64,000 bases of DNA from Flavobacterium sp. N502536 (lineage in GTDB: Bacteria > Bacteroidota > Bacteroidia > Flavobacteriales > Flavobacteriaceae): assembly GCF_025947345.1 (NCBI RefSeq), contig NZ_CP110011.1:4154001-4218000 (forward strand), written 5' to 3'. Both the position numbers and the translations under genes were made by a program. The notes beneath the pieces are model-generated. The model ran no database searches and was not told the origin of the DNA. It saw only the letters and a list, made by a program, of their open reading frames with translations. Below are positions 1 through 64,000 of this stretch, piece after piece (positions within the stretch are counted from its first letter, which is position 1; each line of letters starts with the position of its first letter).

Positions 1-256
1 ACACCGCGATACAAAGGATGATGATCGTTCTGAGTAACATTAAAAGAAAGAAAACAGCAGCAAAAACAAATAAAAAGATAAAAACACGATCCAGATTGAA
101 TTTCCATTCTAAATCGATCAGGTTTTGATGTAATATGATAAAGATCGGAATCGTTATTAAAAGACTCAACAGCATAATAATAATCCTATCCCAAGGTGAT
201 TTCACCTGTAATTTGGATTTTAATTGCGGAAAGTCAATTTTAGGAAAATTTATCAT
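1..256 (-). CDS. Membrane protein, 3' end cut by window edge
   Basis: An open frame starts at the ATG complementary to 254-256 and runs without a stop to the left edge, so only the first 85 or so residues are visible. It begins MINFPKIDF, is basic up to about residue 23, then has a strongly hydrophobic segment (IIIMLLSLLITIPIFII), a short polar loop and a second long hydrophobic stretch. It starts 18 bases after the stop of the NMT1-like gene and is probably the last visible member of that operon. I do not recognise the family; a channel or transporter subunit is possible but unsupported. Confidence 0.6.
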   Translation of the reverse strand, partial: MINFPKIDFPQLKSKLQVKSPWDRIIIMLLSLLITIPIFIILHQNLIDLEWKFNLDRVFIFLFVFAAVFFLLMLLRTIIILCIAV

Positions 257-274
257 AAGAATCAAAAGCAGTTT

Positions 275-1126
275 TTACAGCGCTTTTACGGTTTCAACAA
301 AAGTACTTTTTTTATCAATAATTCCGAGATCAAATAACTGATTTTGAATTTTATCAAAAGCTTTCTCTGTTAGTTGCTTCTGAGACCATTGTGTTAGTTT
401 TAACCATTCCTGAATGTCTTCGGGTTTTTGATTGAAAAGTTCCGACAAGGTTTTGTCAATATTTGGAATCTCAGCAAAATCCTGAGTTGTTCTATTGATG
501 ATCTCCAGTATTTTTTCGACAATTTTCGGATTCTTTTTCAAAAATTCGTCTCTAACCGTTATGACAAAAGAAGGCCATGGAGTAGGGCAGTCACCAACTC
601 TTCTGAAGATACCCTTATCAACCAGTGGTTTGGTCATAAAACGTTCCCACATAAAATAATCGGCAGTTTCGTTGGTCAAAGCTTCAACGGCACCATCAAT
701 GGTATTGATAATTTCAAACTCTAAATCATTGGTTTTCCAGCCTTGTTCGTGTGCGTTTACATACGCCATCAGCTGCGACCCCGAACCTAGTCTCGAAATG
801 GCTGCTTTTTTCCCTTTAAGGTCCTTCACCGTTTCAAAGTTTGACTTTGCAGCGACGTGAATTCCCCAAATCAAAGGAGATTGTACGTATATCTGAACTA
901 TTTTGCTGGGGTTTCCTGCGATAATGTCTTTTATGATTCCTTCGGTTAAAATAACAGCAATGTCAGCTTCATCATTTCGCAGCATCTGACACATTTTGCC
1001 GGTGCCTTCCGGAATATCTTTCCATTGCAAATCTATGTTTTCGGCTTCAAATTCACCACTTTCAATGCAAAGTTGCCATGGTAAATTGAAGTGTTCAGGA
1101 ACACCTACAATTTTTACAGTTTTCAT
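275..1126 (-). CDS. NMT1/THI5-like substrate-binding-fold protein without signal peptide
   Basis: 283 residues with the layout of ABC-transporter periplasmic binding proteins of the NMT1/SsuA type: an N-terminal strand with GVPEHFNLPW, a DADIAVILTEG-like segment near residue 55, and the VKDLKGKKAAISRLGSGSQ hinge region near residue 100. The family usually binds small ligands such as thiamine precursors, sulfonates or nitrate. Here the protein starts MKTVKIVGV with no signal peptide or lipobox, so it is predicted to be cytoplasmic and may be a ligand sensor or carrier rather than a transporter part. No ABC ATPase or permease is adjacent. It sits in a minus-strand run with DUF4265, VOC, DinB and nucleoside phosphorylase genes. 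The ligand is unknown. Confidence 0.8.
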   Translation of the reverse strand: MKTVKIVGVPEHFNLPWQLCIESGEFEAENIDLQWKDIPEGTGKMCQMLRNDEADIAVILTEGIIKDIIAGNPSKIVQIYVQSPLIWGIHVAAKSNFETVKDLKGKKAAISRLGSGSQLMAYVNAHEQGWKTNDLEFEIINTIDGAVEALTNETADYFMWERFMTKPLVDKGIFRRVGDCPTPWPSFVITVRDEFLKKNPKIVEKILEIINRTTQDFAEIPNIDKTLSELFNQKPEDIQEWLKLTQWSQKQLTEKAFDKIQNQLFDLGIIDKKSTFVETVKAL

Positions 1127-1176
1127 TCTGATATAAGTTTAAGTTGGTTAAGCGTATTCTAAGTTTATTCGGGGAA

Positions 1177-1650
1177 TTAATTTTTTAACAAATCTGTTCT
1201 GTGTTTATCAGAGAGACAAGGCTCGGCAAATTCAATTATAGCATTCGATTCATACTCCGATAATACATTTTTCACAAGCGAATAATCGGTGTTTTTTGCG
1301 ATTTCAACAGCCAGAAAGGTGTCGTTTAGTCCTTCTGACAGACAGTTTATCGCTTTTAATTTTTCACGTATAATTTCCTTGTCAAATCCTTTTTCTAAAA
1401 TCAGAACCTGAACGATCGAGTTTCCTGAATGCTCTATGGTTTCTTTGTGAATAAAACACTTTTCATTTTCATCATATTCTGCCCGAAAAGTGTCATCCGT
1501 TGCAATTAAAGGCCCAAAAAAGGGAATATTATCCAGTTTGAAATACCCTTTTTCTAAATCTATAATTTCAGCCCACATGGTTTCTGAAACTATTTCTTCG
1601 AGATAAGTGCTGTAGTATTTAAACAGGATTTTTTTATGCGTTTCTGCCAT
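1177..1650 (-). CDS. DUF4265 domain protein
   Basis: 157 residues. The N-terminal half carries the features I associate with DUF4265: ETMWAE near residue 23, then a Gly-Tyr-Phe-Lys-Leu-Asp-Asn-Ile-Pro-Phe-Phe-Gly segment. There is no signal peptide or membrane segment, so it should be soluble and cytoplasmic. Its function is not known. It lies 30 bases after the VOC gene and 50 bases before the NMT1-like gene on the same strand, consistent with co-transcription. Family assignment is from memory of the motif. Confidence 0.7.
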   Translation of the reverse strand: MAETHKKILFKYYSTYLEEIVSETMWAEIIDLEKGYFKLDNIPFFGPLIATDDTFRAEYDENEKCFIHKETIEHSGNSIVQVLILEKGFDKEIIREKLKAINCLSEGLNDTFLAVEIAKNTDYSLVKNVLSEYESNAIIEFAEPCLSDKHRTDLLKN

Positions 1651-1680
1651 GGTTTAATTTTGTAATTGTGTTGTATCAAG

Positions 1681-2073
1681 CTAGTTAATTTCGCTGATTA
1701 CTGCTTTTAAGGGCGATAATACAATGCGATAACCATCAGGATCTAAGAACATTTTTCCATTCTCATTCCAAAAAGGATTGGTTGCAGTTAAGATTGAGAT
1801 GTTGTTGCGTTCTACTCTGTCTACCAGCTCGTTGTAATCTATGATTGTTTTTGGATAAAGCACAATAACATCATCCTCGTCAAACGTATGATTTGCTTTT
1901 GTTTTAGATTGTGTAAATTCAAAATGCCAGTCCAATCCGAGCATTCCAAGAAAAACACCATCGTAATTCTTATGATTCTGAAAGCTGCCCAAAACTTCAA
2001 AGCCAAGGATATTGACATAAAAATCAACCATTTTTTCAATATTATCGGTATGTCGGGCAACTCTTAAAAACAT
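1681..2073 (-). CDS. VOC (glyoxalase/bleomycin-resistance fold) protein
   Basis: 130 residues with the paired beta-alpha-beta-beta-beta modules of the vicinal-oxygen-chelate superfamily: N-terminal RVARHTDNIEKMVDFYVNILGFEVLGSF and C-terminal NPFWNENGKMFLDPDGYRIVLS. The DPDGYRIVL ending is typical of VOC enzymes, and the His and Glu positions would suit metal binding. Its substrate cannot be deduced. Its start lies three bases after the stop of the DinB gene, so the two are almost certainly translated from one mRNA. Confidence 0.85.
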   Translation of the reverse strand: MFLRVARHTDNIEKMVDFYVNILGFEVLGSFQNHKNYDGVFLGMLGLDWHFEFTQSKTKANHTFDEDDVIVLYPKTIIDYNELVDRVERNNISILTATNPFWNENGKMFLDPDGYRIVLSPLKAVISEIN

Positions 2074-2076
2074 AAG

Positions 2077-2517
2077 CTAGGATCTTATTTGATGAATATG
2101 ATGTTCTAAATGTTCTACATAATCGGTCATTAAAAATTTTAAATCAATCTCAGACCCATCACTTAAAATGATTGCATACTCTAAAGCCTTTTCATCAACC
2201 GATTTCATGATTCTTACGATTTGTCGGTTGATAGAAAGCCAAAGCTGTGTCAGATCATAAATGTCCATGGTCTGATACTGATTTAAATTTACCAAATCCA
2301 TTTGGTTATAAGGTCTGTGATGGTAAGGTTTTTCCAAATAATTAATTTCTGTAAACCGAACCAGATTATGAATTCCTGAATCAACCAAATGTCCAATAAC
2401 TTCTTTCTTAGACCATTTTCCCGGGATTTTCGCCTCTAAAATTTCACTTGCCAAAGAAGGGAAATAAGTAGCATTTTCATTCAGTAATAGTTCAAATTTT
2501 ATAATAGCGTTTTCCAT
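2077..2517 (-). CDS. DinB-family protein
   Basis: 146 residues predicted to form the DinB/YfiT four-helix bundle. Visible histidines in the expected places are the IGHLVDSGIHN helix near residue 42 and the C-terminal HLEHHIHQIR helix; three of these usually bind a divalent metal. Many family members are thiol-dependent transferases or hydrolases, but the activity here is not known. It is 31 bases downstream of the nucleoside phosphorylase gene and 3 bases upstream of the VOC gene. Confidence 0.8.
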   Translation of the reverse strand: MENAIIKFELLLNENATYFPSLASEILEAKIPGKWSKKEVIGHLVDSGIHNLVRFTEINYLEKPYHHRPYNQMDLVNLNQYQTMDIYDLTQLWLSINRQIVRIMKSVDEKALEYAIILSDGSEIDLKFLMTDYVEHLEHHIHQIRS

Positions 2518-2548
2518 GAAGTACCCAATAGTGGACTAAGTTATTGAA

Positions 2549-3418
2549 TTAGTTTGTTGCTAGTTTATCTAAAGTATAAGCAATAAGCGCATCTACCGCT
2601 TTATAAGGATCTTCGCTGAAAGTTCCTGAAGCACGATTGGCGATAATAGCATTTAAAGACAAGGCATTATGTCCTAAAAGTGCTGAAAGCCCATAGATAG
2701 CAGCAGTTTCCATCTCTAAATTGGTAATTCTTTGCTCGTCAAAATTAAAATTATCCATTTTACTGTTTAATTCCTCATCCTGGATGTTCAAGCGTAAAAC
2801 ACGTCCTTGTGGTCCGTAGAACCCTCCGGCTGTAGCAGTGATTCCTTTAAACATTTGATCCGATTCGATAATTTTTTCCAGCTTTTCAGAGCAGGCAATT
2901 GCATACGGTTTTCCTTTTTTAATGTCCCAGTTGGTATGCGTGATAAAAGCATCCTCGATGGCAGCATTCGAAACTTCGTCAATTAAATAAGAGCGAAGCA
3001 TATTATCTAATCCCAGTCCAAATTTAGACATAACAAAACTGTCTACCGGAATATCAGCCTGTAATGAACCTGAAGTTCCAATTCGGATAATATTCAAAGA
3101 AGTTAAGTTTTCTTTTGGTTGGCGTGTTTCCAAATCGATATTCACCAAAGCATCAAGCTCGTTTATCACAATATCAATGTTGTCAGGACCAATTCCGGTT
3201 GACATTACAGAGATTCTTTTTCCTTTGTAAATCCCGGTTTGGGTTTTAAATTCTCTTTTTTGTGTTGAATATTCAATAGAATCAAAAAACTGAGTGATTT
3301 TTTCTACTCTGTTTTGGTCTCCTACGAAAATAATATCGTGTGCTATATGTTCAGGACGAAGGTTTAAATGGTAAACACTCCCGTCTGGATTAAGTATTAA
3401 TTCTGAATTATGTATCAT
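2549..3418 (-). CDS. Nucleoside phosphorylase (uridine phosphorylase-like)
   Basis: 289 residues of the PNP/UDP phosphorylase family. The IIRIGTSGSLQADIPVDSFV segment (around residue 110) is the phosphate-binding region, and NLEMETAAIYGLSALLG near residue 235 is the conserved nucleoside-binding Glu-Met-Glu region. It would cleave a nucleoside with phosphate to a free base and ribose-1-phosphate; uridine is the most likely substrate by resemblance, but a purine cannot be excluded. It is cytoplasmic and the first gene of a minus-strand group running to the left edge. Confidence 0.88.
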   Translation of the reverse strand: MIHNSELILNPDGSVYHLNLRPEHIAHDIIFVGDQNRVEKITQFFDSIEYSTQKREFKTQTGIYKGKRISVMSTGIGPDNIDIVINELDALVNIDLETRQPKENLTSLNIIRIGTSGSLQADIPVDSFVMSKFGLGLDNMLRSYLIDEVSNAAIEDAFITHTNWDIKKGKPYAIACSEKLEKIIESDQMFKGITATAGGFYGPQGRVLRLNIQDEELNSKMDNFNFDEQRITNLEMETAAIYGLSALLGHNALSLNAIIANRASGTFSEDPYKAVDALIAYTLDKLATN

Positions 3419-3524
3419 GTTTTTTAATGTTTCTTAGTTTTTTTTTAAGGTTCTGAGGGGCTAAGGTTCTGAGATTTTTTTTAAATTCGGTAATCTAAAA
3501 TCTACAATCTGCAATCAGAAATCA
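3419..3524. repeat. Short direct repeats in spacer
   Basis: This spacer holds the direct repeat AAGGTTCTGAG at 3451-3461 and 3467-3477, separated by GGGCT. It is followed by a tandem-like series of AATCT-type words (AATCTAAAATCTACAATCTG). These resemble the low-complexity repeats found in several other spacers of this window. No promoter was recognised with confidence. Confidence 0.5.
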
Positions 3525-3857
3525 TCATCCGCCGACTCTTTTCGTTTTGAATCCTTTAGCTTTAAGGATTTCCATTATTTTGTCGCGATAATCGCCCTGA
3601 ATGATTATAGCCGCGTCTTTAAAAGTGCCGCCAACGCTAAGTTTGGTTTTGATTTCTTTGGCCAAAACTTTAAAATCTTCATCAGATCCTTCGTAGCCTT
3701 CGATTACGGTGGTGGCTTTTCCTTTTCGTTTTTCGAATTTGCAGATCATAGGCTCTTTTTGAATGAAAAGAACATGATCCTGCTCCTGAATTTCTTCAGG
3801 TTCGTTGGATTCGACATGATCCGGAAACAAATTTTTTAATTGATCTTGTAAGTCCAT
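3525..3857 (-). CDS. SUI1/eIF1-family translation factor (YciH-like)
   Basis: 110 residues. The C-terminal two thirds form the SUI1 fold: KRKGKATTVIEGYEG near residue 43, the LAKEIKTKLSVGGTFKDAAIIIQGD core, and the terminal GFKTKRVGG that is characteristic of bacterial SUI1 proteins. The acidic N-terminal tail (ESNEPEEIQEQDH) is variable in the family. Eukaryotic eIF1 and bacterial YciH influence start-site fidelity on the small ribosomal subunit; this protein probably has a related role. Confidence 0.88.
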   Translation of the reverse strand: MDLQDQLKNLFPDHVESNEPEEIQEQDHVLFIQKEPMICKFEKRKGKATTVIEGYEGSDEDFKVLAKEIKTKLSVGGTFKDAAIIIQGDYRDKIMEILKAKGFKTKRVGG

Positions 3858-3904
3858 GGGTTTTATGCTTCAAATAAATTCCAATAAATATAGGATGTAA
3901 AAAT

Positions 3905-3960
3905 TAAATTCCAAATCCCAATGATGAGTTTGGAATTTGGAATTTAAAGATTGGAATTTA
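3905..3960. repeat. AATTCCAAA palindromic spacer repeat
   Basis: The perfect 10-base arms AAATTCCAAA (3906-3915) and TTTGGAATTT (3929-3938) can form a hairpin, and a further TTGGAATTTA at 3951-3960 can pair with TAAATTCCAA at 3905-3914. Related AATTCCAAA words occur at 17829-17842, 37114-37152 and 42530-42545. It lies between the SUI1 gene and the end of the oxygenase gene. Confidence 0.6.
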
Positions 3961-3968
3961 ATTTATGT

Positions 3969-4919
3969 TTATTTTTTGATTAAACCTAAATCTACCAAGC
4001 GTTCGTATAAATAATCTCCCGCTGTAATATCTTCGAATTTCTTAGGATTCTCGTCATCAATACAGTTTTCCAAACAATCCAGCTTCATATCGCTTACCGG
4101 GTGCATAAAAAACGGGATAGAATAACGTGAAGTTCCCCATAATTCTCTTGGCGGATTAACTACCTGATGAATCGTCGATTTTAATTTGTTGTTGGTATGT
4201 CTAGACAACATATCTCCAACATTAATCACCAACTGATCGTCTTCTGCGATAGCATCAATCCACTCGCCATCATGATTTTGTACCTGTAGACCTTTACCCT
4301 GAGCACCCATCAATAATGTGATAAGGTTGATGTCTCCGTGAGCAGCTGCGCGAATCGCATTTTCCGGCTCAGTAGTAATAGGAGGGTAGTGAATTGGTCT
4401 TAAAATAGAGTTTCCTTCTTGCGCATACTGGTCAAAATAAAACTCATCTAAACCTAAATGTAAAGCCAGGGCTCTTAATACATAAACACCTGTTTTTTCA
4501 AGCATCTGATACGCTTCTTTACCTACAACATTAAAACGAGGTAATTCGGCAACATTTACATTTTCAGGGTACTCTGCCGCATACTTAGAAGAGGCGTCCA
4601 CATACTGGCCAAAGTGCCAGAATTCTTTTAAATCTCCCTCTTTGCGTCCTTTAGCATGTTCTTTTCCAAAAGATACATAACCTCTTTGTCCGCCAATACC
4701 GGGAATTTCATAATTATGCTTAGTTTCTATTGGCAAAGCGAAAAATTTTCTAATTTCGCTATAAAGCTCGTCTACTAACTGGTCGTCTAAGAAGTGACCT
4801 TTTAGGGCTACGAAGCCAATGTTTTCAAATGCACTGCCGATTTCATTTACAAATTTTTGTTTACGTTTCGGGTCGTCCGAAAGGAAATCACGTAAGTCTA
4901 CACTAGGAATGTTTTGCAT
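3969..4919 (-). CDS. 2-oxoglutarate/Fe(II)-dependent oxygenase, isopenicillin N synthase-like
   Basis: 316 residues, with the N-terminal DIOX_N-type region (SVDLRDF, GFVALKGH) and the C-terminal 2OG-Fe(II) oxygenase core. The iron facial triad is visible as His and Asp in AAHGDINLITLLMG (around residue 193) and His in LKSTIHQVVNPP (around residue 250). The co-substrate-binding Arg-x-Ser is in TSRYSIPFFMHP. The substrate cannot be told from sequence; plant and bacterial relatives oxidise small molecules. It is a single-gene unit on the minus strand, divergent from the E1 dehydrogenase gene. Confidence 0.87.
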   Translation of the reverse strand: MQNIPSVDLRDFLSDDPKRKQKFVNEIGSAFENIGFVALKGHFLDDQLVDELYSEIRKFFALPIETKHNYEIPGIGGQRGYVSFGKEHAKGRKEGDLKEFWHFGQYVDASSKYAAEYPENVNVAELPRFNVVGKEAYQMLEKTGVYVLRALALHLGLDEFYFDQYAQEGNSILRPIHYPPITTEPENAIRAAAHGDINLITLLMGAQGKGLQVQNHDGEWIDAIAEDDQLVINVGDMLSRHTNNKLKSTIHQVVNPPRELWGTSRYSIPFFMHPVSDMKLDCLENCIDDENPKKFEDITAGDYLYERLVDLGLIKK

Positions 4920-4969
4920 ACTTTACATTTTTATTTAAAGATAAAAGGCGTTGTAAGACCTTTCAATAA

Positions 4970-4977
4970 CAAAGGTA
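4970..4977 (-). promoter_or_regulatory. Candidate -7 box for the 2OG oxygenase gene
   Basis: The minus strand reads TACCTTTG here, a match to the Bacteroidota -7 consensus TAnnTTTG, about 50 bases upstream of the ATG at 4919. No good TTTG -33 box was seen at the expected distance, so this is a moderate-confidence call. Confidence 0.45.
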
Positions 4978-5060
4978 GAGAATATTTTAGAATTGAATTT
5001 TAAAAGTTATACTAAAATTAAATTTTTCTAACAAAAAGAAATAAAATTGTTATATTTTTC

Positions 5061-5068
5061 TATATTTG
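5061..5068 (+). promoter_or_regulatory. Candidate -7 box for the fused E1 gene
   Basis: TATATTTG matches TAnnTTTG exactly and lies 22 bases upstream of the ATG at 5091. No TTTG box is found about 19 bases further upstream, so only the -7 element is claimed. Confidence 0.5.
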
Positions 5069-5090
5069 AAATACTTAAAACAACGCGCTA

Positions 5091-7067
5091 ATGATCTTTT
5101 ACAGACAAAACCTAACTGACGCTCAATTATTAGACTTATATAAAAAAATTCTCAAGCCCCGACTCATCGAAGAAAAGATGCTCATCTTAATTCGTCAGGG
5201 GAAAGTTTCTAAATGGTTCTCCGGAATCGGGCAGGAGGCAATTGCAGTAGGGGTGACCTCTGTTTTAGATGACTCCGAGTATGTGTTGCCCATGCATCGG
5301 AATCTAGGGGTGTTTACCAGCAGAAACATTCCGTTACACCGTTTGTTCTCGCAATGGCAGGGAAAAGCAAATGGTTTTACAAAAGGAAGAGATCGTAGTT
5401 TTCATTTTGGTACTCAGGAATACAATATTATTGGAATGATTTCGCATTTAGGCCCTCAATTAGGGATAGCAGACGGAATTGCTCTGGCACATAAACTTCA
5501 AAAGGACAATAAAATAACAGCTGTTTTTACAGGTGAAGGCGCTACCAGTGAAGGTGATTTTCATGAGGCATTGAATATCGCTGCCGTTTGGAAATTACCC
5601 GTAATGTTTGTGATTGAAAATAATGGTTACGGATTGTCGACACCAACAAACGAGCAGTATTATTGTGAGAACCTGGCCGATAAAGGCATTGGGTATGGTA
5701 TTGAAAGTTATATTATTGATGGAAATAACATACTGGAAATCTATAATAAGCTGGCGCAACTGAAAGAGGAGATGCAGAAAGATCCGCATCCTGTGCTGTT
5801 GGAGTTTAAAACGTTCAGAATGCGTGGTCATGAAGAGGCGAGTGGTACAAAATATGTTCCGCAGGAGTTAATGGACGAGTGGGCGGCAAAAGACCCTGTT
5901 GTGAATTACAAAAAATATCTGATCGAAACAGGAGTACTTACTCCCGAATTGGATGAAGAACTACATAGTGCTATTAAACAGGAAATTGATGAGAATTGGG
6001 CAATTGCAAATGCAGAGCCGGAAATTGTTCCCAGTTATAGTGGTGAATTAAACGACGTTTACAAACCCTATACTTATGAAGAAGTTAAACCGGATTCAGA
6101 AGTAGAGAATATTCGATTTATTGATGCCATAAGCAGCAGTTTGAAGCAATCTATGGAACGACATGAGAATCTTGTTTTAATGGGACAGGATATAGCCGAA
6201 TATGGTGGGGCGTTTAAAATTACAGATGGTTTTGTAAAGGCGTTTGGAAAAGAGCGTGTGCGGAACACTCCAATTTGTGAGAGCGCAGTAGTTTCGGCCG
6301 CGATGGGATTGTCGATCAACGGTTTCAAAGCGATTGTCGAAATGCAGTTTGCCGATTTTGTTTCTACAGGTTTCAATCCTATTGTTAACTTACTGGCAAA
6401 ATCGCATTACCGCTGGGGTGAAAAGGCTGATGTTGTCGTGCGAATGCCTTGCGGAGGCGGAACTCAGGCAGGACCTTTTCATTCGCAGACCAATGAAGCT
6501 TGGTTTACCAAAACACCAGGTTTAAAAGTTGTTTATCCGGCCTTTCCGTATGATGCAAAAGGCTTATTGAATACTTCTATAAACGATCCCAATCCGGTAT
6601 TGTTTTTCGAGCACAAACAATTGTACCGAAGCGTATATCAGGATGTCCCGGCAGGTTATTATACCATTCCGTTAGGAAAAGCAGCTCTATTAAAAGAAGG
6701 AGAATCAGTTACCATCATTGCTTTTGGTGCCGCGGTTCACTGGGCATTGGAAACCTTAGGGAAAAATCCTGAAATAAAAGCCGATTTAATTGATTTGCGA
6801 ACCTTACAGCCATTGGATACTGAAACTATTTTTAATTCGGTTAAAAAGACAGGGAAAGTGATTATTTATCAGGAAGACACTATGTTTGGCGGCATTGCCA
6901 GCGATATTTCGGCTCTGATTATGGAGGAATGTTTTGAATATCTGGATGGTCCAGTAAAAAGAGTAGCCAGTTTAGATTCGCCAATTCCGTTTACAAAAGC
7001 ACTGGAGGATCAGTTTTTATCAAAAAATCGTTTTGAAGATGTTTTATTAGAATTATTGAAATATTAA
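5091..7067 (+). CDS. 2-oxoacid dehydrogenase E1, alpha and beta subunits fused
   Basis: 658 residues in one chain. Residues 1 to about 320 match the alpha subunit of the branched-chain/acetoin-type E1, with the thiamine diphosphate motif GEGATSEGD (about residue 148) followed by IENNGYG. Residues from about 340 match the beta subunit (IRFIDAISSSLKQSMERH, GQDIAEYGGAF, and a C-terminal transketolase domain). The enzyme would decarboxylate a 2-oxoacid, probably a branched-chain one, and acetylate or acylate the lipoyl domain of E2. Fused E1 proteins of this kind are common in Bacteroidota. No E2 or E3 gene is adjacent. Pyruvate cannot be excluded as substrate. Confidence 0.9.
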   Translation: MIFYRQNLTDAQLLDLYKKILKPRLIEEKMLILIRQGKVSKWFSGIGQEAIAVGVTSVLDDSEYVLPMHRNLGVFTSRNIPLHRLFSQWQGKANGFTKGRDRSFHFGTQEYNIIGMISHLGPQLGIADGIALAHKLQKDNKITAVFTGEGATSEGDFHEALNIAAVWKLPVMFVIENNGYGLSTPTNEQYYCENLADKGIGYGIESYIIDGNNILEIYNKLAQLKEEMQKDPHPVLLEFKTFRMRGHEEASGTKYVPQELMDEWAAKDPVVNYKKYLIETGVLTPELDEELHSAIKQEIDENWAIANAEPEIVPSYSGELNDVYKPYTYEEVKPDSEVENIRFIDAISSSLKQSMERHENLVLMGQDIAEYGGAFKITDGFVKAFGKERVRNTPICESAVVSAAMGLSINGFKAIVEMQFADFVSTGFNPIVNLLAKSHYRWGEKADVVVRMPCGGGTQAGPFHSQTNEAWFTKTPGLKVVYPAFPYDAKGLLNTSINDPNPVLFFEHKQLYRSVYQDVPAGYYTIPLGKAALLKEGESVTIIAFGAAVHWALETLGKNPEIKADLIDLRTLQPLDTETIFNSVKKTGKVIIYQEDTMFGGIASDISALIMEECFEYLDGPVKRVASLDSPIPFTKALEDQFLSKNRFEDVLLELLKY

Positions 7068-7085
7068 TTACAAATAGCAAATTGT

Positions 7086-7116
7086 TTTGCAAAAAGAACA
7101 TTTTTTTTATCTTTAA
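7086..7116 (+). promoter_or_regulatory. Candidate promoter of the DUF885 lipoprotein gene
   Basis: TTTG at 7086-7089 is followed after 19 bases by TATCTTTA at 7109-7116, one mismatch from the Bacteroidota TTTG-N19-TAnnTTTG pattern. The ATG follows at 7135. Confidence 0.55.
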
Positions 7117-7134
7117 ACCATAAAAAAATAACTT

Positions 7135-8877
7135 ATGAAAAAACTGTTTGCTTCAATTTTTGCAATTACCTTACTTTTTTCCTGTAATAAAAATGGCAAG
7201 TCTAACGGAGATAAAGCGTTAGATGTAAAATTCGATACCTACAAGGATCGTTTTGTTACCGATTTGTGGAAGGTTAACCCAGGCTGGGCTTCTGGTGTTG
7301 GTTACCATAAACTGGACAGCGTTTTGGTTGTTCCCGATGCTGCTGAGGAAAAAAGACAACTTGATTTTGCTAATGCACAATTGGATTCCTTAAAACAATT
7401 TAATCCTGAAGATTTGTCTGATAACAATAAGACCGATTTTCAAATGATTAAAAATCAACTGGAGGCTACTATTTTTAGTGTAATAGAACTAAAGTCTTCT
7501 CAGTGGAATCCTTCTGATTATAATGTCTGCGGATCATTTGCAGAAATTTTGAATGGCAAATACGATACTCCGGAAATTCGTTTGCGTGCTTTTAATGCAA
7601 AAATGAATAATGTTCCGGCTTATTATGAAGCGGCAAAAAAGAACATTAAAAATCCAACTGTAGAGCATACAGAACTTGCTATAGCGCAAAATCTTGGCGG
7701 TTCTACTGTTTTTGACGTTGATTTGGCTGCAGCTTTGGAGAAAAGTAAACTAAGTGCTGCCGAGAAAAAAGAAATGCTGGATAAAGGTATCGTTGCTAAA
7801 AAAGCAATTACTGATTATGTGGACTGGTTGAAAAAACTATCCAATAAAACACCTCGTTCTTTTAGACTTGGGGCGGAATTGTACGCTAAAAAATTCAATT
7901 TTGATATTCAATCGGGTTATACAGCGGATGAAATTTTTAAAATTGCAGTAGATCACAAAAAAGATTTGCACGAAAAAATGTTTGTTCTGGCAGACAAACT
8001 TTGGAAAAAATACAAAGGAAACGAGCCAAAACCTGCCAATAAACTGGATTTGATCAAACAGGTAATTGATAAAATCTCTTTACAGCACACTACACCGGAA
8101 AAATTCCAGTCGGAAATTGAAAAACAAATTCCGGAATTAACGGCTTACGTAAAAGCAAAAGATTTATTGTATATTGACCCTTCAAAACCGTTGGTAGTTC
8201 GTAAAGAACCTGCATATATGGCGGGAGTTGCAGGAGCTTCTATTTCAGCACCGGGTCCTTATGATAAAAATGCCAATACGTATTATAATGTTGGAAGTAT
8301 GACAGGCTGGACAGCTGAGAACGCAGAAAGCTACTTACGTGAATACAACGATTATATTTTACAGATTTTAAACATTCATGAAGCTGTTCCGGGGCATTAC
8401 ACCCAATTGGTATACAGTAATCAATCGCCAAGTATCATTAAGTCTATTTTAGGAAATGGCGCTATGGTAGAAGGCTGGGCAGTTTATGCGGAGAAAATGA
8501 TGTTGGAAAGCGGTTATAAAAATTCGGATGAAATGTGGTTGATGTACTACAAATGGAATTTAAGAGCGACTTGTAATACCATTTTAGATATTAGTGTTCA
8601 TACTAAAAACATGTCTAAAGAAGCGGCTTTGGATTTATTGATCAAAGAAGCATTCCAGCAACAGGCTGAGGCAGATGGAAAATGGAAACGTGTTACTTTA
8701 TCGCAAGTACAGTTGTGTTCTTATTTTACGGGATATACTGAAATCTACAATTTAAGAGAAGAACTTAAAAAGAAAGAAGGAGACAAATTCAATTTGAAGA
8801 AGTTTCATGAGAAATTCTTAAGCTTCGGAAGTGCTCCGGTAAAATACATTAAGGAATTAATGTTATCTGAAGAATAA
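7135..8877 (+). CDS. DUF885 lipoprotein, putative zinc metallopeptidase
   Basis: 580 residues. The N-terminus has a signal peptide ending in the lipobox LLFSC, with the lipidated Cys at residue 17, so it should be membrane-anchored. The long helical body and the motif HEAVPGHYTQ near residue 415 identify the DUF885 family, which is thought to be a metallohydrolase related to M3/M32-like peptidases; a second metal ligand is likely the Glu in VEGWAVYAEKM about 30 residues later. The substrate is unknown. The gene has its own promoter and is followed by two hairpins, so it is probably monocistronic. Confidence 0.88.
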   Translation: MKKLFASIFAITLLFSCNKNGKSNGDKALDVKFDTYKDRFVTDLWKVNPGWASGVGYHKLDSVLVVPDAAEEKRQLDFANAQLDSLKQFNPEDLSDNNKTDFQMIKNQLEATIFSVIELKSSQWNPSDYNVCGSFAEILNGKYDTPEIRLRAFNAKMNNVPAYYEAAKKNIKNPTVEHTELAIAQNLGGSTVFDVDLAAALEKSKLSAAEKKEMLDKGIVAKKAITDYVDWLKKLSNKTPRSFRLGAELYAKKFNFDIQSGYTADEIFKIAVDHKKDLHEKMFVLADKLWKKYKGNEPKPANKLDLIKQVIDKISLQHTTPEKFQSEIEKQIPELTAYVKAKDLLYIDPSKPLVVRKEPAYMAGVAGASISAPGPYDKNANTYYNVGSMTGWTAENAESYLREYNDYILQILNIHEAVPGHYTQLVYSNQSPSIIKSILGNGAMVEGWAVYAEKMMLESGYKNSDEMWLMYYKWNLRATCNTILDISVHTKNMSKEAALDLLIKEAFQQQAEADGKWKRVTLSQVQLCSYFTGYTEIYNLREELKKKEGDKFNLKKFHEKFLSFGSAPVKYIKELMLSEE

Positions 8878-8881
8878 AAAT

Positions 8882-8913
8882 AACGATGATTCTGAATGTA
8901 TAGAATCATCGTT
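8882..8913. terminator. Hairpin after the DUF885 gene
   Basis: The arms AACGATGATTCT and AGAATCATCGTT pair perfectly over 12 bases with an 8-base loop, starting five bases after the stop codon. The T-run that follows is weak. Confidence 0.7.
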
Positions 8914-8981
8914 TATAAGGTTTTGTTTTATCTGTGTGTAAAACATTTTTTTTGAGAACTGCGTCCTAACGGATGCAAAGT

Positions 8982-9020
8982 AAAAAGACTAACAGGTTAT
9001 TGCAACCGTTAGTCTTTTTT
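8982..9020 (+). terminator. Strong rho-independent-type terminator
   Basis: The arms AAAAAGACTAAC (8982-8993) and GTTAGTCTTTTT (9008-9019) are perfect, with an inner GGTT/AACC extension, and a T-run follows. The A-tract on the other side would let it work on the minus strand too. Confidence 0.8.
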
Positions 9021-9047
9021 ATTTTAAACAGTAATTTATATTTATTT

Positions 9048-9080
9048 AAACCCGACAGGTTTTTAAAACCTGTCGGGTTT
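9048..9080. repeat. CCCGACAGG palindrome, copy 1
   Basis: The 33-base palindrome has perfect 16-base arms (AAACCCGACAGGTTTT and its complement) around a single T. Identical at 9648-9680, and close variants at 37062-37094 and 44378-44410. It lies just beyond the stop of the minus-strand gene ending at 9089 and may act as a bidirectional terminator. Confidence 0.9.
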
Positions 9081-9088
9081 GTTTTAAG

Positions 9089-9595
9089 TTATGACTCTTT
9101 TTCAATGAATTTTGCAATTCTAAAACTGTTTGTCATTAATAAATAACCAATTACAGCCTTGCAAAAATAGAAGATAATCCAACCAGATTTTGGGTAATCT
9201 TTAAATAAAGTTTTATCTTGAAAGAACATGAAAAACTGCTGTAATAATATGGGTACGTTCTGAATAAGCATATAGCCACCTATCACAATAATAGCTATTG
9301 AAATTATTTTATTCTGACTTGAATTCAGCTCTATTGTATTGTTTTCAAAACCTTTATCAAGTTTTAGTTTGTCAATTATCCAATTAGCTTTAAAAAGAAA
9401 AAATCGAGAGATTAAGTAAAAAATAAAAAGAACAAGCAAAATACAAAAAATGAGAATAAGTAAGTCTTTATTATCTTCATTTTCATATATAAAATAAATT
9501 GAAGAAATCCATTCCGGGATTATACTTACAGCTTGAAGAATTAAAATTAGGCCTAAAATCTTAATTAAGATGATCCAAAAGGTTTTTATTGACAT
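9089..9595 (-). CDS. Unknown membrane protein, about four transmembrane segments
   Basis: 168 residues with hydrophobic segments near residues 7-27, 43-64, 93-113 and 135-155. It starts MSIKTFWIILIKILGLILILQ and ends in a basic tail (FRIAKFIEKES). I recognise no family. It is bounded on both sides by identical copies of the 33-base CCCGACAGG palindrome (9048 and 9648), so it stands as an isolated cassette between repeats. Codon use looks like its neighbours. It is probably a real gene because the frame is clean and the hydrophobic pattern is regular. Confidence 0.65.
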   Translation of the reverse strand: MSIKTFWIILIKILGLILILQAVSIIPEWISSIYFIYENEDNKDLLILIFCILLVLFIFYLISRFFLFKANWIIDKLKLDKGFENNTIELNSSQNKIISIAIIVIGGYMLIQNVPILLQQFFMFFQDKTLFKDYPKSGWIIFYFCKAVIGYLLMTNSFRIAKFIEKES

Positions 9596-9647
9596 TGAAA
9601 AATATATTTAATCATTAGGGTCAGCAGTTCTTGTTGACAAAATATTT

Positions 9648-9680
9648 AAACCCGACAGGTTTTTAAAACCTGTCGGGTTT
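9648..9680. repeat. CCCGACAGG palindrome, copy 2
   Basis: Identical over all 33 bases to the copy at 9048-9080, including the preceding ATTT context. With that copy it brackets the small membrane-protein gene at 9089-9595. Confidence 0.9.
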
Positions 9681-9700
9681 GTATTTTTTATTGGTAGTAA

Positions 9701-10108
9701 TTAATTCGAATTCGACTCCAATTCAAACAATTGCACCTGACTTTTCAAGCGATCGATCAATAAATTCATCATTCGTTTGTTTAAACTCGAGGAGTTTTTA
9801 ATATAAGTATCGTATTCTTCAATGGTAAAAAGAGCGATTACAATTCCCTTTAGAGAATTTCGAAATTTGATGTCTTTTTGAATGGAGTTTTCGATGGTTT
9901 GGAGTTTTTTCTCGACTGTGTAGGAGTAAAAATCAGCTTTGTTTTTATTGACATAGTTGATAAAAACTGCGATAAATAAATCGTTTTGAAGTTTTAAAAT
10001 AGGTCTAATAGTCTGATTTTGAAACAACTCATCTGCTGAAGATTGAGCACTGATTGTTCCTAAAGTTTCGCCTCTGAATTCTTTTAAAAAAGTGTCTCTC
10101 GCTTCCAT
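9701..10108 (-). CDS. Conserved-type small helical protein, function unknown
   Basis: 135 residues, soluble and mostly helical, beginning MEARDTFLKEFRGETLGTISAQSSADELFQNQTIRPILKLQND. I have a sense of it as a Bacteroidota-specific protein sometimes labelled glyoxalase, but no glyoxalase motif is present, so no function is proposed. It is divergent from the acyl-CoA thioesterase gene, with about 60 bases between the two starts. Confidence 0.6.
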   Translation of the reverse strand: MEARDTFLKEFRGETLGTISAQSSADELFQNQTIRPILKLQNDLFIAVFINYVNKNKADFYSYTVEKKLQTIENSIQKDIKFRNSLKGIVIALFTIEEYDTYIKNSSSLNKRMMNLLIDRLKSQVQLFELESNSN

Positions 10109-10167
10109 GTTTTTTCTTTAAATTTAGAAAAAAATCCGATACAAAATTTTTTATTCAAACTAATATT

Positions 10168-10551
10168 ATGCGATTCCACACCAGAAAATGGGTAAAACCC
10201 GAAGATTTAAATCCAAACGGAACATTATTTGGCGGAAAGCTACTCGCCTGGATCGATGAAGAGCTGGCGCTGTACACGATCATTCAATTGGAGAACACCA
10301 GAGTCGTGACCAAGTACATGTCGGAAATTGATTTTAAAAGTTCTGCCCGACAAGGCGATATCGTCGAGATTGGAATTGATGTTGTAAAATTCGGAAACAC
10401 TTCACTCATTTTAAAATGTGCGGTACGCAATATGATGACCCGCGAAATCATCATTACCATAGACAAAACTACAATGGTGAATCTCGATGAAGACGGAAAA
10501 CCTAAAGCCCACGGAAAAACTCAAATTGAATTCGTAAAAGACCGTTTATAA
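10168..10551 (+). CDS. Acyl-CoA thioesterase, hotdog fold (YciA-like)
   Basis: 127 residues of the hotdog thioesterase family. The stretch NPNGTLFGGKLLAWIDEELAL near residue 16 contains the conserved Asn, Gly-Gly and acidic residue (Asp) that act in catalysis, and VVTKYMSEIDFKSSARQGDIVEI matches the following strands. It hydrolyses acyl-CoA thioesters; chain-length preference cannot be judged. It is immediately followed, 35 bases later, by a small lipoprotein gene. Confidence 0.88.
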   Translation: MRFHTRKWVKPEDLNPNGTLFGGKLLAWIDEELALYTIIQLENTRVVTKYMSEIDFKSSARQGDIVEIGIDVVKFGNTSLILKCAVRNMMTREIIITIDKTTMVNLDEDGKPKAHGKTQIEFVKDRL

Positions 10552-10586
10552 TTCTTTATATTATGTACCGGTTTAAAACTTCAAAA

Positions 10587-11015
10587 ATGACTAAAAAAAA
10601 TATACTTGTTTCTTTATTGTTTGTTCTGCTGTTGTCCTGTAATTCAAAAGAAAATAAAGACAGTTATAACCATGCTGTTTATCGTGCGGTTCACAAAGGA
10701 GATACCGCTGTTCTCGACATTCATATCAACGACAAAAGGTTTTTCGGTCGTTATGAAGTGTTTTATCATAAAATAGGTAAAGATTCCGGCGATGTAAGGG
10801 GAGATATTAAAGGAGATACTTTTAGAGGTGATTTTCATTTTATCTCTAATGGAGGCAGCTGGAAAAGGGTTCCTTTGGCTTTACTTAAGAAAGACAACAA
10901 ACTGTTTTTAGGAAAAGGAGTAATTGGTACCTATTTCAATCTTCCGCTTTTTTTACCCGAAGTACCCATTGAGTATGACAATTCGCAATTTGTTTTTGAA
11001 AAAATTAAAGAATAG
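10587..11015 (+). CDS. Small lipoprotein, function unknown
   Basis: 142 residues from the ATG at 10587. An upstream in-frame ATG at 10563 would add eight residues before the signal sequence; the internal start gives a better signal peptide (MTKKNILVSLLFVLLLSC). The lipobox is LLLSC. The mature part is beta-rich, with repeated Gly-Asp words (KGDTAVL, GDVRGDIKGDTFRGDF) suggesting a small barrel or sandwich. Its TAG stop is supplied by the end of the palindromic element that follows. Confidence 0.65.
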   Translation: MTKKNILVSLLFVLLLSCNSKENKDSYNHAVYRAVHKGDTAVLDIHINDKRFFGRYEVFYHKIGKDSGDVRGDIKGDTFRGDFHFISNGGSWKRVPLALLKKDNKLFLGKGVIGTYFNLPLFLPEVPIEYDNSQFVFEKIKE

Positions 11016-11096
11016 TTTTCAGTCGCAGTCGCAGTTTCCAGTTTTAAACTGCGACTGAATACTGAGACTGCGACTGAATACTGAGACTGAAAACTA
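11013..11096. repeat. Nested palindrome spanning the stops of two convergent genes
   Basis: The outer arms TAGTTTTCAGTC (11013-11024) and GACTGAAAACTA (11085-11096) are perfect 12-base inverted repeats. Inside, CAGTCGCAGTTT (11026-11037) pairs with AAACTGCGACTG (11046-11057), and a unit of about 19 bases containing CTGCGACTGAATACTGAGA is tandemly duplicated. The terminal TAG at each end is the stop codon of the lipoprotein gene (plus) and of the MscS gene (minus). A related sequence follows the TAG at 52640-52642. Confidence 0.85.
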
Positions 11097-12350
11097 CTCA
11101 AATCGCCCAATCTTCGAAGGCAATTCAAATATTTCAAGATCAAAATATTCTACTGAAGCCATCACATGGTCAAAAATATCGGCCATAATATATTCGTAGT
11201 TGGCCCAGCGTTTATCGCTCGAGAAAGCATAAATCTCTAAAGGAACTCCATTTGCGGTCGACTGCAACTGACGGCACATCATGTGCATGTCCTTGTTTAG
11301 GCCTGGGTGTGTTATTAAATACTGCATGATATACTTACGGAACAATCCTAAATTGGTCATATTACGGCCATTGAGTGCCAAAGTTTTGTCAACACCACGC
11401 AGATCGTTGTATTTATCGATTTCGGACTGTCTGGTTTCGATATAGGAAGCAATCAATTGTACTTTTTTCATCTGATTCAAATCTTCATCATTCAGAAAAC
11501 GAATACTGCTGCTTTTAATCAAAACGTGTCTTTTGATGCGTCGTCCATCAGACTTCTGCATACCGCGCCAGTTCTGGAAAGAATCAGAGCTTAGAGCATA
11601 AGTAGGTATTGTGGTAATCGTGTTATCAAAATTTCGAACCTTAACAGTCGTCAGGTTAATCTCGATTACATCCCCGTCTGCGCCAAATTTATCCATGGTA
11701 ATCCAGTCACCAATACGAACCATGTCGTTGATGGCCACCTGAACGCTCGATACAAATCCGAGGATTGTATCCCTGAAAATTAAGATAATAATAGCCGAAA
11801 GCGTTCCTAAAATAGTCAGCAGTTCGCCTTGCTTGATTCCAAACAACTTGGAGATAATAATCGCAACCCCAAAAATCCAGAGCACAATCATAATAACCTG
11901 AACGAAGCTGTCGATTGGTTTGTCGCTGTATTCCGGTTTTTGTTTTAAATAATCGCGTAAGGCATTAAAAATAGTCCTGGTAATCCACAATCCGAGCAAA
12001 ACGATATAAACCCCAACTATTTTTCCAAAAACCGACTCCCAGTACTCGTATTTGTCGAGAATAATTGGAACGGCTTTGTAAATAAAGAAAAACGGAATTA
12101 AGTATGCCGTGTATTTGGTCGTTTTATTGTGAATCAGATAATCGTCAAATTTTGTTTTGGTACGCTGCGCAAAAACGGCAGTCAGCGTAACCAAAACAAA
12201 CTTTGCCAGATAATAAATGGCGTAGGCCAGTATCACCATGATGGCGATATTAAAGATCAAGCTGACATAAGACGCTATGTTACGACTCATGCCCCAATCT
12301 CTAAAAATAGGGTATAAAAAATTAAATATTTTATCCAAAAGTCTAGGCAT
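11094..12350 (-). CDS. MscS-family mechanosensitive channel
   Basis: 418 residues. The N-terminal half has about four or five transmembrane segments; the MscS core follows at about residues 180-260, with the pore-helix-like LLTILGTLSAIIILIF, the FRDTILGFVSSVQVAINDMVRIGDWI signature and a beta-domain (VRNFDNTITTIPTYALSS). The C-terminal cytoplasmic part is long, as in the YbdG-type branch. It should open under membrane tension on osmotic downshift. It overlaps the last 8 bases of the DUF3817 gene, implying translational coupling. Confidence 0.88.
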   Translation of the reverse strand: MPRLLDKIFNFLYPIFRDWGMSRNIASYVSLIFNIAIMVILAYAIYYLAKFVLVTLTAVFAQRTKTKFDDYLIHNKTTKYTAYLIPFFFIYKAVPIILDKYEYWESVFGKIVGVYIVLLGLWITRTIFNALRDYLKQKPEYSDKPIDSFVQVIMIVLWIFGVAIIISKLFGIKQGELLTILGTLSAIIILIFRDTILGFVSSVQVAINDMVRIGDWITMDKFGADGDVIEINLTTVKVRNFDNTITTIPTYALSSDSFQNWRGMQKSDGRRIKRHVLIKSSSIRFLNDEDLNQMKKVQLIASYIETRQSEIDKYNDLRGVDKTLALNGRNMTNLGLFRKYIMQYLITHPGLNKDMHMMCRQLQSTANGVPLEIYAFSSDKRWANYEYIMADIFDHVMASVEYFDLEIFELPSKIGRFE

Positions 12351-12630
12351 TATTCTCCAGGTATTTTTTCTCTACATAAAAAGTTCCAAACGGAATAAGT
12401 GACGCGATCTGTATAATGGCAAAGGTTTTTAAATCCCAATTTTGAGGTTTTTTAAGTAAAAACGCCAGTAATACATAACCAATAAATAAAACACCATGAG
12501 TCATTCCCAGCGGACGTAACAGGGTGTGATAAAGTTCGGGATTATTGGTTTTGATGAAAAGCATATTGGTAAATAATACTAGGTAAGAGATTCCCTCTAA
12601 AATTGCAGTAACTTTGAAAATCTTGAGCAT
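12343..12630 (-). CDS. DUF3817 membrane protein
   Basis: 95 residues with three hydrophobic segments; the ILEGISYLVLF start and the RPLGMTHGVLFIGYVLLAF segment are typical of DUF3817, a family of small integral membrane proteins of unknown role. Its stop overlaps the start of the MscS gene by 8 bases on the same strand, so the two probably form an operon. Confidence 0.82.
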   Translation of the reverse strand: MLKIFKVTAILEGISYLVLFTNMLFIKTNNPELYHTLLRPLGMTHGVLFIGYVLLAFLLKKPQNWDLKTFAIIQIASLIPFGTFYVEKKYLENNA

Positions 12631-12680
12631 ATTCTATTTTTTGAGTTTAATACCAGCAAAATTAAGTATTATCGTTGGTA

Positions 12681-12715
12681 TTTGAAGTATGAATCAGGAA
12701 AGTAATTTACTTTTG
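12681..12715 (+). promoter_or_regulatory. Candidate promoter for the DUF6155 gene
   Basis: TTTG at 12681-12684 and TACTTTTG at 12708-12715, an exact TAnnTTTG, with a 23-base gap that is at the long end for this promoter class. The ATG follows 18 bases later. Confidence 0.5.
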
Positions 12716-12733
12716 TAATCTTAAACTTTGATA

Positions 12734-13264
12734 ATGAGTAAACGCGATTTAAAAAAATATCTTGCCGAATTAAACAAAGAGCAGCTCGAAGAGCAGATTG
12801 TCGAATTGTATGAAAAGTTTAGTCCGGTTAAAGTGTATTACGATTTTGTTTTCAATCCAAAAGAAGATAAGCTGCTGCAGGAATGTAAGGTGAAGATTTC
12901 GCACGAATACTTTCCAATTAAAAAAGCAGGAGCCAAAAGACGTCCCAAAGCAAAACTGCGTCGCTCAGTGGCACAGAAATACATCAAACATTTTATTTTA
13001 TTGGGAGTTGATCCGTTTGTTGTCGCCGACATTATGCATTACAACATAGAGATCGCGCAAACGTATTCATCACAAAATCCGGTTAAGCAGGAATTGTTTT
13101 ACAAAAGCATCCTGAATTCATTTGAGCAGGCCGTAAATTTTTCTATTTCCAATGGAATTTTAGCTGATTTTAAAGAAAGAATTATAGCCATTCAACAAGA
13201 AACTCTTCAACAAAAATGGAAAAACAAGTATGATTTTGAGGCAATTTTAGAGAAAATCGATTAA
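12734..13264 (+). CDS. DUF6155-family protein
   Basis: 176 residues from the ATG at 12734; the two codons before it (TTG ATA) are not a convincing start. The N-terminal helix (MSKRDLKKYLAELNKEQLEEQIVELYEKF) and the YYDFVFNPKEDKLLQECKVKI segment resemble the DUF6155 family, which is soluble and uncharacterised. A basic patch (KKAGAKRRPKAKLRRSVAQK) in the middle could bind nucleic acid, but this is only a suggestion. No operon partner is evident. Confidence 0.7.
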   Translation: MSKRDLKKYLAELNKEQLEEQIVELYEKFSPVKVYYDFVFNPKEDKLLQECKVKISHEYFPIKKAGAKRRPKAKLRRSVAQKYIKHFILLGVDPFVVADIMHYNIEIAQTYSSQNPVKQELFYKSILNSFEQAVNFSISNGILADFKERIIAIQQETLQQKWKNKYDFEAILEKID

Positions 13265-13347
13265 TAAAAGCAGTTCTCATAAAAAATCTTATTTAAAAAA
13301 AACATTTATTTTAGGTTAAAATAAAGTGAAAAACTGTTTTTTCGGTG

Positions 13348-13355
13348 TATTTTTG
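13348..13355 (+). promoter_or_regulatory. Candidate -7 box for the SF2 helicase gene
   Basis: TATTTTTG is an exact TAnnTTTG match 20 bases upstream of the ATG at 13376. No TTTG was seen at the right distance upstream. Confidence 0.45.
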
Positions 13356-13375
13356 CAAAAATCCAAAAAATAACA

Positions 13376-14917
13376 ATGTCTCAAAACACTTTAGAAATAG
13401 AAAGAGAAGAGAAAAAAGAACTTTATGCATATCAGAAAGGCGACATCGATGCCATTTTTGAACGTTTAGACAATGCTCCTCAGAAACATCATTTATTATA
13501 TCAATTGCCTACTGGTGGTGGAAAAACAGTGATTTTTTCCGAAATCGTTCGTCGTTATTTAGCTAATAATGATAAAAAAGTGGTTGTTCTAACACACCGT
13601 ATCGAACTTTGTAAGCAAACCTCTAAAATGCTGAAAGGGTTTGGTGTTTCTAACAAAATCATTAATAGTAAAGTAAAGGAATTACCGGATCAAAACGATT
13701 TTTCATGTTTCGTAGCGATGGTAGAGACCTTAAAAAACCGTATCAATGACGAAAAGTTACATTTAGACAATATTGGTTTGGTTATTATTGATGAGGCGCA
13801 TTACAACTCATTCCGAAAACTATTAAACTCATTCAAAAACGCTTTTATTCTTGGAGTAACAGCAACACCTTTGAGTTCAAACATAAAATTACCAATGCAC
13901 CAGAGTTACAATGAACTTATTGTGGGAGACACCATCAGTTCATTGATTGACAAAGGATTCCTGGCACGTGCCACTACTTATAGTTATGATGTTGGATTAA
14001 CCTCTCTTAAAGTAGGTATCAATGGAGATTATACCGTAAAATCATCAGATGATTTATATACGAATACCATTATGCAGGAAAAATTACTGCATGCCTATAC
14101 CGAGCGTTCATTAGGTAAAAAGACTCTGATTTTCAATAATGGTATCCACACTTCGTTATACGTATATGAAACGTTTAGAGAAGCGGGGTATGACATCAGA
14201 CACCTTGATAACACCAGTAGTTCTGAAGAACGTAAAGACATCTTACAGTGGTTCAAAAAGACACCTGATGCGATTTTGACTTCTGTGGGAATCTTAACAA
14301 CCGGTTTTGATGAACCAACAGTTGAAACAATTATTCTAAACAGAGCAACAAAATCATTAACTTTATACTACCAGATGATTGGGCGTGGTTCTCGTAAATT
14401 ACCTGGAAAAGATGAATTTACAGTAATTGATTTGGGTAACAATGCCGCACGTTTTGGTTTGTGGAGTGAGCCGGTAAACTGGCAGCACATCTTTAAATCA
14501 CCTGAATTTTATTTGGAGAATTTACGTGATGATACCGAGATTGAAATGTACTTCAAATACAGTATGCCACCGGAGTTGCGTGCTAAATTTAGCAAAACGG
14601 CCGATGTTACTTTTGATGTAGATGAAGAGCATAAATTAATCATCAAACAAAATTTACGTTCTAAGGTTGTATTGGATAAATCATTAGAGCAGCATGCTTC
14701 AATGTGTGTTGACAATACCGAAACTTTACAAGAAGCAAAATCATTAGGCAGAGAATTGGATGACGATATAGATTGCCGTATCAAGCGTTATGCAAAATGT
14801 TTGAGCCAATGTAGTAAAAACTACCGCGAATGGCTGGTTGAAGACTATAAAAAGAACCTGACCTTATTAATAGGCAAGAAGTATCGTGAAAAAATCATGA
14901 ACGAGCCGGACGAATAG
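13376..14917 (+). CDS. SF2 DEAD/DEAH-box helicase (restriction-subunit-like)
   Basis: 513 residues. Motif I is LPTGGGKTVIF (about residue 44), motif II is IDEAH (about 139), motif III-like VTATP follows, and motif VI is YYQMIGRGSRK (about 330). The layout matches the ResIII/UvrB-like SF2 helicases that are common in Bacteroidota. The C-terminal 130 residues contain three cysteines near DCRIKRYAKCLSQCSK that could bind metal. There is no methylase or specificity gene nearby, so a restriction role is unlikely; repair or RNA work is possible. The DEAD-box helicase gene follows on the same strand. Confidence 0.85.
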   Translation: MSQNTLEIEREEKKELYAYQKGDIDAIFERLDNAPQKHHLLYQLPTGGGKTVIFSEIVRRYLANNDKKVVVLTHRIELCKQTSKMLKGFGVSNKIINSKVKELPDQNDFSCFVAMVETLKNRINDEKLHLDNIGLVIIDEAHYNSFRKLLNSFKNAFILGVTATPLSSNIKLPMHQSYNELIVGDTISSLIDKGFLARATTYSYDVGLTSLKVGINGDYTVKSSDDLYTNTIMQEKLLHAYTERSLGKKTLIFNNGIHTSLYVYETFREAGYDIRHLDNTSSSEERKDILQWFKKTPDAILTSVGILTTGFDEPTVETIILNRATKSLTLYYQMIGRGSRKLPGKDEFTVIDLGNNAARFGLWSEPVNWQHIFKSPEFYLENLRDDTEIEMYFKYSMPPELRAKFSKTADVTFDVDEEHKLIIKQNLRSKVVLDKSLEQHASMCVDNTETLQEAKSLGRELDDDIDCRIKRYAKCLSQCSKNYREWLVEDYKKNLTLLIGKKYREKIMNEPDE

Positions 14918-14979
14918 AGATATTTTGTTTCAGCTTGTCGCGCTGAGCGAAATAAATGTTACAATATGTCATTTCGACG

Positions 14980-15039
14980 AAGGAGAAATCGCACTGGTAT
15001 TACACAAAGTTTGTCGAATATTGGATGCGATTTCTCCTT
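14980..15039. repeat. GAAGGAGAAATCGC inverted repeat
   Basis: AAGGAGAAATCGCA (14980-14993) is perfectly complementary to TGCGATTTCTCCTT (15026-15039) across a 32-base loop; the flank ATGTCATTTCGACG at 14966-14979 links it to the larger element at 17915-18019. The repeat lies upstream of the DEAD-box gene and creates a spurious open frame in front of it. Confidence 0.85.
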
Positions 15040-15125
15040 TGCAACTTACTAGAAACTCATTTTTAAGTTCTCAAAGCAACCTGAAACTTGAAACAAATAA
15101 AAACAAAATAAACAAAATAAAAAGT

Positions 15126-16460
15126 ATGTCTAAACAATTCTCATCATTAGGAATTTCAGCACCAATTTTAAAAGCGTTAAGCGAATTGAATATTGTTGAA
15201 CCTACGGAAATCCAACAAAAAACAATTCCGTTACTTTTAGCTGAAACTCACGATGTAGTTGGTTTAGCCAAAACCGGAACCGGTAAAACAGCTGCCTTCG
15301 GATTGCCATTGCTGCAATTAATCGATACAGAATCTCCTGTAGTTCAGGCCGTCATTTTGGTTCCAACAAGAGAGCTTGGACAACAAATATTCAGAAATTT
15401 AGAAGGTTTCGGAAAACACCTTCCAAACGTTTCTATCGCTTCCACTTGTGGAGGAATTCCAATAAAACCACAAATCGAACGCTTGACTCAGCCTACCCAT
15501 ATTGTAGTAGCAACACCGGGACGTTTGATCGATTTGATTCAGCGCAAAGCCATTGATTTAAAACAAACAGCCTATTTAGTACTGGATGAAGCCGATGAAA
15601 TGGTCTCTATCCTTAAAGAGAGTTTGGACGAAATTGTTGCTGAACTTCCTAAAAAACACCGTACTTTATTGTTCTCCGCTACTTTACCGGGAACAATCAA
15701 GCAGTTGATTCAGAATTACTTAAATAAAAATGTTGTTCAGGTTAGCGCAAGCATGGAAACTGTTGGGAACCAAGGGATTGATCACGAATATATTGTAGTA
15801 GATCCCATTGAAAAACTGGATGTTTTGATGCATTTTTTAAATTCAAGAGAAGGCGAACGCGGTATTATTTTCTGTAAAACCAAAGCAGCAGTCAATAAAC
15901 TGGCCAAGAATCTGGCCATCAATCGTTTTTCTTCTGGAGCGCTTCACGGTAGTTTGTCACAGGGAATTCGTGACAGGATTATGGAGCAGTTTCGTGAGGG
16001 GCACATCAACATACTGGTCGCTACCGATTTAGCTGCAAGAGGAATCGACGTAAAAGAAATTTCTTATGTAGTCAACTATCATCTTCCTGACACCTACGAA
16101 AACTATGTTCACCGTAGCGGAAGAACCGCGAGAGCAGGAGCAAAAGGGCTATCATTAACCGTTTTGCAGGAAGAAGAAGTAGTAGAAATTCCTGAATTTG
16201 AACAAGAACTGGGGATTAAATTTACTAAATTTCAAAAACCTTCGGTAGCAAGTCTTGAAGAAAACAATACGCTTTTATGGGCCAAACAAATTTTCAAAAC
16301 AAAACCGAATCATGATATTTCAACAGAATTAAAAACTAAGGTAAAAACAGTTTTTCATCATCTGACTAAAGACGAACTGATTGAGAAATTGTTAGCCAAT
16401 TATGTTTTACAGAACAAAGTTGAAGTGGCCGAAAAACCTGTTAAAAAATTCAAAAAGTAA
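15126..16460 (+). CDS. DEAD-box ATP-dependent RNA helicase
   Basis: 444 residues from the ATG at 15126. The frame is open back to 14925, but that part is made of the inverted repeat at 14980-15039 and a TTGAAAC-type repeat, whereas MSKQFSSLGISAPILKAL is a standard DEAD-box start. Motifs: Q motif EPTEIQQKTIP, motif I AKTGTGKTAA (about residue 48), DEAD (about 154), SAT (about 184), and HRSGRTAR (about 328). It is expected to remodel RNA or ribosomal precursors. The C-terminus is short and basic (EKPVKKFKK). Confidence 0.92.
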   Translation: MSKQFSSLGISAPILKALSELNIVEPTEIQQKTIPLLLAETHDVVGLAKTGTGKTAAFGLPLLQLIDTESPVVQAVILVPTRELGQQIFRNLEGFGKHLPNVSIASTCGGIPIKPQIERLTQPTHIVVATPGRLIDLIQRKAIDLKQTAYLVLDEADEMVSILKESLDEIVAELPKKHRTLLFSATLPGTIKQLIQNYLNKNVVQVSASMETVGNQGIDHEYIVVDPIEKLDVLMHFLNSREGERGIIFCKTKAAVNKLAKNLAINRFSSGALHGSLSQGIRDRIMEQFREGHINILVATDLAARGIDVKEISYVVNYHLPDTYENYVHRSGRTARAGAKGLSLTVLQEEEVVEIPEFEQELGIKFTKFQKPSVASLEENNTLLWAKQIFKTKPNHDISTELKTKVKTVFHHLTKDELIEKLLANYVLQNKVEVAEKPVKKFKK

Positions 16461-16543
16461 TATTTGCGGCAATTAACTTTGCTAATTTATGTTGTATATT
16501 TATAAGGTAATTTTAGTATAATCTTACTTAATAAACAGCATAT

Positions 16544-17812
16544 ATGAAGATAGTCATCATAGGAGGTGGTTTTGCAGGAATCAATCTTGCAAAAGAGCTT
16601 GTACACCATCCTCAAATACAGGTAACCCTTGTAGACAAGAACAATTATAACTTTTTTCCACCACTTATATATCAGGTTGCAACCGCATTTTTAGAACCTT
16701 CGAGTATCAGTTATCCTTTCAGAAAATTCTTTGCAGGCAAAAAAAACCTGCAATTTCGTCTGGGGGAATTGCTTTCAGTAGTTCCGGCTGAGAATAAAAT
16801 TATCCTGAATAACGGAGAATTAACATACGATCATTTGGTTTTTGCAACCGGTGCAGAAACGAGTTATTTTGGAATGGAAAACGTTATGAAAAACGCCATT
16901 CCGATGAAAACATTAAACGATGCCATCGAAATGCGTAATGCACTGCTTAAAAACCTTGAAAAAGCAGCAATTACCAAAGATATCCGTAAACGACGCAAAC
17001 TGCTAACCATTGTGGTAGCAGGAGGAGGGCCAACAGGAGTGGAGGTATCCGGGATGTTTGCCGAAATGCGAAAAAGCATTCTTTTAAAAGAGTATCCGGA
17101 ACTGGAAACCTCTGCGAGTAATGTTTATTTGGTCGATGGGGGAGACGCACTCCTCTCGCCTATGAGCAAAGCTTCTCAGGAAGATACTCTGGATGCACTT
17201 ACCAAACTTGGTGTTGTGGTAAAACTTCAAACACGCGTTGTTGACTATGTTGATGATACTGTTCATTTTGCAAATGGAGAAACAATTAAAACCAAAAATC
17301 TGATTTGGGCAGCCGGAGTTTCTGCCAAAACTTTTGAAGGAATCCCAACAGAAAGTTATGGCCGCGGAAAACGCATGGCAACAGATCAATACAATAAAGT
17401 AAATGGACTCGTAAATATTTACGCTATCGGTGACACGGCCATCACAGCCGGTGATAAAAATTTCCCTGACGGACATCCGCAGGTAGCGCAGGTTGCCATT
17501 CAACAAGGATTGAATTTAGCCAAAAACTTTAAAGCAATGATACAGAACAAACCTTTAAAGGCATTCCTGTACAATGACAAAGGTTCAATGGCTATTATTG
17601 GAAAAAATAAGGCAGTTGTAGATTTACCTAGTCCGAAATGGCATTTTAAAGGATTTTTTGCGTGGATTATCTGGCTGTTTATCCACCTGATATCCCTGAT
17701 TACTTATAGAAACAGATTAAATACATTCTGGAACTGGATGGTGGCTTATTTTGCAAGAGATCAGTCTTTGAGAATGATTATCAGACCAGATAAAAGACAA
17801 CAAAGAGAATAG
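16544..17812 (+). CDS. Type II NADH dehydrogenase (NDH-2)
   Basis: 422 residues. The N-terminal FAD-binding Rossmann motif is IIGGGFAGINLAKEL, and the NAD-binding one is VAGGGPTGVEVSGMFAEM near residue 165. The second FAD motif IYAIGDTA is near residue 292. The C-terminus has an amphipathic or membrane-associated segment (FFAWIIWLFIHLISLITYRNRL split over residues about 370-395), as in non-proton-pumping NADH:quinone oxidoreductases, which oxidise NADH and reduce menaquinone at the inner membrane. It appears to be a single-gene unit ending at the terminator at 17871. Confidence 0.9.
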   Translation: MKIVIIGGGFAGINLAKELVHHPQIQVTLVDKNNYNFFPPLIYQVATAFLEPSSISYPFRKFFAGKKNLQFRLGELLSVVPAENKIILNNGELTYDHLVFATGAETSYFGMENVMKNAIPMKTLNDAIEMRNALLKNLEKAAITKDIRKRRKLLTIVVAGGGPTGVEVSGMFAEMRKSILLKEYPELETSASNVYLVDGGDALLSPMSKASQEDTLDALTKLGVVVKLQTRVVDYVDDTVHFANGETIKTKNLIWAAGVSAKTFEGIPTESYGRGKRMATDQYNKVNGLVNIYAIGDTAITAGDKNFPDGHPQVAQVAIQQGLNLAKNFKAMIQNKPLKAFLYNDKGSMAIIGKNKAVVDLPSPKWHFKGFFAWIIWLFIHLISLITYRNRLNTFWNWMVAYFARDQSLRMIIRPDKRQQRE

Positions 17813-17870
17813 ATAAAATTCAATTTTTAAATTCCAAATTCCAATGAACTGGGAGTATTTAATTGAACAT

Positions 17871-17908
17871 AAAAAAGCCAGAATTATTAAATTCTGGCTT
17901 TTTTTTAT
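17871..17908. terminator. Bidirectional terminator between NDH-2 and MFS genes
   Basis: AAAAAAGCCAGAATT and AATTCTGGCTTTTTT pair perfectly around a short TA loop, with an A-run on one side and a T-run on the other. It lies between convergent genes and should stop transcription on both strands. Confidence 0.85.
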
Positions 17909-17914
17909 ACAATC

Positions 17915-18019
17915 TTGTCATTTCGACTGAAAGGAGAAATCACACAAAAATTCCGCAAAGTGAATCTCCAATCTTTGTCGAGCTACTAGTGTGATTTCTC
18001 CTTTCAGTCGAAATGACAA
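17915..18019. repeat. Perfect 31-base inverted repeat (CATTTCGACTGAAAGGAG type)
   Basis: The left arm (17915-17945) and right arm (17989-18019) are perfectly complementary over 31 bases, the left containing TCATTTCGACTGAAAGGAGA. The 43-base centre is not palindromic. A related, shorter element is at 14966-15039. The arrangement suggests a mobile repeat element of MITE or REP type, but no transposase or target duplication was seen. Confidence 0.88.
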
Positions 18020-18034
18020 AGCGGAGTATCTTTG

Positions 18035-19264
18035 TTAATGACCAATCATAACATCATCTTCCTTAGTCAATTCTACTTTTTGCTTAATAAAACGTTTTCC
18101 AATATTTAAAACAATAAAAGCGGTAATCGTAGTTGTTGTCATGATCGCCACCATTGGCGCAACAGAATCTTTTACAAAAATTCCAACCGCAAATGAAGCT
18201 AAAGCCCCAATTCCAAGCTGAATAGCGCCCATTAATGCTGAGGCACTTCCTGTATTCTTAGCAAAAGGCGCCAGAGTAAGACCTGCGGTATTTGGATTTG
18301 AGATTCCAAGACAAGCCAGGAATAAAAACAACATTCCAATAGTTTCATACAATCCTAAAAGGTTGTTTAAAGCCAAAATCAGGAAAACAATACTAATAAC
18401 GGACTGCGAAATCAACGCACCAAAAATCATTTGTTCGCTGGAGTATTTTTTCAATAAAGCTGAATTTAACTGACTTGAACCAATAAAACTAACCGACATA
18501 AAAGCAAAAATCCAACCGTAGGTTTTAGCGTCAACATGGTAAATATCCATAAAAATTATAGGAGAGGCCGCAACGTACGAAAACAGCCCTGAAAAAGCAA
18601 TTGCCCCTGTAAAAGCATACGTATAAAACTGAGGCTCTCTAAGTACTTTTAAGAAATTGGTAATAATAGGTTTTGGCTTCAAAGATATTGAAGTGTCTGG
18701 TTTATAAGTATTAGGCAAACCAAGCTGTGATGCTATGAGAATTGCAATTCCCATACACATTAAAATAAAAAATACAGTATGCCAGCCGTAATCTTCTGTA
18801 ACATAACCTCCAATTGTAGGCGCCAGCATAGGAGAAAGTCCAACCACAAGCATTAATAAGGAGAATACTTTCGGAATATCTTTTACAGGAAATAAATCTC
18901 TTACCATAGCAACAGAAGCTACTGTTGCAGCGCAACTTCCAACGGCCTGAACAAATCTTAAAAGGATAAACGAATCAATTGTAGTTACATAAATACAGCC
19001 CAAAGAAGCCAAAATATAGACCATTAACCCAATAAATAAAGGTTTTTTTCGACCAAAACGATCCAATAGCGGTCCGTAAAGTAATTGTCCGGCTGAAATT
19101 CCAATAAAATAACTCGATAAACTCATCGAAACTTTGGCGACTGAAGTGTGTAAATCCTTTGCTATACCTGAGAAACCAGGCAGATACATATCAATTGAAA
19201 AAGGGCCAAGTGCTGTTAAAGAACCTAAGATAAGGATGAGCTTAATGTATTTTTTTGTTGTCAT
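18035..19264 (-). CDS. MFS drug exporter, Bcr/CflA family
   Basis: 409 residues with about 12 transmembrane segments. The GPFSIDMYLPGF segment near residue 20 and the QLLYGPLLDRFGRKKPLFIG loop between helices 2 and 3 are the signature of the Bcr/CflA subfamily of drug:proton antiporters. It probably exports a toxic small molecule, perhaps a sulfonamide- or bicyclomycin-like compound, but specificity cannot be told. It is convergent with the NDH-2 gene and divergent from the small secreted protein at 19416. Confidence 0.9.
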   Translation of the reverse strand: MTTKKYIKLILILGSLTALGPFSIDMYLPGFSGIAKDLHTSVAKVSMSLSSYFIGISAGQLLYGPLLDRFGRKKPLFIGLMVYILASLGCIYVTTIDSFILLRFVQAVGSCAATVASVAMVRDLFPVKDIPKVFSLLMLVVGLSPMLAPTIGGYVTEDYGWHTVFFILMCMGIAILIASQLGLPNTYKPDTSISLKPKPIITNFLKVLREPQFYTYAFTGAIAFSGLFSYVAASPIIFMDIYHVDAKTYGWIFAFMSVSFIGSSQLNSALLKKYSSEQMIFGALISQSVISIVFLILALNNLLGLYETIGMLFLFLACLGISNPNTAGLTLAPFAKNTGSASALMGAIQLGIGALASFAVGIFVKDSVAPMVAIMTTTTITAFIVLNIGKRFIKQKVELTKEDDVMIGH

Positions 19265-19415
19265 TTTCTTAAAAAATTGCTTTTCATTTTTTGCAAAGGT
19301 AAAGATTTCATATCTTGTAGTGTAATTTAAACCTTTTTTAATAAAAGTTTGGGTGTATTACGCATGAATGGATTGCCAAAAATCATTTTAATATTAATCT
19401 TAAAAATTTAAAATT

Positions 19416-19835
19416 ATGAGAAATTACATTGTACTATTTACACTTATTTTTACCACAATTTCATTTGCACAAACGATTACTTCTAAAAAAGAAGATGCAA
19501 CTCCGGCACAATATGCCTTGCTGGAAAAAGTCAATCAGTATTATCCGGATATTACTTTAAGTAAAACGGTTACTAATTTTTATGCCGACGGTAATATCAT
19601 TGACACGCATCAGGAATTTGATTTAACAAATTCTAAATTCACGAGTTACAAAATTGGACTTGAACCGGATAATAAAAAACTCCTGTTTGAGTATGTTTCT
19701 GACGCAACCGGAAAAGTTTACGGTGACGTTACCATTTTTAAAGGAAATGCGCTGAGAACAACTTTTACAGAAAAGAACAATGAGATCAGTGTCGCATTGA
19801 ACGGAAAATCGGTTTATTTGAAAAAATTAAAATAA
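19416..19835 (+). CDS. Small secreted protein, function unknown
   Basis: 139 residues with a clear signal peptide (MRNYIVLFTLIFTTISFA, cut after Ala) and a mature part of about 120 residues rich in beta-strand, without cysteines. I recognise no domain. It is followed by a good terminator and then by another small secreted protein, so the two may be related in role but are transcribed separately. Confidence 0.6.
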   Translation: MRNYIVLFTLIFTTISFAQTITSKKEDATPAQYALLEKVNQYYPDITLSKTVTNFYADGNIIDTHQEFDLTNSKFTSYKIGLEPDNKKLLFEYVSDATGKVYGDVTIFKGNALRTTFTEKNNEISVALNGKSVYLKKLK

Positions 19836-19857
19836 TTTTTCAAATACGGGAAATATG

Positions 19858-19887
19858 AAGCACCACATATTTTGTGGTGCTTTTTTT
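19858..19887 (+). terminator. Terminator after the small secreted protein gene
   Basis: AAGCACCAC and GTGGTGCTT pair perfectly around a 7-base loop and are followed by six more Ts, 22 bases after the stop codon. Confidence 0.88.
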
Positions 19888-19928
19888 CGTTTATATTTGA
19901 TTCATAAATTTCACATATTTTAAAACGC

Positions 19929-20306
19929 ATGAAAAAAATTCTCTTATTATTGATTCTCGTAAGCTTTCAATCGTATGCACAGGCCAATAAATTTACCGGA
20001 ACCTGGAGCACTGAAAATTGTAAAAGTTGCAGCAAGGAATATGTACTGAAATTAAACCTGGCGCAATCCAATAACAAAATTTTCGGAACGGCCGAAATTA
20101 CAAGCAGCAATGAAAAATTTGTTAGCGGTGTTATGGAGGTTGACGGTAATGTGTATGCACTTGGTGAAAAAGCTCAAATTAGCATCAAAGGCAAAGACGG
20201 TTCTGCAAGTGCAGTTTTATTTGTAAAGGAAGATCTTTTACAATTTGCCAAAAGAGGCGGTGATGATTTAGTTCCCAAAGAAACAGTTCTAACGAAGTTA
20301 TACTAG
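19929..20306 (+). CDS. Small secreted beta-rich protein, function unknown
   Basis: 125 residues: signal peptide MKKILLLLILVSFQSYA, then a mature domain beginning NKFTGTWSTENCKSCSKEY. The two cysteines in CKSC could form a disulfide or bind metal. The FTGTWST start resembles small lipocalin-like or DUF2147-like domains, but the match is too weak for an assignment. It has no evident operon partner. Confidence 0.6.
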   Translation: MKKILLLLILVSFQSYAQANKFTGTWSTENCKSCSKEYVLKLNLAQSNNKIFGTAEITSSNEKFVSGVMEVDGNVYALGEKAQISIKGKDGSASAVLFVKEDLLQFAKRGGDDLVPKETVLTKLY

Positions 20307-20682
20307 AGAAATCAAGGCAAAAGACGCAAATTTGCCCTATTTTAGTATAGTATATTTTGAACTATAATTTATATTATGTAAAATAGAGAATTCAGGAAAC
20401 TTCTCGGCTCTCTGTAGATTCTTTATAAAATATTTTTTTATAGATGCTCTCAAATACTTAAAAATGAACGGTTTGTATTGTATCAAACCTATCTCGGTTT
20501 AAATCGTCTGTCAAAAACAAACCAAAATTGTGTTTTTGAATCGTAATAAATCATTTTAAAGGCTTTAAAATGACAATATTTAACATTTCTTTAAAATAAT
20601 TAGATTCTGTGTAAGATGCTTTCATTGTACCACATTATTTTATTATTTTTACATTCGATACTTTAAAAAAATTATCAAACAT
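20307..20682 (+). other. 376-base AT-rich non-coding spacer
   Basis: No open frame of note, no long palindrome and no RNA gene were recognised. It is very AT-rich and presumably holds the promoter and 5' leader of the CNMP/CBS/DUF294 gene, but no convincing TTTG-N19-TAnnTTTG pair was found. Confidence 0.4.
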
Positions 20683-22599
20683 ATGAATACAATTGCTGAG
20701 CATATTGCAGATTTTTTAAAAGAATACCCGCCATTTGATAATTTAACTTTCCAGGAATTATCTGATATTGCAACGAACATTCGTGTTATCAATTTAGAAA
20801 AACATGCAGTATTGTTTCAAAACAATGACCTGCTTCACGACAGCTTTTATGTTGTGGCTTCGGGTATTGTAAATCTGACTACAATTGCTGATGCTGAAGA
20901 AACGATTATAAACAAATGTCATGAAGGTGATATTTTTGGTCTACGCCCGTTTTTTGCCAAAAATAACTATATGATGACGGCTAAAGCGCGTGAAGAAAGT
21001 ATTATTTATGCTATTCCAATCGCGGTTTTCAGACCATTTGTAGCGAATAATTCAGACGTTTTGAACTTTTTACTCGAAAATTTCGCAGTAAATTCAAGAC
21101 ATGCGAAAGACAATGTACATTCTAATGGAAAATTGATTTCTGATACTGCGTTTTATGTTGATCAGCAATCAGAAATGCAGTACATTCAGTCTTTAGCGTA
21201 CAACAATTCGCCTTTAACAACTGAATCGAACCATATTATTAAGGATGTCGCTATTTTGATGACCGAATCAATGGTCGACAATATCGTGATTTGTGAAAAG
21301 AATAATCCGATTGGTATAGTAACCAATGCCGATTTATCTTCAAAAATTGCTACAGGCCGCTATCCTATTACCGAAACGATTGATAAGATTATGTCTTCGC
21401 CGGTAGTTACTGTTATTGAAAATGTATCGTTGGCTGAAGCACAATTGCTGATGTTAAAACATAATGTTACCCATTTATGTGTTACCAAAGACGGTACCAG
21501 TAAATCTGCGGTAAAAGGAATTATTTCTGAGCACGATTTAATTGTGGCACAGGCCAGTAACCCTGGTGTTTTAATTAAAGAAGTGAAACGTTCGCAGTTG
21601 CCAAAAGATCTAAAACAAATACGAGATCGTTTGTCTGATTTGATTCAGAATTCGATTCAGAAGAATATTCCAATTTCACATGTCAGTAATATTGCGAGCG
21701 AAATTAACCTGGCCATTATTAAGCGTGCGGTAGAGCTTTCTATTTTAGATTTAGGCTCCCCTCCTGCTCGTTTTGCATGGTTAAGTATTGGTAGTCAAGG
21801 GCGTAAAGAACAGCTTTTGCTCACCGATCAGGACAGCATTCTGATTTTTGAAGATGTGGCACCGGATAAATACAGAGAGGTTAAAGATTACTTTTTGAGA
21901 TTGGCCAAAAGAACCACTTCGATCCTTGAAAAAGTAGGTTACGAACTTTGTCCAAACGGACATATGGGAAGTAATATGCTTTGGTGTAAGTCATTGACCG
22001 ACTGGACAAAACAGTACAACAGCTGGATGAATACTCCAGGTGAAAACAGTAACGATCTGAGCAGTATTTTCTTTGATTATGAAATTGTTTTTGGAGAACC
22101 AAAAATTGAAGAAGTCATCGAAAATGTGATCTTTAAAAATGCGGTGAACAATACTTTGTTTTTTGACTTTTTAGGAAACGACGCTTTAAAACGTAATTCT
22201 CCTTTAAGTTTTTTCAAAAAGTTTATTGTTGAAGAAGAAGGACCACATAAAACAAAATTTGATATTAAGACCCGCGCATTAATGCCTTTGATTGATTCAG
22301 CTCGTTTGCTGATTTTGAATGCTAATATAAAGGGGATTAAAAATACTTATTTGAGATTCAAACAATTGGCTATTACAGATTCTAAAAATGCCGAAATTTA
22401 TTTAAGCTGTGCCGAGGCCTTTCTGACCTTGTCAAAGTTTAGAACTGTTGAAGGTTTGAAGAATGATGATTCCGGACAATATATTAATTTAAGGGAATTG
22501 TCTAAGACAGACAAAGAAAAGTTAAAAAATGCCTTAACCCCAATGAAAGACCTTGAGGAATTAATTAAGAGTAAATTTCAACTTACACAATTCTCATAA
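20683..22599 (+). CDS. Cyclic-nucleotide-binding, CBS and DUF294 nucleotidyltransferase-like protein
   Basis: 638 residues. In order: a CNMP-binding-like domain (about 10-130, HAVLFQNNDLLHDSFYVVASGIV), two CBS domains (about 185-305, IGIVTNADLSSKI and KGIISEHDLIVA), a DUF294 nucleotidyltransferase-like domain with GSQGRKEQLLLTDQDSILIF (about 368), and a C-terminal DUF294_C domain. The GS-x-GR-E plus TDQD pattern is that of GlnD-like nucleotidyltransferases. It probably senses a nucleotide signal and modifies a protein or nucleotide, but no target is known. The exonuclease-like gene starts three bases after its stop. Confidence 0.87.
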   Translation: MNTIAEHIADFLKEYPPFDNLTFQELSDIATNIRVINLEKHAVLFQNNDLLHDSFYVVASGIVNLTTIADAEETIINKCHEGDIFGLRPFFAKNNYMMTAKAREESIIYAIPIAVFRPFVANNSDVLNFLLENFAVNSRHAKDNVHSNGKLISDTAFYVDQQSEMQYIQSLAYNNSPLTTESNHIIKDVAILMTESMVDNIVICEKNNPIGIVTNADLSSKIATGRYPITETIDKIMSSPVVTVIENVSLAEAQLLMLKHNVTHLCVTKDGTSKSAVKGIISEHDLIVAQASNPGVLIKEVKRSQLPKDLKQIRDRLSDLIQNSIQKNIPISHVSNIASEINLAIIKRAVELSILDLGSPPARFAWLSIGSQGRKEQLLLTDQDSILIFEDVAPDKYREVKDYFLRLAKRTTSILEKVGYELCPNGHMGSNMLWCKSLTDWTKQYNSWMNTPGENSNDLSSIFFDYEIVFGEPKIEEVIENVIFKNAVNNTLFFDFLGNDALKRNSPLSFFKKFIVEEEGPHKTKFDIKTRALMPLIDSARLLILNANIKGIKNTYLRFKQLAITDSKNAEIYLSCAEAFLTLSKFRTVEGLKNDDSGQYINLRELSKTDKEKLKNALTPMKDLEELIKSKFQLTQFS

Positions 22600-22602
22600 A
22601 GT

Positions 22603-23199
22603 ATGCTAGACTGGATTAAAAATATCAACAAAGAGTATCCGGACTTTTGGAAGGAGTACTTGACGAAATTTGAAGTTAAACCCAACAGGTTTGTGGTGTT
22701 GTCTACAGAGACTTCCGGATTAAATCCCAATAAAGATGTTATTTTGTCTTTGGGGGCTTTTTCGGTTATTGATGACAGCATTGTGATTAAAGACAATTTT
22801 GAAGCTGTTTTACTACAATACAAATTTTTGCAGGATAACGGACTTTCGAATGAGTTTATCATTGAGAGCAAAATGATGAAGATGCCGGAACCTGATGCAA
22901 TGGAAGCTTTGATTAATTTTATAGGAAATTCGATCTTGGTTGGACATCATATTAATTTTGACATTGAAATGCTGAATGCGGCATTAGAACGTCTGGATTG
23001 TGGAAGATTAAAAAACGAAGCTTTGGATGTTGATATGATGTATCGAAAATTAATGGATATTAACGACAAGCAATTTTCTTTGGACGATTTAAGTGAGATT
23101 TACAAAATTCCAAAAAGTGACAGAAATTCTTCTGCAGAAGACGCGTATAAAATTGCCCTATTGTTTCTTAAACTGAAATCCAGATTGGGAATTAAATAG
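22603..23199 (+). CDS. DnaQ-like 3'-5' exonuclease domain protein with altered active site
   Basis: 198 residues of the DEDD exonuclease fold. The first motif reads VVLSTETSGLNP near residue 32, so the usual Asp-x-Glu is Ser34-x-Glu36. The second motif VGHHINFDIEMLN keeps its Asp. In the last motif, DRNSSAEDAYKIALLF, the usual His before the final Asp is Asn. Two of the five catalytic positions are therefore changed, and nuclease activity is doubtful. It lies three bases after the DUF294 gene and is followed by a hairpin, so the pair form a two-gene operon and probably work together. Confidence 0.82.
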   Translation: MLDWIKNINKEYPDFWKEYLTKFEVKPNRFVVLSTETSGLNPNKDVILSLGAFSVIDDSIVIKDNFEAVLLQYKFLQDNGLSNEFIIESKMMKMPEPDAMEALINFIGNSILVGHHINFDIEMLNAALERLDCGRLKNEALDVDMMYRKLMDINDKQFSLDDLSEIYKIPKSDRNSSAEDAYKIALLFLKLKSRLGIK

Positions 23200-23228
23200 G
23201 AAGTTTGATTCATCATATAAAAAGAAGT

Positions 23229-23262
23229 AAGGAAATCACTGAAAAGTATTTCCTTTTTTTTT
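23229..23262 (+). terminator. Terminator after the DUF294/exonuclease operon
   Basis: AAGGAAAT (23229-23236) and ATTTCCTT (23248-23255) form an 8-base stem followed by a run of Ts. Confidence 0.75.
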
Positions 23263-23313
23263 GGCTAAACATATTTGGTGTATTCGAAATAAAGGATAAT
23301 TAATAAGTATTGT

Positions 23314-23351
23314 AAATCCGACAATCCCGAGGCTTTGGGATTGTCGGATTT
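23314..23351. repeat. Long hairpin CCGACAATCCC
   Basis: AAATCCGACAATCCC (23314-23328) and GGGATTGTCGGATTT (23337-23351) form a perfect 15-base stem around an 8-base loop, followed by TGTTATTTT. It resembles the 33-base CCCGACAGG palindromes in size and in its CCGAC core. Confidence 0.8.
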
Positions 23352-23574
23352 GTTATTTTAAAGATTTTTTGATAGATCCATAGCTGTGAGGCTAAGCGTA
23401 ATCAACGTTTTTTAGTTTTGCAAGCTTTTGATTTTGCTTGTTTTTCGTGGTGGTAAAAAGAAATGACGTAAATCCCCCCTATTGTTGTCATTTACGTACA
23501 GTATTGTCTTTTGTAAGTAATCGCATCTTTGTCTTGTTAGTTTAATTAAAAATTAACAGAAAAAGTAGAACAAA
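23352..23574. other. Spacer with an ACGTAAAT dyad
   Basis: This AT-rich stretch contains ACGTAAAT at 23466-23473 and ATTTACGT at 23490-23497, an 8-base dyad with a 16-base gap that could be an operator or a weak hairpin. Nothing else was recognised. Confidence 0.4.
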
Positions 23575-23748
23575 ATGACAACTATAAATTCTCATCTGGC
23601 TTTCAACGGTAATTGTCTTAAAATAAAGACGTTCTGTAGAAAATGTCTGAACAGTCAGATTATATTTCAAGTGATTGGTGAATCCCCTGGATGTTTGACT
23701 TCGCCGCAAATCAAAATTACCAATAAATACAAAGACTTTTTTAATTAA
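23575..23748 (+). CDS. Possible 57-residue Cys-containing protein
   Basis: The frame from ATG at 23575 to TAA at 23746-23748 encodes 57 residues, beginning MTTINSHLAFNGNCLKIKTF and containing CRKC and a later Cys. It is preceded by an A-rich stretch, as are real starts in this genome, and ends 14 bases before the SRPBCC gene on the same strand. I do not recognise it; the Cys-x-x-Cys could bind metal. The opposite strand is also open, so coding status is uncertain. Confidence 0.35.
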   Translation: MTTINSHLAFNGNCLKIKTFCRKCLNSQIIFQVIGESPGCLTSPQIKITNKYKDFFN

Positions 23749-23762
23749 CCAATTTAACAAAA

Positions 23763-24302
23763 ATGAAAATGATATTCGTAAAAATAATAACGGTATTGGT
23801 AGCTATAGTTTCAATAGCTTTAGTAGTAGCCATGTTTACTAAAAATAAATACACTATAAGAAGAGAAATAATCATCGATAAACCCAAAACGGAAGTTTTT
23901 GATTTTATAAAACTGAATCGCAACCAAAAATTGTACAGTAAATGGCTGTTGCTGGATCCTGCTACAAAAATTGAGATAACAGGTACTGACGGAACTGCGG
24001 GTTCTGTTCTGACTTTTGAAAGCAAACACCATAAGACTGGTAAAGGAGAATGGGAAATAAAAAAATCTGAAAATGACAGAATCGATTTTGAACTTCGTTT
24101 TCTGGCGCCTTATGTATTTACGGCAAATGGGCATATGGAAACAAAAAGTTTAGCTGGAAATCAAACAAAGCTTATCTGGATTTATAATAGCGGAATGAAC
24201 TGGCCTAAGAATTTTATGCTTATTTTCTTTGATATGGATAAAATAATTGGAGCTGATGTAGAAGAAAGCCTAACGAATATAAAAACGATTGTAGAAAAAT
24301 AA
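23763..24302 (+). CDS. SRPBCC-fold (START/polyketide-cyclase-like) protein, membrane-anchored
   Basis: 179 residues. Residues 4-23 form one hydrophobic segment (IFVKIITVLVAIVSIALVVAMF) that would anchor the protein. The rest has the SRPBCC pattern: IIIDKPKTEVFDFIKLNRNQ near residue 37, a beta-rich middle (GEWEIKKSENDRIDFELRF), and the C-terminal helix DVEESLTNIKTIVEK. The fold binds hydrophobic ligands; no ligand is proposed. The DUF4287 gene follows 26 bases later, so the two may be an operon. Confidence 0.82.
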   Translation: MKMIFVKIITVLVAIVSIALVVAMFTKNKYTIRREIIIDKPKTEVFDFIKLNRNQKLYSKWLLLDPATKIEITGTDGTAGSVLTFESKHHKTGKGEWEIKKSENDRIDFELRFLAPYVFTANGHMETKSLAGNQTKLIWIYNSGMNWPKNFMLIFFDMDKIIGADVEESLTNIKTIVEK

Positions 24303-24328
24303 ACGATAACCTTTAAAATTACAAAATT

Positions 24329-24547
24329 ATGTCATTTCAAGCTTATTTAACCAATATTAAAACAAAGACAGGAAAAGGTCCTGATGATTTTAAAAAACTT
24401 TCAGATGAAAAAGGTTTTTCAGTCAGTGGAGAATTAAAACCTGAAGTAAAAGCAACCGAAATTGTGAGCTGGCTAAAAACAGATTTTGATTTAGGTCACG
24501 GACACGCAATGGCTATTTATGCGCTTCTTAAAGGATTAAGGAAGTAA
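24329..24547 (+). CDS. DUF4287 protein
   Basis: 72 residues. The start MSFQAYLTNIKTKTGKGPDDF and the end DLGHGHAMAIYALLKG are characteristic of DUF4287, a small domain often found beside SRPBCC or DUF1801-type proteins. Function unknown. The neighbouring SRPBCC gene fits that association. Confidence 0.85.
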   Translation: MSFQAYLTNIKTKTGKGPDDFKKLSDEKGFSVSGELKPEVKATEIVSWLKTDFDLGHGHAMAIYALLKGLRK

Positions 24548-24562
24548 AAAAATAATTGTTAT

Positions 24563-24595
24563 AAAAAAAAGCTGTCGAATGGACAGCTTTTTTTT
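24563..24595. terminator. Bidirectional terminator between DUF4287 and acs
   Basis: GCTGTC (24571-24576) and GACAGC (24582-24587) form a stem around GAATG, extended by an A-run on the left and a T-run on the right. It lies between convergent genes. Confidence 0.85.
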
Positions 24596-24609
24596 ATTTT
24601 GTGAAGATA

Positions 24610-26517
24610 CTAGATCTTACCTTTTGTAATCTCTTCTACAATTTCAGGGTTCAATAGCGTTGACGTATCTCCAAAATTAGAAAGATCGCCTTCAGCTATT
24701 TTACGTAAAATTCTACGCATAATTTTTCCGGAACGTGTTTTTGGTAAACCGGAAACGAACTGAATTTTATCAAGTTTTGCAATTGGTCCGATGTGATCAG
24801 AAATATACTGATTGATCTCTTTACTAAGATTCGATCTGTCTCTAACTTCTCCTGTCTCCTTCAGAATTACAAAACCATATAGTGCATTTCCTTTGATATC
24901 GTGTGGGAATCCAACAATAGCAGATTCGGCTACAGCAGGATGCTCGTTGATCGCGTCTTCAATAGGAGCTGTTCCTAAATTATGACCGGATACAATCACA
25001 ACATCATCTACTCTACCGGTGATTCGGTAGTAACCTACTTCGTCTCTTAAAGCACCGTCTCCTGTGAAATATTTTCCTGGGAAAGCAGAGAAATAAGTGT
25101 CTTTGTAACGTTGGTGATCTCCCCAAATGGTTCTGGCGATTCCAGGCCATGGAAATTTGATACACAAACTACCAACAACCTGATTTCCTTCGATTTCATT
25201 GCGTTTTTCGTCCATCAATACAGGCTGAATTCCAGGTAATGGCAAGGTTGCGTAGGTTGGTTTTGTTGGCGTTACAAATGCAATTGGCGAAATCATAATT
25301 CCACCCGTTTCCGTTTGCCACCAGGTATCGACCACCGGACATCTTTTGTCTCCAACGTGATCGTTGAACCAGTGCCAGGCTTCTTCGTTGATTGGTTCTC
25401 CAACGGATCCAATTACTTTAAGTGATTTTAGAGGATATTTTTGGATATAATCTAAACTTTCTTTGGCAAGCGAACGAATTGCTGTTGGTGCGGTATAAAA
25501 TTGTGTGATTTTATGTTTTTCGATAATGTCCCAAAAACGACTGAAATCAGGATAAGATGGAACTCCTTCAAAAATTACGGTAGTTCCTCCATTTAATAAA
25601 GGTCCGTATAAAATATAAGAGTGTCCCGTAATCCATCCAATGTCAGCGGTACACCAGAAAATATCATTTTCTTCGTGATTGAAAACATTTTTGAAGGTAT
25701 AGGCAGTATAAACCATATATCCGGCTGTGGTATGTACCATACCTTTTGGTTTACCTGTTGAACCAGAAGTGTACAGAATAAATAACGGATCCTCAGCGTC
25801 CATTATTTCAGCTACACTATTGTCCATTGCGCTATTCAATAAAGGTTGTAACCATTCGTCACGACCTTCTTTCATTTTAATTTGAGTATTGGTTCTTTTT
25901 ACGACCAAAACTTTAGTAACTGACGGACAGGTATCTAATGCCTCATCAACAATACCTTTAAGGTCGATGGTTTTATTACCTCTATATCCTCCATCAGCTG
26001 TAATAACCATTTTACATTCGCAATCATTTATTCTGGCAGATACAGCTGAAGCTGAAAATCCTGCAAAAACAACTGAGTGAATGGCTCCAATTCTGGCGCA
26101 GGCCAATACTGCCACAGCCAGTTCAGGAATCATTGGTAAGTAAATACAAACTCTGTCTCCTTTACGAACACCCTGCTCACGCAAAACATTCGCCATTTTT
26201 GAAACTCTTTCGTATAGTTCATTATACGTTATATGTAAGGCACTTTCAGACGGATCGTTCGGTTCAAAAATGATAGCCGTTTTTTCTCCTCTTTTGCTTA
26301 AATGCCTGTCAATGCAATTTTTGGTAATGTTAACTTTTGCCTCCGTAAACCACTTTACTTCTGCATCCCCCATATTAAAGTCAACTACTTTTTCCCATTG
26401 TTGGTACCAGGTAAAATTTTCCTCAGCTATCTTTCCCCAAAATTTCCTGGGTTCCCTTATTGACTTATTGTAATGTTTAAAATATTGTTCTAAATTTTCA
26501 ATTTTATAATAACTCAT
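24610..26517 (-). CDS. acs: Acetyl-CoA synthetase
   Basis: 635 residues from the ATG at 26517; the frame is open to 26604, but those 29 residues are AT-derived and unlike the family, whereas MSYYKIENLEQYFKHYNKSIREP is a normal start. It has the AMP-binding core YTSGSTGKPKG, the WWQTETGG segment, and the C-terminal SGKIMRRILRKIA with the conserved Lys that can be acetylated. It converts acetate, ATP and CoA to acetyl-CoA in the cytoplasm. It faces the DUF294/exonuclease operon across about 1.4 kb; acs is often linked to such genes. Confidence 0.95.
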   Translation of the reverse strand: MSYYKIENLEQYFKHYNKSIREPRKFWGKIAEENFTWYQQWEKVVDFNMGDAEVKWFTEAKVNITKNCIDRHLSKRGEKTAIIFEPNDPSESALHITYNELYERVSKMANVLREQGVRKGDRVCIYLPMIPELAVAVLACARIGAIHSVVFAGFSASAVSARINDCECKMVITADGGYRGNKTIDLKGIVDEALDTCPSVTKVLVVKRTNTQIKMKEGRDEWLQPLLNSAMDNSVAEIMDAEDPLFILYTSGSTGKPKGMVHTTAGYMVYTAYTFKNVFNHEENDIFWCTADIGWITGHSYILYGPLLNGGTTVIFEGVPSYPDFSRFWDIIEKHKITQFYTAPTAIRSLAKESLDYIQKYPLKSLKVIGSVGEPINEEAWHWFNDHVGDKRCPVVDTWWQTETGGIMISPIAFVTPTKPTYATLPLPGIQPVLMDEKRNEIEGNQVVGSLCIKFPWPGIARTIWGDHQRYKDTYFSAFPGKYFTGDGALRDEVGYYRITGRVDDVVIVSGHNLGTAPIEDAINEHPAVAESAIVGFPHDIKGNALYGFVILKETGEVRDRSNLSKEINQYISDHIGPIAKLDKIQFVSGLPKTRSGKIMRRILRKIAEGDLSNFGDTSTLLNPEIVEEITKGKI

Positions 26518-27021
26518 ACGTTTTTGGAATTTTTTTATAAATGTATTAAATATCAGTCTATTCTTAAAATTATTTAATTCATAAATAATAGCAAAAAAAA
26601 ACACATATAGAAAAAAATATCGCGTTTTAATGGCTATAATTTAAAAAATAGCTTTTTGAAGAAAAAAAGCATATTTGCGAAAAAGGCACGATAAATGAAT
26701 ACCATGCCTTTTCAATTTTAACAATTTCAATAACAATTAATTTTGTAATTCTGTACCAAAGTACACTGTCATATTTTGAAAATAGTAGCAGCTTTATTAA
26801 TTAAAATGAAACTTTCAACAGGTATATTTAGTGCTAAATATACTCCCCTTCATTAGGGATTAGCTTCACTTAACTTACATGTGCTTACTCACAGAAGTTA
26901 AGTGAACGCAATTTGCATCTATATCCATTTTTCTTAATAAGTGCTTACTAATTCAAAATATTACATAGAACAGAGATACAGTGCAGATTCCACAAGCGAA
27001 TATGTGGTAATTCCCAATTTA
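26518..27021. other. 504-base spacer between ilvC and acs with two palindromes
   Basis: This AT-rich region is downstream of ilvC and upstream of acs on the minus strand. It holds GTATATTTAG (26822-26831) paired with CTAAATATAC (26834-26843), and TTCACTTAACTT (26865-26876) paired perfectly with AAGTTAAGTGAA (26895-26906) over an 18-base loop. The word GTGCTTACT occurs at 26881-26889 and again at 26941-26949. No protein-coding frame is convincing. Confidence 0.55.
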
Positions 27022-28491
27022 TTATCCAATTTTTTTCATTGCCGTCATTGACTCTCTCAACCATGCCCCTACTTCTTCGATAGGATGTTGACGAACTTCT
27101 TTGTTTACAGCAATTAAGGTCGCATTGTCTACTCCATTTGTGGTAGAGAATGGTTTTCCTATTACATTTGTTTCAACAGTTTTCATGAACTCGGTCAATA
27201 ACGGTTTGCAGGCATGATCAAATAAATAACAACCGTATTCTGCTGTGTCTGAAATCACGCGGTTCATTTCAAATAATTTTTTTCTTGCTATAGTGTTGGC
27301 AATTAAAGGTAATTCGTGTAATGATTCGTAATAAGCTGATTCTTCGATGATTCCTGCCTCTGTCATGGTTTCGAAAGCTAGTTCAACACCGGCTTTTACC
27401 ATAGCGATCATCAAAACTCCGTTGTCAAAGTACTCCTGCTCTGAAATTGGCGCTTCCTGAGGAGCTGTTTTCTCAAAGTTAGTTTCACCAGTTGCAGCTC
27501 TCCATTTCAATAAGTTAACATCATCATTCGCCCAGTCGATCATCATGGTTCTGGAGAATTCACCCGAGATAATATCATCCTGGTGTTTCTGGAACAATGG
27601 TCTCATGATATCTTTTAATTCTTCAGCAATTTCGTAAGCTTCAATTTTTGCAGGATTCGAAAGACGGTCCATCATATTGGTGATACCACCATGTTTCAAA
27701 GCTTCTGTGATGGTTTCCCATCCGTATTGAATTAATTTTGAAGCATATGCTTTATCGATTCCTTTCTCCACCATTTTATCAAAACATAAAATAGAACCGG
27801 TTTGCAATAATCCGCAAAGGATGGTTTGCTCTCCCATTAGATCTGATTTTACTTCAGCAACAAATGACGATTTTAATACTCCTGCTTTATGACCTCCAGT
27901 GGCTACAGCGTAAGCTTTTGCCTGATCTAGACCAAAACCGTTTGGGTCATTCTCCGGGTGAACAGCGATAAGTGTTGGTACACCAAATCCTCTTTTGTAT
28001 TCTTCACGAACCTCAGAACCCGGGCATTTTGGAGCGCACATAATTACAGTGATGTCTTTACGAATCTGCATTCCTTCTTCAACAATATTGAATCCGTGAG
28101 AATACGATAAAGTTGATCCGTTTTTCATTAAAGGCATAATGGCAGTAACTACAGCAGTGTGTTGTTTGTCTGGTGTTAAATTACAAACTAAGTCAGCAGT
28201 TGGAATTAATTCTTCATAAGTACCTACTTTAAATCCGTTTTCAGTAGCATTTTTATAAGATGCTCTTTTTTCAGCAATTGCATCTGCGCGCAATGCATAT
28301 GAAATGTCTAAACCAGAATCTCTCATGTTTAAACCCTGATTCAAACCTTGTGCACCACAGCCCACAATGACAACTTTTTTTCCTGCTAATGCCGAAATTC
28401 CGTCTGCAAATTCTGATTGCTCCATAAATTCGCAAACTCCTAATTGTTCTAATTGTAATCTAAGTGGTAATGTGTTGAAATAATTTGCCAT
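27022..28491 (-). CDS. ilvC: Ketol-acid reductoisomerase, long form
   Basis: 489 residues, the length of the class II (E. coli-type) enzyme with a duplicated C-terminal knotted domain. The NADPH-binding motif is [20 protein letters not shown] near residue 36, and [10 protein letters not shown] and the acidic metal ligands near [11 protein letters not shown] (about 217) are present. It carries out the isomerisation and NADPH reduction of acetolactate and acetohydroxybutyrate, the second step of valine and isoleucine synthesis. It is the last gene of the ilvDBNC cluster, under attenuator control from 32759. Confidence 0.95.
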
Positions 28492-28552
28492 TTTTTTTAA
28501 AAATATTTAATGAATGTTGTAATTTAATAATTGGTTAATAGATCAGATAATA

Positions 28553-29074
28553 CTATTTGAATGTTTCTAATAGTGTTGAAATTTCCATTTTTTCTTTTGA
28601 GACCGATATTCTGCCGGAACGTACAAACTGCATAATGCCGTAAGGTTTGAATTTTGCGTACAATTCTTCAATTTCAGAGCGTCTTCCCGATTTTGAAATC
28701 ACGAAGAAGTCACGGGATACCGTAACAATTGTAGCCTGACTGTCTTTGATGATGTTTTGAATTTGTTTTTCATCAAATAACAGACTTGAAGCAATTTTAA
28801 ACAAAGCATTTTCAAGATAAATGGTTTCTTCATCGGTATGATAAAACGCTTTTATAACTTCGATTTGTTTTTCAATTTGTCCTACGATATTTTGAACCCA
28901 CTTCTCTGTTGTTTCCACTACGATAATGAATCGCGAAACACTGTCAATTTCTGATTCAGAAACGTTTAGACTTAATATGTTGATGTGACGCTTTAAGAAT
29001 ATTCCGGATATCCTGTTTAACAGCCCCACATTATTTTCTGAGTATACCGATATGGTAAATGTTCTGTTTTCCAT
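28553..29074 (-). CDS. ilvN: Acetolactate synthase small (regulatory) subunit
   Basis: 173 residues. The ACT domain at the N-terminus is clear (TISVYSENNVGLLNRISGIFLKRHINILSLNVS), followed by the C-terminal half typical of IlvN/IlvH. It gives valine feedback inhibition to the large subunit. It lies between ilvB and ilvC; the spacer to ilvB is an inverted GTTTCAGG repeat. Confidence 0.93.
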   Translation of the reverse strand: MENRTFTISVYSENNVGLLNRISGIFLKRHINILSLNVSESEIDSVSRFIIVVETTEKWVQNIVGQIEKQIEVIKAFYHTDEETIYLENALFKIASSLLFDEKQIQNIIKDSQATIVTVSRDFFVISKSGRRSEIEELYAKFKPYGIMQFVRSGRISVSKEKMEISTLLETFK

Positions 29075-29093
29075 TTGTTTTTTAGTTTATTTT

Positions 29094-29156
29094 GTTTCAG
29101 GTTTCATGTTACACGTTCTCAGGAGAACTTGAAACTTGAAACCTGAAACCTGAAAC
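29094..29156. repeat. GTTTCAGG palindrome in the ilvB-ilvN spacer
   Basis: The arms GTTTCAGGTTTCA (29094-29106) and TGAAACCTGAAAC (29144-29156) are perfect over 13 bases, with an inner GTTCTC/GAGAAC pair. Related elements are at 39898-39946 and 43157-43213, with half-copies at 15080-15096 and in the spacer 56855-56882. Confidence 0.8.
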
Positions 29157-29163
29157 TTTTTTT

Positions 29164-30852
29164 TTAGCTTAATCTAATTTCAGAAACACATGCTCCTGTT
29201 GGAATCATTGGGAATACGTTGTTTTCTTTTTCTACCATAACTTCCAGGAAGTAAGAATCTTTTGAAGCCAGCATTTCTGCAACGGCAGCGTCTAAATCTT
29301 CTCTTTGTGTTACTTTTTTAGATTTAATATGATACCCTTCAGCAATAGCAACAAAATTTGGATTGATCATTTTTGTGGATGCATATCGGTTGTCAAAAAA
29401 CAATTCCTGCCACTGACGTACCATTCCTAAAAATTCATTGTTTAAGATGACAATCTTTACGGGCACCTTAGTCTGAAAAATTGTTCCCAATTCCTGAATG
29501 TTCATTTGGAAACCGCCATCACCAATAATAGCCACTACTTCGCGATCTGGTTTTCCCATTTTAGCACCAATGGCCGCAGGTAAAGCAAATCCCATAGTTC
29601 CTAATCCTCCCGAAGTAATATTACTTTTGGTCGAATTAAATTTAGCATAACGACAGGCAAACATTTGGTGCTGTCCAACATCCGAAACGATAATAGCATC
29701 TCCTTTTGAGTGCTTGTTAATCATTTCTACGGTCTCCCCCATTGAGATTCCTTTATTATTGGTCGGGTTTAATTCTTCTTTAATGACAGTATCGTACTCG
29801 ATTTGCTGTAGTTCTTTAAATTCGTTGTGCCATGAATCATGTGTTTTTGCTTCGAGTAAAGGCAATAAAGCGGTTAATGACTCTTTTACATCTCCAAGAA
29901 CTGCGATTTCGGTTTTTACGTTTTTGTCAACTTCCGCAGGGTCAATTTCGAAGTGAATTACTTTTGCCTGTTTGGCATACGTATTTAGGTTTCCGGTAAC
30001 ACGGTCGTCAAAACGCATTCCAAGAGCGATTAAAACATCACATTCGTTTGTTAGTAAATTGGGTCCGTAGTTTCCGTGCATTCCTAACATTCCTACGTTT
30101 AAAGGGTGATCTGTTGGTAAAGCCGAAAGTCCTAAAATGGTCCAGGCAGCAGGGATTCCTGATTTTTCAAGTACAGCTTTAAATTCAGCTTCCGCCTGAC
30201 CTAGTATGATTCCTTGACCAAAAACGATAAATGGTTTTTTGGCGCTATTGATTAAAGCGGCAGCTTCGGCAACTTTGTCTAATTTCAATTTTGGAACCGG
30301 TGTATAACTTCTGATTCCGGTGCATTTTTCATAACTAAAATCAAGTTTGTCAAACTGTGCATTTTTAGTAATGTCGATCAGTACAGGTCCCGGACGTCCG
30401 GAACGTGCAATGTAGAATGCTTTTGCAATTACTTCAGGAATCTCTGAAGCTTCGGTAACCTGATAATTCCATTTGGTAACCGGAGTCGAAATTCCGATGA
30501 TATCGGTTTCCTGAAAAGCATCAGATCCTAACAAATGTTTCCCCACCTGGCCTGTAATACAAACCATTGGTGTCGAATCGATCTGCGCATCTGCGATCCC
30601 GGTAATCAAATTAGTGGCTCCCGGTCCTGAGGTTGCGATGGCTACCCCTACTTTTCCTGTCGCTCTGGCATATCCCTGAGCGGCATGTGTAGCACCTTGT
30701 TCATGGCGTACCAAAACGTGGTGCAGTTGATCCTGAAATTTATATAATTCATCGTAAACTGGCATGATTGCTCCTCCCGGATAACCATATAGCAAGTCTA
30801 CTCCTTCTTCTAACAAACATCTTATAACGGCTTCAGCCCCTGATATTTTCAT
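29164..30852 (-). CDS. ilvB: Acetolactate synthase large (catalytic) subunit
   Basis: 562 residues from the ATG at 30852; an upstream in-frame ATG at 30882 would add ten residues that do not match the family, while MKISGAEAVIRCLLEEGVD is a standard start. The essential Glu lies in VRHEQGATHAAQGYARATG (about residue 50), and the thiamine diphosphate motif is IGDGGFQMNIQELGTI plus ILNN (about 430-460). It condenses pyruvate with pyruvate or 2-oxobutyrate, the first common step of valine and isoleucine synthesis. Confidence 0.95.
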   Translation of the reverse strand: MKISGAEAVIRCLLEEGVDLLYGYPGGAIMPVYDELYKFQDQLHHVLVRHEQGATHAAQGYARATGKVGVAIATSGPGATNLITGIADAQIDSTPMVCITGQVGKHLLGSDAFQETDIIGISTPVTKWNYQVTEASEIPEVIAKAFYIARSGRPGPVLIDITKNAQFDKLDFSYEKCTGIRSYTPVPKLKLDKVAEAAALINSAKKPFIVFGQGIILGQAEAEFKAVLEKSGIPAAWTILGLSALPTDHPLNVGMLGMHGNYGPNLLTNECDVLIALGMRFDDRVTGNLNTYAKQAKVIHFEIDPAEVDKNVKTEIAVLGDVKESLTALLPLLEAKTHDSWHNEFKELQQIEYDTVIKEELNPTNNKGISMGETVEMINKHSKGDAIIVSDVGQHQMFACRYAKFNSTKSNITSGGLGTMGFALPAAIGAKMGKPDREVVAIIGDGGFQMNIQELGTIFQTKVPVKIVILNNEFLGMVRQWQELFFDNRYASTKMINPNFVAIAEGYHIKSKKVTQREDLDAAVAEMLASKDSYFLEVMVEKENNVFPMIPTGACVSEIRLS

Positions 30853-31001
30853 AGTATCTTTTTTTTCAAAAATCAATTTCAAGTTTCAATTTTAAAAATC
30901 CATGGCAAGTATCAAATCACAGTTGATCTGTTTCTACTTTTTGTTGCTTTTGATTTTTAGTATTGTCATTGCTATTGTAATTGAGATTGTTATTTTTTAA
31001 T

Positions 31002-32675
31002 TTATTTATCGGTAACGCAACCTGTCGAAGCGCTTGAGACTGATCTGGCGTACTTTAGCAAAACTCCTTTGTTTACTTTTAAAGGAGGCTGAATCCAACT
31101 CTCTTTACGAGTGGCAAATTCTTCGTCAGATATTTTGAGGTTGATTGTATTTTTTACGGCATCAATAGCGATTAAATCACCATCTTTTACCAGTGCAATA
31201 CCTCCACCATCATAAGCCTCTGGTGTAATGTGTCCTACCACAAAGCCATGTGAACCTCCAGAGAACCTGCCGTCAGTAATAAGAGCACAGCTGCTTCCTA
31301 ATCCGGCTCCAATAATGGCCGATGTTGGTTTTAGCATCTCAGGCATCCCCGGACCACCTTTTGGTCCACAATACCTAATGACGACTACATTACCGGGTTT
31401 TATTTTTCCGGCTTCAAGACCAGGAATTACCTCAAACTCACCTTCAAAAACTACAGCCGGACCTTCAAAATATTCTCCTTCTTTTCCGCTGATTTTGGCT
31501 ACAGCACCTTCAGAAGCAAGGTTTCCGTATAATACCTGAATGTTTCCGGTTGGTTTTAAAGCTTTTTGTATTTCATGAATTACTTGTTGTCCATCTTGTA
31601 AATCGGGTGTGGAAGCTAAGTTTTCAGCAACTGTTTTTCCGGTTACGGTTAAACAATCTCCATGAATAAGTCCAACTTTCAGTAAATATTTCATAACCGA
31701 AGGAATACCTCCTGCTTCATGAATATCTTCCATCATATATTTACCGCTTGGTTTCATGTCCGCAAGTACAGGAGTTCTGTCGTTAATGGCCTGAAAATCG
31801 TCTAGTGTAATTTCAATATCCACGGCATGTGCCATCGCAATTAAATGCATCACGGCATTTGTTGAACCTCCTAAAACGGCAACAATTGTAATGGCATTTT
31901 CAAAAGCCTTACGAGTCATAATGTCTCTCGGCTTAATATCTTTTTCCAATAATGTTTTAATGGCTTTACCTGCCGCAAGACATTCATCTCTTTTTTCCTG
32001 ACTCAAAGCCGGATTTGAAGAACTGTAAGGCAAACTCATTCCTAAGGCTTCGATTGCCGAAGACATGGTATTGGCTGTATACATACCGCCGCAGGCACCA
32101 GCACCCGGGCAGGCATTTTGAATAACTCCTTTAAAATCTTCGGGAGTAATTTCATTTTTTACTTTTTTTCCTAAGGCTTCAAAAGCCGAAACAATATTGA
32201 GAGATTCTCCTTTCCATTTTCCGGAGTGGATTGATCCTCCGTACACCATAAGTGACGGGCGGTTTAATCTTCCCATTGCGATTAACGCTCCGGGCATATT
32301 TTTGTCACAACCGGGAATTGCGATGATACTATCGTACCATTGTGCTCCGGCAACGGTTTCGATAGAATCAGCAATTACATCACGGGAAACCAATGAGTAA
32401 CGCATTCCTTCAGTACCGTTTGAAATACCGTCACTAACACCAATGGTATTAAAAATAAGTCCGACCAGATCTGCATCCCAAACACCTTTTTTAACATCTT
32501 TTGCTAAATCATTCAGGTGCATGTTGCAGGTGTTACCATCGTAACCCATGCTCACAATACCCACCTGTGCTTTTTTCAAATCTTCTTCAGTTAAACCAAT
32601 ACCGTACAACATGGCTTGCGCCGCAGGTTGTGTTTGATCTTGAGTGATGGTTTTGCTGTACTTATTTAATTCCAT
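31002..32675 (-). CDS. ilvD: Dihydroxyacid dehydratase
   Basis: 557 residues. The conserved cysteine motifs that hold the iron-sulfur cluster are visible: CNMH (about 50), [13 protein letters not shown] (about 124) and [17 protein letters not shown] (about 190). The C-terminal half has [16 protein letters not shown] with the catalytic Ser. It dehydrates the dihydroxy acids to 2-oxoisovalerate and 2-oxo-3-methylvalerate. It is the first structural gene after the ilv leader peptide and attenuator, and is followed by ilvB, ilvN and ilvC. Confidence 0.95.
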
Positions 32676-32704
32676 TATTGTGTTATTTGTTTTAATTTTT
32701 GTTC

Positions 32705-32735
32705 AAAAAAAAACCTTCCAGTATTTGGAAGGTTT
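32705..32735 (-). terminator. ilv attenuator terminator
   Basis: On the minus strand AAACCTTCCA and TGGAAGGTTT pair perfectly over 10 bases with a 5-base loop, followed by a run of U. The hairpin lies between the ilv leader peptide stop and the ilvD start, the expected place for a transcription attenuator. Confidence 0.85.
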
Positions 32736-32758
32736 GTAATATAGTTTTTCAATTATAT

Positions 32759-32833
32759 TTATACCATTCCCCGTGCAGATGTGATAATCACATTTACAGT
32801 AATGACAGAAATAATAATAATTGAGTTTTGCAC
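32759..32833 (-). CDS. ilv leader peptide, Ile/Val/Thr-rich
   Basis: A 24-codon frame from GTG at 32833 to TAA reads MQNSIIIISVITVNVIITSA, then RGMV. It has seven Ile codons (four in a row), four internal Val and two Thr, the amino acids the operon affects. It starts after an A-rich stretch, lies between a TACTTTTG box and a terminator hairpin, and precedes ilvD. Attenuation by ribosome stalling on scarce Ile or Val is inferred; an antiterminator pairing was not worked out. The GTG start is inferred from context. Confidence 0.82.
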   Translation of the reverse strand: MQNSIIIISVITVNVIITSARGMV

Positions 32834-32853
32834 TTTCTTTTTTTTTAGTTTGA

Positions 32854-32861
32854 CAAAAGTA
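32854..32861 (-). promoter_or_regulatory. -7 box of the ilv leader
   Basis: The minus strand reads TACTTTTG, an exact TAnnTTTG match about 21 bases upstream of the leader start. A TTTG at 32886-32889 is 24 bases away, longer than usual, so the -33 box is left unassigned. Confidence 0.6.
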
Positions 32862-32943
32862 TGAAAACTTAAAGGACTAAAAAAACAAAATCTCAACATT
32901 TTACATACTTCTTGTTATTTATTCTAGTTTTTAACAGAAAACC

Positions 32944-34062
32944 TTAAACAATTGTCGATTGTCCGATATGAACGTTGTCATTATTAAAATATAGTAAATC
33001 GTCTTTGCTGAAGATAAAATTAGAAACAAACTCCCCTACTTCGTTTGTACCGAACTTTGAATCTGGTTTTAAATCAACCGTAACGACTTTAAATTCGATG
33101 GCTTTTTCAACGGCTTTATATATCATATTGGCTTCTTTAAACAGACCAAAATGTTCCAGCAACATGGCTGCTGATAAAATTGACGCAATCGGATTGGCAA
33201 TATTTTTTCCTTTTGCCAGAGGATAGGAACCGTGAATAGGTTCAAAAAGGGCATTTTTTTCTCCTAAAGAGGCAGAGGCCAATAAACCGATAGATCCTGT
33301 TATGACGCTCGCTTCATCAGAAAGAATATCTCCAAAAAGGTTTTCCGTCAAAATCACGTCAAATTGCTTTGGATTTAAAATCAACTGCATGGCTGCATTA
33401 TCGACAAACAAAAAGTCTAAAGCTACATCGGGATAATTTTGACCTACTTTTTGAACCACTTTTCTCCATAATCTGGAAGTTTCCAAAACGTTGGCTTTGT
33501 CTACCATGGTTAGTTTCTTGCGTCGGTTTTGTGCCGATTTGAAAGCTAAATGTGCTATTCGGGTAATTTCTTCTTCTGAATATTCACATAAGTCTGAAGC
33601 GTGTGTTCCTTCTTCGTTTAGAGTTTTTGCTCCAAAATAAGCTCCTCCTGTTAATTCTCTGAAAATAGTAAAATCAGCACCGTCGATAATTTCTCTTTTT
33701 AAGGGAGAAGCATCGATGAGAGATTTATAAGGTTTTATAGGTCGAATGTTGGCAAACAAACCCAATTCTTTACGCAGTTTTAATAATCCCTGCTCCGGAC
33801 GAACCTTTGCCGACGGATTATTATCATATTTAGGATCTCCAATGGCTCCAAACAATACAGCATCTGTGTTTAAACAAAGGTTTAAAGTCTGTTCTGGCAG
33901 TGGATTTCCTGTTTTGTCGATGGCAATTGCTCCCATGAGCGCCTCTTCAAAAACAAATTCATGATTGTATACCTCACCAATAGCATATAAAGCTTTCTTG
34001 GCTTGTAAAATTACCTCTGGTCCAATTCCGTCTCCTGGTAAAACTGCTATTTTCAAATTCAT
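32944..34062 (-). CDS. leuB: 3-isopropylmalate dehydrogenase
   Basis: 372 residues of the isocitrate/isopropylmalate dehydrogenase family. The N-terminal VLPGDGIGPEV, the REL(T)GGAYFG loop (FRELTGGAYFG), and the metal/substrate site DILSDEASVITGSIGLLASASLG are present, with GSxxxxAGK-like EPIHGSYPLAKGKN further on. It oxidatively decarboxylates 3-isopropylmalate to 2-oxoisocaproate in leucine synthesis. It lies 70 bases downstream of leuA. leuC and leuD are not in this window. Confidence 0.94.
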   Translation of the reverse strand: MNLKIAVLPGDGIGPEVILQAKKALYAIGEVYNHEFVFEEALMGAIAIDKTGNPLPEQTLNLCLNTDAVLFGAIGDPKYDNNPSAKVRPEQGLLKLRKELGLFANIRPIKPYKSLIDASPLKREIIDGADFTIFRELTGGAYFGAKTLNEEGTHASDLCEYSEEEITRIAHLAFKSAQNRRKKLTMVDKANVLETSRLWRKVVQKVGQNYPDVALDFLFVDNAAMQLILNPKQFDVILTENLFGDILSDEASVITGSIGLLASASLGEKNALFEPIHGSYPLAKGKNIANPIASILSAAMLLEHFGLFKEANMIYKAVEKAIEFKVVTVDLKPDSKFGTNEVGEFVSNFIFSKDDLLYFNNDNVHIGQSTIV

Positions 34063-34132
34063 AACGTCTCGTTCTTTATGTATTTAAATCCTTTTTTTTC
34101 TCTTTTTGTTCTATTCTCTTTATTCTATTGAA

Positions 34133-35308
34133 CTAGTTTCTGATTAATTCTCCCTGAATTTTAGAAGCTTCAATGATTTGATGAATATCAGCATCGATTA
34201 CTTCTTTTTTAATATCAGCGAATTTCAAAAATTCAATGTAAACCAAATCCAGTTGTACTTTTGTAAGTTCATAACCTACTTTTTTAGCACGGTAGGCCAA
34301 TGCTGCTCTTCCGCTTCTGGCTGTCAGGATAATCGAAGATTCATTTACTCCGACATCAAGCGGATCCATGATTTCATAGGTTGCTCTGTTTTTGATTACA
34401 CCATCCTGATGAATTCCTGAGCTGTGTGCAAAAGCATTTGCTCCAACAATAGCTTTATTAGGCTGTACAATCATTCCCATGCTTTCAGAAACCAAACGGC
34501 TCATTTCGTTCAGTTCTCTTGTGTTGATGTTGGTATCTAAGTTTAGGTACGGATGTTGTTTGAAAATCATTACTACTTCTTCAAGTGCTGTGTTTCCGGC
34601 TCTTTCTCCAATACCATTGATCGTACATTCTATTTGTCTTGCTCCGTTTATAGCTCCTGCGATCGAATTGGCAGTAGCCATTCCTAAATCGTTATGACAG
34701 TGGCAGGAAAGGGTCACATTTTCGATACCTTTTACGTTTTCTTTTAGGTATTTGATTTTTGCTCCGTATTCTTCCGGCAGGCAGTATCCTGTTGTATCGG
34801 GTATGTTTAATACGGTTGCTCCTGATTTGATGACTTCTTCGCAAACTTTTGCCAAGAAAGCATTATCGGTTCTTCCGGCATCTTCTGCATAAAATTCTAC
34901 ATCTTCTACATAGGATTTTGCATGAGCTACAGCAAATTTTGCTCTGGCAATAATATCTTCTCTGGTCGTATTTAGTTTATGGAGTATATGAGATTCAGAT
35001 GTTCCGATTCCGGTGTGGATTCTAGGTTTCTTAGCATGCTTGAGGGCAGCTGCAGCAACATCAATGTCGTTTTTTACGGCTCTTGTTAGTCCGCAGACGG
35101 TTGCATTTTCTACAATTTTACAAATCTCAGAGACCGATAAAAAATCGCCGGGACTTGACACAGGAAAACCTGCTTCGATAATGTCAACTCCCATTTTATC
35201 AAGTCGTTCTGCGATAACTAATTTTTGTTTCGTATCTAACTTACATCCTGGAACCTGCTCACCATCGCGCAAAGTGGTGTCAAAAATTTGAACTTTCTCT
35301 CTATTCAT
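34133..35308 (-). CDS. leuA: 2-isopropylmalate synthase, short form
   Basis: 391 residues. The catalytic TIM barrel is complete: [13 protein letters not shown] at residue 9, [15 protein letters not shown] near residue 200, and [15 protein letters not shown] near 290. The C-terminal LeuA regulatory domain that gives Leu feedback in the usual 500-residue enzyme is absent. It condenses 2-oxoisovalerate with acetyl-CoA. A homocitrate- or citramalate-type activity cannot be fully excluded, but the leuB neighbour supports the leucine role. It has its own promoter at 35344-35374. Confidence 0.9.
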
Positions 35309-35343
35309 ATTCGTTTATTTAATGTAATTTCACATCTCGATAA

Positions 35344-35374
35344 CAAATATATATTGTACTTTGCCGGCACCAAA
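35344..35374 (-). promoter_or_regulatory. leuA promoter
   Basis: On the minus strand TTTG (35374-35371) is followed after exactly 19 bases by TATATTTG (35351-35344), matching the Bacteroidota TTTG-N19-TAnnTTTG consensus perfectly. The leuA ATG lies 35 bases further on, leaving no room for a leader peptide. Confidence 0.8.
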
Positions 35375-35463
35375 TTCATTTTACTGAAATTATACTGTTC
35401 ATAAAACAATTTAAAGCAGGTTAATTAACTAAAAATCAATAAGTTATATTATTATATTTTACA

Positions 35464-37008
35464 ATGGCTAACCATCAAAAAGATTTCTTATTTGTATTAA
35501 TAAAATCACTTTCTAAATCCGAAAAAAGACAGTTTAAGATTTTTGCAAGCCGTTTAGAGACGAGTTCGAATACTAAATTCATCGAGTTATTTAACATCTT
35601 AGATAAATCTGAAACCTATGACGAAAAGCTCATTTTAAAGAGCGGAATCATCAAAAAAGTGCAGTTATCTAACTTGAAATCATACTTATACAAACAAATT
35701 TTAGTAAGTATACGTTTGAATATTCCGAGTCAGAATATTCGGTACCAGTTGCGGGAGCAAATAGATTTTGCCGTTATTTTATACAATAAGGGTTTGTACA
35801 AACAGAGTTTAAAAATTCTGGACAAAACAAAACTTCTGGCTCTTGAAAATGACGAGAAATATATGGCTTATGAGATTGTAGAGTTCGAAAAACTAATCGA
35901 ATCACAATACATTACCCGAAGTATTCAGGGCCGTGCCGACGAATTGGTGATTCAGGCCAAAGAGCTGAATTATCGCAATACCATTTCGAGTAAATTATCC
36001 AATTTATCGTTGCAGTTGTATGGAATTATGCTAAAAACCGGCTATGTCAAAAGCGATGAAGAGTACAAATATATTGACGATTATTTCAACAAACATATTG
36101 CAAAATTAGACGAAAGTAAGTTTGGTTTTAGAGAAAAATACTGGTTTTACAATGCCAATCTTTGGAGAAGTTTTCTGGTTCAGGACTTCTTAGCGAGTTA
36201 CAAATATGCTTATAAATGGGTGAGATTGTTTTATGACAATCCTAATATGATTTATTTGAATCCGGTTTTTTTCTTAAAAGGGAACCATTATTTCCTAGAG
36301 TCCTTATATATGCTGAAGTATCAGTCGAATTTCAGAAAGTATCTGACGCTTTTAGAAGAGACGATTGCAGATCCTAAGTTTCCGGTGAATGACAACATTG
36401 CCTCGCTGTCTTTTTTATATGTGTATAACAATAAATTAAACCTGCACATACTGGAAGGTACGTTTGCCGAAAGCGAATATTTGATTCCGGAGATTTTAGA
36501 AAGGATAAAACTTCACAGTGAGCATCTTGACGAGCATCACGAGATGTTGTTTTACTATAAAATTGCCTCTATCTATTTTGGAGTTGAAAAGTACAACGAG
36601 TGCATTAATTATTTAGATAAGATCATTAACAATAAGAATCTATCGATGCGTGAGGATTTGATGTGTTTTGCAAGACTTTTGTCATTGATCGCACATTATG
36701 AATTGGGCAAGGATTATTACCTCGAAAATCATTTAAAGAATACGTATAAGTTCTTATTGAAAATGAATGATTTACACGAAGTTCAGAAGGAGATTATCAA
36801 GTTCCTGAAGAACCTGAACAACTTCTACCCTGCCGATATTAAAAAAGAGTTCATCAAGATGCGTGCGCGTTTCATCGAACTCGAGAAAAATACGTATGAG
36901 AAACGAGCTTTCCTCTATCTGGATATTATTTCATGGCTGGAAAGTAAAATCGATAATAAAAAGATTGCTGATATTATTAAAGAAAAAGCAAAGCTGAATA
37001 GTCGATGA
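35464..37008 (+). CDS. Large helical-repeat (TPR-like) cytoplasmic protein, unknown function
   Basis: 514 residues, no signal peptide. It begins MANHQKDFLFVLIKSLSKSEKRQFKIFASRL, a start I associate with a conserved Bacteroidota protein without a name. Its body is helix pairs with Tyr/Leu spacing (LYKQSLKILDKTKLLALENDEKYMAYE; KYNECINYLDKIINNKNL) that look like degenerate TPR repeats. Function not known; protein-protein scaffolding is the default expectation. It is divergent from leuA, about 155 bases apart. Confidence 0.72.
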   Translation: MANHQKDFLFVLIKSLSKSEKRQFKIFASRLETSSNTKFIELFNILDKSETYDEKLILKSGIIKKVQLSNLKSYLYKQILVSIRLNIPSQNIRYQLREQIDFAVILYNKGLYKQSLKILDKTKLLALENDEKYMAYEIVEFEKLIESQYITRSIQGRADELVIQAKELNYRNTISSKLSNLSLQLYGIMLKTGYVKSDEEYKYIDDYFNKHIAKLDESKFGFREKYWFYNANLWRSFLVQDFLASYKYAYKWVRLFYDNPNMIYLNPVFFLKGNHYFLESLYMLKYQSNFRKYLTLLEETIADPKFPVNDNIASLSFLYVYNNKLNLHILEGTFAESEYLIPEILERIKLHSEHLDEHHEMLFYYKIASIYFGVEKYNECINYLDKIINNKNLSMREDLMCFARLLSLIAHYELGKDYYLENHLKNTYKFLLKMNDLHEVQKEIIKFLKNLNNFYPADIKKEFIKMRARFIELEKNTYEKRAFLYLDIISWLESKIDNKKIADIIKEKAKLNSR

Positions 37009-37061
37009 TAATTAGGGAATTAGTCAATTAGATAATTGTTTTACACTCATTTTAAACTAAC

Positions 37062-37094
37062 AAACCCGACAGGTTTCAAAAACCTGTCGGGTTT
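37062..37094. repeat. CCCGACAGG palindrome, copy 3
   Basis: AAACCCGACAGGTTT and AAACCTGTCGGGTTT, perfect 15-base arms around CAA. It is the same element as at 9048 with a changed centre, and lies between convergent genes. Confidence 0.9.
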
Positions 37095-37113
37095 ACTTTT
37101 TTTATTAGATACA

Positions 37114-37152
37114 AAAAATCCCAAATTTCATAGATTGGAATTTGGGATTTTT
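37114..37152. terminator. Bidirectional terminator AAATCCCAAATT
   Basis: AAAAATCCCAAATT (37114-37127) and AATTTGGGATTTTT (37139-37152) form a perfect 14-base stem with an 11-base loop between the convergent genes ending at 37008 and 37173. Confidence 0.85.
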
Positions 37153-37172
37153 GTATTGAATTTTATCGATTT

Positions 37173-38828
37173 TTATTCGACAATATTAGAGGTTGTTACA
37201 TAGAAATTCTTATCCACTTCAACCTTTCTGTTTTCATTAATTGTTTTCTCTGACTGCCATTCTGTGGTAGGTTTAAGCCAAATTTCCTCACCGTTTAAGG
37301 TTACTTTTACCGGCATATCAAACTTCGCTACACAATTGGTCCAATGGTATCCAAAAGTTCCGTTTTTAAACATATATTCAAAAACCGGAATTTGAGTTGT
37401 TGTCAAATATTGAGCATATACTCTATTAAAGTTAATTCCCGATTGTGTATTGATATAATCTTCAATCTGCTTGCTTGTTACCGTTTGATGGTAGAAAGTT
37501 TTATTTAATCCTCTCAAAATCGATTTCCATTTCGCATCATCGTTTATAACCTGACGCATCATGTGCAGCATATTTGCTCCTTTTGGATACATATCGCCTG
37601 ACCCTTCGTTGTTTACGTCGTAATTACCAATGATAGGTTTGTCGTTGCTAATCCCTCTTCTGCAGCCGATTACATATTCTGCTGCGGCATCTTTTCCATA
37701 ATAATACTCCAAAAATAAACTCTCAGAATAGTTGGTAAAGCTCTCGTGAATCCACATATCAGCAATATCCTTGTAGGTAATATTGTTGGCAAACCACTCA
37801 TGACCAGATTCGTGAATAATGATAAAATCAAACTTTAATCCCCAGCCTGTTCCGCTTAAATCACGGCCCAAATAGCCATTTTTATATTGATTCCCGTATG
37901 TTACAGAACTTTGATGCTCCATTCCTAAATACGGAACTTCCACCAGCTTGTAACTGTCTTCGTAAAAAGGATACGGTCCGAACCAATTTTCAAACGCTTT
38001 TAGCATTTTAGGTACGTCTTTAAACTGTTCTTTTGCCAAAGCCAGATTGTCTCTTAAAACATAGTAATTACAATCTAAATCTCCTTTTTCACCTTTGTAT
38101 ACCTCTGAGAAATTAACATAATCCCCAATATTGATATTTACCCCATAATTGTTGATTGGGTTTGAAACGTACCAATTGAATGTTTTTGTACCGTCTTTTT
38201 CCTTTTTAACGCTTTTTAATCTTCCGTTGGAAACTTCCGTAAGATCTCCCGGAACATTAACGCTGATCAACATGTTTTCGACTTCATCATACATATGATC
38301 CTTGTTTGGCCACCACACACTAGCACCCAATCCCTGGCAGGAAGAAGCAATAAAATCTTTTCCGTTTTTATCTTTTTTCCAGCTGATTCCGCCATCCCAC
38401 GGTGCCTTAACCGCTTCTCTCGGTTTTCCTCCAAAAGAAATTACAATTTCCTTAGTATCGCCAACTTTCTGTTTTTCAATTAAAGTGATAAAAAAAGCAT
38501 TTCCATCTCTTTTAAATTTCAATTCCTTTCCGTTTTGCGTTACTTTCGAAATCTGCATCGGCTCCTGCAAATCAATCTGCATGGTATTGTATTCCGTTAA
38601 AACGGTATAACGAACTGTGTTTGAACCTGCAATAGTTCGTTCCTTAGGGTCAACTTTTACATCCAGGTGATAGTATTTTAAATCCCACCAGGCTCTTTCT
38701 TTTGTGATGCTTCCGCGTAAAGTGTCCTGATGTGTAAAAACAGTTTCTGACTTATTTAAAAGTCCTTGAGCGTTGGCCGTAAAACCAAATAAAAAGGCGA
38801 TAAAAACGCCACCGAAGTATTTTTTCAT
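37173..38828 (-). CDS. M1-family metallopeptidase, secreted
   Basis: 551 residues with an N-terminal signal peptide (MKKYFGGVFIAFLFGFTANA). The zinc motif HESGHEW near residue 340, with the downstream Glu in WIHESFTNYSE, fits HExxH-18-E. The exopeptidase loop reads VPYLGMEHQSS in place of GAMEN, so the Asn is His. It is shorter than full-length aminopeptidase N and lacks the C-terminal domains. It should cleave N-terminal residues from peptides in the periplasm or outside the cell. Confidence 0.9.
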   Translation of the reverse strand: MKKYFGGVFIAFLFGFTANAQGLLNKSETVFTHQDTLRGSITKERAWWDLKYYHLDVKVDPKERTIAGSNTVRYTVLTEYNTMQIDLQEPMQISKVTQNGKELKFKRDGNAFFITLIEKQKVGDTKEIVISFGGKPREAVKAPWDGGISWKKDKNGKDFIASSCQGLGASVWWPNKDHMYDEVENMLISVNVPGDLTEVSNGRLKSVKKEKDGTKTFNWYVSNPINNYGVNINIGDYVNFSEVYKGEKGDLDCNYYVLRDNLALAKEQFKDVPKMLKAFENWFGPYPFYEDSYKLVEVPYLGMEHQSSVTYGNQYKNGYLGRDLSGTGWGLKFDFIIIHESGHEWFANNITYKDIADMWIHESFTNYSESLFLEYYYGKDAAAEYVIGCRRGISNDKPIIGNYDVNNEGSGDMYPKGANMLHMMRQVINDDAKWKSILRGLNKTFYHQTVTSKQIEDYINTQSGINFNRVYAQYLTTTQIPVFEYMFKNGTFGYHWTNCVAKFDMPVKVTLNGEEIWLKPTTEWQSEKTINENRKVEVDKNFYVTTSNIVE

Positions 38829-39007
38829 ACGTAGTAGATATTTTCTTTTGTCGAAATAAAGAAGGCTTATAAAGCCGCTTATACTTTAACAAATGTAAAC
38901 ATTCGAATCAAGTTTTGACTGATTTTATATGGGTGATTGCGAAAATTTAATGTTAAAATTTGCTTATTCTTCTGTATTTTAGCGAATCAAATTCAGATCT
39001 GCTATTT

Positions 39008-39706
39008 ATGAGAATCCTTAAAATCACCGTTCTACTCTGTTTGATGTGCTCGATCACAACTTATTCGCAAAATATTCTCATCCCGAAAACAACTCAAAAA
39101 TTAACTATTGATGGTAATTTATCCGACTGGAAAACTCCTTTTATAGGCCCCTTTGTCATTCACGATTCTGGAAAAAAAGCAACTCAGAATACGTATGTTT
39201 CTTTTTCATGGAATGAGGAAAACCTGTATGTGGCCTATCGTGTAGCAGATTCTAAAATCGTTGGTAAAGCACAACAAAAAGATAGCGAGATTTTTAGCAC
39301 AGATGATTTGGTTGAAATTTTTATAGATCCTGATGGCGATGGCCAGAATTACCTCGAAATAGGAGTCAATGCCTATTCTTCGTATTACGATTTACTGCTA
39401 AAATGCATCTCTCCGCTTTGTGGTGGCTGGAATACTAGTATGGCTTTTGATGTTTTGGGAATAGAAGCAAAAAGCCAAATAACTGCCGAAGGTTTCAACA
39501 CCGAAATTAAAATCCCATTCTCCAGTCTGAATACCATCAAAAATGGCAACTTTTTAGCTCCAAAAGAAGGTACAAAATGGAAAGGAAATGCTTTTAGAAT
39601 TGATTACGGTACCACAACTGAATTCCTTGCCTTACAGCCTTATAAAAGTCTCAGGTTTGGATTCCATCAACCCGAAGAGTTTGCAGTTTTTGAGTTTGTA
39701 GAATAG
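39008..39706 (+). CDS. Secreted CBM9-like/sugar-binding-domain protein
   Basis: 232 residues from the ATG at 39008; an in-frame ATG at 38960 would add 16 residues ahead of the signal peptide MRILKITVLLCLMCSITTYS. The mature part reads LTIDGNLSDWKTPFIGPFVIHD, then a beta sandwich with TYVSFSWNEENLYVAYRVAD and FIDPDGDGQNYLEIGVNAY, the layout of CBM9/DOMON-like domains that follow carbohydrate-active enzymes. No catalytic domain is attached. Ligand unknown. Confidence 0.82.
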   Translation: MRILKITVLLCLMCSITTYSQNILIPKTTQKLTIDGNLSDWKTPFIGPFVIHDSGKKATQNTYVSFSWNEENLYVAYRVADSKIVGKAQQKDSEIFSTDDLVEIFIDPDGDGQNYLEIGVNAYSSYYDLLLKCISPLCGGWNTSMAFDVLGIEAKSQITAEGFNTEIKIPFSSLNTIKNGNFLAPKEGTKWKGNAFRIDYGTTTEFLALQPYKSLRFGFHQPEEFAVFEFVE

Positions 39707-39740
39707 AGGGATTTTCGATTCCATCCATTTTAATTCCGTT

Positions 39741-39897
39741 AGGAATGAAATAATTATAGTAAATTTTAATGCATTTTGAGAAAGCTCCATCGGAGCGTTA
39801 TATCTGATGATCTATAGGTAATATACATGTCGCCCCGCTGGGGCTCTCGTGAGAGGGATAGTTTTTTTTAGAAATATTTCGCCCCGTTGGGACTTTT
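39741..39897. repeat. Mosaic of GCTCC/GGAGC and GCCCC/GGGGC palindromes
   Basis: GCTCCATCGGAGC (39784-39796), GCCCCGCTGGGGC (39832-39844) and GCCCCGTTGGGAC (39881-39893) are short hairpins embedded in AT-rich DNA, joined by CTCTCGTGAGAG (39844-39855). Similar words are common in Flavobacterium intergenic DNA. The element lies between the CBM9-like gene and the end of hisIE. Confidence 0.8.
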
Positions 39898-39946
39898 GTT
39901 TCAAGTTTCAAGTTGTGTGCGGTAACCTGAAACTTGAAACCTGAAA
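39898..39946. repeat. GTTTCAAG palindrome downstream of hisIE
   Basis: GTTTCAAGTTTCAAGTT is complementary in large part to AACCTGAAACTTGAAAC, with a further CTGAAAC following. It belongs to the family seen at 29094-29156 and 43157-43213 and sits 9 bases beyond the hisIE stop. Confidence 0.8.
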
Positions 39947-39955
39947 CTAAACTTT

Positions 39956-40552
39956 TTACTTCTGACGTTTTTTTAAAACATCAACAACATCTTTTAGTTC
40001 AAAACCTTTTGCTTGTAGTAGAATTAAATAATGAAACAACAAATCAGCACTTTCACTTAAAAACAGATCATCGTTGTCATCTTTGGCTTCAATAACCACT
40101 TCTACTGCCTCCTCGCCTACCTTTTGGGCAATTTTATTGATGCCTTTTTCGAACAAAGAGGCTACATAACTTTTTTCAGAATCAGCATTTTCACGTCGCG
40201 TTTTAATGGTGTTTTCTAATTGAGAAATAAAGCCAAAATTGTCTTTATTTTCTTCCTGCCAGCAGGTATCAGCACCTGTATGACAGGTTGGTCCCACAGG
40301 TTTTGCCTGAATTAGAAGGGTGTCCCCGTCACAGTCGTTTTTAATACTCACGAGTTCTAAAAAGTTACCACTCTCCTCACCTTTCGTCCAAAGTCTTTGC
40401 TTGGATCGGCTAAAAAAAGTTACTTTTTGAGTTTCTACTGTTTTCTGAAGCGATTCTTCGTTCATATACCCCAGCATCAGAACATTTTTGGTCTCTGAAT
40501 CCTGAATGATTGCCGGAATTAATCCGTGTGCGCTTTTTATATCTACGTTCAT
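39956..40552 (-). CDS. hisIE: Phosphoribosyl-AMP cyclohydrolase / phosphoribosyl-ATP diphosphatase
   Basis: 198 residues, a fusion. Residues 1 to about 105 are the HisI cyclohydrolase, with metal-binding DCDGDTLL and the Cys ligands (GPTCHTGADTCW). The rest is the HisE pyrophosphohydrolase (KGINKIAQKVGEEAVEVVIEAKDDN). It performs the second and third steps of histidine synthesis. It is the last gene of the his operon. Confidence 0.95.
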   Translation of the reverse strand: MNVDIKSAHGLIPAIIQDSETKNVLMLGYMNEESLQKTVETQKVTFFSRSKQRLWTKGEESGNFLELVSIKNDCDGDTLLIQAKPVGPTCHTGADTCWQEENKDNFGFISQLENTIKTRRENADSEKSYVASLFEKGINKIAQKVGEEAVEVVIEAKDDNDDLFLSESADLLFHYLILLQAKGFELKDVVDVLKKRQK

Positions 40553-40615
40553 AGTTATTTTAGATTTTAGATTGCAGAGTTCAGATTGTAGAACTCTTTA
40601 CTCTTACGTTTATTT

Positions 40616-41371
40616 TTAAATTCTGACTTCAACACCATTAGTCCTAAGCTCTTCCTTCAAAGTTTTGATCTCAATCTCTTTAAAGTGAAAAACACTTGCC
40701 GCCAGTGCTGCATCAGCTTTTCCAATTTTAAAGGAATCCACAAAATGCTGAATATTACCTGCACCACCCGAAGCAATAATCGGAATATTGATAAGTTCGG
40801 AAAGCCTCGCTAAAGCTTCATTGGCAAAACCATTTTTTGTACCGTCATTGTCCATCGAAGTGAATAGTATTTCGCCTGCCCCGCGTTCCGCTACTTCAAT
40901 TGCCCAATCGAATAAGTTCAGTTCGGTTGGTACTTTTCCGCCGACCAGATGAACAATCCATTGTCCGTTAATTTGTTTGGCATCGATAGCAACTACAACG
41001 CACTGACTCCCGAACTTCTGAGCCAAATCATTAATAAGCTGCGGATTCTTGACTGCCGACGAGTTGATTGAAACTTTATCTGCTCCATTGTTCAGTAATA
41101 TTTCAACATCTTCGACACTCGAAATCCCGCCTCCCACGGTAAAGGGAATGTTGATTTTCTCCGCAACACTGCGTACCATATTAACCAATGTCTTACGGCG
41201 TTCTTCGGTAGCCGAAATATCGAGAAAAACCAGTTCATCTGCTCCTTCCGCTGAATAAATTTCTGCCAGTTCCACAGGATCACCCGCATCGCGTAGATCA
41301 ACGAAATTCACTCCTTTTACCGTTCTTCCGTTTTTTATATCCAAACAGGGTATGATTCTTTTTGCTAACAT
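40616..41371 (-). CDS. hisF: Imidazole glycerol phosphate synthase, cyclase subunit
   Basis: 251 residues, TIM barrel. [16 protein letters not shown] at the N-terminus contains the catalytic Asp near residue 11 and [10 protein letters not shown] the second near 130; phosphate loops VGGGISS and IASGGAG are present. With HisH it makes imidazole glycerol phosphate and AICAR. Confidence 0.95.
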
Positions 41372-41426
41372 TTTATTAATGTGTTAATTGGGTAATTAGG
41401 CAATTAGATAATTAGTCAATTTTATA

Positions 41427-41732
41427 CTATTCGAATACAGGGCGAAGAAAAGTTCTCTCGTAACTTAGTATACAACGGGAATCTTCCGCAATTTTAAAAG
41501 TTTCAATACATTCCTGATCTTCCAAAATTAATCTTCTATAGTTTTCATATTCAGCTAAACTCGGGAAAGAAAACATTGCGAACGCAATATTATTAGCTCC
41601 TTCAGAAGGCATGAAGTAACCATGATGCTGACCGCCAAATCGGTTTACGAGTTTAATCCATCTTTTTCCATAATCTTCGAAAACAGCCAGTTGGAAAGGA
41701 TCTATTATGTATTTTAAATGACAAGTAATCAT
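41427..41732 (-). CDS. NIPSNAP-family protein inside the his operon
   Basis: 101 residues with the ferredoxin-like alpha-beta pattern of NIPSNAP domains: an N-terminal strand (ITCHLKYIIDPFQLAVFEDYGKRW), GQHHGYFMPSEGANNIAFAMFSFPSLAEYENYRRL, and a C-terminal strand. Function unknown. It sits between hisA (6 bases downstream of the hisA start side) and hisF on the same strand, so it is presumably expressed with the pathway; it is not a known histidine enzyme. Confidence 0.85.
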   Translation of the reverse strand: MITCHLKYIIDPFQLAVFEDYGKRWIKLVNRFGGQHHGYFMPSEGANNIAFAMFSFPSLAEYENYRRLILEDQECIETFKIAEDSRCILSYERTFLRPVFE

Positions 41733-41738
41733 ATGTTT

Positions 41739-42464
41739 TTATTTTCTAATTATATAATTTTCTAATTGTTTTAAGCTAATTCTTCCTTCGTAAATTGCCT
41801 TTCCGATAATAGTTCCTTCGCAGCCCAATTCAGCCAGTTTAGGCAATTCGTCGAACGTTGAAATACCTCCGGAGGCAATTAGTTTTACACCATTGGCTTC
41901 ACTTAGTATTTTTTCATACAAATCAAAACTTGGACCTTCCAGCATCCCGTCTTTTGCAATATCCGTGCAAATAACGTACTGAATTCCTTTGGTTTGATAT
42001 TGCTGAATAAACGGAATCAAATCTTCATCAGAATCTTCTAACCAGCCCGAAACGGCTATTTTCTCTTCTTTGGCGTCTGCGCCCAGGATGATCTTCTCAG
42101 AACCATATTCCGAGATCCATTTTTCAAAAATGGTCCTGTTTTTCACGGCTATACTTCCACCTGTAATCTGACTCGCACCGCTTTCAAAAGCAATTCTTAA
42201 ATCATCGTCTGATTTTAAGCCGCCTCCGAAATCAATTTGCAGACTGGTTTGTGTCGCGATTTGCTCCAGAATTTTATAGTTTACAATTTTACTTGATTTT
42301 GCACCGTCTAAATCAACTAAATGCAAATATTCGATTCCATGTGCTTCGAAGGATTTGGCTACTTCCAGTGGATTCTCGTTGTAAATTATTTTGGTATTAT
42401 AATCGCCCTTCGACAAGCGAACACATTTTCCGTCGATGATATCTATGGCTGGTATTATTCTCAT
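41739..42464 (-). CDS. hisA: ProFAR isomerase
   Basis: 241 residues, TIM barrel of the HisA/HisF family. [19 protein letters not shown] is the catalytic N-terminal segment (Asp8), [12 protein letters not shown] and [12 protein letters not shown] are the phosphate loops, and [15 protein letters not shown] holds the second Asp. It isomerises ProFAR to PRFAR. Confidence 0.95.
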
Positions 42465-42545
42465 TTGATTTTTGATTGTAAATTAACAATTTTAGATTTG
42501 TGATTTTTTAAAATTGATATTGTCGTCCTAATTGGAATTTGGAAT

Positions 42546-43139
42546 TTATTCTTTGTGATTTAACTTAAGAAAGTTTTCTAATATTTTCTCCCCAACAGCT
42601 CCACTTTTCTCAGGATGAAACTGTGTTCCGTAAAAATTATCCTTTTGCAAAGCCGATGCGTATTCTGCTTCATAATTGGTTGTTGCAATAGCCTGCAAAC
42701 AATCAGGAGCATAAAAACTATGAACCAGATACATGAATTCGTTTTCAGGAATCCCTTTAAACAAGTCCGATTTTAAGTTGTAAATCTGATTCCAGCCCAT
42801 TTGAGGAACTTTTACTTTTGATGTAAATTTAAGGACATCGACATCAAAAATCCCTAAGCCTTTGGTGTTTCCCTCTTCTGTTGATTTGCACATTAATTGC
42901 ATGCCCAGACAAATGCCTAAAACGGGTTGTTTTAATTTCGGAATCAAGCGATCCAAACCGCTTTCCTTTAGTTTTTGCATTGCTGAGCTTGCTTCTCCCA
43001 CTCCCGGGAAGATTACCCTGTCGGCCTTTTGAATTTCATCTGGATTATTGCTCAAAATGGCTTTATAACCAAGTCTTTCAATGGCAAACATGATGCTCTG
43101 AATATTTCCTGCTCCGTAGTTTATGATTACTATTTTCAT
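42546..43139 (-). CDS. hisH: Imidazole glycerol phosphate synthase, glutamine amidotransferase subunit
   Basis: 197 residues, class I amidotransferase. The nucleophile Cys is in PVLGICLGMQLMC, and the catalytic His and Glu are in GTQFHPEKSG. It supplies ammonia from glutamine to HisF. Confidence 0.95.
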   Translation of the reverse strand: MKIVIINYGAGNIQSIMFAIERLGYKAILSNNPDEIQKADRVIFPGVGEASSAMQKLKESGLDRLIPKLKQPVLGICLGMQLMCKSTEEGNTKGLGIFDVDVLKFTSKVKVPQMGWNQIYNLKSDLFKGIPENEFMYLVHSFYAPDCLQAIATTNYEAEYASALQKDNFYGTQFHPEKSGAVGEKILENFLKLNHKE

Positions 43140-43156
43140 TTGTTTTTGTTTGTTTT

Positions 43157-43213
43157 GTTTCAGGCTTCAGGTTTCAAGTTCTGTAGCGTAACTTGAAACT
43201 TTAAACTTGAAAC
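43157..43213. repeat. GTTTCAAG palindrome in the hisB-hisH spacer
   Basis: The core arms GTTTCAAGTT (43171-43180) and AACTTGAAAC (43190-43199) are perfect, flanked by further GTTTCAGG and TTGAAAC words. It fills most of the spacer between hisB and hisH. Confidence 0.8.
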
Positions 43214-43226
43214 AATTTTAACCTTG

Positions 43227-44363
43227 TTAAAGCATTCCTTTCGTTGAAGGCAAAATCATTTTTTCAGTGTCTCTTTTTACCGCTACTTTTATGGCTTTTG
43301 CGAAAGCTTTAAAGATCGCTTCGATTTTGTGGTGCTCATTGGTGCCTTCTGCTTTGATGTTGATGTTTGCTTTTGCTCCATCTGAGAAGGATTTAAAGAA
43401 GTGGAAAAACATTTCTGTTGGCATTTTGCCGACCATTTCACGTTTAAATTCTGTTTCCCAAACCAACCAATTTCTTCCGCCAAAATCTATTGCTACCTGT
43501 GCCAGGCAATCATCCATAGGCAAACAGAAGCCATAGCGTTCGATTCCGAGTTTATTCCCTAAGGCTTTTGCAAAAACTTCTCCCAACGCAATTGCCGTGT
43601 CTTCAATGGTGTGGTGTTCATCTACTTCCAGATCCCCTTTTACCAGAATTTCTAAATCCATTTGTCCATGACGCGAAATTTGGTCTAACATATGATCAAA
43701 AAAAGCAATTCCGGTTTCGATTTTACTTTTCCCTGTTCCGTCCAGATTTAAGTTAATAAAAATGTCGGTTTCATTGGTTTTACGCGTAATCGAAGCTGAA
43801 CGGGCTTCCAGTTTTAGAAACTCGTAAATCGTTTTCCAGCTCATGGTTTGAAGAATGATGGTTTTATCTAACTCCTCACGTTTCAATGAGATTTCATTGC
43901 TTCCGATGCCGTCATTGTCATTGATAAAAATTGCTTTTGCTCCCAGGTTTTTGGCCAGTTCAACATCCGTCAAACGATCTCCTAAAACAAAAGAATTGGT
44001 CAGATCATACTCCGGATTATCAATATATTTGGTCAACATTCCGGTTCTTGGCTTTCTCGTGGGAGCATTATCTTCCGGAAATGACCTGTCAATAAAAATT
44101 TCATCAAACAAAACTCCTTCATTTTCAAAGGCTTTTAGAATAAAATTTTGTGTTGGCCAGAATGTATCTTCAGGAAAACTATCCGTTCCTAATCCATCCT
44201 GATTGGTAACCATTGCCAGTTCATAGTCTAATTCATTGGCAATTTTAGCCAGATACTGAAACGCTTTCGGATAAAATTCTACTTTTTCTAAAGCATCTAA
44301 CTGGTAATTTTCAGGTTCTAAAACAATCGTTCCGTCGCGATCGATAAAAAGTACTTTTTTCAT
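43227..44363 (-). CDS. hisB: Bifunctional histidinol phosphatase / imidazoleglycerol-phosphate dehydratase
   Basis: 378 residues. The N-terminal half is the HAD phosphatase, with FIDRDGTIV at residue 6. The C-terminal half, from about residue 190, is the dehydratase, with [17 protein letters not shown] and [15 protein letters not shown] metal-binding His/Glu motifs. The fused form catalyses two steps of histidine synthesis. Confidence 0.95.
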
Positions 44364-44377
44364 ATTTTATATTTTTT

Positions 44378-44410
44378 AGACCCGACAGGTTTCAAAAACC
44401 TGTCGGGTCT
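44378..44410. repeat. CCCGACAGG palindrome, copy 4
   Basis: AGACCCGACAGGTTT and AAACCTGTCGGGTCT, perfect 15-base arms around CAA. The outer bases are compensated on both sides (AGA/TCT instead of AAA/TTT), so the pairing is kept. It lies in the hisC-hisB spacer, seven bases past the hisC stop. Confidence 0.9.
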
Positions 44411-44417
44411 GCTGACT

Positions 44418-45461
44418 TTATAATAATTTCAATTCTTTAATTAAAACAGCATTCTCTTCCGGAATACCAATAGTCAGACGCAGACAATTTTCGCATAGTG
44501 GCTGGCTGGTTCTGTTTCGAATTACGATTCCTTTCTCAATAAGCTGATTGTATCTTTTATTGGCGTTATCTACTTTTACCAAAACAAAATTAGCTTCGGT
44601 AGGATATACTTTCTCAACAAAACTAACCTGAAGTAAAACTTTAAGTAATTCTTCTCTTTGTTCAATAATTGAAGCTATTTCTTCTTTTATTTTAGCGGAA
44701 TCATTCAAACGACTTACAGCTCTTTGCTGTGTTAGTTCGTTTACATTATAAGGAGGTTTTATTTTGTTCAAAACTGAAATTACAGCTTCAGAACCATAAC
44801 AAATTCCGAGACGGATTCCGGCTAATCCATACGCCTTTGAAAGGGTTTGTGTGATGATTAAGTTTGGATATTCGTCAATCTCTGTCAGCCAGCTTTCTTT
44901 TTGGGAGAAGTCAATATAAGCTTCATCAATCACCACCAGACCTTTAAAGTTTTGCAATAATTTTACGACACTCTCGTCTGAAAAAGAATTCCCGGTAGGA
45001 TTGTTTGGCGAACATAAAAAGATAATTTTTGTTTGCTCATCGACGGCATCTAAAATCTGATCTACTTGAGGCTGAAAATCGGCTGAAAGCAACACTTCTC
45101 TGTTCTCAACAGCATTGATATTGGCCAGTACGCTGTACATTCCGTATGTGGGTGGCAACGAAATAATATTGTCGATTTTGGGCTCACAGAAGGCTCTGAA
45201 AAGTAAATCCAGGACTTCATCGCTCCCGTTTCCTAGTAAAATCTGACTCGTTTTTACTTTATTATTCTTTGCCAATATGGCTTTAACGGAGTTCTGTTGT
45301 GGATCCGGATACCGATTCACTCCATTTTGAAACGGATTTTCATTCGCATCGAGAAAAATCATTTCGGCAGTATCAAAATCTTCAAACTCATCACGTGCCG
45401 ATGAATAAGGCTTCAAAGATTTTACGTTTTCTCTTGTTATTGTGTTGATATCGAATTTCAT
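44418..45461 (-). CDS. hisC: Histidinol-phosphate aminotransferase
   Basis: 347 residues, fold type I PLP enzyme. LGNGSDEVLDLLF, LCSPNNPTGNSF and the PLP lysine in TQTLSKAYGLAGIRLG (about residue 208) identify HisC. It converts imidazole acetol phosphate to histidinol phosphate. Confidence 0.95.
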   Translation of the reverse strand: MKFDINTITRENVKSLKPYSSARDEFEDFDTAEMIFLDANENPFQNGVNRYPDPQQNSVKAILAKNNKVKTSQILLGNGSDEVLDLLFRAFCEPKIDNIISLPPTYGMYSVLANINAVENREVLLSADFQPQVDQILDAVDEQTKIIFLCSPNNPTGNSFSDESVVKLLQNFKGLVVIDEAYIDFSQKESWLTEIDEYPNLIITQTLSKAYGLAGIRLGICYGSEAVISVLNKIKPPYNVNELTQQRAVSRLNDSAKIKEEIASIIEQREELLKVLLQVSFVEKVYPTEANFVLVKVDNANKRYNQLIEKGIVIRNRTSQPLCENCLRLTIGIPEENAVLIKELKLL

Positions 45462-45477
45462 TTCTTTCTTTTTTTTC

Positions 45478-45600
45478 TAGAGAATAGAGTCAAGAGCCAA
45501 GAGAATAGACTTTTTGTCTGATCTGTATGTTGTACTCTTGCTTCTATGTTCTTTGCTCTACTGTCTTTCTTCTATTCTCTTGGTTCTATCCCCTCTTCCC
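45478..45600. repeat. AGAGAATAGA-type palindromic repeat spanning the hisD 3' end
   Basis: AGAGAATAGAGTCAAGAGCC at 45479-45498 and its near-inverse TTCTATTCTCTTGG at 45570-45583 flank a spacer. The right part encodes the C-terminal tail of HisD. A shorter relative, TTCTATTCTCTTTATTC, lies in the leuA-leuB spacer at 34108-34124. Confidence 0.6.
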
Positions 45601-46880
45601 TCCAAACTCTTTAATCGCAGCGTCACTGCATTCTTATGCGCTTGCAACCCTTCGGCTTCGGCCATAATTTCGATCGCATTGCCAATGTTTTGAATTCCTT
45701 TTTCAGAAATTTTCTGAAAGGTCATTGCTTTCATGAAACTATCCAGATTTACTCCGCTGTAATTTTTAGCGTAGCCATTTGTCGGCAAGGTGTGATTCGT
45801 TCCGGAAGCGTAATCTCCGGCACTTTCAGGAGTATAATTCCCAATAAAAACAGAACCTGCATTTACAATTCCATTGCAATAAAAATCATCGTATTGGGAA
45901 CAGATTATAAAGTGTTCCGGCCCATATTCATTGATTAAATCCAAAGCAATTTGATCGTTTTCGACATAGATTAGTTTTGAGTTTTCGATGGCTTTTACGG
46001 CAATCGCTTTTCTCGGAAGCTCTTCAATCTGAATTTGTATTTCTTTTTCAACGGCTTCAATTAGTTTTTTTGAAGTGGAAACTAAAATTACCTGACTGTC
46101 CGTTCCGTGTTCTGCCTGTGACAATAAATCTGAAGCTACAAAGGCTGGAACCGCGGTATCATCAGCTACTACAAGCAATTCTGAAGGTCCTGCAGGCATA
46201 TCGATTGCTACTCCAAATTGAGTAGCGAGTTGTTTTGCCACGGTTACAAATTGATTTCCAGGTCCGAAGATTTTATACACTTTAGGAATTGATTTTGTTC
46301 CGAATGTCATTCCGGCGATGGCCTGGATTCCGCCTACTTTTAATATTTTGGTTACGCCGCATAAATTAGCCGCATATAAAATAGCCGGATTTATCTTTCC
46401 AGATTTGTCTGGTGGAGAGCATAATACAATTTCTTTGCAGCCTGCAATTTCAGCCGGAACGGCCAACATCAGCACAGTTGAGAATAAAGGTGCTGTTCCG
46501 CCCGGTATGTATAAGCCAATTTTCTGAATCGGTCTTTTTTCCTGCCAACAATTCACGCCTTCCGTGGTTTCAATTAGAATTTTTTCTGTTTTTTGAGCGC
46601 TGTGAAATTTATAAATGTTCTCTTTTGCTAACTGAACAGCTGATTTTAATTCACTTGAAACAGAGTCAATAGCTTCCTGAATTTCTTCCGGTGAAACTTC
46701 GTAATTCTCTAGAGCGATTCCGTCAAAAATTGAAGTATATTTTGATACGGCTTCGTCTCCTTTTTTCTGTACTTCTTTAAAGATTTCTTTCACTGTGACT
46801 TCGATATCATCGATCGTTTTAGTGGGTCTCTTTAGTATTTCGGACCAGGTATCTGGTTTTGGATTGTTTATTTTATTCAT
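45558..46880 (-). CDS. hisD: Histidinol dehydrogenase
   Basis: 440 residues, slightly longer than usual. WQEKRPIQKIGLYIPGGTAPLFSTVLM (around 112-138), GPGNQFVTVAKQL and GPSELLVVADD are the conserved blocks, and NEYGPEHFI holds the catalytic Glu-His. The last dozen residues (GRGDRTKRIEERQ) read through an intergenic GAGAATAG-type repeat and are probably not part of the fold. It oxidises histidinol to histidine with two NAD. Confidence 0.94.
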   Translation of the reverse strand: MNKINNPKPDTWSEILKRPTKTIDDIEVTVKEIFKEVQKKGDEAVSKYTSIFDGIALENYEVSPEEIQEAIDSVSSELKSAVQLAKENIYKFHSAQKTEKILIETTEGVNCWQEKRPIQKIGLYIPGGTAPLFSTVLMLAVPAEIAGCKEIVLCSPPDKSGKINPAILYAANLCGVTKILKVGGIQAIAGMTFGTKSIPKVYKIFGPGNQFVTVAKQLATQFGVAIDMPAGPSELLVVADDTAVPAFVASDLLSQAEHGTDSQVILVSTSKKLIEAVEKEIQIQIEELPRKAIAVKAIENSKLIYVENDQIALDLINEYGPEHFIICSQYDDFYCNGIVNAGSVFIGNYTPESAGDYASGTNHTLPTNGYAKNYSGVNLDSFMKAMTFQKISEKGIQNIGNAIEIMAEAEGLQAHKNAVTLRLKSLEGRGDRTKRIEERQ

Positions 46881-46981
46881 TTTTTTTATGCTTTATGCTT
46901 TAAGCTGTAGGCTATAAGCAAGTTTATTGTATGTGTTTTTAGCTTAAAGCGTATTGCCTAAAGCCTAAAGCGAGCAAAGCT
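46881..46981. repeat. GCTTTAAGC palindromic spacer between hisG and hisD
   Basis: Words such as GCTTTAAGC, GGCTATAAGC, AGCTTAAAGC and GCCTAAAGCC are arranged on both halves of this spacer, giving a degenerate inverted repeat around a central AT-rich loop. Confidence 0.6.
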
Positions 46982-47839
46982 CTAAAGAACCATTTTTTCG
47001 ATTGGGCAAACTAAAATTCCTTCGGCTCCGGCATCTTTTAATTTGTCAATGACATCCCAAAAAGTATCTTTGTCAATTACTGAGTGAACACTGCTCCATC
47101 CTTCCTGAGCCAACGGCAGTACGGTAAGGCTTCGCAAAACAGGCAGGATTTTTCCAATTTCATCGATCTTGTCATTTGGAACGTTCATCAGTATGTATTT
47201 TGAATTACGCGCTCTTAAAACGGACTGAATTCTAAATTTTAAGGTGTCGATGTGTTTTTGGATTTCCGGAGATACTTTTGGAGAAACAGCCAAAACGGCT
47301 TCACTTTTCAGAATTACCTCTACCTCTTTTAGATTATTTTTGAACAAAGTACTTCCGCTCGAAACGATATCTACAATGGCATCGGCCAACCCAATATTTG
47401 GGGCAATTTCGACAGAACCTGAAATTTGGTGAATATCGACTGTAAGGCCAAAAGAATTAAAATATTCGTTTACGGTATTGGGATACGAGGTGGCAACGCG
47501 TAGGCCTGCCAAATCTTGTATCGAATTGTATTCAAAGGCTTTAGGGACGGCTACAGAGACCTTGCATTTAGAGAATCCGAGTTTTTGAATCACTTCGATG
47601 TGTTTGGCTTTTTCAACAAGCAGGTTGTCACCAACGATGGCTAAATCTACGACTCCGTCAATGAGATATTGCGGAATGTCTGAATTTCGAAGGTATAAAA
47701 CTTCTAGAGGAAAATTGGAAGCCTCGGCTTTCAACTGATCGTTTCCGTTGTTGATTGAAATACCACAATCTTTAAGGATTTGAATACTGTCTTCGTTTAA
47801 TCGACCCGATTTTTGAATTGCAATTTTTAATGTACTCAT
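46982..47839 (-). CDS. hisG: ATP phosphoribosyltransferase, long form
   Basis: 285 residues, the HisG_L form with a C-terminal ACT-like regulatory domain (about 215-285; PVLRSLTVLPLAQEGWSSVHSV). The catalytic core has GLRVATSYPNTVNEYF and the PRPP loop DIVSSGSTLFKNNL (about 160). It catalyses the first step of histidine synthesis and is probably feedback-inhibited by histidine. It is the first structural gene behind the his leader. Confidence 0.95.
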   Translation of the reverse strand: MSTLKIAIQKSGRLNEDSIQILKDCGISINNGNDQLKAEASNFPLEVLYLRNSDIPQYLIDGVVDLAIVGDNLLVEKAKHIEVIQKLGFSKCKVSVAVPKAFEYNSIQDLAGLRVATSYPNTVNEYFNSFGLTVDIHQISGSVEIAPNIGLADAIVDIVSSGSTLFKNNLKEVEVILKSEAVLAVSPKVSPEIQKHIDTLKFRIQSVLRARNSKYILMNVPNDKIDEIGKILPVLRSLTVLPLAQEGWSSVHSVIDKDTFWDVIDKLKDAGAEGILVCPIEKMVL

Positions 47840-47886
47840 TTTTTAGTTTTTTATAAATTAATAGTCTGAGTACAAAGAAGTGGTAT

Positions 47887-47920
47887 AAAAAAACCCGTTT
47901 GATGTACTCAAACGGGTTTT
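47887..47920 (-). terminator. his attenuator terminator
   Basis: On the minus strand AAAACCCGTTTGA and TCAAACGGGTTTT pair perfectly over 13 bases with a 5-base loop, followed by a run of Ts. It lies between the leader peptide and hisG. Confidence 0.88.
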
Positions 47921-47947
47921 AAAATATGATGATTTACACACATACCA

Positions 47948-48007
47948 TTAACACATCGCCTGAGAGCAATAATGAAAATGATGATGATGTAATTGAATAG
48001 AAATCAT
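47948..48007 (-). CDS. hisL: his leader peptide
   Basis: A 19-codon frame from ATG at 48007 to TAA reads MISIQLHHHHFHYCSQAMC. Five of seven consecutive codons are His (four in a row, then Phe, then His), the mark of a histidine attenuation leader. It lies between a TATATTTG box and a 13-base terminator hairpin upstream of hisG. Confidence 0.9.
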   Translation of the reverse strand: MISIQLHHHHFHYCSQAMC

Positions 48008-48042
48008 GACTTGTTTTGTTTTTTAATTCTTTGATTCGGTTG

Positions 48043-48050
48043 CAAATATA
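48043..48050 (-). promoter_or_regulatory. -7 box of the his operon
   Basis: The minus strand reads TATATTTG, an exact TAnnTTTG match, 36 bases upstream of the leader start codon. No TTTG is seen at the -33 distance. Confidence 0.65.
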
Positions 48051-48147
48051 ATAGTTATTTTCATAAAAAAGCATTTTTTAATTTAACTTAACGATAGTTT
48101 ATTGTTAAATAAATGTCCAAGCCTTGGTTTTATTGGATTTTTAGAAT

Positions 48148-49548
48148 TTACGGCAGCGTATTTTTATTTTGATTGAAATACAAAATAACCGTTGTTCCCA
48201 CCCCTATTTCGCTTTCAATTTTAAACTTAATATGAAGTAATTCTGTTATTCTTCGTACAATTGAAAGTCCTAATCCTGTTCCTTTGATTTCCGGATGTTC
48301 TGTAGAATTTGATCTGAAAAACGGACTAAAAATAGCATCTAAATCCTGTTTTGCTATGCCGATTCCATTATCCGAAATGGAGCAGACTACTTTTTCATTC
48401 TGTTCCGAAAGTAAAACGGTCACTTCGCCTCCGCTATGTGAATATTTGATTGCATTCGAGATAATGTTTCTAAGTATGGTAATCACTAAAAAATTATCCG
48501 ATTCGATATAATAATCCTGTGAAACATCAAATTTGACTTTGATTTTTTGGCTGTTAATCTTCTCCGAATTTAATCTGAAAACATCTAAAATGACTGAATT
48601 TAGGTATACTGATTCTGTGTTGATGTTTTTTTTCTGGTTTTCAAAACGTGCCATTAACAAAAGCTGGTCGACAAGCATATTTAGATGGTCAACTTCTTTG
48701 ATGCAATAGTTTATTTTATCTTCATATTCCTTGTTATCACGAGGTTTACGAATTAAAACTTCAAGTGTTCCTTTAATAACAGTAAGAGGTGTTCTGAGTT
48801 CATGAGAAGCATCAGAGGTAAACTCTTTCTCACGCTCAATTGCATCTTCAATTCGGTTTAAAAGGTTGTTTATCGTTTTTGAAAGCGTGTACAATTCGTC
48901 CTTTGTTTTGGGCAGCGCAATACGTGTTTTCAGATTGTCTTTGGTGATGACCTTTGAGGTATTAATTATGGCATTAATGGGTTTGATACTCCTTCCGGCA
49001 AAGAATCGGGCAATGAAAAACAGCAATATTAAAATCCCTAGAAAAGAAAGACACATGATGTCGAACAGGTTGTTGAGCACCATTTTGGAATCAGCCAATG
49101 ACATGGCTACAATGACATATCCTATTTTCTTGCCTTTGAGGTGAAGGGGAACCTGAGTTTGTCTAATGGCATGGTCTCCCATTTTGGCGTCAAACAGTTC
49201 AAAATCTTCAACGGAATCATTAAACTTGAGCGTTTGCGTTTTTAGATTCGGTGCTTTTTCAATGATTTTTTTGTTCAGATCCAAAAACTCAACAAATACG
49301 GGGTTTACATCTACCGTATTATGCTCTCTTTCGTTCCATTCTTCTTCGTCTATTAGTATAACTTTGCCGTTGACCTCTTTGATTTCTTCGAGATGATTCT
49401 GAATTTCAACTTTAATTTTTTCATCAATATGGCTGTAAACGGTGTGTTTTACAATAGAATAGATAACAGAAAAAACGGCTACGATTAATAGACCGGTGGT
49501 AATAATATAGTTTAATGCAATTCTGTTTTTAAAAGAAAGCTGTGTCAT
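48148..49548 (-). CDS. Sensor histidine kinase
   Basis: 466 residues. Two transmembrane segments (about 10-33 and 158-180) enclose a periplasmic sensor region of about 120 residues. Then come a HAMP domain, HisKA with the phospho-accepting His in SDASHELRTPL (about residue 247), and an HATPase_c domain with NAIKYS, DNGIGI and GTGLGLSIVRRI. The signal is unknown. Its ATG follows directly on the TAA of the response regulator, so the two are coupled. Confidence 0.93.
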   Translation of the reverse strand: MTQLSFKNRIALNYIITTGLLIVAVFSVIYSIVKHTVYSHIDEKIKVEIQNHLEEIKEVNGKVILIDEEEWNEREHNTVDVNPVFVEFLDLNKKIIEKAPNLKTQTLKFNDSVEDFELFDAKMGDHAIRQTQVPLHLKGKKIGYVIVAMSLADSKMVLNNLFDIMCLSFLGILILLFFIARFFAGRSIKPINAIINTSKVITKDNLKTRIALPKTKDELYTLSKTINNLLNRIEDAIEREKEFTSDASHELRTPLTVIKGTLEVLIRKPRDNKEYEDKINYCIKEVDHLNMLVDQLLLMARFENQKKNINTESVYLNSVILDVFRLNSEKINSQKIKVKFDVSQDYYIESDNFLVITILRNIISNAIKYSHSGGEVTVLLSEQNEKVVCSISDNGIGIAKQDLDAIFSPFFRSNSTEHPEIKGTGLGLSIVRRITELLHIKFKIESEIGVGTTVILYFNQNKNTLP

Positions 49549-50214
49549 TTATAGATCGTTAGCGATATAGCCGATACCGCGAATTGTTTTAATATAATCT
49601 TCTTCAATTTTTAAATTGAGTTTCTTTCTGATGGCGTTCATAAAAACATCAATTACGCCTGTGTCGTATTCGAAATTAATTTCCCAAACATCCTTTAGAA
49701 TTTGATTTCGCGTGCAGACTTTTCCTTTGTTCTGAATTAAATATTTTAAGAGCTCAAATTCTCTTTGGGTCAATGCAATTTCTTCATTGTTTTTAAGGAC
49801 AATATGTTTCAATAAATCGATTTTGATTGTTCCCAGCGCAAGGTTTTCCGGGCCTTTCTGATTTCTAAAGTGAACTTTAATGCGTTCTACCAGTTCTTCA
49901 AAGCTAAATGGTTTTTTGATGTAGTCATTGGCTCCGGCCTTTAAGCCTTCAATCGTTTCCTGAACGGTATCTTTCGCCGTTAGAAAAATGATTGGCGTTT
50001 TCTGATCCTTAACTCTAATGGCTTTACATAAATCCAATCCGTTAATTTTAGGCAGCATCCAATCTAATAAAATTAAATCAAACTGCTGGCTGTGTATCAA
50101 CTCAAAGCCTTTAGAACCATCATTGGCGGTCGTAATTTGATATCCCTCTTCCTGTAGGCCCTGTTGCAAAAACTGAACAATACCTAACTCATCTTCAACT
50201 ATTAGAATGTGCAT
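49549..50214 (-). CDS. OmpR-family response regulator
   Basis: 221 residues. The receiver has the acidic EDE at residues 7-9, the phospho-acceptor in LILLDWMLP (Asp about 51), Thr in FLTAKD and the conserved Lys in IKKPF. The C-terminal winged helix is ALTQREFELLKYLIQNKG to IRGIGYI. It forms a two-gene unit with the kinase, divergent from the LtaS-like gene. Confidence 0.93.
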   Translation of the reverse strand: MHILIVEDELGIVQFLQQGLQEEGYQITTANDGSKGFELIHSQQFDLILLDWMLPKINGLDLCKAIRVKDQKTPIIFLTAKDTVQETIEGLKAGANDYIKKPFSFEELVERIKVHFRNQKGPENLALGTIKIDLLKHIVLKNNEEIALTQREFELLKYLIQNKGKVCTRNQILKDVWEINFEYDTGVIDVFMNAIRKKLNLKIEEDYIKTIRGIGYIANDL

Positions 50215-50255
50215 TTTACTGATGAAATTTAGATTAAACGGTGATTTTCTAACCT

Positions 50256-50263
50256 CAAAGATA
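50256..50263 (-). promoter_or_regulatory. Candidate -7 box of the two-component operon
   Basis: The minus strand reads TATCTTTG, an exact TAnnTTTG match, 41 bases upstream of the response regulator ATG. No -33 box was recognised. Confidence 0.45.
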
Positions 50264-50551
50264 AAACTTTTGAAGTCAGAAAAGCTTTAAAACCATGAGA
50301 ATAGGCGAAAAAAGTCACACTTAAGGAAACCTTAAGTTAACACTAAGCAAGGCAAAAGCATAACTTCATCCCGAATTAATTTAATGGAATTAATTTTGCC
50401 ATAAAAGAAACAGTATTTTCATAATATGTGTTAAAACAGCTTAAATATTGCGTAAAGACAAGAAAAATTATACTATTTTCGCCAATTTTATAATCTTATT
50501 AAATGTTTTGGTATTTAAAATTTATAGTTATTTAAATTAAAAAAAGAATTA

Positions 50552-52642
50552 ATGACCCTTTCAAAAAAGTTTTCCCCATTCTACAACCTTGGTCTGTTTT
50601 ATTTTATTGTTAGCTTTCTGTTAAGAATTATCTTGTTTTTTCATCCCATAACACAAAGTTCATTTACCATTTTGCAGAGTTTAAAAATCTTCGTCTTAGG
50701 ACTTGTATCTGATTTTTTTGTCTTTATTCCCGCCTGTATTTTTTTATGGCTGTATTTGATTTTTATATCCAATTCTAAATACAATAAACCTTCCGGTTAT
50801 ATCATTTTAGGCATTTTTGCTTTACTTTTTATTTATGTGGCTTCCGGAAAAAGTATTTTTGACGAATACGGTGGCGCATTGCCGCTAATTGCCCTGATTT
50901 TTATCGGAATCAAGATGGCCCTTTTTGCAGTTTTACTATTTCTTCCCAAACTAAGAGCTAAAATTAGATACTGGTTGTTTGCATTTGTGATTTTCTTATA
51001 TGTTTTACTAATTCTGCAAAACGGATTAAGCGAGTATTTCTTTTGGAACGAGTTTGGTGTAAAGTACAATTTCATTGCGGTAAATTATTTAATTTATACC
51101 AATGAGGTTATAGGTAACATTATGGAGTCCTACCCTGTTATTCCGATATTTTCTGCATTGTTTTTGGTGACCGGAACCGTTACTTACTTTCTTCTGAAGA
51201 GATCCAGAAACTATATCGATGCTATTCCAACATTAAGTGAAAAAGTAAAAATTACGGCTATTTACCTTGGTTTATTGGCTGTTTCTTTAATTGCGATTCC
51301 AACGTTGGCAAAAACAGAAAATTCAAAGAACGTGTTTGTTAATGAATTGCAGGCAAACGGATTATATAAATTTTACCTCGCGTTTGAGAACAGCAAACTG
51401 GATTATTTTAAATTCTACAAAACACTTCCGAATGAAGAGGCTTTTGCACTTTTGAAACAACAGTTTCCAACTATTAAAGGGCAAACAACACAAAGAACTA
51501 TAACCGGTGATTCCACAGAAATTCATAAGAATGTGGTACTGATTACCATTGAAAGTTATAGTGCTGATTTCATGAAGATGTATGGAAATGAGCAGAACAT
51601 TACTCCTTTTCTGGACAGCTTGGCTCAAAAGAGTCTTCTTTTTACCAATTTGTACGCTACAGGAAACAGAACGGTTCGCGGATTGGAAGCCGTAACCCTG
51701 TGCTTGCCTCCTACTGCCGGGGAAAGTGTGGTCAAAAGAGAAGACAACAAAAATAAATTTTCGACCGGAGCTATTTTTAAGAAAAAGGGCTACAATGTGA
51801 AGTATTTGTATGGGGGAGATGCTTTCTTTGATAATATGCAGGATTTCTATTCCGGAAATGGTTATGAGATTGTAGACAAATCGAGTTTTTCTCCGGAAGA
51901 GATTGCCTTTTCAAACGTTTGGGGTGTTTGTGATGAAGACATGTACAACAAAGCCATAAAGGTGATGAATGCGGAAGAAAAGCAAAACAAACCATTCTTT
52001 AATCACATCATGACGGTAAGTAACCACAGGCCTTTTACGTATCCGAATAATAAAATTGATATTCCGGGTGATGCTAAATCCCGTGAGGGCGGTGTAAAAT
52101 ATACCGATTATGCCATGAAGAAGTTTTTTGAAATGGCCAGCAAACAATCCTGGTTTAAAAATACGATTTTTGTGATTGTTGCCGATCACTGCGCGTCAAG
52201 TGCCGGAAAAACACAGCTTCCGTTAGACAAGTACAGGATTCCGGGATTTATTTATGATCCGAGTGCAAAACCTCAAAAATACAATCAGTTGATGTCGCAG
52301 ATCGATGTGATGCCTACTCTTTTTGGATTATTAAACTTTAGTTATGAAAGTAAGTTTTTTGGTCAGGATGTTTTAACACCGGATTACAAACCAAGAGCTT
52401 TTATAGCAACTTATCAGGATATGGGACTGATTAAAGACAATGTTTTAACGATACTGTCGCCTAAGCAACAAGTAAAACAATTTGATCTGCAAATCAATAC
52501 AAAACCAGGCATTGCTCCGGAATTTCAGATTGATTACAATGAAATACCTATGAAAACAGAAAGAACTGACCTGGTAAAGGAGACTATTTCTTTTTATCAG
52601 ACGGCTTCAGATATGTTGAAAAATAAGAAGTATCAGCGTTAG
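50552..52642 (+). CDS. LtaS-like sulfatase-fold membrane transferase
   Basis: 696 residues. Five hydrophobic segments occupy the first 240 or so residues; the rest is an extracytoplasmic sulfatase-fold domain, with VVLITIESYSADFMK (Glu about 332), the catalytic Thr in ATGNRTVRGLEA (about 375), FNHIMTVSNHRPF and VADHCASS (metal ligands). The family includes lipoteichoic acid synthases and phosphoethanolamine or phosphoglycerol transferases; in a Gram-negative-type cell it probably modifies a lipid or glycan of the envelope. It is divergent from the two-component genes. Confidence 0.88.
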   Translation: MTLSKKFSPFYNLGLFYFIVSFLLRIILFFHPITQSSFTILQSLKIFVLGLVSDFFVFIPACIFLWLYLIFISNSKYNKPSGYIILGIFALLFIYVASGKSIFDEYGGALPLIALIFIGIKMALFAVLLFLPKLRAKIRYWLFAFVIFLYVLLILQNGLSEYFFWNEFGVKYNFIAVNYLIYTNEVIGNIMESYPVIPIFSALFLVTGTVTYFLLKRSRNYIDAIPTLSEKVKITAIYLGLLAVSLIAIPTLAKTENSKNVFVNELQANGLYKFYLAFENSKLDYFKFYKTLPNEEAFALLKQQFPTIKGQTTQRTITGDSTEIHKNVVLITIESYSADFMKMYGNEQNITPFLDSLAQKSLLFTNLYATGNRTVRGLEAVTLCLPPTAGESVVKREDNKNKFSTGAIFKKKGYNVKYLYGGDAFFDNMQDFYSGNGYEIVDKSSFSPEEIAFSNVWGVCDEDMYNKAIKVMNAEEKQNKPFFNHIMTVSNHRPFTYPNNKIDIPGDAKSREGGVKYTDYAMKKFFEMASKQSWFKNTIFVIVADHCASSAGKTQLPLDKYRIPGFIYDPSAKPQKYNQLMSQIDVMPTLFGLLNFSYESKFFGQDVLTPDYKPRAFIATYQDMGLIKDNVLTILSPKQQVKQFDLQINTKPGIAPEFQIDYNEIPMKTERTDLVKETISFYQTASDMLKNKKYQR

Positions 52643-52710
52643 TCTTCAGTCTCGGTCTCAGTTTTCAGTTACAAAGTAAGACCTAAAAATAAAACTCTAA
52701 ATAGGAAACT

Positions 52711-52750
52711 AAAAAAGCCTCAAATTCTATGGAATCTGAGGCTTTTTTAG
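52711..52750. terminator. Bidirectional terminator after the LtaS-like gene
   Basis: AAAAAAGCCTCA and TGAGGCTTTTTT form the stem (with an imperfect AATTC/GAATC inner part), with the A- and T-runs of a bidirectional terminator between convergent genes. Confidence 0.85.
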
Positions 52751-52771
52751 TTTTGAAAAGGACTGAATTAT

Positions 52772-53770
52772 TTAGTCATTTTGATTTTTCATTCCAAATA
52801 AGTCACCTTGTTGAAACAATTTTAAATCGTCTCTTAAAGGCTGGTAGTTTCTTTGTGTAACTGCCGGTGCATCTAACTCGCTTAAATCAGGTTTTCCTGC
52901 ATTTACCCATGCCGTGTACCAAAAACTTGCTGTTGCTGTAATGGCTTTTCTCATTTGACTTTCAACCATTCCGTTTAACTCTTTGTGCAGTTTCTTAGCG
53001 TAATCATCAGAGAAAACAGAAGTGTTGTATTTGCTTTTTAGTACTTTTCCTTCTGCATCCATTTTAAATACCTGATTCTCCGGTGTTGCAGTTCTAAGTT
53101 TTTTATCTACATCCAATAACGGCTGAACTAAACTATGTGTATCGTTAATCATGTCCCAGGTTGCTTTATGAACATCTTCATAATATTGTGCCTGCGGAAC
53201 ATTTAACTTGTAGTTTTTAGCAAATAACTCCGGAAGTCTGCTTTCCCAAAGAGAGTGAATCCCTTTTTGATCCGTCAACTGTCCGTCATGATTGGAAGAG
53301 GTATGCAACGGCATGTGTGCGTCACCGATATAATGACCTAAATCAGCTGCAAGAAACAAGATTTCTGCTCTGTTTTTGTCTTTAAAAGCTTTGGTTAATT
53401 TTACCATCATATCTTCGATATACCAAGGCAAGATTCCGTTTTCGTTTAAAAATTTAGCATCGTATTTTTTCTTTGCTGCCTCTAAAGTTTGTGGAATGCT
53501 GTCTACTCTGCCAAAACTCTCCATGTCAAAATAATGTCTTGGATTTTCGTCTTTGTAATTCAGGGCATATTTTCGGATATCTGGTACAGAAGCTTCTTGA
53601 GTAATAAAATCAATGTGGTTGTAAAAGAAAATTAAAAGCGGCTGTGGCAAAGCCATAACTGCAGCTTTATTAATACGTTCGTGACCAACAATCCCCCAGG
53701 ATAGTGTCAAAAAACCAATTGCTATTGCAAACAATGCAATTAGTCTTGGTTTCATTCTTAAGTTTTTCAT
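52772..53770 (-). CDS. S1/P1-type nuclease (zinc-dependent phospholipase C fold)
   Basis: 332 residues. After a signal peptide (the start at 53770 or the ATG at 53755 both allow it), the mature protein begins at Trp in WGIVGHERINKAA, as in P1 nuclease, whose N-terminal Trp is a zinc ligand. Further ligands are in PDIRKY, RHYFDME, LGHYIGDAHMPLHTSSNHDG and GIHSLWES. It should cleave RNA/DNA or nucleotides (3'-nucleotidase) outside the cytoplasm, scavenging phosphate or nucleosides. Confidence 0.88.
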   Translation of the reverse strand: MKNLRMKPRLIALFAIAIGFLTLSWGIVGHERINKAAVMALPQPLLIFFYNHIDFITQEASVPDIRKYALNYKDENPRHYFDMESFGRVDSIPQTLEAAKKKYDAKFLNENGILPWYIEDMMVKLTKAFKDKNRAEILFLAADLGHYIGDAHMPLHTSSNHDGQLTDQKGIHSLWESRLPELFAKNYKLNVPQAQYYEDVHKATWDMINDTHSLVQPLLDVDKKLRTATPENQVFKMDAEGKVLKSKYNTSVFSDDYAKKLHKELNGMVESQMRKAITATASFWYTAWVNAGKPDLSELDAPAVTQRNYQPLRDDLKLFQQGDLFGMKNQND

Positions 53771-53940
53771 TTTTATTTTTGTTAGAGGTGCAAATTTATT
53801 TTATTTATGTACATTTCAAAGGGAATAGCAGTAAAGATTATGAAATTAAGTTTGTTTTATTTTTTTGATGCTGAAATCATAGAAGTTACAATTAAAAGTT
53901 TCTTTGTAAATTCGTTCCGTTTTACCCTAATTTCTAAAAT

Positions 53941-54894
53941 ATGCGCCTGATCCGACTTAGCCTTCTTTTCTTTTTCTTTGTTTCCGTTTGTTCCGCTCAG
54001 GAAGATATAGTAGAATTAAAGAATGTTTCCGATACTATTCTTAACTCCAAAAGAACGTTGCAGGTATCTGATCCGTTGGAGGCCGTTAAAACCATGCAAA
54101 AGCTGTTTCCGGGAAAAGTATACAATCTTTCGGATCACAATACTTTTATAAGCTGGAAATGCAAAACCTGCAAACCAGCTCCCTACAATGATGTTAATGG
54201 TCTCGAAGGCGATCAATTGTTTCCCTACGAGGATGGTGTTGCGACACGTGTTCTGGGGAACCTTGATTATACCGATTCTAAAGGAAATCAGTTTAAATTA
54301 TTGCTTTTCAATCACTCTTTTTATGACGCGGACGGATTGCAGACCGGAAGATTTTCGGGAGGACTCGCCGGAGTCGCCAAGTTTGCAAAAAATGGTACAG
54401 TCTGGCAAATGAGATCGTTTCAGCCTGCCATTGAAGCCTTTGGTTCTTTTGCTCAGGCGCCCTCGCCTAAATTAGTACAAATTGGAGAAGATCAGTATGC
54501 CTTTACCTTCACCCATGTCAATGGTGGTGCCGGAGGTCCGTTTGAAGGAATTCTTTATCTGGTTGCCGGATTTGATGGTAAATACCAGCCTATCCTGGAG
54601 GTTTACAACTACAAACTTACCAATGTTGCCAGTGTGGAATGGTCGGGTTCCTATGCGGTCGTAAACGATACAACGAAGAAACACTTTAGAGATATTATTG
54701 TCAAAACAACTGGTTCTTTTAATAAAGCTGAAAAAGCCAATGATGAATTTGAAGTGAATTTACCCGAAGAAATAGCGGCTATGGCCAAAACAAAAAAACA
54801 GTTTGATTTTGTAATTGAGAGACGTTTTTCATTTAAAGGCAACCGCTATAAGATGATTGATAAGCCAACTGTTAAATTTTCTAAGGTAAAATAG
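53941..54894 (+). CDS. Secreted protein of unknown function
   Basis: 317 residues: signal peptide MRLIRLSLLFFFFVSVCSA, then a mature region with one CxxC-like cluster (WKCKTCKPAPY near residue 75) and a long beta-rich body. I do not recognise a family. Its end is only 9 bases from that of the convergent YeiH gene, leaving no room for a separate terminator. Confidence 0.6.
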   Translation: MRLIRLSLLFFFFVSVCSAQEDIVELKNVSDTILNSKRTLQVSDPLEAVKTMQKLFPGKVYNLSDHNTFISWKCKTCKPAPYNDVNGLEGDQLFPYEDGVATRVLGNLDYTDSKGNQFKLLLFNHSFYDADGLQTGRFSGGLAGVAKFAKNGTVWQMRSFQPAIEAFGSFAQAPSPKLVQIGEDQYAFTFTHVNGGAGGPFEGILYLVAGFDGKYQPILEVYNYKLTNVASVEWSGSYAVVNDTTKKHFRDIIVKTTGSFNKAEKANDEFEVNLPEEIAAMAKTKKQFDFVIERRFSFKGNRYKMIDKPTVKFSKVK

Positions 54895-54903
54895 CCATTT
54901 TCT

Positions 54904-55869
54904 TTAACCTAAGTACAAAATTGAGGCAAGACCCAGGACAGCGATAAATATCCAAAGTAGAATTCCCTGTAACAGAGGCATCACTCCTACTGATTTTAAA
55001 GTGTTCACATTCAAAGTAGCACCGATCAGGAATAAAGTTATCGTTAAACCCACTTTAGCGATAGCCACAATATGTGGTGCAACGATAGCCGTTTGTGGCA
55101 CATAGGTATTGAAAAGCATTGCCAGAATAAATAAACCGATAAAGTACGGAATCTTAATTTTAGAATTTTTGTTCTTGAAAAGCACCGCTGTTAAAAGTGA
55201 TATTGGAATGATCCATAGTGCTCTGGCAAGTTTTACGGTAGTAGCAATCTGTAAAGCTTCAGCACCGTATTTATTGGCCGCTCCTACTACAGAACTAGTG
55301 TCGTGAATGGCAATAGCGCACCACAATCCAAAATCTTTTTGTGACAAATCAAGTTGGTGACCAATATAAGGGAACACAAACAAGGCTATCGAATTGAGTA
55401 TAAAGATAACGCCCAAAGCAATTGAAGTCTGGTTTTCGTTTGATTTAATTACCGGTGAAATGGCTGCAATGGCACTTCCCCCGCAAATTGCAGTTCCACA
55501 AGAGATTAGGTGTGATGTTTTCTTTTCGGTTTTGAACCATTTCCCTAAAAAAGTCCCAAGAATTAAGGTGCTGAAAATAGAAAAGATAGTAAGTACAAAA
55601 CCTTCTTTTCCGGCAGATAACGCTGCCGTGGCATTCATTCCAAAACCTAAACCTACAACCGAGAATTGAAGTAAAAAAGTTATGGCTAGAGCATTGAATT
55701 TTACAAAAGGATTTCCAAAAACATTAACAAGCACTACCCCCAGTAATAAAGCTATTGGAGGTGAAATGATCGATAATACACACAATACAATTATAAAAGC
55801 AAATAGTGCCTGTTGCAGGTGTTGATTGATTTCAAATAAATGAGCCGAGGTATGTTGTGTTGTTTTCAA
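54904..55869 (-). CDS. YeiH-family (UPF0324) putative sulfate exporter
   Basis: 321 residues with about ten transmembrane segments. The CGTAICGGSAIAAISPVIKS segment near residue 130 and the AIHDTSSVVGAANKYG segment near 190 mark the YeiH/UPF0324 family, annotated as sulfate or sulfur-compound exporters on modest evidence. The LysR gene lies 74 bases upstream on the same strand, a common pairing for this transporter. Confidence 0.88.
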   Translation of the reverse strand: MKTTQHTSAHLFEINQHLQQALFAFIIVLCVLSIISPPIALLLGVVLVNVFGNPFVKFNALAITFLLQFSVVGLGFGMNATAALSAGKEGFVLTIFSIFSTLILGTFLGKWFKTEKKTSHLISCGTAICGGSAIAAISPVIKSNENQTSIALGVIFILNSIALFVFPYIGHQLDLSQKDFGLWCAIAIHDTSSVVGAANKYGAEALQIATTVKLARALWIIPISLLTAVLFKNKNSKIKIPYFIGLFILAMLFNTYVPQTAIVAPHIVAIAKVGLTITLFLIGATLNVNTLKSVGVMPLLQGILLWIFIAVLGLASILYLG

Positions 55870-55943
55870 AATAAGTAATTTGATATTTCTTGTACAAAGG
55901 TCAGTCGTTTATATCATAATTACCAATCGTAAAACACGATAGG

Positions 55944-56840
55944 CTATAACTCTAAGTTATAGTAAGAGGAGATGTTTTGAATAAAAAGCTCTGATAGTGC
56001 GTTTGGTTTTCCAAGTAAAGTAATGATGTAGAAGTAACGTTCTACTGTTAAACCAGCTACATCCAGAACCATTAATTCGTTATTTTTAAGCTCTTTATCT
56101 ACGGCGTGTATGGACATAAAAGCCAGACAGTCTGAATTTAATAAGTAGGATTTAATGCTTTCGGTGCTACCCAATTGCATTTCGATTTGTAAATCACTTA
56201 TTTTTACATCGAGCTGCTTTAAAGCATATTCTATAACTTCAAGTGTTCCTGATCCTCGTTCCCTGGTGATGAATTTCATCGATTTCAGATCTTCCAATGA
56301 AATTTCATTTTGTCTGATCAAAGGATTCTTGGTGTTGCACACTAAAACGAGTTCGTCTTTTAAAAACGGAGTATATTTAATAGACTGGTTTTTAGATTGT
56401 CCCTCAACAATTCCAATTTCTATTTCTTTATTGATCAGCGCATTCTCAATTTGCTCTGTATTTCCATTCAGCAAATTGACTTTGATGTCTTTCTGTTTTT
56501 GATGAAAACGCGCCAAAACAGGAGAAATAATGTACTGAGAAATCGTTGTACTCGCTCCTAGCCTCAGTAAACCCTGGCGCTCGCTGATAAAAGAGCTCAT
56601 TTCAAAGTCTATTTCGCGATAGATTTCAAAAATGCTTTTGGTGTGTTTCAGCAGGATTTCGCCGGCCGGAGTTAAAGCAATTTTGGAGCCGTTACGTTCA
56701 AAAAGTTTGGTTTTATAGGTTTCTTCGAGTTCCTGAATGTGTTTGGAAACTGCTGGCTGGGAAATATACAATTCTGTTGCCGCTTTAGTAAAGTTAAGGC
56801 GGATCGCTACAGTGTAGAATACTTTTAGCCTGAAATCCAT
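55944..56840 (-). CDS. LysR-family transcriptional regulator
   Basis: 298 residues. The N-terminal winged helix-turn-helix reads FTKAATELYISQPAVSKHIQELEETYKTKLFER; the rest is the LysR substrate-binding domain. Similar to the YeiE/CysB-like regulators found with YeiH transporters. It lies upstream of yeiH on the same strand and probably controls it. Confidence 0.88.
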   Translation of the reverse strand: MDFRLKVFYTVAIRLNFTKAATELYISQPAVSKHIQELEETYKTKLFERNGSKIALTPAGEILLKHTKSIFEIYREIDFEMSSFISERQGLLRLGASTTISQYIISPVLARFHQKQKDIKVNLLNGNTEQIENALINKEIEIGIVEGQSKNQSIKYTPFLKDELVLVCNTKNPLIRQNEISLEDLKSMKFITRERGSGTLEVIEYALKQLDVKISDLQIEMQLGSTESIKSYLLNSDCLAFMSIHAVDKELKNNELMVLDVAGLTVERYFYIITLLGKPNALSELFIQNISSYYNLEL

Positions 56841-56926
56841 TGTATTAGTTAGTTTTGTTTCATGTTTAAAGTTTCAAGTTACGTAAAAAAAATGTTTTTT
56901 TCTGCGTTGCGAAACTTTTCGACTAT

Positions 56927-58954
56927 TTAAAGTAATCCATTGTATTTACGGATGAACCATTCTGCGGTTAATACTAAAGCAATTAAAATCAATAGCCAAA
57001 CCCAATCAATCAAAGGCGTTTTGGTGGAAACATTCTTTTCAATTGATTTGTATTCTTTATTCTCTAAAAGCTGTTGAATTAAGTCGTCTGCCTGGTTTTC
57101 AAAGAAGGCTTTTCCATTGGTTTGAAGTGCCAATTGTTTTAATTTCTGAACATCCGGATTTACAAATTGTTTTTCGATATCAAAATCTAAAATTTCAAAA
57201 TGTCCTGAATAAGCCGTGTTTGTATTGAGTTCTTTTACGGTAAAGTTATACTTCCCAGTTGATAATCCGTCCAGATTGACCGAGAAGGAATTGTTTCCTT
57301 TTAGTAAATCATAGTTTTTTGCTTGTTTCGTTTCGGCATTTGTTACGGTAATCGTTAGTCTTGCCTTTTCGTCAAACTCATAGTTTTTATTAAAGTACTG
57401 AGCGTTGATGACAATGGCTTCGCCAGAATTGTAAAAGCTTTCGTGCGTAACAACCAACGATTTTTTGGTGGTTGTGGAAGCCAGGTACTGAATGATTTTA
57501 TCGATAAAGACATCGTATTTTTCAAACGATTGGTTGTCGATATGGCTTTGTAATCGCCACTTCCAGCTGTTTTCTCCTAAAAGAAAAGCGGTTCTTTTTC
57601 CATGATCTTCAGTAAAAGCCAGTAAGGGGGCATTTGTAGAAACGTTTCTAATTTTTGAAGAAAGCAAAACAGATACATTTCCGCTGGTTGTAATTGTTCC
57701 GAATAAATTTTGCAGCGGTGGATAGTTTTCAAAACCAATATTGTCTACCGCAAATAGATTAAATTGTGATTGAAATTCGCAGAGATAATCTTCTCTTTGT
57801 CCGCTCATTTTAAACAGCAGATTTTTTTGCTGTTGGTTCAGATAGTTGAAATCGGTGTTGTTACCGGTTATGATAAAGGTATTTGTTGCTGCCAGTTTGT
57901 TGTTGTCGAATATTGCTTTAAAGGCAGTTGTCGGCTGGTACAAAACTAAAACAGATACTTCCTGTAACTGATTGACATCATTCGGTTTAACTAGAATCAC
58001 TTTACGTTGTGCATTCACTTCAATAGCGCGTTTCAGAGCTGCAATATCAGGATGATTTATAGCCGAAACGATTGCAATGGTCGATTTTTGATCGATGATT
58101 TCAACGGCAAAATTTTTGATGTTATTGTAGCTGTTCTTCTCTTTGGTATTGGAAGTAACCGCTGCTTTAAAAACCTGAAGTCCTACTTTATCGGCCGGTA
58201 AAAGCAAGTTTAAGGTTGCTGTTTTCTTAGCAGGAGAGAAAGAAACTTTCTCTTTTGCAATAACTTTACCGCCCTGCGAAATGGTGAAATCGGCATTTGT
58301 GGTTTTATCCCCTGCGTACTGAAGAAATACTTCGACCGGGAATTTGTTTTTGTGAAATGCGTATTTGTTTACGTTGAGCTGATTGATTTTCAGGTCTAAA
58401 AAAGTAGTTGTATCTCCCACAACCAAAGGATAAACTTTATTGACAGGATCAAAACGATATACATAATCGTTTCCTGTAGTCTGATTTCCATCTGTAATAA
58501 TTACGGTTGGAAAGATCAGGTTTTTGTTGATGCTTTTTAAATTTTTAGCAACTTCATCAAGATTGGTTTGTTTTCCTTTAAAGTCAAATTTCTCTGAAGG
58601 CTTAAAATCGGCATCAAACTGATAGGACTGAATTTCAAACTTTTCGCGTAACGCAGGATTTGAAATTAATTTCTGATGCAGTTCGACCGCTTTTTGATCT
58701 GATTTCAAAGCGGTAATTGAACTTGAATTGTCAACAGCAATTGCAAGCGGTGTTTTGGTAATCTCAAGCGAGTTTTTGGTCATGATTGGGTTTATCAATA
58801 AAACCAGCAGTCCAAAAATGGCTAAAAAACGTAAAAAAGCCAAAAACCAAATCACATTGGATTTGCTTTTGGCTTTAAAAAAATATTGAAAATACGACAA
58901 ACCAACTGCGATTACTAAAGAAAGTAATATTAATAGAATCGTGCTTGTAGTCAT
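56927..58954 (-). CDS. Large vWA-like membrane protein
   Basis: 675 residues. Two N-terminal transmembrane segments (about 5-23, 35-57) are followed by a vWA-like domain with the MIDAS start LAIAVDNSSSI (DxSxS, about residue 73) and FPTVIITDGNQTTGND (about 150). The middle is beta-rich, with CARDB/Ig-like character. A single C-terminal transmembrane segment (about 650-668) and a short basic tail (RKYNGLL) end the protein. Such proteins are widespread in Bacteroidota; function unknown. It lies 86 bases after the fabG stop on the same strand and ahead of the LysR gene. Confidence 0.75.
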   Translation of the reverse strand: MTTSTILLILLSLVIAVGLSYFQYFFKAKSKSNVIWFLAFLRFLAIFGLLVLLINPIMTKNSLEITKTPLAIAVDNSSSITALKSDQKAVELHQKLISNPALREKFEIQSYQFDADFKPSEKFDFKGKQTNLDEVAKNLKSINKNLIFPTVIITDGNQTTGNDYVYRFDPVNKVYPLVVGDTTTFLDLKINQLNVNKYAFHKNKFPVEVFLQYAGDKTTNADFTISQGGKVIAKEKVSFSPAKKTATLNLLLPADKVGLQVFKAAVTSNTKEKNSYNNIKNFAVEIIDQKSTIAIVSAINHPDIAALKRAIEVNAQRKVILVKPNDVNQLQEVSVLVLYQPTTAFKAIFDNNKLAATNTFIITGNNTDFNYLNQQQKNLLFKMSGQREDYLCEFQSQFNLFAVDNIGFENYPPLQNLFGTITTSGNVSVLLSSKIRNVSTNAPLLAFTEDHGKRTAFLLGENSWKWRLQSHIDNQSFEKYDVFIDKIIQYLASTTTKKSLVVTHESFYNSGEAIVINAQYFNKNYEFDEKARLTITVTNAETKQAKNYDLLKGNNSFSVNLDGLSTGKYNFTVKELNTNTAYSGHFEILDFDIEKQFVNPDVQKLKQLALQTNGKAFFENQADDLIQQLLENKEYKSIEKNVSTKTPLIDWVWLLILIALVLTAEWFIRKYNGLL

Positions 58955-59040
58955 ATTTAGTTTGGTTTATGGTTTGTAGTTTTTTGTTTATAGTTTATGG
59001 CTGCAGAACAATAAACAACAAACCATCAACAATCAACTTA

Positions 59041-59787
59041 TTAGGTAAGCATTCCTCCGCAAACATTAAGTACTTGTCCTGTAACGTAAGAACTTAGGTC
59101 TGAAGCTAAGAAAAGACAAGCATTAGCAACATCTTCTGCACTTCCACCTCTTTTTAATGGAATACCTTCTCTCCATCCTTTTACTACATCTTCATTTAAT
59201 TTTGCAGTCATCTCCGTTTCAATAAAACCAGGAGCAATTGCATTACAACGAATATTACGTGATCCTAACTCTAATGCTACAGATTTAGTAAAACCAATTG
59301 CACCTGCTTTTGAAGCTGCATAATTCGTTTGTCCTGCATTTCCTGAAACTCCTACTACTGAACTAATATTGATAATAGAACCTGAACGTTGTTTCAAAAA
59401 GGTTTTTTGAATTGCTTTTGTCATATTAAATACAGATTTCAGGTTTACATCGATAACCTGATCAAAATCTGCTTCAGACATACGCATTAACAGGTTGTCT
59501 TTTGTAATTCCGGCATTGTTAATTAAGATATCTACTGTTCCGAAATCAGCCAAAACAGCATCCACAAAAGTTTGCGCTTCATTAAAATCGGCCGCATTAG
59601 ACTGGTATCCTTTTGCTTTAATTCCTAAACCGTTCAATTCAGCCTCTAAAGCTTCTGCAGAAGCTACAGATGAACTGTATGTAAAAGCAACATTTGCGCC
59701 ATGTTTAGCAAAAACTTCAGCAATTCCTCTTCCAATTCCACGACTAGCGCCCGTAATAATGGCAACTTTTCCTTCTAGTAATTTCAT
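59041..59787 (-). CDS. fabG: 3-oxoacyl-[acyl-carrier-protein] reductase (SDR)
   Basis: 248 residues from the ATG at 59787 (the frame opens two codons earlier at a TTG). TGASRGIGRGIAEVF is the NADPH-binding Rossmann motif, NNAGITKD the NNAG motif, and Ser-Tyr-Lys lie in INISSVVGVSG and TNYAASKAG. The C-terminal VTGQVLNVCGGM is typical of FabG. It reduces 3-oxoacyl-ACP in fatty acid elongation. Other SDR substrates cannot be excluded, but similarity to FabG is strong. Confidence 0.9.
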   Translation of the reverse strand: MKLLEGKVAIITGASRGIGRGIAEVFAKHGANVAFTYSSSVASAEALEAELNGLGIKAKGYQSNAADFNEAQTFVDAVLADFGTVDILINNAGITKDNLLMRMSEADFDQVIDVNLKSVFNMTKAIQKTFLKQRSGSIINISSVVGVSGNAGQTNYAASKAGAIGFTKSVALELGSRNIRCNAIAPGFIETEMTAKLNEDVVKGWREGIPLKRGGSAEDVANACLFLASDLSSYVTGQVLNVCGGMLT

Positions 59788-59886
59788 AATCAAAAATAAT
59801 GTTAATATTTATTTGTAGCTAAGCTGTTCTTTAGGTCTCTTTTTTTGTGAAAAATGACGTAAAAAACAGGGCTATGAATGACTTGT

Positions 59887-59894
59887 CAAATATA
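59887..59894 (-). promoter_or_regulatory. Candidate -7 box of fabG
   Basis: The minus strand reads TATATTTG, an exact TAnnTTTG match, about 100 bases upstream of the fabG ATG. No -33 TTTG was seen. Confidence 0.45.
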
Positions 59895-59965
59895 TGATAA
59901 TTCCCTTTTTAAAAAAATTACTCTTGGTATAATTTATGATTTAAGCGGATTGTTTAGAAATAATC

Positions 59966-60000
59966 ATAAAAAAACCGTTTCAAAATTATGAAACGGTTTT
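59966..60000 (-). terminator. Terminator of the double-glycine peptide gene
   Basis: AAAACCGTTTCA (59971-59982) and TGAAACGGTTTT (59989-60000) pair perfectly over 12 bases; on the minus strand a run of Ts follows. It lies about 110 bases downstream of the peptide stop at 60112 and about 180 bases upstream of fabG. Confidence 0.8.
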
Positions 60001-60111
60001 CCGTATTTATAGCTATTTAAAGTAAGATTTAAAGAGCATTACAACATCATTTTATTAAGAAATAGACCTACTCACAAACCACGCCGTCTATTGTTGCTCT
60101 GCAGATTGGTT

Positions 60112-60267
60112 CTACCGGTTGTTCAGGGGAAGCATGATACAAGGTCCGTTATAAGGAAAAGGTGTCCAGGGAATAGTACATCTCGTTCCACCGCTACCGT
60201 TTACTCCTTTTAGTTCTTCTTTACTTAGTACTTCCACTCTTGAGAAGTTTAAAATGGTTTTTAACAT
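60112..60267 (-). CDS. Double-glycine leader peptide, bacteriocin/RiPP-like precursor
   Basis: The minus-strand frame from ATG at 60267 to TAG encodes 51 residues: a helical leader MLKTILNFSRVEV then LSKEELKGVNGSGG, with the Gly-Gly at 26-27, and a 24-residue tail TRCTIPWTPFPYNGPC then IMLPLNNR, with two Cys. The LSKEELKxVNG..GG pattern is that of double-glycine leaders of secreted peptides. The gene has its own terminator at 59966 and lies behind the terminator at 60370, so it is a separate unit. No peptidase-containing ABC transporter is visible. Product and role unknown. Confidence 0.68.
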   Translation of the reverse strand: MLKTILNFSRVEVLSKEELKGVNGSGGTRCTIPWTPFPYNGPCIMLPLNNR

Positions 60268-60369
60268 AATAAAATTGGTTATTTAATAGGTTTTGTTGTC
60301 TCAATCGTTTTTTGTCCGTTGAGTTTCAGACATAAAATCAGTATTAAATTACGTATATTTTTTTTGCTT

Positions 60370-60397
60370 AAAAAAGCAGCCCAAATTTGAGCTGCTT
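60370..60397 (-). terminator. Terminator of the SusD-metallohydrolase-DUF4302 operon
   Basis: AAGCAGC (60374-60380) and GCTGCTT (60391-60397) with an inner CCAAATTTGA; on the minus strand the hairpin is followed by a run of Ts. It lies about 135 bases after the DUF4302 stop. Confidence 0.78.
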
Positions 60398-60530
60398 CCT
60401 TCAAAATAAAAAAAAACTAATAAAAAAACTTATATGGGCAACTTTGTTCACTTGCTCTAAATCGTAAACTCTTTTGTTGTAATTTATAGTCCCCAAAAGC
60501 TTTTTCTATTCAAAATAATATTATTAATGT

Positions 60531-61907
60531 TTACTGGAATGCCCAGGTTGTGAATCTAAATGGTCCTGATGCCGATGTAAACGTAAATACAGGATTTGTG
60601 GCTCCCACAGTAAAACTTTCTCTTTTAAAGTATAATCCTCCCGGGTTCATGATCTGATCGTCGAGATCCTTTAAATAAGCCGGTGCAGGAATATCAACTG
60701 CTGCTGCAAAAGTACTGCCTGAAGTCCACTTAGTTGTTGGCGTTAAGTATATAATTTTCTTTGTTTGATCTGCCGATAAGGTAAAGAAGTGATATACTCT
60801 TGTTATGACTCCTGTAGCGCTTGTAAATCGGTATTCCACATAACTTCCGTTAGGAGTGTTAAACCAAGGTTGTACTCTGCTTAATGTTGTACCGGCTGGT
60901 CTGGAAGCCTCAACAGCTCTGAATAATGCAAGAAATGAAGCTGAATTTGTGGATGCAAGCGTTAATATCGACCTGTCATGACCGTATACTAAATTTGAGT
61001 TTGCTGGTAGCAATATCTTGTAATCATCAGTCAATGCTAAAGGTTGGTTACCGTATTTAATGGTTGCAGTAACGCCACCAGTTCCGGTTGCGGTAAAACT
61101 GCCATCTGTATCATTATAAGTAAAGGCTGATAATTTCTGACCAGCTACGGTTACTGCAGGACTTACTACAATACCTGTAGGCGTATACCCTACTCCCATA
61201 CTAATAACTGATTCAGAACCATCAACAGCTCTTGAAACTGCATATCGGGTAGCTGTTGTAAATGAAAAATCATATCTGGTAACTTTTGCACCATCATTAA
61301 CCTCCAATGATCTGAATAATGGTCTGGTTGAAGCTCCTATAACATTTTTTTCTGTTGCAAGATTTTTAGGTAAGTCAGTCCAGTCCTGAGCAGTTGCTTT
61401 TACAAAACGTACTTCTCTTACCAATCTGTTGCTTCTAAAAACAAGATCTCCGTTTTCCTGCCCGTAATACAAAAACTGAAAATCTCCTAAATATCCTTTT
61501 CCTCTCAAAGCGGGAATTGGAAAGCTGTTTGAATCCGATAAAAGGTGAATTCTGTTGTACGTATTAAACAATAAACTCATGGTGCTCCCCAAAACAACAG
61601 AATATTCACTGGTATAAACTTTAGTATCGCTATTAAAATCGGATGCCATTTCTACTTTATTGTTTGGAAGAAACTTAATCAAATGGGTATATCCGCCCAA
61701 TTGAGTATCGTCTGTAAAATACACTGCTTTCCATCCAAATTCTGACGAAAGTAATGCGGTGTTTAATTCACTTTTCTGCTCATTCAAACGTTCTGCCGGT
61801 GTTTTATCAAACTTTGGTTCCGCATCGGTATCGTTTGCGCAGGCACTGAATAACTGTATGGTCAGGAATCCAATTATCAGATACTGTACTATATTTTTTA
61901 ATTTCAT
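60531..61907 (-). CDS. DUF4302 lipoprotein
   Basis: 458 residues. The signal peptide ends in the lipobox FSAC, with Cys at residue 23, followed by NDTDAEPKFDKTPAERLNEQKSELNTALLSSEFGWKAVYF split as seen in DUF4302 proteins, which accompany SusC/SusD systems. It is presumably a surface-exposed or outer-membrane lipoprotein that helps bind or process the substrate of the locus. It lies 23 bases after the metallohydrolase gene. Confidence 0.85.
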   Translation of the reverse strand: MKLKNIVQYLIIGFLTIQLFSACANDTDAEPKFDKTPAERLNEQKSELNTALLSSEFGWKAVYFTDDTQLGGYTHLIKFLPNNKVEMASDFNSDTKVYTSEYSVVLGSTMSLLFNTYNRIHLLSDSNSFPIPALRGKGYLGDFQFLYYGQENGDLVFRSNRLVREVRFVKATAQDWTDLPKNLATEKNVIGASTRPLFRSLEVNDGAKVTRYDFSFTTATRYAVSRAVDGSESVISMGVGYTPTGIVVSPAVTVAGQKLSAFTYNDTDGSFTATGTGGVTATIKYGNQPLALTDDYKILLPANSNLVYGHDRSILTLASTNSASFLALFRAVEASRPAGTTLSRVQPWFNTPNGSYVEYRFTSATGVITRVYHFFTLSADQTKKIIYLTPTTKWTSGSTFAAAVDIPAPAYLKDLDDQIMNPGGLYFKRESFTVGATNPVFTFTSASGPFRFTTWAFQ

Positions 61908-61930
61908 AATTTGCGATTTAAATGAATGGC

Positions 61931-62788
61931 TTAATTATTTATAACATTGGTCGTGTTTACTTGTGCTGCATCTCTCAAAGCATAGAAGTCCATATTAAAA
62001 GCGTCTTTGTAATACTGAACGACCATGGCTTCTTTTTGTTTGATTTTTGCTCTTCCGCTATCACTTGCGCTGGCAAGCAATGCATCGTATTCTGCTTTAG
62101 AACTGATCAGTATTACCGAAGCAGTTTCTGCAAAATCTTCAATAATATTACTTCTGGCATAATTCGTCACAAACCCAAGATTTTTAGAGGTTTGGAGATT
62201 TTCTAAGTGCCAGGTTGCCGTATAATCTGCAGGAGTAACTTTTTGCCACGCTTTTTCGTCAAAAGGTTTATTCTGGTTCAAAATATGTACATATTCGTGC
62301 TGAATGGTGTGAATGAATTCGGTAACACTTGCACGGTTTTTTCTATTCAGGTAGTCTACCTCGAACAATGTAATTCTTTGTCCTGAATCTGCAATCCCTA
62401 AAGTTCTGGTTCCATTAGTATTAGAGTTTACCCCTCCTACCAGAACAATTTCTCTTGGAGCCACTTTTTTTACAAAATCAGCACCACCAATGGTAGAATA
62501 ACTGTTGATCCAGATTTGTTTCACTACCTCCAATGCCGGTTGCACACTATTGACAGCCGGAGGAAAAAGAAATCGGTTATTGTCTACTGTATTCTGATTC
62601 CATTTGTATTGCGCGTTGATATTATACGGATTTAGGTAATTGGTATCAATCCAGGTGTCTAAAGCCGTTTTCACAGGCTGCTTATAATCTAATTGACTGT
62701 CACCTGGCCTGTCTTCATGCGTACAGGCTCCTAAAGTTAAAACTCCGGCTAGTAGTACTATTGCTTTATATTGTTTTATTGTTTTCAT
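61931..62788 (-). CDS. SusD-associated zinc metallohydrolase lipoprotein
   Basis: 285 residues. The signal peptide has a lipobox LGAC at about residue 22, followed by the acidic THEDRPGDS. The zinc motif HEYVH is at about residue 165 in TIQHEYVHILNQNK, and EDFAETASVIL provides the downstream Glu. It fits the substrate-import-associated zinc metallohydrolase lipoproteins found beside SusC/SusD pairs. It presumably acts at the cell surface on a peptide or protein substrate, not yet defined. Confidence 0.87.
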   Translation of the reverse strand: MKTIKQYKAIVLLAGVLTLGACTHEDRPGDSQLDYKQPVKTALDTWIDTNYLNPYNINAQYKWNQNTVDNNRFLFPPAVNSVQPALEVVKQIWINSYSTIGGADFVKKVAPREIVLVGGVNSNTNGTRTLGIADSGQRITLFEVDYLNRKNRASVTEFIHTIQHEYVHILNQNKPFDEKAWQKVTPADYTATWHLENLQTSKNLGFVTNYARSNIIEDFAETASVILISSKAEYDALLASASDSGRAKIKQKEAMVVQYYKDAFNMDFYALRDAAQVNTTNVINN

Positions 62789-62813
62789 ATTTCTAAAATT
62801 TTGATTCGAAATT

Positions 62814-64000
62814 TTATCTCGGATTTTTTACTACTCCGTAGTTAGATGCGCTTAACGGTATTTGCAATGCGCGACGCTTATCATCTTTAGTTAATGTAAT
62901 TGTCGGCTTACCAAAAGTCGCATGGCTTACAACAATATTAAAGCGTTTTACATCAAGCCATCTTAATCCTTCATGAACAAAATCTCTTCTACGCGTCTCT
63001 GCAATTGCTTTTACATAAGAAGTCTGTACAGGGGTCATTGTATAAAACGGAGTAAGTTCGTCTGCTATTACAGGATATAATGTCGTTATTCTTGCTTCAG
63101 TCAGTTTATCTGTTGTAGCGTTATAACCTGTTGTTCTGGTACCTAAAAAGAACTCCAATTCTGTATTTGCTTCTGCTGTTCTGCCTTTCATTACTAATGC
63201 TTCGATACGATTCAGATAAAATTCGTCGTTAGATAAAAGCACTATTCCCGCGTAAGCAATTCCAATATTGGCTGTTAAATTGGTGTATTTAAAGTATTCT
63301 TCAAATTTTGGTGTAAACAATGTTCTACTGCTATTGTAGCTATAAAAGTCATATACCCATGCCTTTCCAAAAGGATTTGTACCTCTAAAAAGCTCTGTCT
63401 GTTTAGGATCAGTTAGGTAAAAGTTGCTTCCACCAGCAGATCTTCCAATTAGTGTATTTGGAGAGGCTACTAATAAATTGGATGTTAATGACGATCTGGA
63501 ATACTCTATAAATTGTACATCCGGAGCCAAATTTGCTAAGGTTGCATAATCTTTAATTTTTGTTACCGGTTTAGAACCAAGACCTTCTGAAATTTTGATA
63601 ACATTGTCCCAGTCTCCCTTTACCAAATAAAAACGGCTCGCAAATGCTTTAGCAGCTTCTATGTTAAAGTGAAATTTTGGTTCTTTGTAGTTGTTTGTTA
63701 CCAATGGAAGACCTTCTTCTATATCTCTCTGAATAAAATCAAATACTTCCTGTACCGTATTTCTGGTGTAATTTTTTAATAAGGAAGTTTCCGGTTCTTT
63801 AACATAAGGAATTCCCAGGTCAGTTCCAGCGGTAGCCGGATTGTATCGCTGCGACCAAAAAGTAACCAGCATAAAGTGAGCATAAGCTCTGGCAATTAAA
63901 GCCTCGCCTTTTTGTGGATTTAAAGTTGCAGGGCTTCCTAATTCCTCAATCGATTTTAGAGCCTGATTAGCATGTGCGACAGCTCTGTAACAAGCGTCCC
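62814..64000 (-). CDS. SusD/RagB-family lipoprotein, 5' end cut by window edge
   Basis: About 395 residues are visible; the frame continues upstream past the first internal Met at 63872 without a stop (the edge codes ALIARAYAHFM), so the N-terminus and signal peptide lie beyond 64000. The C-terminal SusD pattern is clear: GEALIARAYAHFML, a FASRFYLVKGDWDNVI-type TPR helix, and the end RRRDFVHEGLRWLDVKRFN. It binds nutrients at the surface with a SusC TonB transporter, expected just upstream. It is the first visible gene of the operon with the metallohydrolase and DUF4302 genes. Confidence 0.93.
   Translation of the reverse strand, partial: DACYRAVAHANQALKSIEELGSPATLNPQKGEALIARAYAHFMLVTFWSQRYNPATAGTDLGIPYVKEPETSLLKNYTRNTVQEVFDFIQRDIEEGLPLVTNNYKEPKFHFNIEAAKAFASRFYLVKGDWDNVIKISEGLGSKPVTKIKDYATLANLAPDVQFIEYSRSSLTSNLLVASPNTLIGRSAGGSNFYLTDPKQTELFRGTNPFGKAWVYDFYSYNSSRTLFTPKFEEYFKYTNLTANIGIAYAGIVLLSNDEFYLNRIEALVMKGRTAEANTELEFFLGTRTTGYNATTDKLTEARITTLYPVIADELTPFYTMTPVQTSYVKAIAETRRRDFVHEGLRWLDVKRFNIVVSHATFGKPTITLTKDDKRRALQIPLSASNYGVVKNPR

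Follow-up and report, generated by a model that had tools for sequence, protein, structure and literature searches.

How is the histidine operon of Flavobacterium sp. N502536 controlled from the short region in front of its first gene, and does this region hold more than a classical attenuator? The window, i.e. the whole stretch of 64,000 nucleotides that was analyzed, carries the operon on the minus strand in the order hisG-D-C-B-H-A-NIPSNAP-F-IE, where some of the gene names were assigned from operon position. The first gene, hisG (46982..47839, start at 47839), encodes ATP phosphoribosyltransferase, with the Pfam domains HisG PF01634 and HisG_C PF08029. A NIPSNAP-domain gene of 101 aa (41427-41732, minus strand) lies between hisA and hisF.

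An earlier note on this DNA had described a box, a 19-codon frame with a run of His codons, a perfect 13-base hairpin and a T-run upstream of hisG, and direct reading of the sequence together with placement by script confirmed these features and their coordinates (all on the minus strand). The box, TATATTTG at 48050-48043, is of the Bacteroidota -7 type and fits the consensus TAnnTTTG. It is followed by a leader ORF of 19 codons (48007-47948, ATG to TAA) that reads MISIQLHHHHFHYCSQAMC. The sensing codons, four His, Phe and His (47972..47989), double as a strand of segment 1, and the motif CAYCAYCAYCAYTTYCAY occurs only once in the whole genome, at the his leader. Segment 2 (CUCAGGCGA, 47956..47964) consists of the Ser-Gln-Ala codons near the end of the leader ORF and is the antiterminator partner of segment 3. 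The terminator hairpin 3:4 (AAAACCCGTTTGA-GTACA-TCAAACGGGTTTT, 47920-47890) has 13 bp without mismatch, a GUACA loop and an energy of -17.4 kcal/mol, and ends in a run of seven T's (47893-47887), the first four of which are paired within the stem. Segment 3 (GUUUGAGUACA, 47903..47913), made up of the upper 5' arm and the loop of the terminator, is the partner common to segments 2, 4 and 5. The last of these, here called element 5 (UGUACUCAGAC, 47874-47864), is an 11-nt complement of segment 3 and lies behind the terminator, 24 nt 5' of the hisG start.

Conservation of the leader was analyzed in 227 distinct hisG loci, obtained from three genome draws after removal of overlaps. HisG was found in 64/100 relatives, 103/120 family members and 66/149 class members, and genomes without HisG are uninformative here; in 8/227 loci there was no ATG near the HisG match and the position of the match was taken as the start. 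A short His-rich ORF (7-45 codons, upstream of hisG, 3 or more His within 8 residues) was present in 216/227 loci of the class, compared to 98/2,270 dinucleotide shuffles and 14/227 reverse strands. The statement of the earlier note that the run of His codons is hard to explain by chance is thus borne out, and with a stricter limit of at least 4 His in 8 the difference was 181/227 loci vs. 10/2,270 shuffles. The note had also asked for a search upstream of hisG in relatives for His-run frames followed by a terminator; this search found both in 201/227 loci. In a named set of 80 hisG loci, which were the best matches listed, all of the 79 that could be scored had a His-rich leader (79/79 among these best matches). 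The 216/227 loci suggest that leader-peptide attenuation of his is the rule and not the exception in the class as sampled.

The enterobacterial his attenuator works by three alternative pairings, 1:2, 2:3 and 3:4. The 2:3 duplex, between the 5' arm of the terminator and the end of the leader ORF, was significant (p≤0.05) in 154/201 loci where about 10 were expected, and had p = 0.035 in the window. The evidence for the 1:2 protector helix, formed by the His codons with the region behind them, is weaker than for 2:3, as it reached p≤0.05 in 87/136 genera but only p = 0.149 in the window. When the nascent RNA was folded at the stage before arm 4, the mean pairing of segment 3 with upstream sequence was 0.43 without a ribosome; masking one at the second His codon raised it to 0.62, and masking one at the stop codon lowered it to 0.32. 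Upstream pairing of segment 3 was higher with the ribosome masked at the second His than at the stop codon in 133/136 genera, a contrast that is partly built in, as segment 2 lies under the mask when the ribosome is at the stop codon. Because the His-codon ORF, the terminator and the competing antiterminator are conserved over the class, leader-peptide attenuation is the best reading of this region. The earlier proposal of a his leader-peptide attenuator, with a presumed response to histidine, is accordingly supported both by this conservation and by the ribosome-mask folding (133/136 genera).

The enterobacterial hisL leader (Rfam RF00514, His_leader) is similar in that a His-codon leader ORF and a terminator precede hisG, as seen in the E. 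coli K-12 region that we examined. The window, however, scored only 33.9 bits against RF00514 (E 0.00089), below the gathering cut-off of 49 bits, and among 20 further diverse hisG loci none (0/20) reached the RF00514 cut-off or matched any other Rfam leader family. For both these reasons the leader is not filed under RF00514, although it works like it. The earlier note had called the pattern hardly described in Bacteroidota, and this has to be corrected: clues for leader-peptide attenuation, with a structured 5' element before hisG, were published for Flavobacterium psychrophilum by Guerin et al. 2021 (PMC9723704), in the parts of that paper available to us. That element precedes the same gene in the same family, and attenuation of amino-acid operons was already suspected there. 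The account differs from ours in its content, as its main text names hisG once and never histidine, and neither a leader sequence nor an antiterminator or a post-terminator element is given in its section 19. In the available part of their paper, Naville and Gautheret 2010 (PMC2965389) describe leader peptides as known, ermC apart, from Proteobacteria and Actinobacteria only, before their own bacilli case, and attenuation comes up a single time, with reference to S. enterica and E. coli, in the accessible text of a paper about Bacteroidota his genes (PMC8305728). The his attenuator itself is ordinary in kind and partly in print.

What a classical attenuator does not include is element 5, which lies past the T-run where the earlier note ended. 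In the window the 3:5 duplex consists of 11 nt, UGUACUCAGAC with GUUUGAGUACA, and its p value of 0.005 is the lowest possible with 200 shuffles. We tested 196/201 loci, the remaining five having less than 12 nt downstream, and found the duplex at p≤0.05 in 109/196 where about 10 were expected; 67 loci reached 0.005. It was significant in 39/44 genomes of the window genus and in 56/101 other genera of the family. In the other families of the order it was present in f2 (2/3), f3 (1/1), f5 (4/4), f7 (1/3) and f15 (3/3) and not significant in f9 (0/3), f13 (0/1), f14 (0/1) and f16 (0/2). Outside the order, 3/30 sampled families of the class had a significant match (f37, f51 and f35, 1/1 each) and 27/30 had none. 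The match in f35 (locus L110) looks like a chance one, as it has another sequence and lies 49 nt from the start. Two loci from other families were complementary by eye; the duplex test gave no support for one of these (L047, p = 0.896) and supported the other (L048, p = 0.04). Among the best matches that form the named set, 71/79 loci paired at 11 of 11 positions, seven at 10 of 11 and one at 8 of 11. Both the leader and element 5 are present in F. johnsoniae strain CI04. In the named Flavobacterium set the columns of element 5 were conserved at 0.96-1.00, with the exception of one at 0.89 and one at 0.77, the latter being A and otherwise mostly G (U-A to U.G), and the flanking columns ranged from 0.38 to 0.96.

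We also looked for a similar element behind the terminators of other leaders in the same genomes and found it in 0/19 trpE, 0/10 ilvD and 1/6 pheA leaders that were testable. The median spacers were 47 nt for trpE, 30 nt for ilvD and 8.5 nt for pheA, and trpE alone is a close control for his. The idea that element 5 is a generic trait of leader-peptide operons is unsupported by these counts, which for pheA and ilvD come from short spacers. Likewise, the his leader of E. coli K-12 showed no post-terminator segment that pairs with the 5' arm of the terminator (p = 0.83), and in this respect hisL is unlike the leader in the window. Apart from the his leader, the genome has 14 exact copies of TTGTACTCARRC, 13 of them in a 240-nt repeat array and one in an apparent intergenic repeat. 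As a separate observation, C1 has 13 copies of TTGTACTCAAAC (2500246-2504817, L334-L346) whose spacings are multiples of 240 nt, apparently a tandem repeat, with another copy at 130766 in an apparent intergenic repeat.

Covariation of element 5 with segment 3 is better tested on the loop than on the arm, which is held more tightly in the 2:3 and 3:4 stems, although the loop is not wholly free of other pairing, as the 2:3 duplex reaches into it in some loci. Only hairpins that share the common core entered the covariation set, which comprised 132 loci from 90 genera; element 5 was located by pairing of the core alone before the loop bases were scored, and 79 genera were scored after 11 without a fully paired core site were dropped. 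The table of core positions was drawn from loci preselected for pairing. Loop bases were paired with their own element in 0.79 of the cells, compared to 0.60±0.02 when loops were reshuffled among the 79 genera (the highest of 5,000 reshufflings being 0.686). With one locus per loop type (36 types) the mean was 0.695 (draws 0.631-0.741) vs. 0.536±0.034, highest 0.663, and registers slid by 1-3 gave 0.30-0.50, at most 0.503. To take kinship into account we used a HisG tree of 63 taxa with full HisG, i.e. 40 of the 54 family loci in the covariation set for which only the region was at hand and 23 others, with the thinning of the former mainly within the two commonest loop types. On this tree 229/298 loop-element pairs were formed, whereas independent evolution of the element gave 170±11, with 203 as the highest of 1,000 simulations. 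The tree requires no fewer than 21 switches from one Watson-Crick pair type to another, 1, 7, 4, 6 and 3 at loop positions 1-5. Loop position 1 alone is uninformative (reached in 426/1,000 runs), and positions 2-5 were reached in 0, 3, 3 and 4 of 1,000.

We reject a promoter or a protein-binding site as the reason for element 5, since neither would require its bases to vary in step with the terminator loop. Taken together, the post-terminator element 5 appears to be a new part of the his leader, and its pairing with segment 3 is well supported by the covariation. The open-access literature that we searched held no description of a post-terminator partner of a terminator arm.

In 49/66 genera element 5 ends 12-17 nt from the hisG ATG, a spacing that includes a one-base overhang; per genus, and likewise with the overhang included, the median distance to the ATG was 15 (10-90% 13-32.5) and the median gap to the T-run 18 (10.5-32). 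For the Flavobacterium loci of the named set this distance is about 25 nt, and not 12-17. A significant 3:5 was missing from 45/101 family genera outside the window genus, 41 of them with a called terminator. In 13 of these 41 terminator-bearing genera the spacer was shorter than 30 nt (in 28 it was not), vs. 0/56 genera with element 5. The available part of a study on F. johnsoniae (PMC6847099) reports that its messages lack SD sequences and that initiation is partly tuned by mRNA structure. According to the same source (PMC6847099) nucleotides -20 to +20 tend to be unpaired, an effect that is subtle and more marked among genes with high translation, and the position given for bS1 would let it touch nt -12 to -15. 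In 49/66 genera element 5 ends near this contact region.

We propose the following mechanism for the his leader. With scarce histidyl-tRNA the ribosome would stall on the His codons and leave segment 2 free to pair with segment 3; the formation of 2:3 would prevent the terminator, and RNA polymerase would continue into hisG. With ample histidine the ribosome would reach the leader stop codon and cover segment 2, and 3:4 would end transcription. Since RNA polymerase passes the terminator before it reaches element 5, this element cannot influence termination there. In readthrough transcripts segment 3 would have three rivals, 2, 4 and 5. A 3:5 pairing that starts at the loop may keep the lower terminator stem in a pseudoknot and so place a structure beside the hisG start, which would lower hisG translation when no ribosome is stalled; under starvation, 2:3 would prevent this. 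An mRNA already made could then still obey the leader ribosome. The calculated energies are -17.4 kcal/mol for the terminator, -7.6 for its lower eight pairs alone, -13.9 for 3:5 and -10.0 for 2:3, and they make it plausible that the lower terminator stem persists in a pseudoknot with 3:5 replacing the upper part. Nested folding of the full leader, which does not allow pseudoknots, kept 3:4 dominant (means 0.91, 0.87 and 0.91), and the accessibility of the hisG start was the same across ribosome states (0.575 with none, 0.564 stalled, 0.566 at the stop codon), so the translational step has no support from such folding. We think that element 5 putatively controls hisG translation. We give about an even chance to a his leader in which ribosome-mediated attenuation of transcription is joined by a second layer of control, probably at the level of translation. 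The same, middling confidence applies to the fuller statement that one RNA arm has three rivals (the antiterminator partner, the terminator strand and element 5 as partner of the loop), by which the leader ribosome would govern the operon at the level of transcription and hisG also at that of translation, either in cis or by way of the released leader RNA.

A complication arises in Flavobacterium and some other lineages. There the region around the hisG start codon is a further possible partner of element 5, and such pairing could turn the effect of element 5 into its opposite. In the window (L002) and at other loci the loop region of the terminator, UGAGUACA, is identical to hisG bases 2-9 (AUGAGUACA), so that element 5 can pair with either. 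This opens for an alternative where element 5 pairs with the hisG start region and blocks translation, and the start-like segment 3 removes element 5 and turns hisG on. In the window element 5 does pair with AUGAGUACAU (-10.9 kcal/mol), nested folding predicts a helix there, and in 15/79 genera a GUAAA loop equals bases 5-9 of the start ATGAGTAAA. In the 14 genera that combine a GACAA loop with the ATGAGTAAA start, however, element 5 follows the loop and fits the start poorly. Over the 79 genera the match between element 5 and the start bases was hardly above that of shuffled ones (0.642 vs. 0.616±0.014, reached in 82/2,000), and the likeness between loop and start was slightly above shuffled (0.627 vs. 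0.594±0.013, 19/2,000), both uncorrected for kinship. Moreover, the sign would be wrong, since with 2:3 formed under starvation the start would stay blocked. We therefore reject the start as the only partner of element 5 as a general rule, given the GACAA-loop genera and the near-shuffled matching in 79 genera, and of the alternatives that we considered the removal of element 5 from the start by segment 3 is the least probable.

A simpler possibility is that the leader is a plain classical attenuator, the parts of which suffice for regulation, and that element 5 has no regulatory job of its own, its match with segment 3 being a by-product such as the remnant of a duplicated leader or a weak post-terminator structure. 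The many relatives without a significant 3:5 (45/101 other genera of the family, 27/30 sampled families outside the order) speak for this. Yet a relic is not expected to track the loop, as element 5 does base by base with at least 21 pair-type switches on the tree, nor does it agree with a conservation above that of most flanking columns or with the lack of such an element from those trp and ilv leaders of these genomes that could be tested. We regard this explanation as unlikely, if the least unlikely of the alternatives. Loop-first complementarity is common in RNA-RNA contacts, and the S. meliloti trp attenuator RNA, rnTrpL, reportedly acts in trans. Similarly, the terminated his leader RNA, which would be abundant with ample histidine, may bind element 5 of the hisG mRNA via its loop and repress it; a 3:5 duplex (-13.9 kcal/mol) between two separate molecules would be free of the steric constraint of the loop. 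Against this, the match was to the leader's own operon in every locus tested and the other copies of TTGTACTCARRC lie in the repeat array or, in one case, in an apparent repeat; trans action as the main explanation appears improbable and slightly more so than a plain attenuator.

Besides the his leaders of enterobacteria and F. psychrophilum, three further systems come closest. In the Bacillus subtilis trp leader, TRAP exerts transcription attenuation and, in readthrough RNA, also controls translation of the first gene, with the difference that the sensor is a protein and not a ribosome on a leader peptide. Another is B. subtilis tlrB (yxjB), where, according to the available part of the report, stalling of the leader ribosome lifts both a terminator and a second structure, by which the start site of that gene is otherwise hidden (PMC6851288). 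It differs in sensing tylosin and not an amino acid, and that part of the report identifies no overlapping antiterminator (PMC6851288). The LEU element of actinobacterial leuA differs from the his leader in that the accessible portion of its description mentions no terminator and the run of leucine codons itself pairs with the Shine-Dalgarno box; its authors think classical attenuation unlikely there. Compared to the E. coli K-12 leader, where it was not seen, element 5 is an addition behind the terminator that follows the loop of the latter. Were it to govern the translation of hisG, the leader ribosome could switch off mRNA already made, and this would amount to a two-level amino-acid attenuator with structure-based translational control in a phylum that starts translation without the help of Shine-Dalgarno sequences.

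The earlier note had further counted two leaders in one window and taken this as a sign that the phylum uses ribosome-mediated attenuation more widely than annotated. The second leader is indeed there: a GTG-started frame, VQNSIIIISVITVNVIITSARGMV (32833-32759, minus strand), precedes ilvD and is followed by the terminator AAACCTTCCAAATACTGGAAGGTTT (32735-32711, minus strand). Ile/Val-rich ORFs also precede ilvD in several relatives. We searched for trpE, pheA and ilvD leaders in 31 genomes each, where the leader was taken as the best-scoring ORF by residue content, a choice that is clearly wrong for some rows. With this procedure trpE had WWW leaders (WW in a few) and a terminator in 20/21 loci, pheA had Phe-rich ORFs and a terminator in 18/21 loci, and ilvD had Ile/Val-rich ORFs in part and a terminator in 10/17 loci. 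The wider claim for the phylum is thus a fair one, as the genus also has WWW trp, Phe-rich pheA and in part Ile/Val-rich ilvD leaders. The genome of the window itself has two such loci (L306 and L237, at ~524 kb and 1,255 kb): a WWW leader, MKTIMNNTWWWKNLRRTS, stands before trpE and a Phe/Tyr-rich ORF before pheA, and both have a terminator. At one trpE locus of family f2 (L319) there are apparently two tandem tryptophan leaders with two terminators before the gene.
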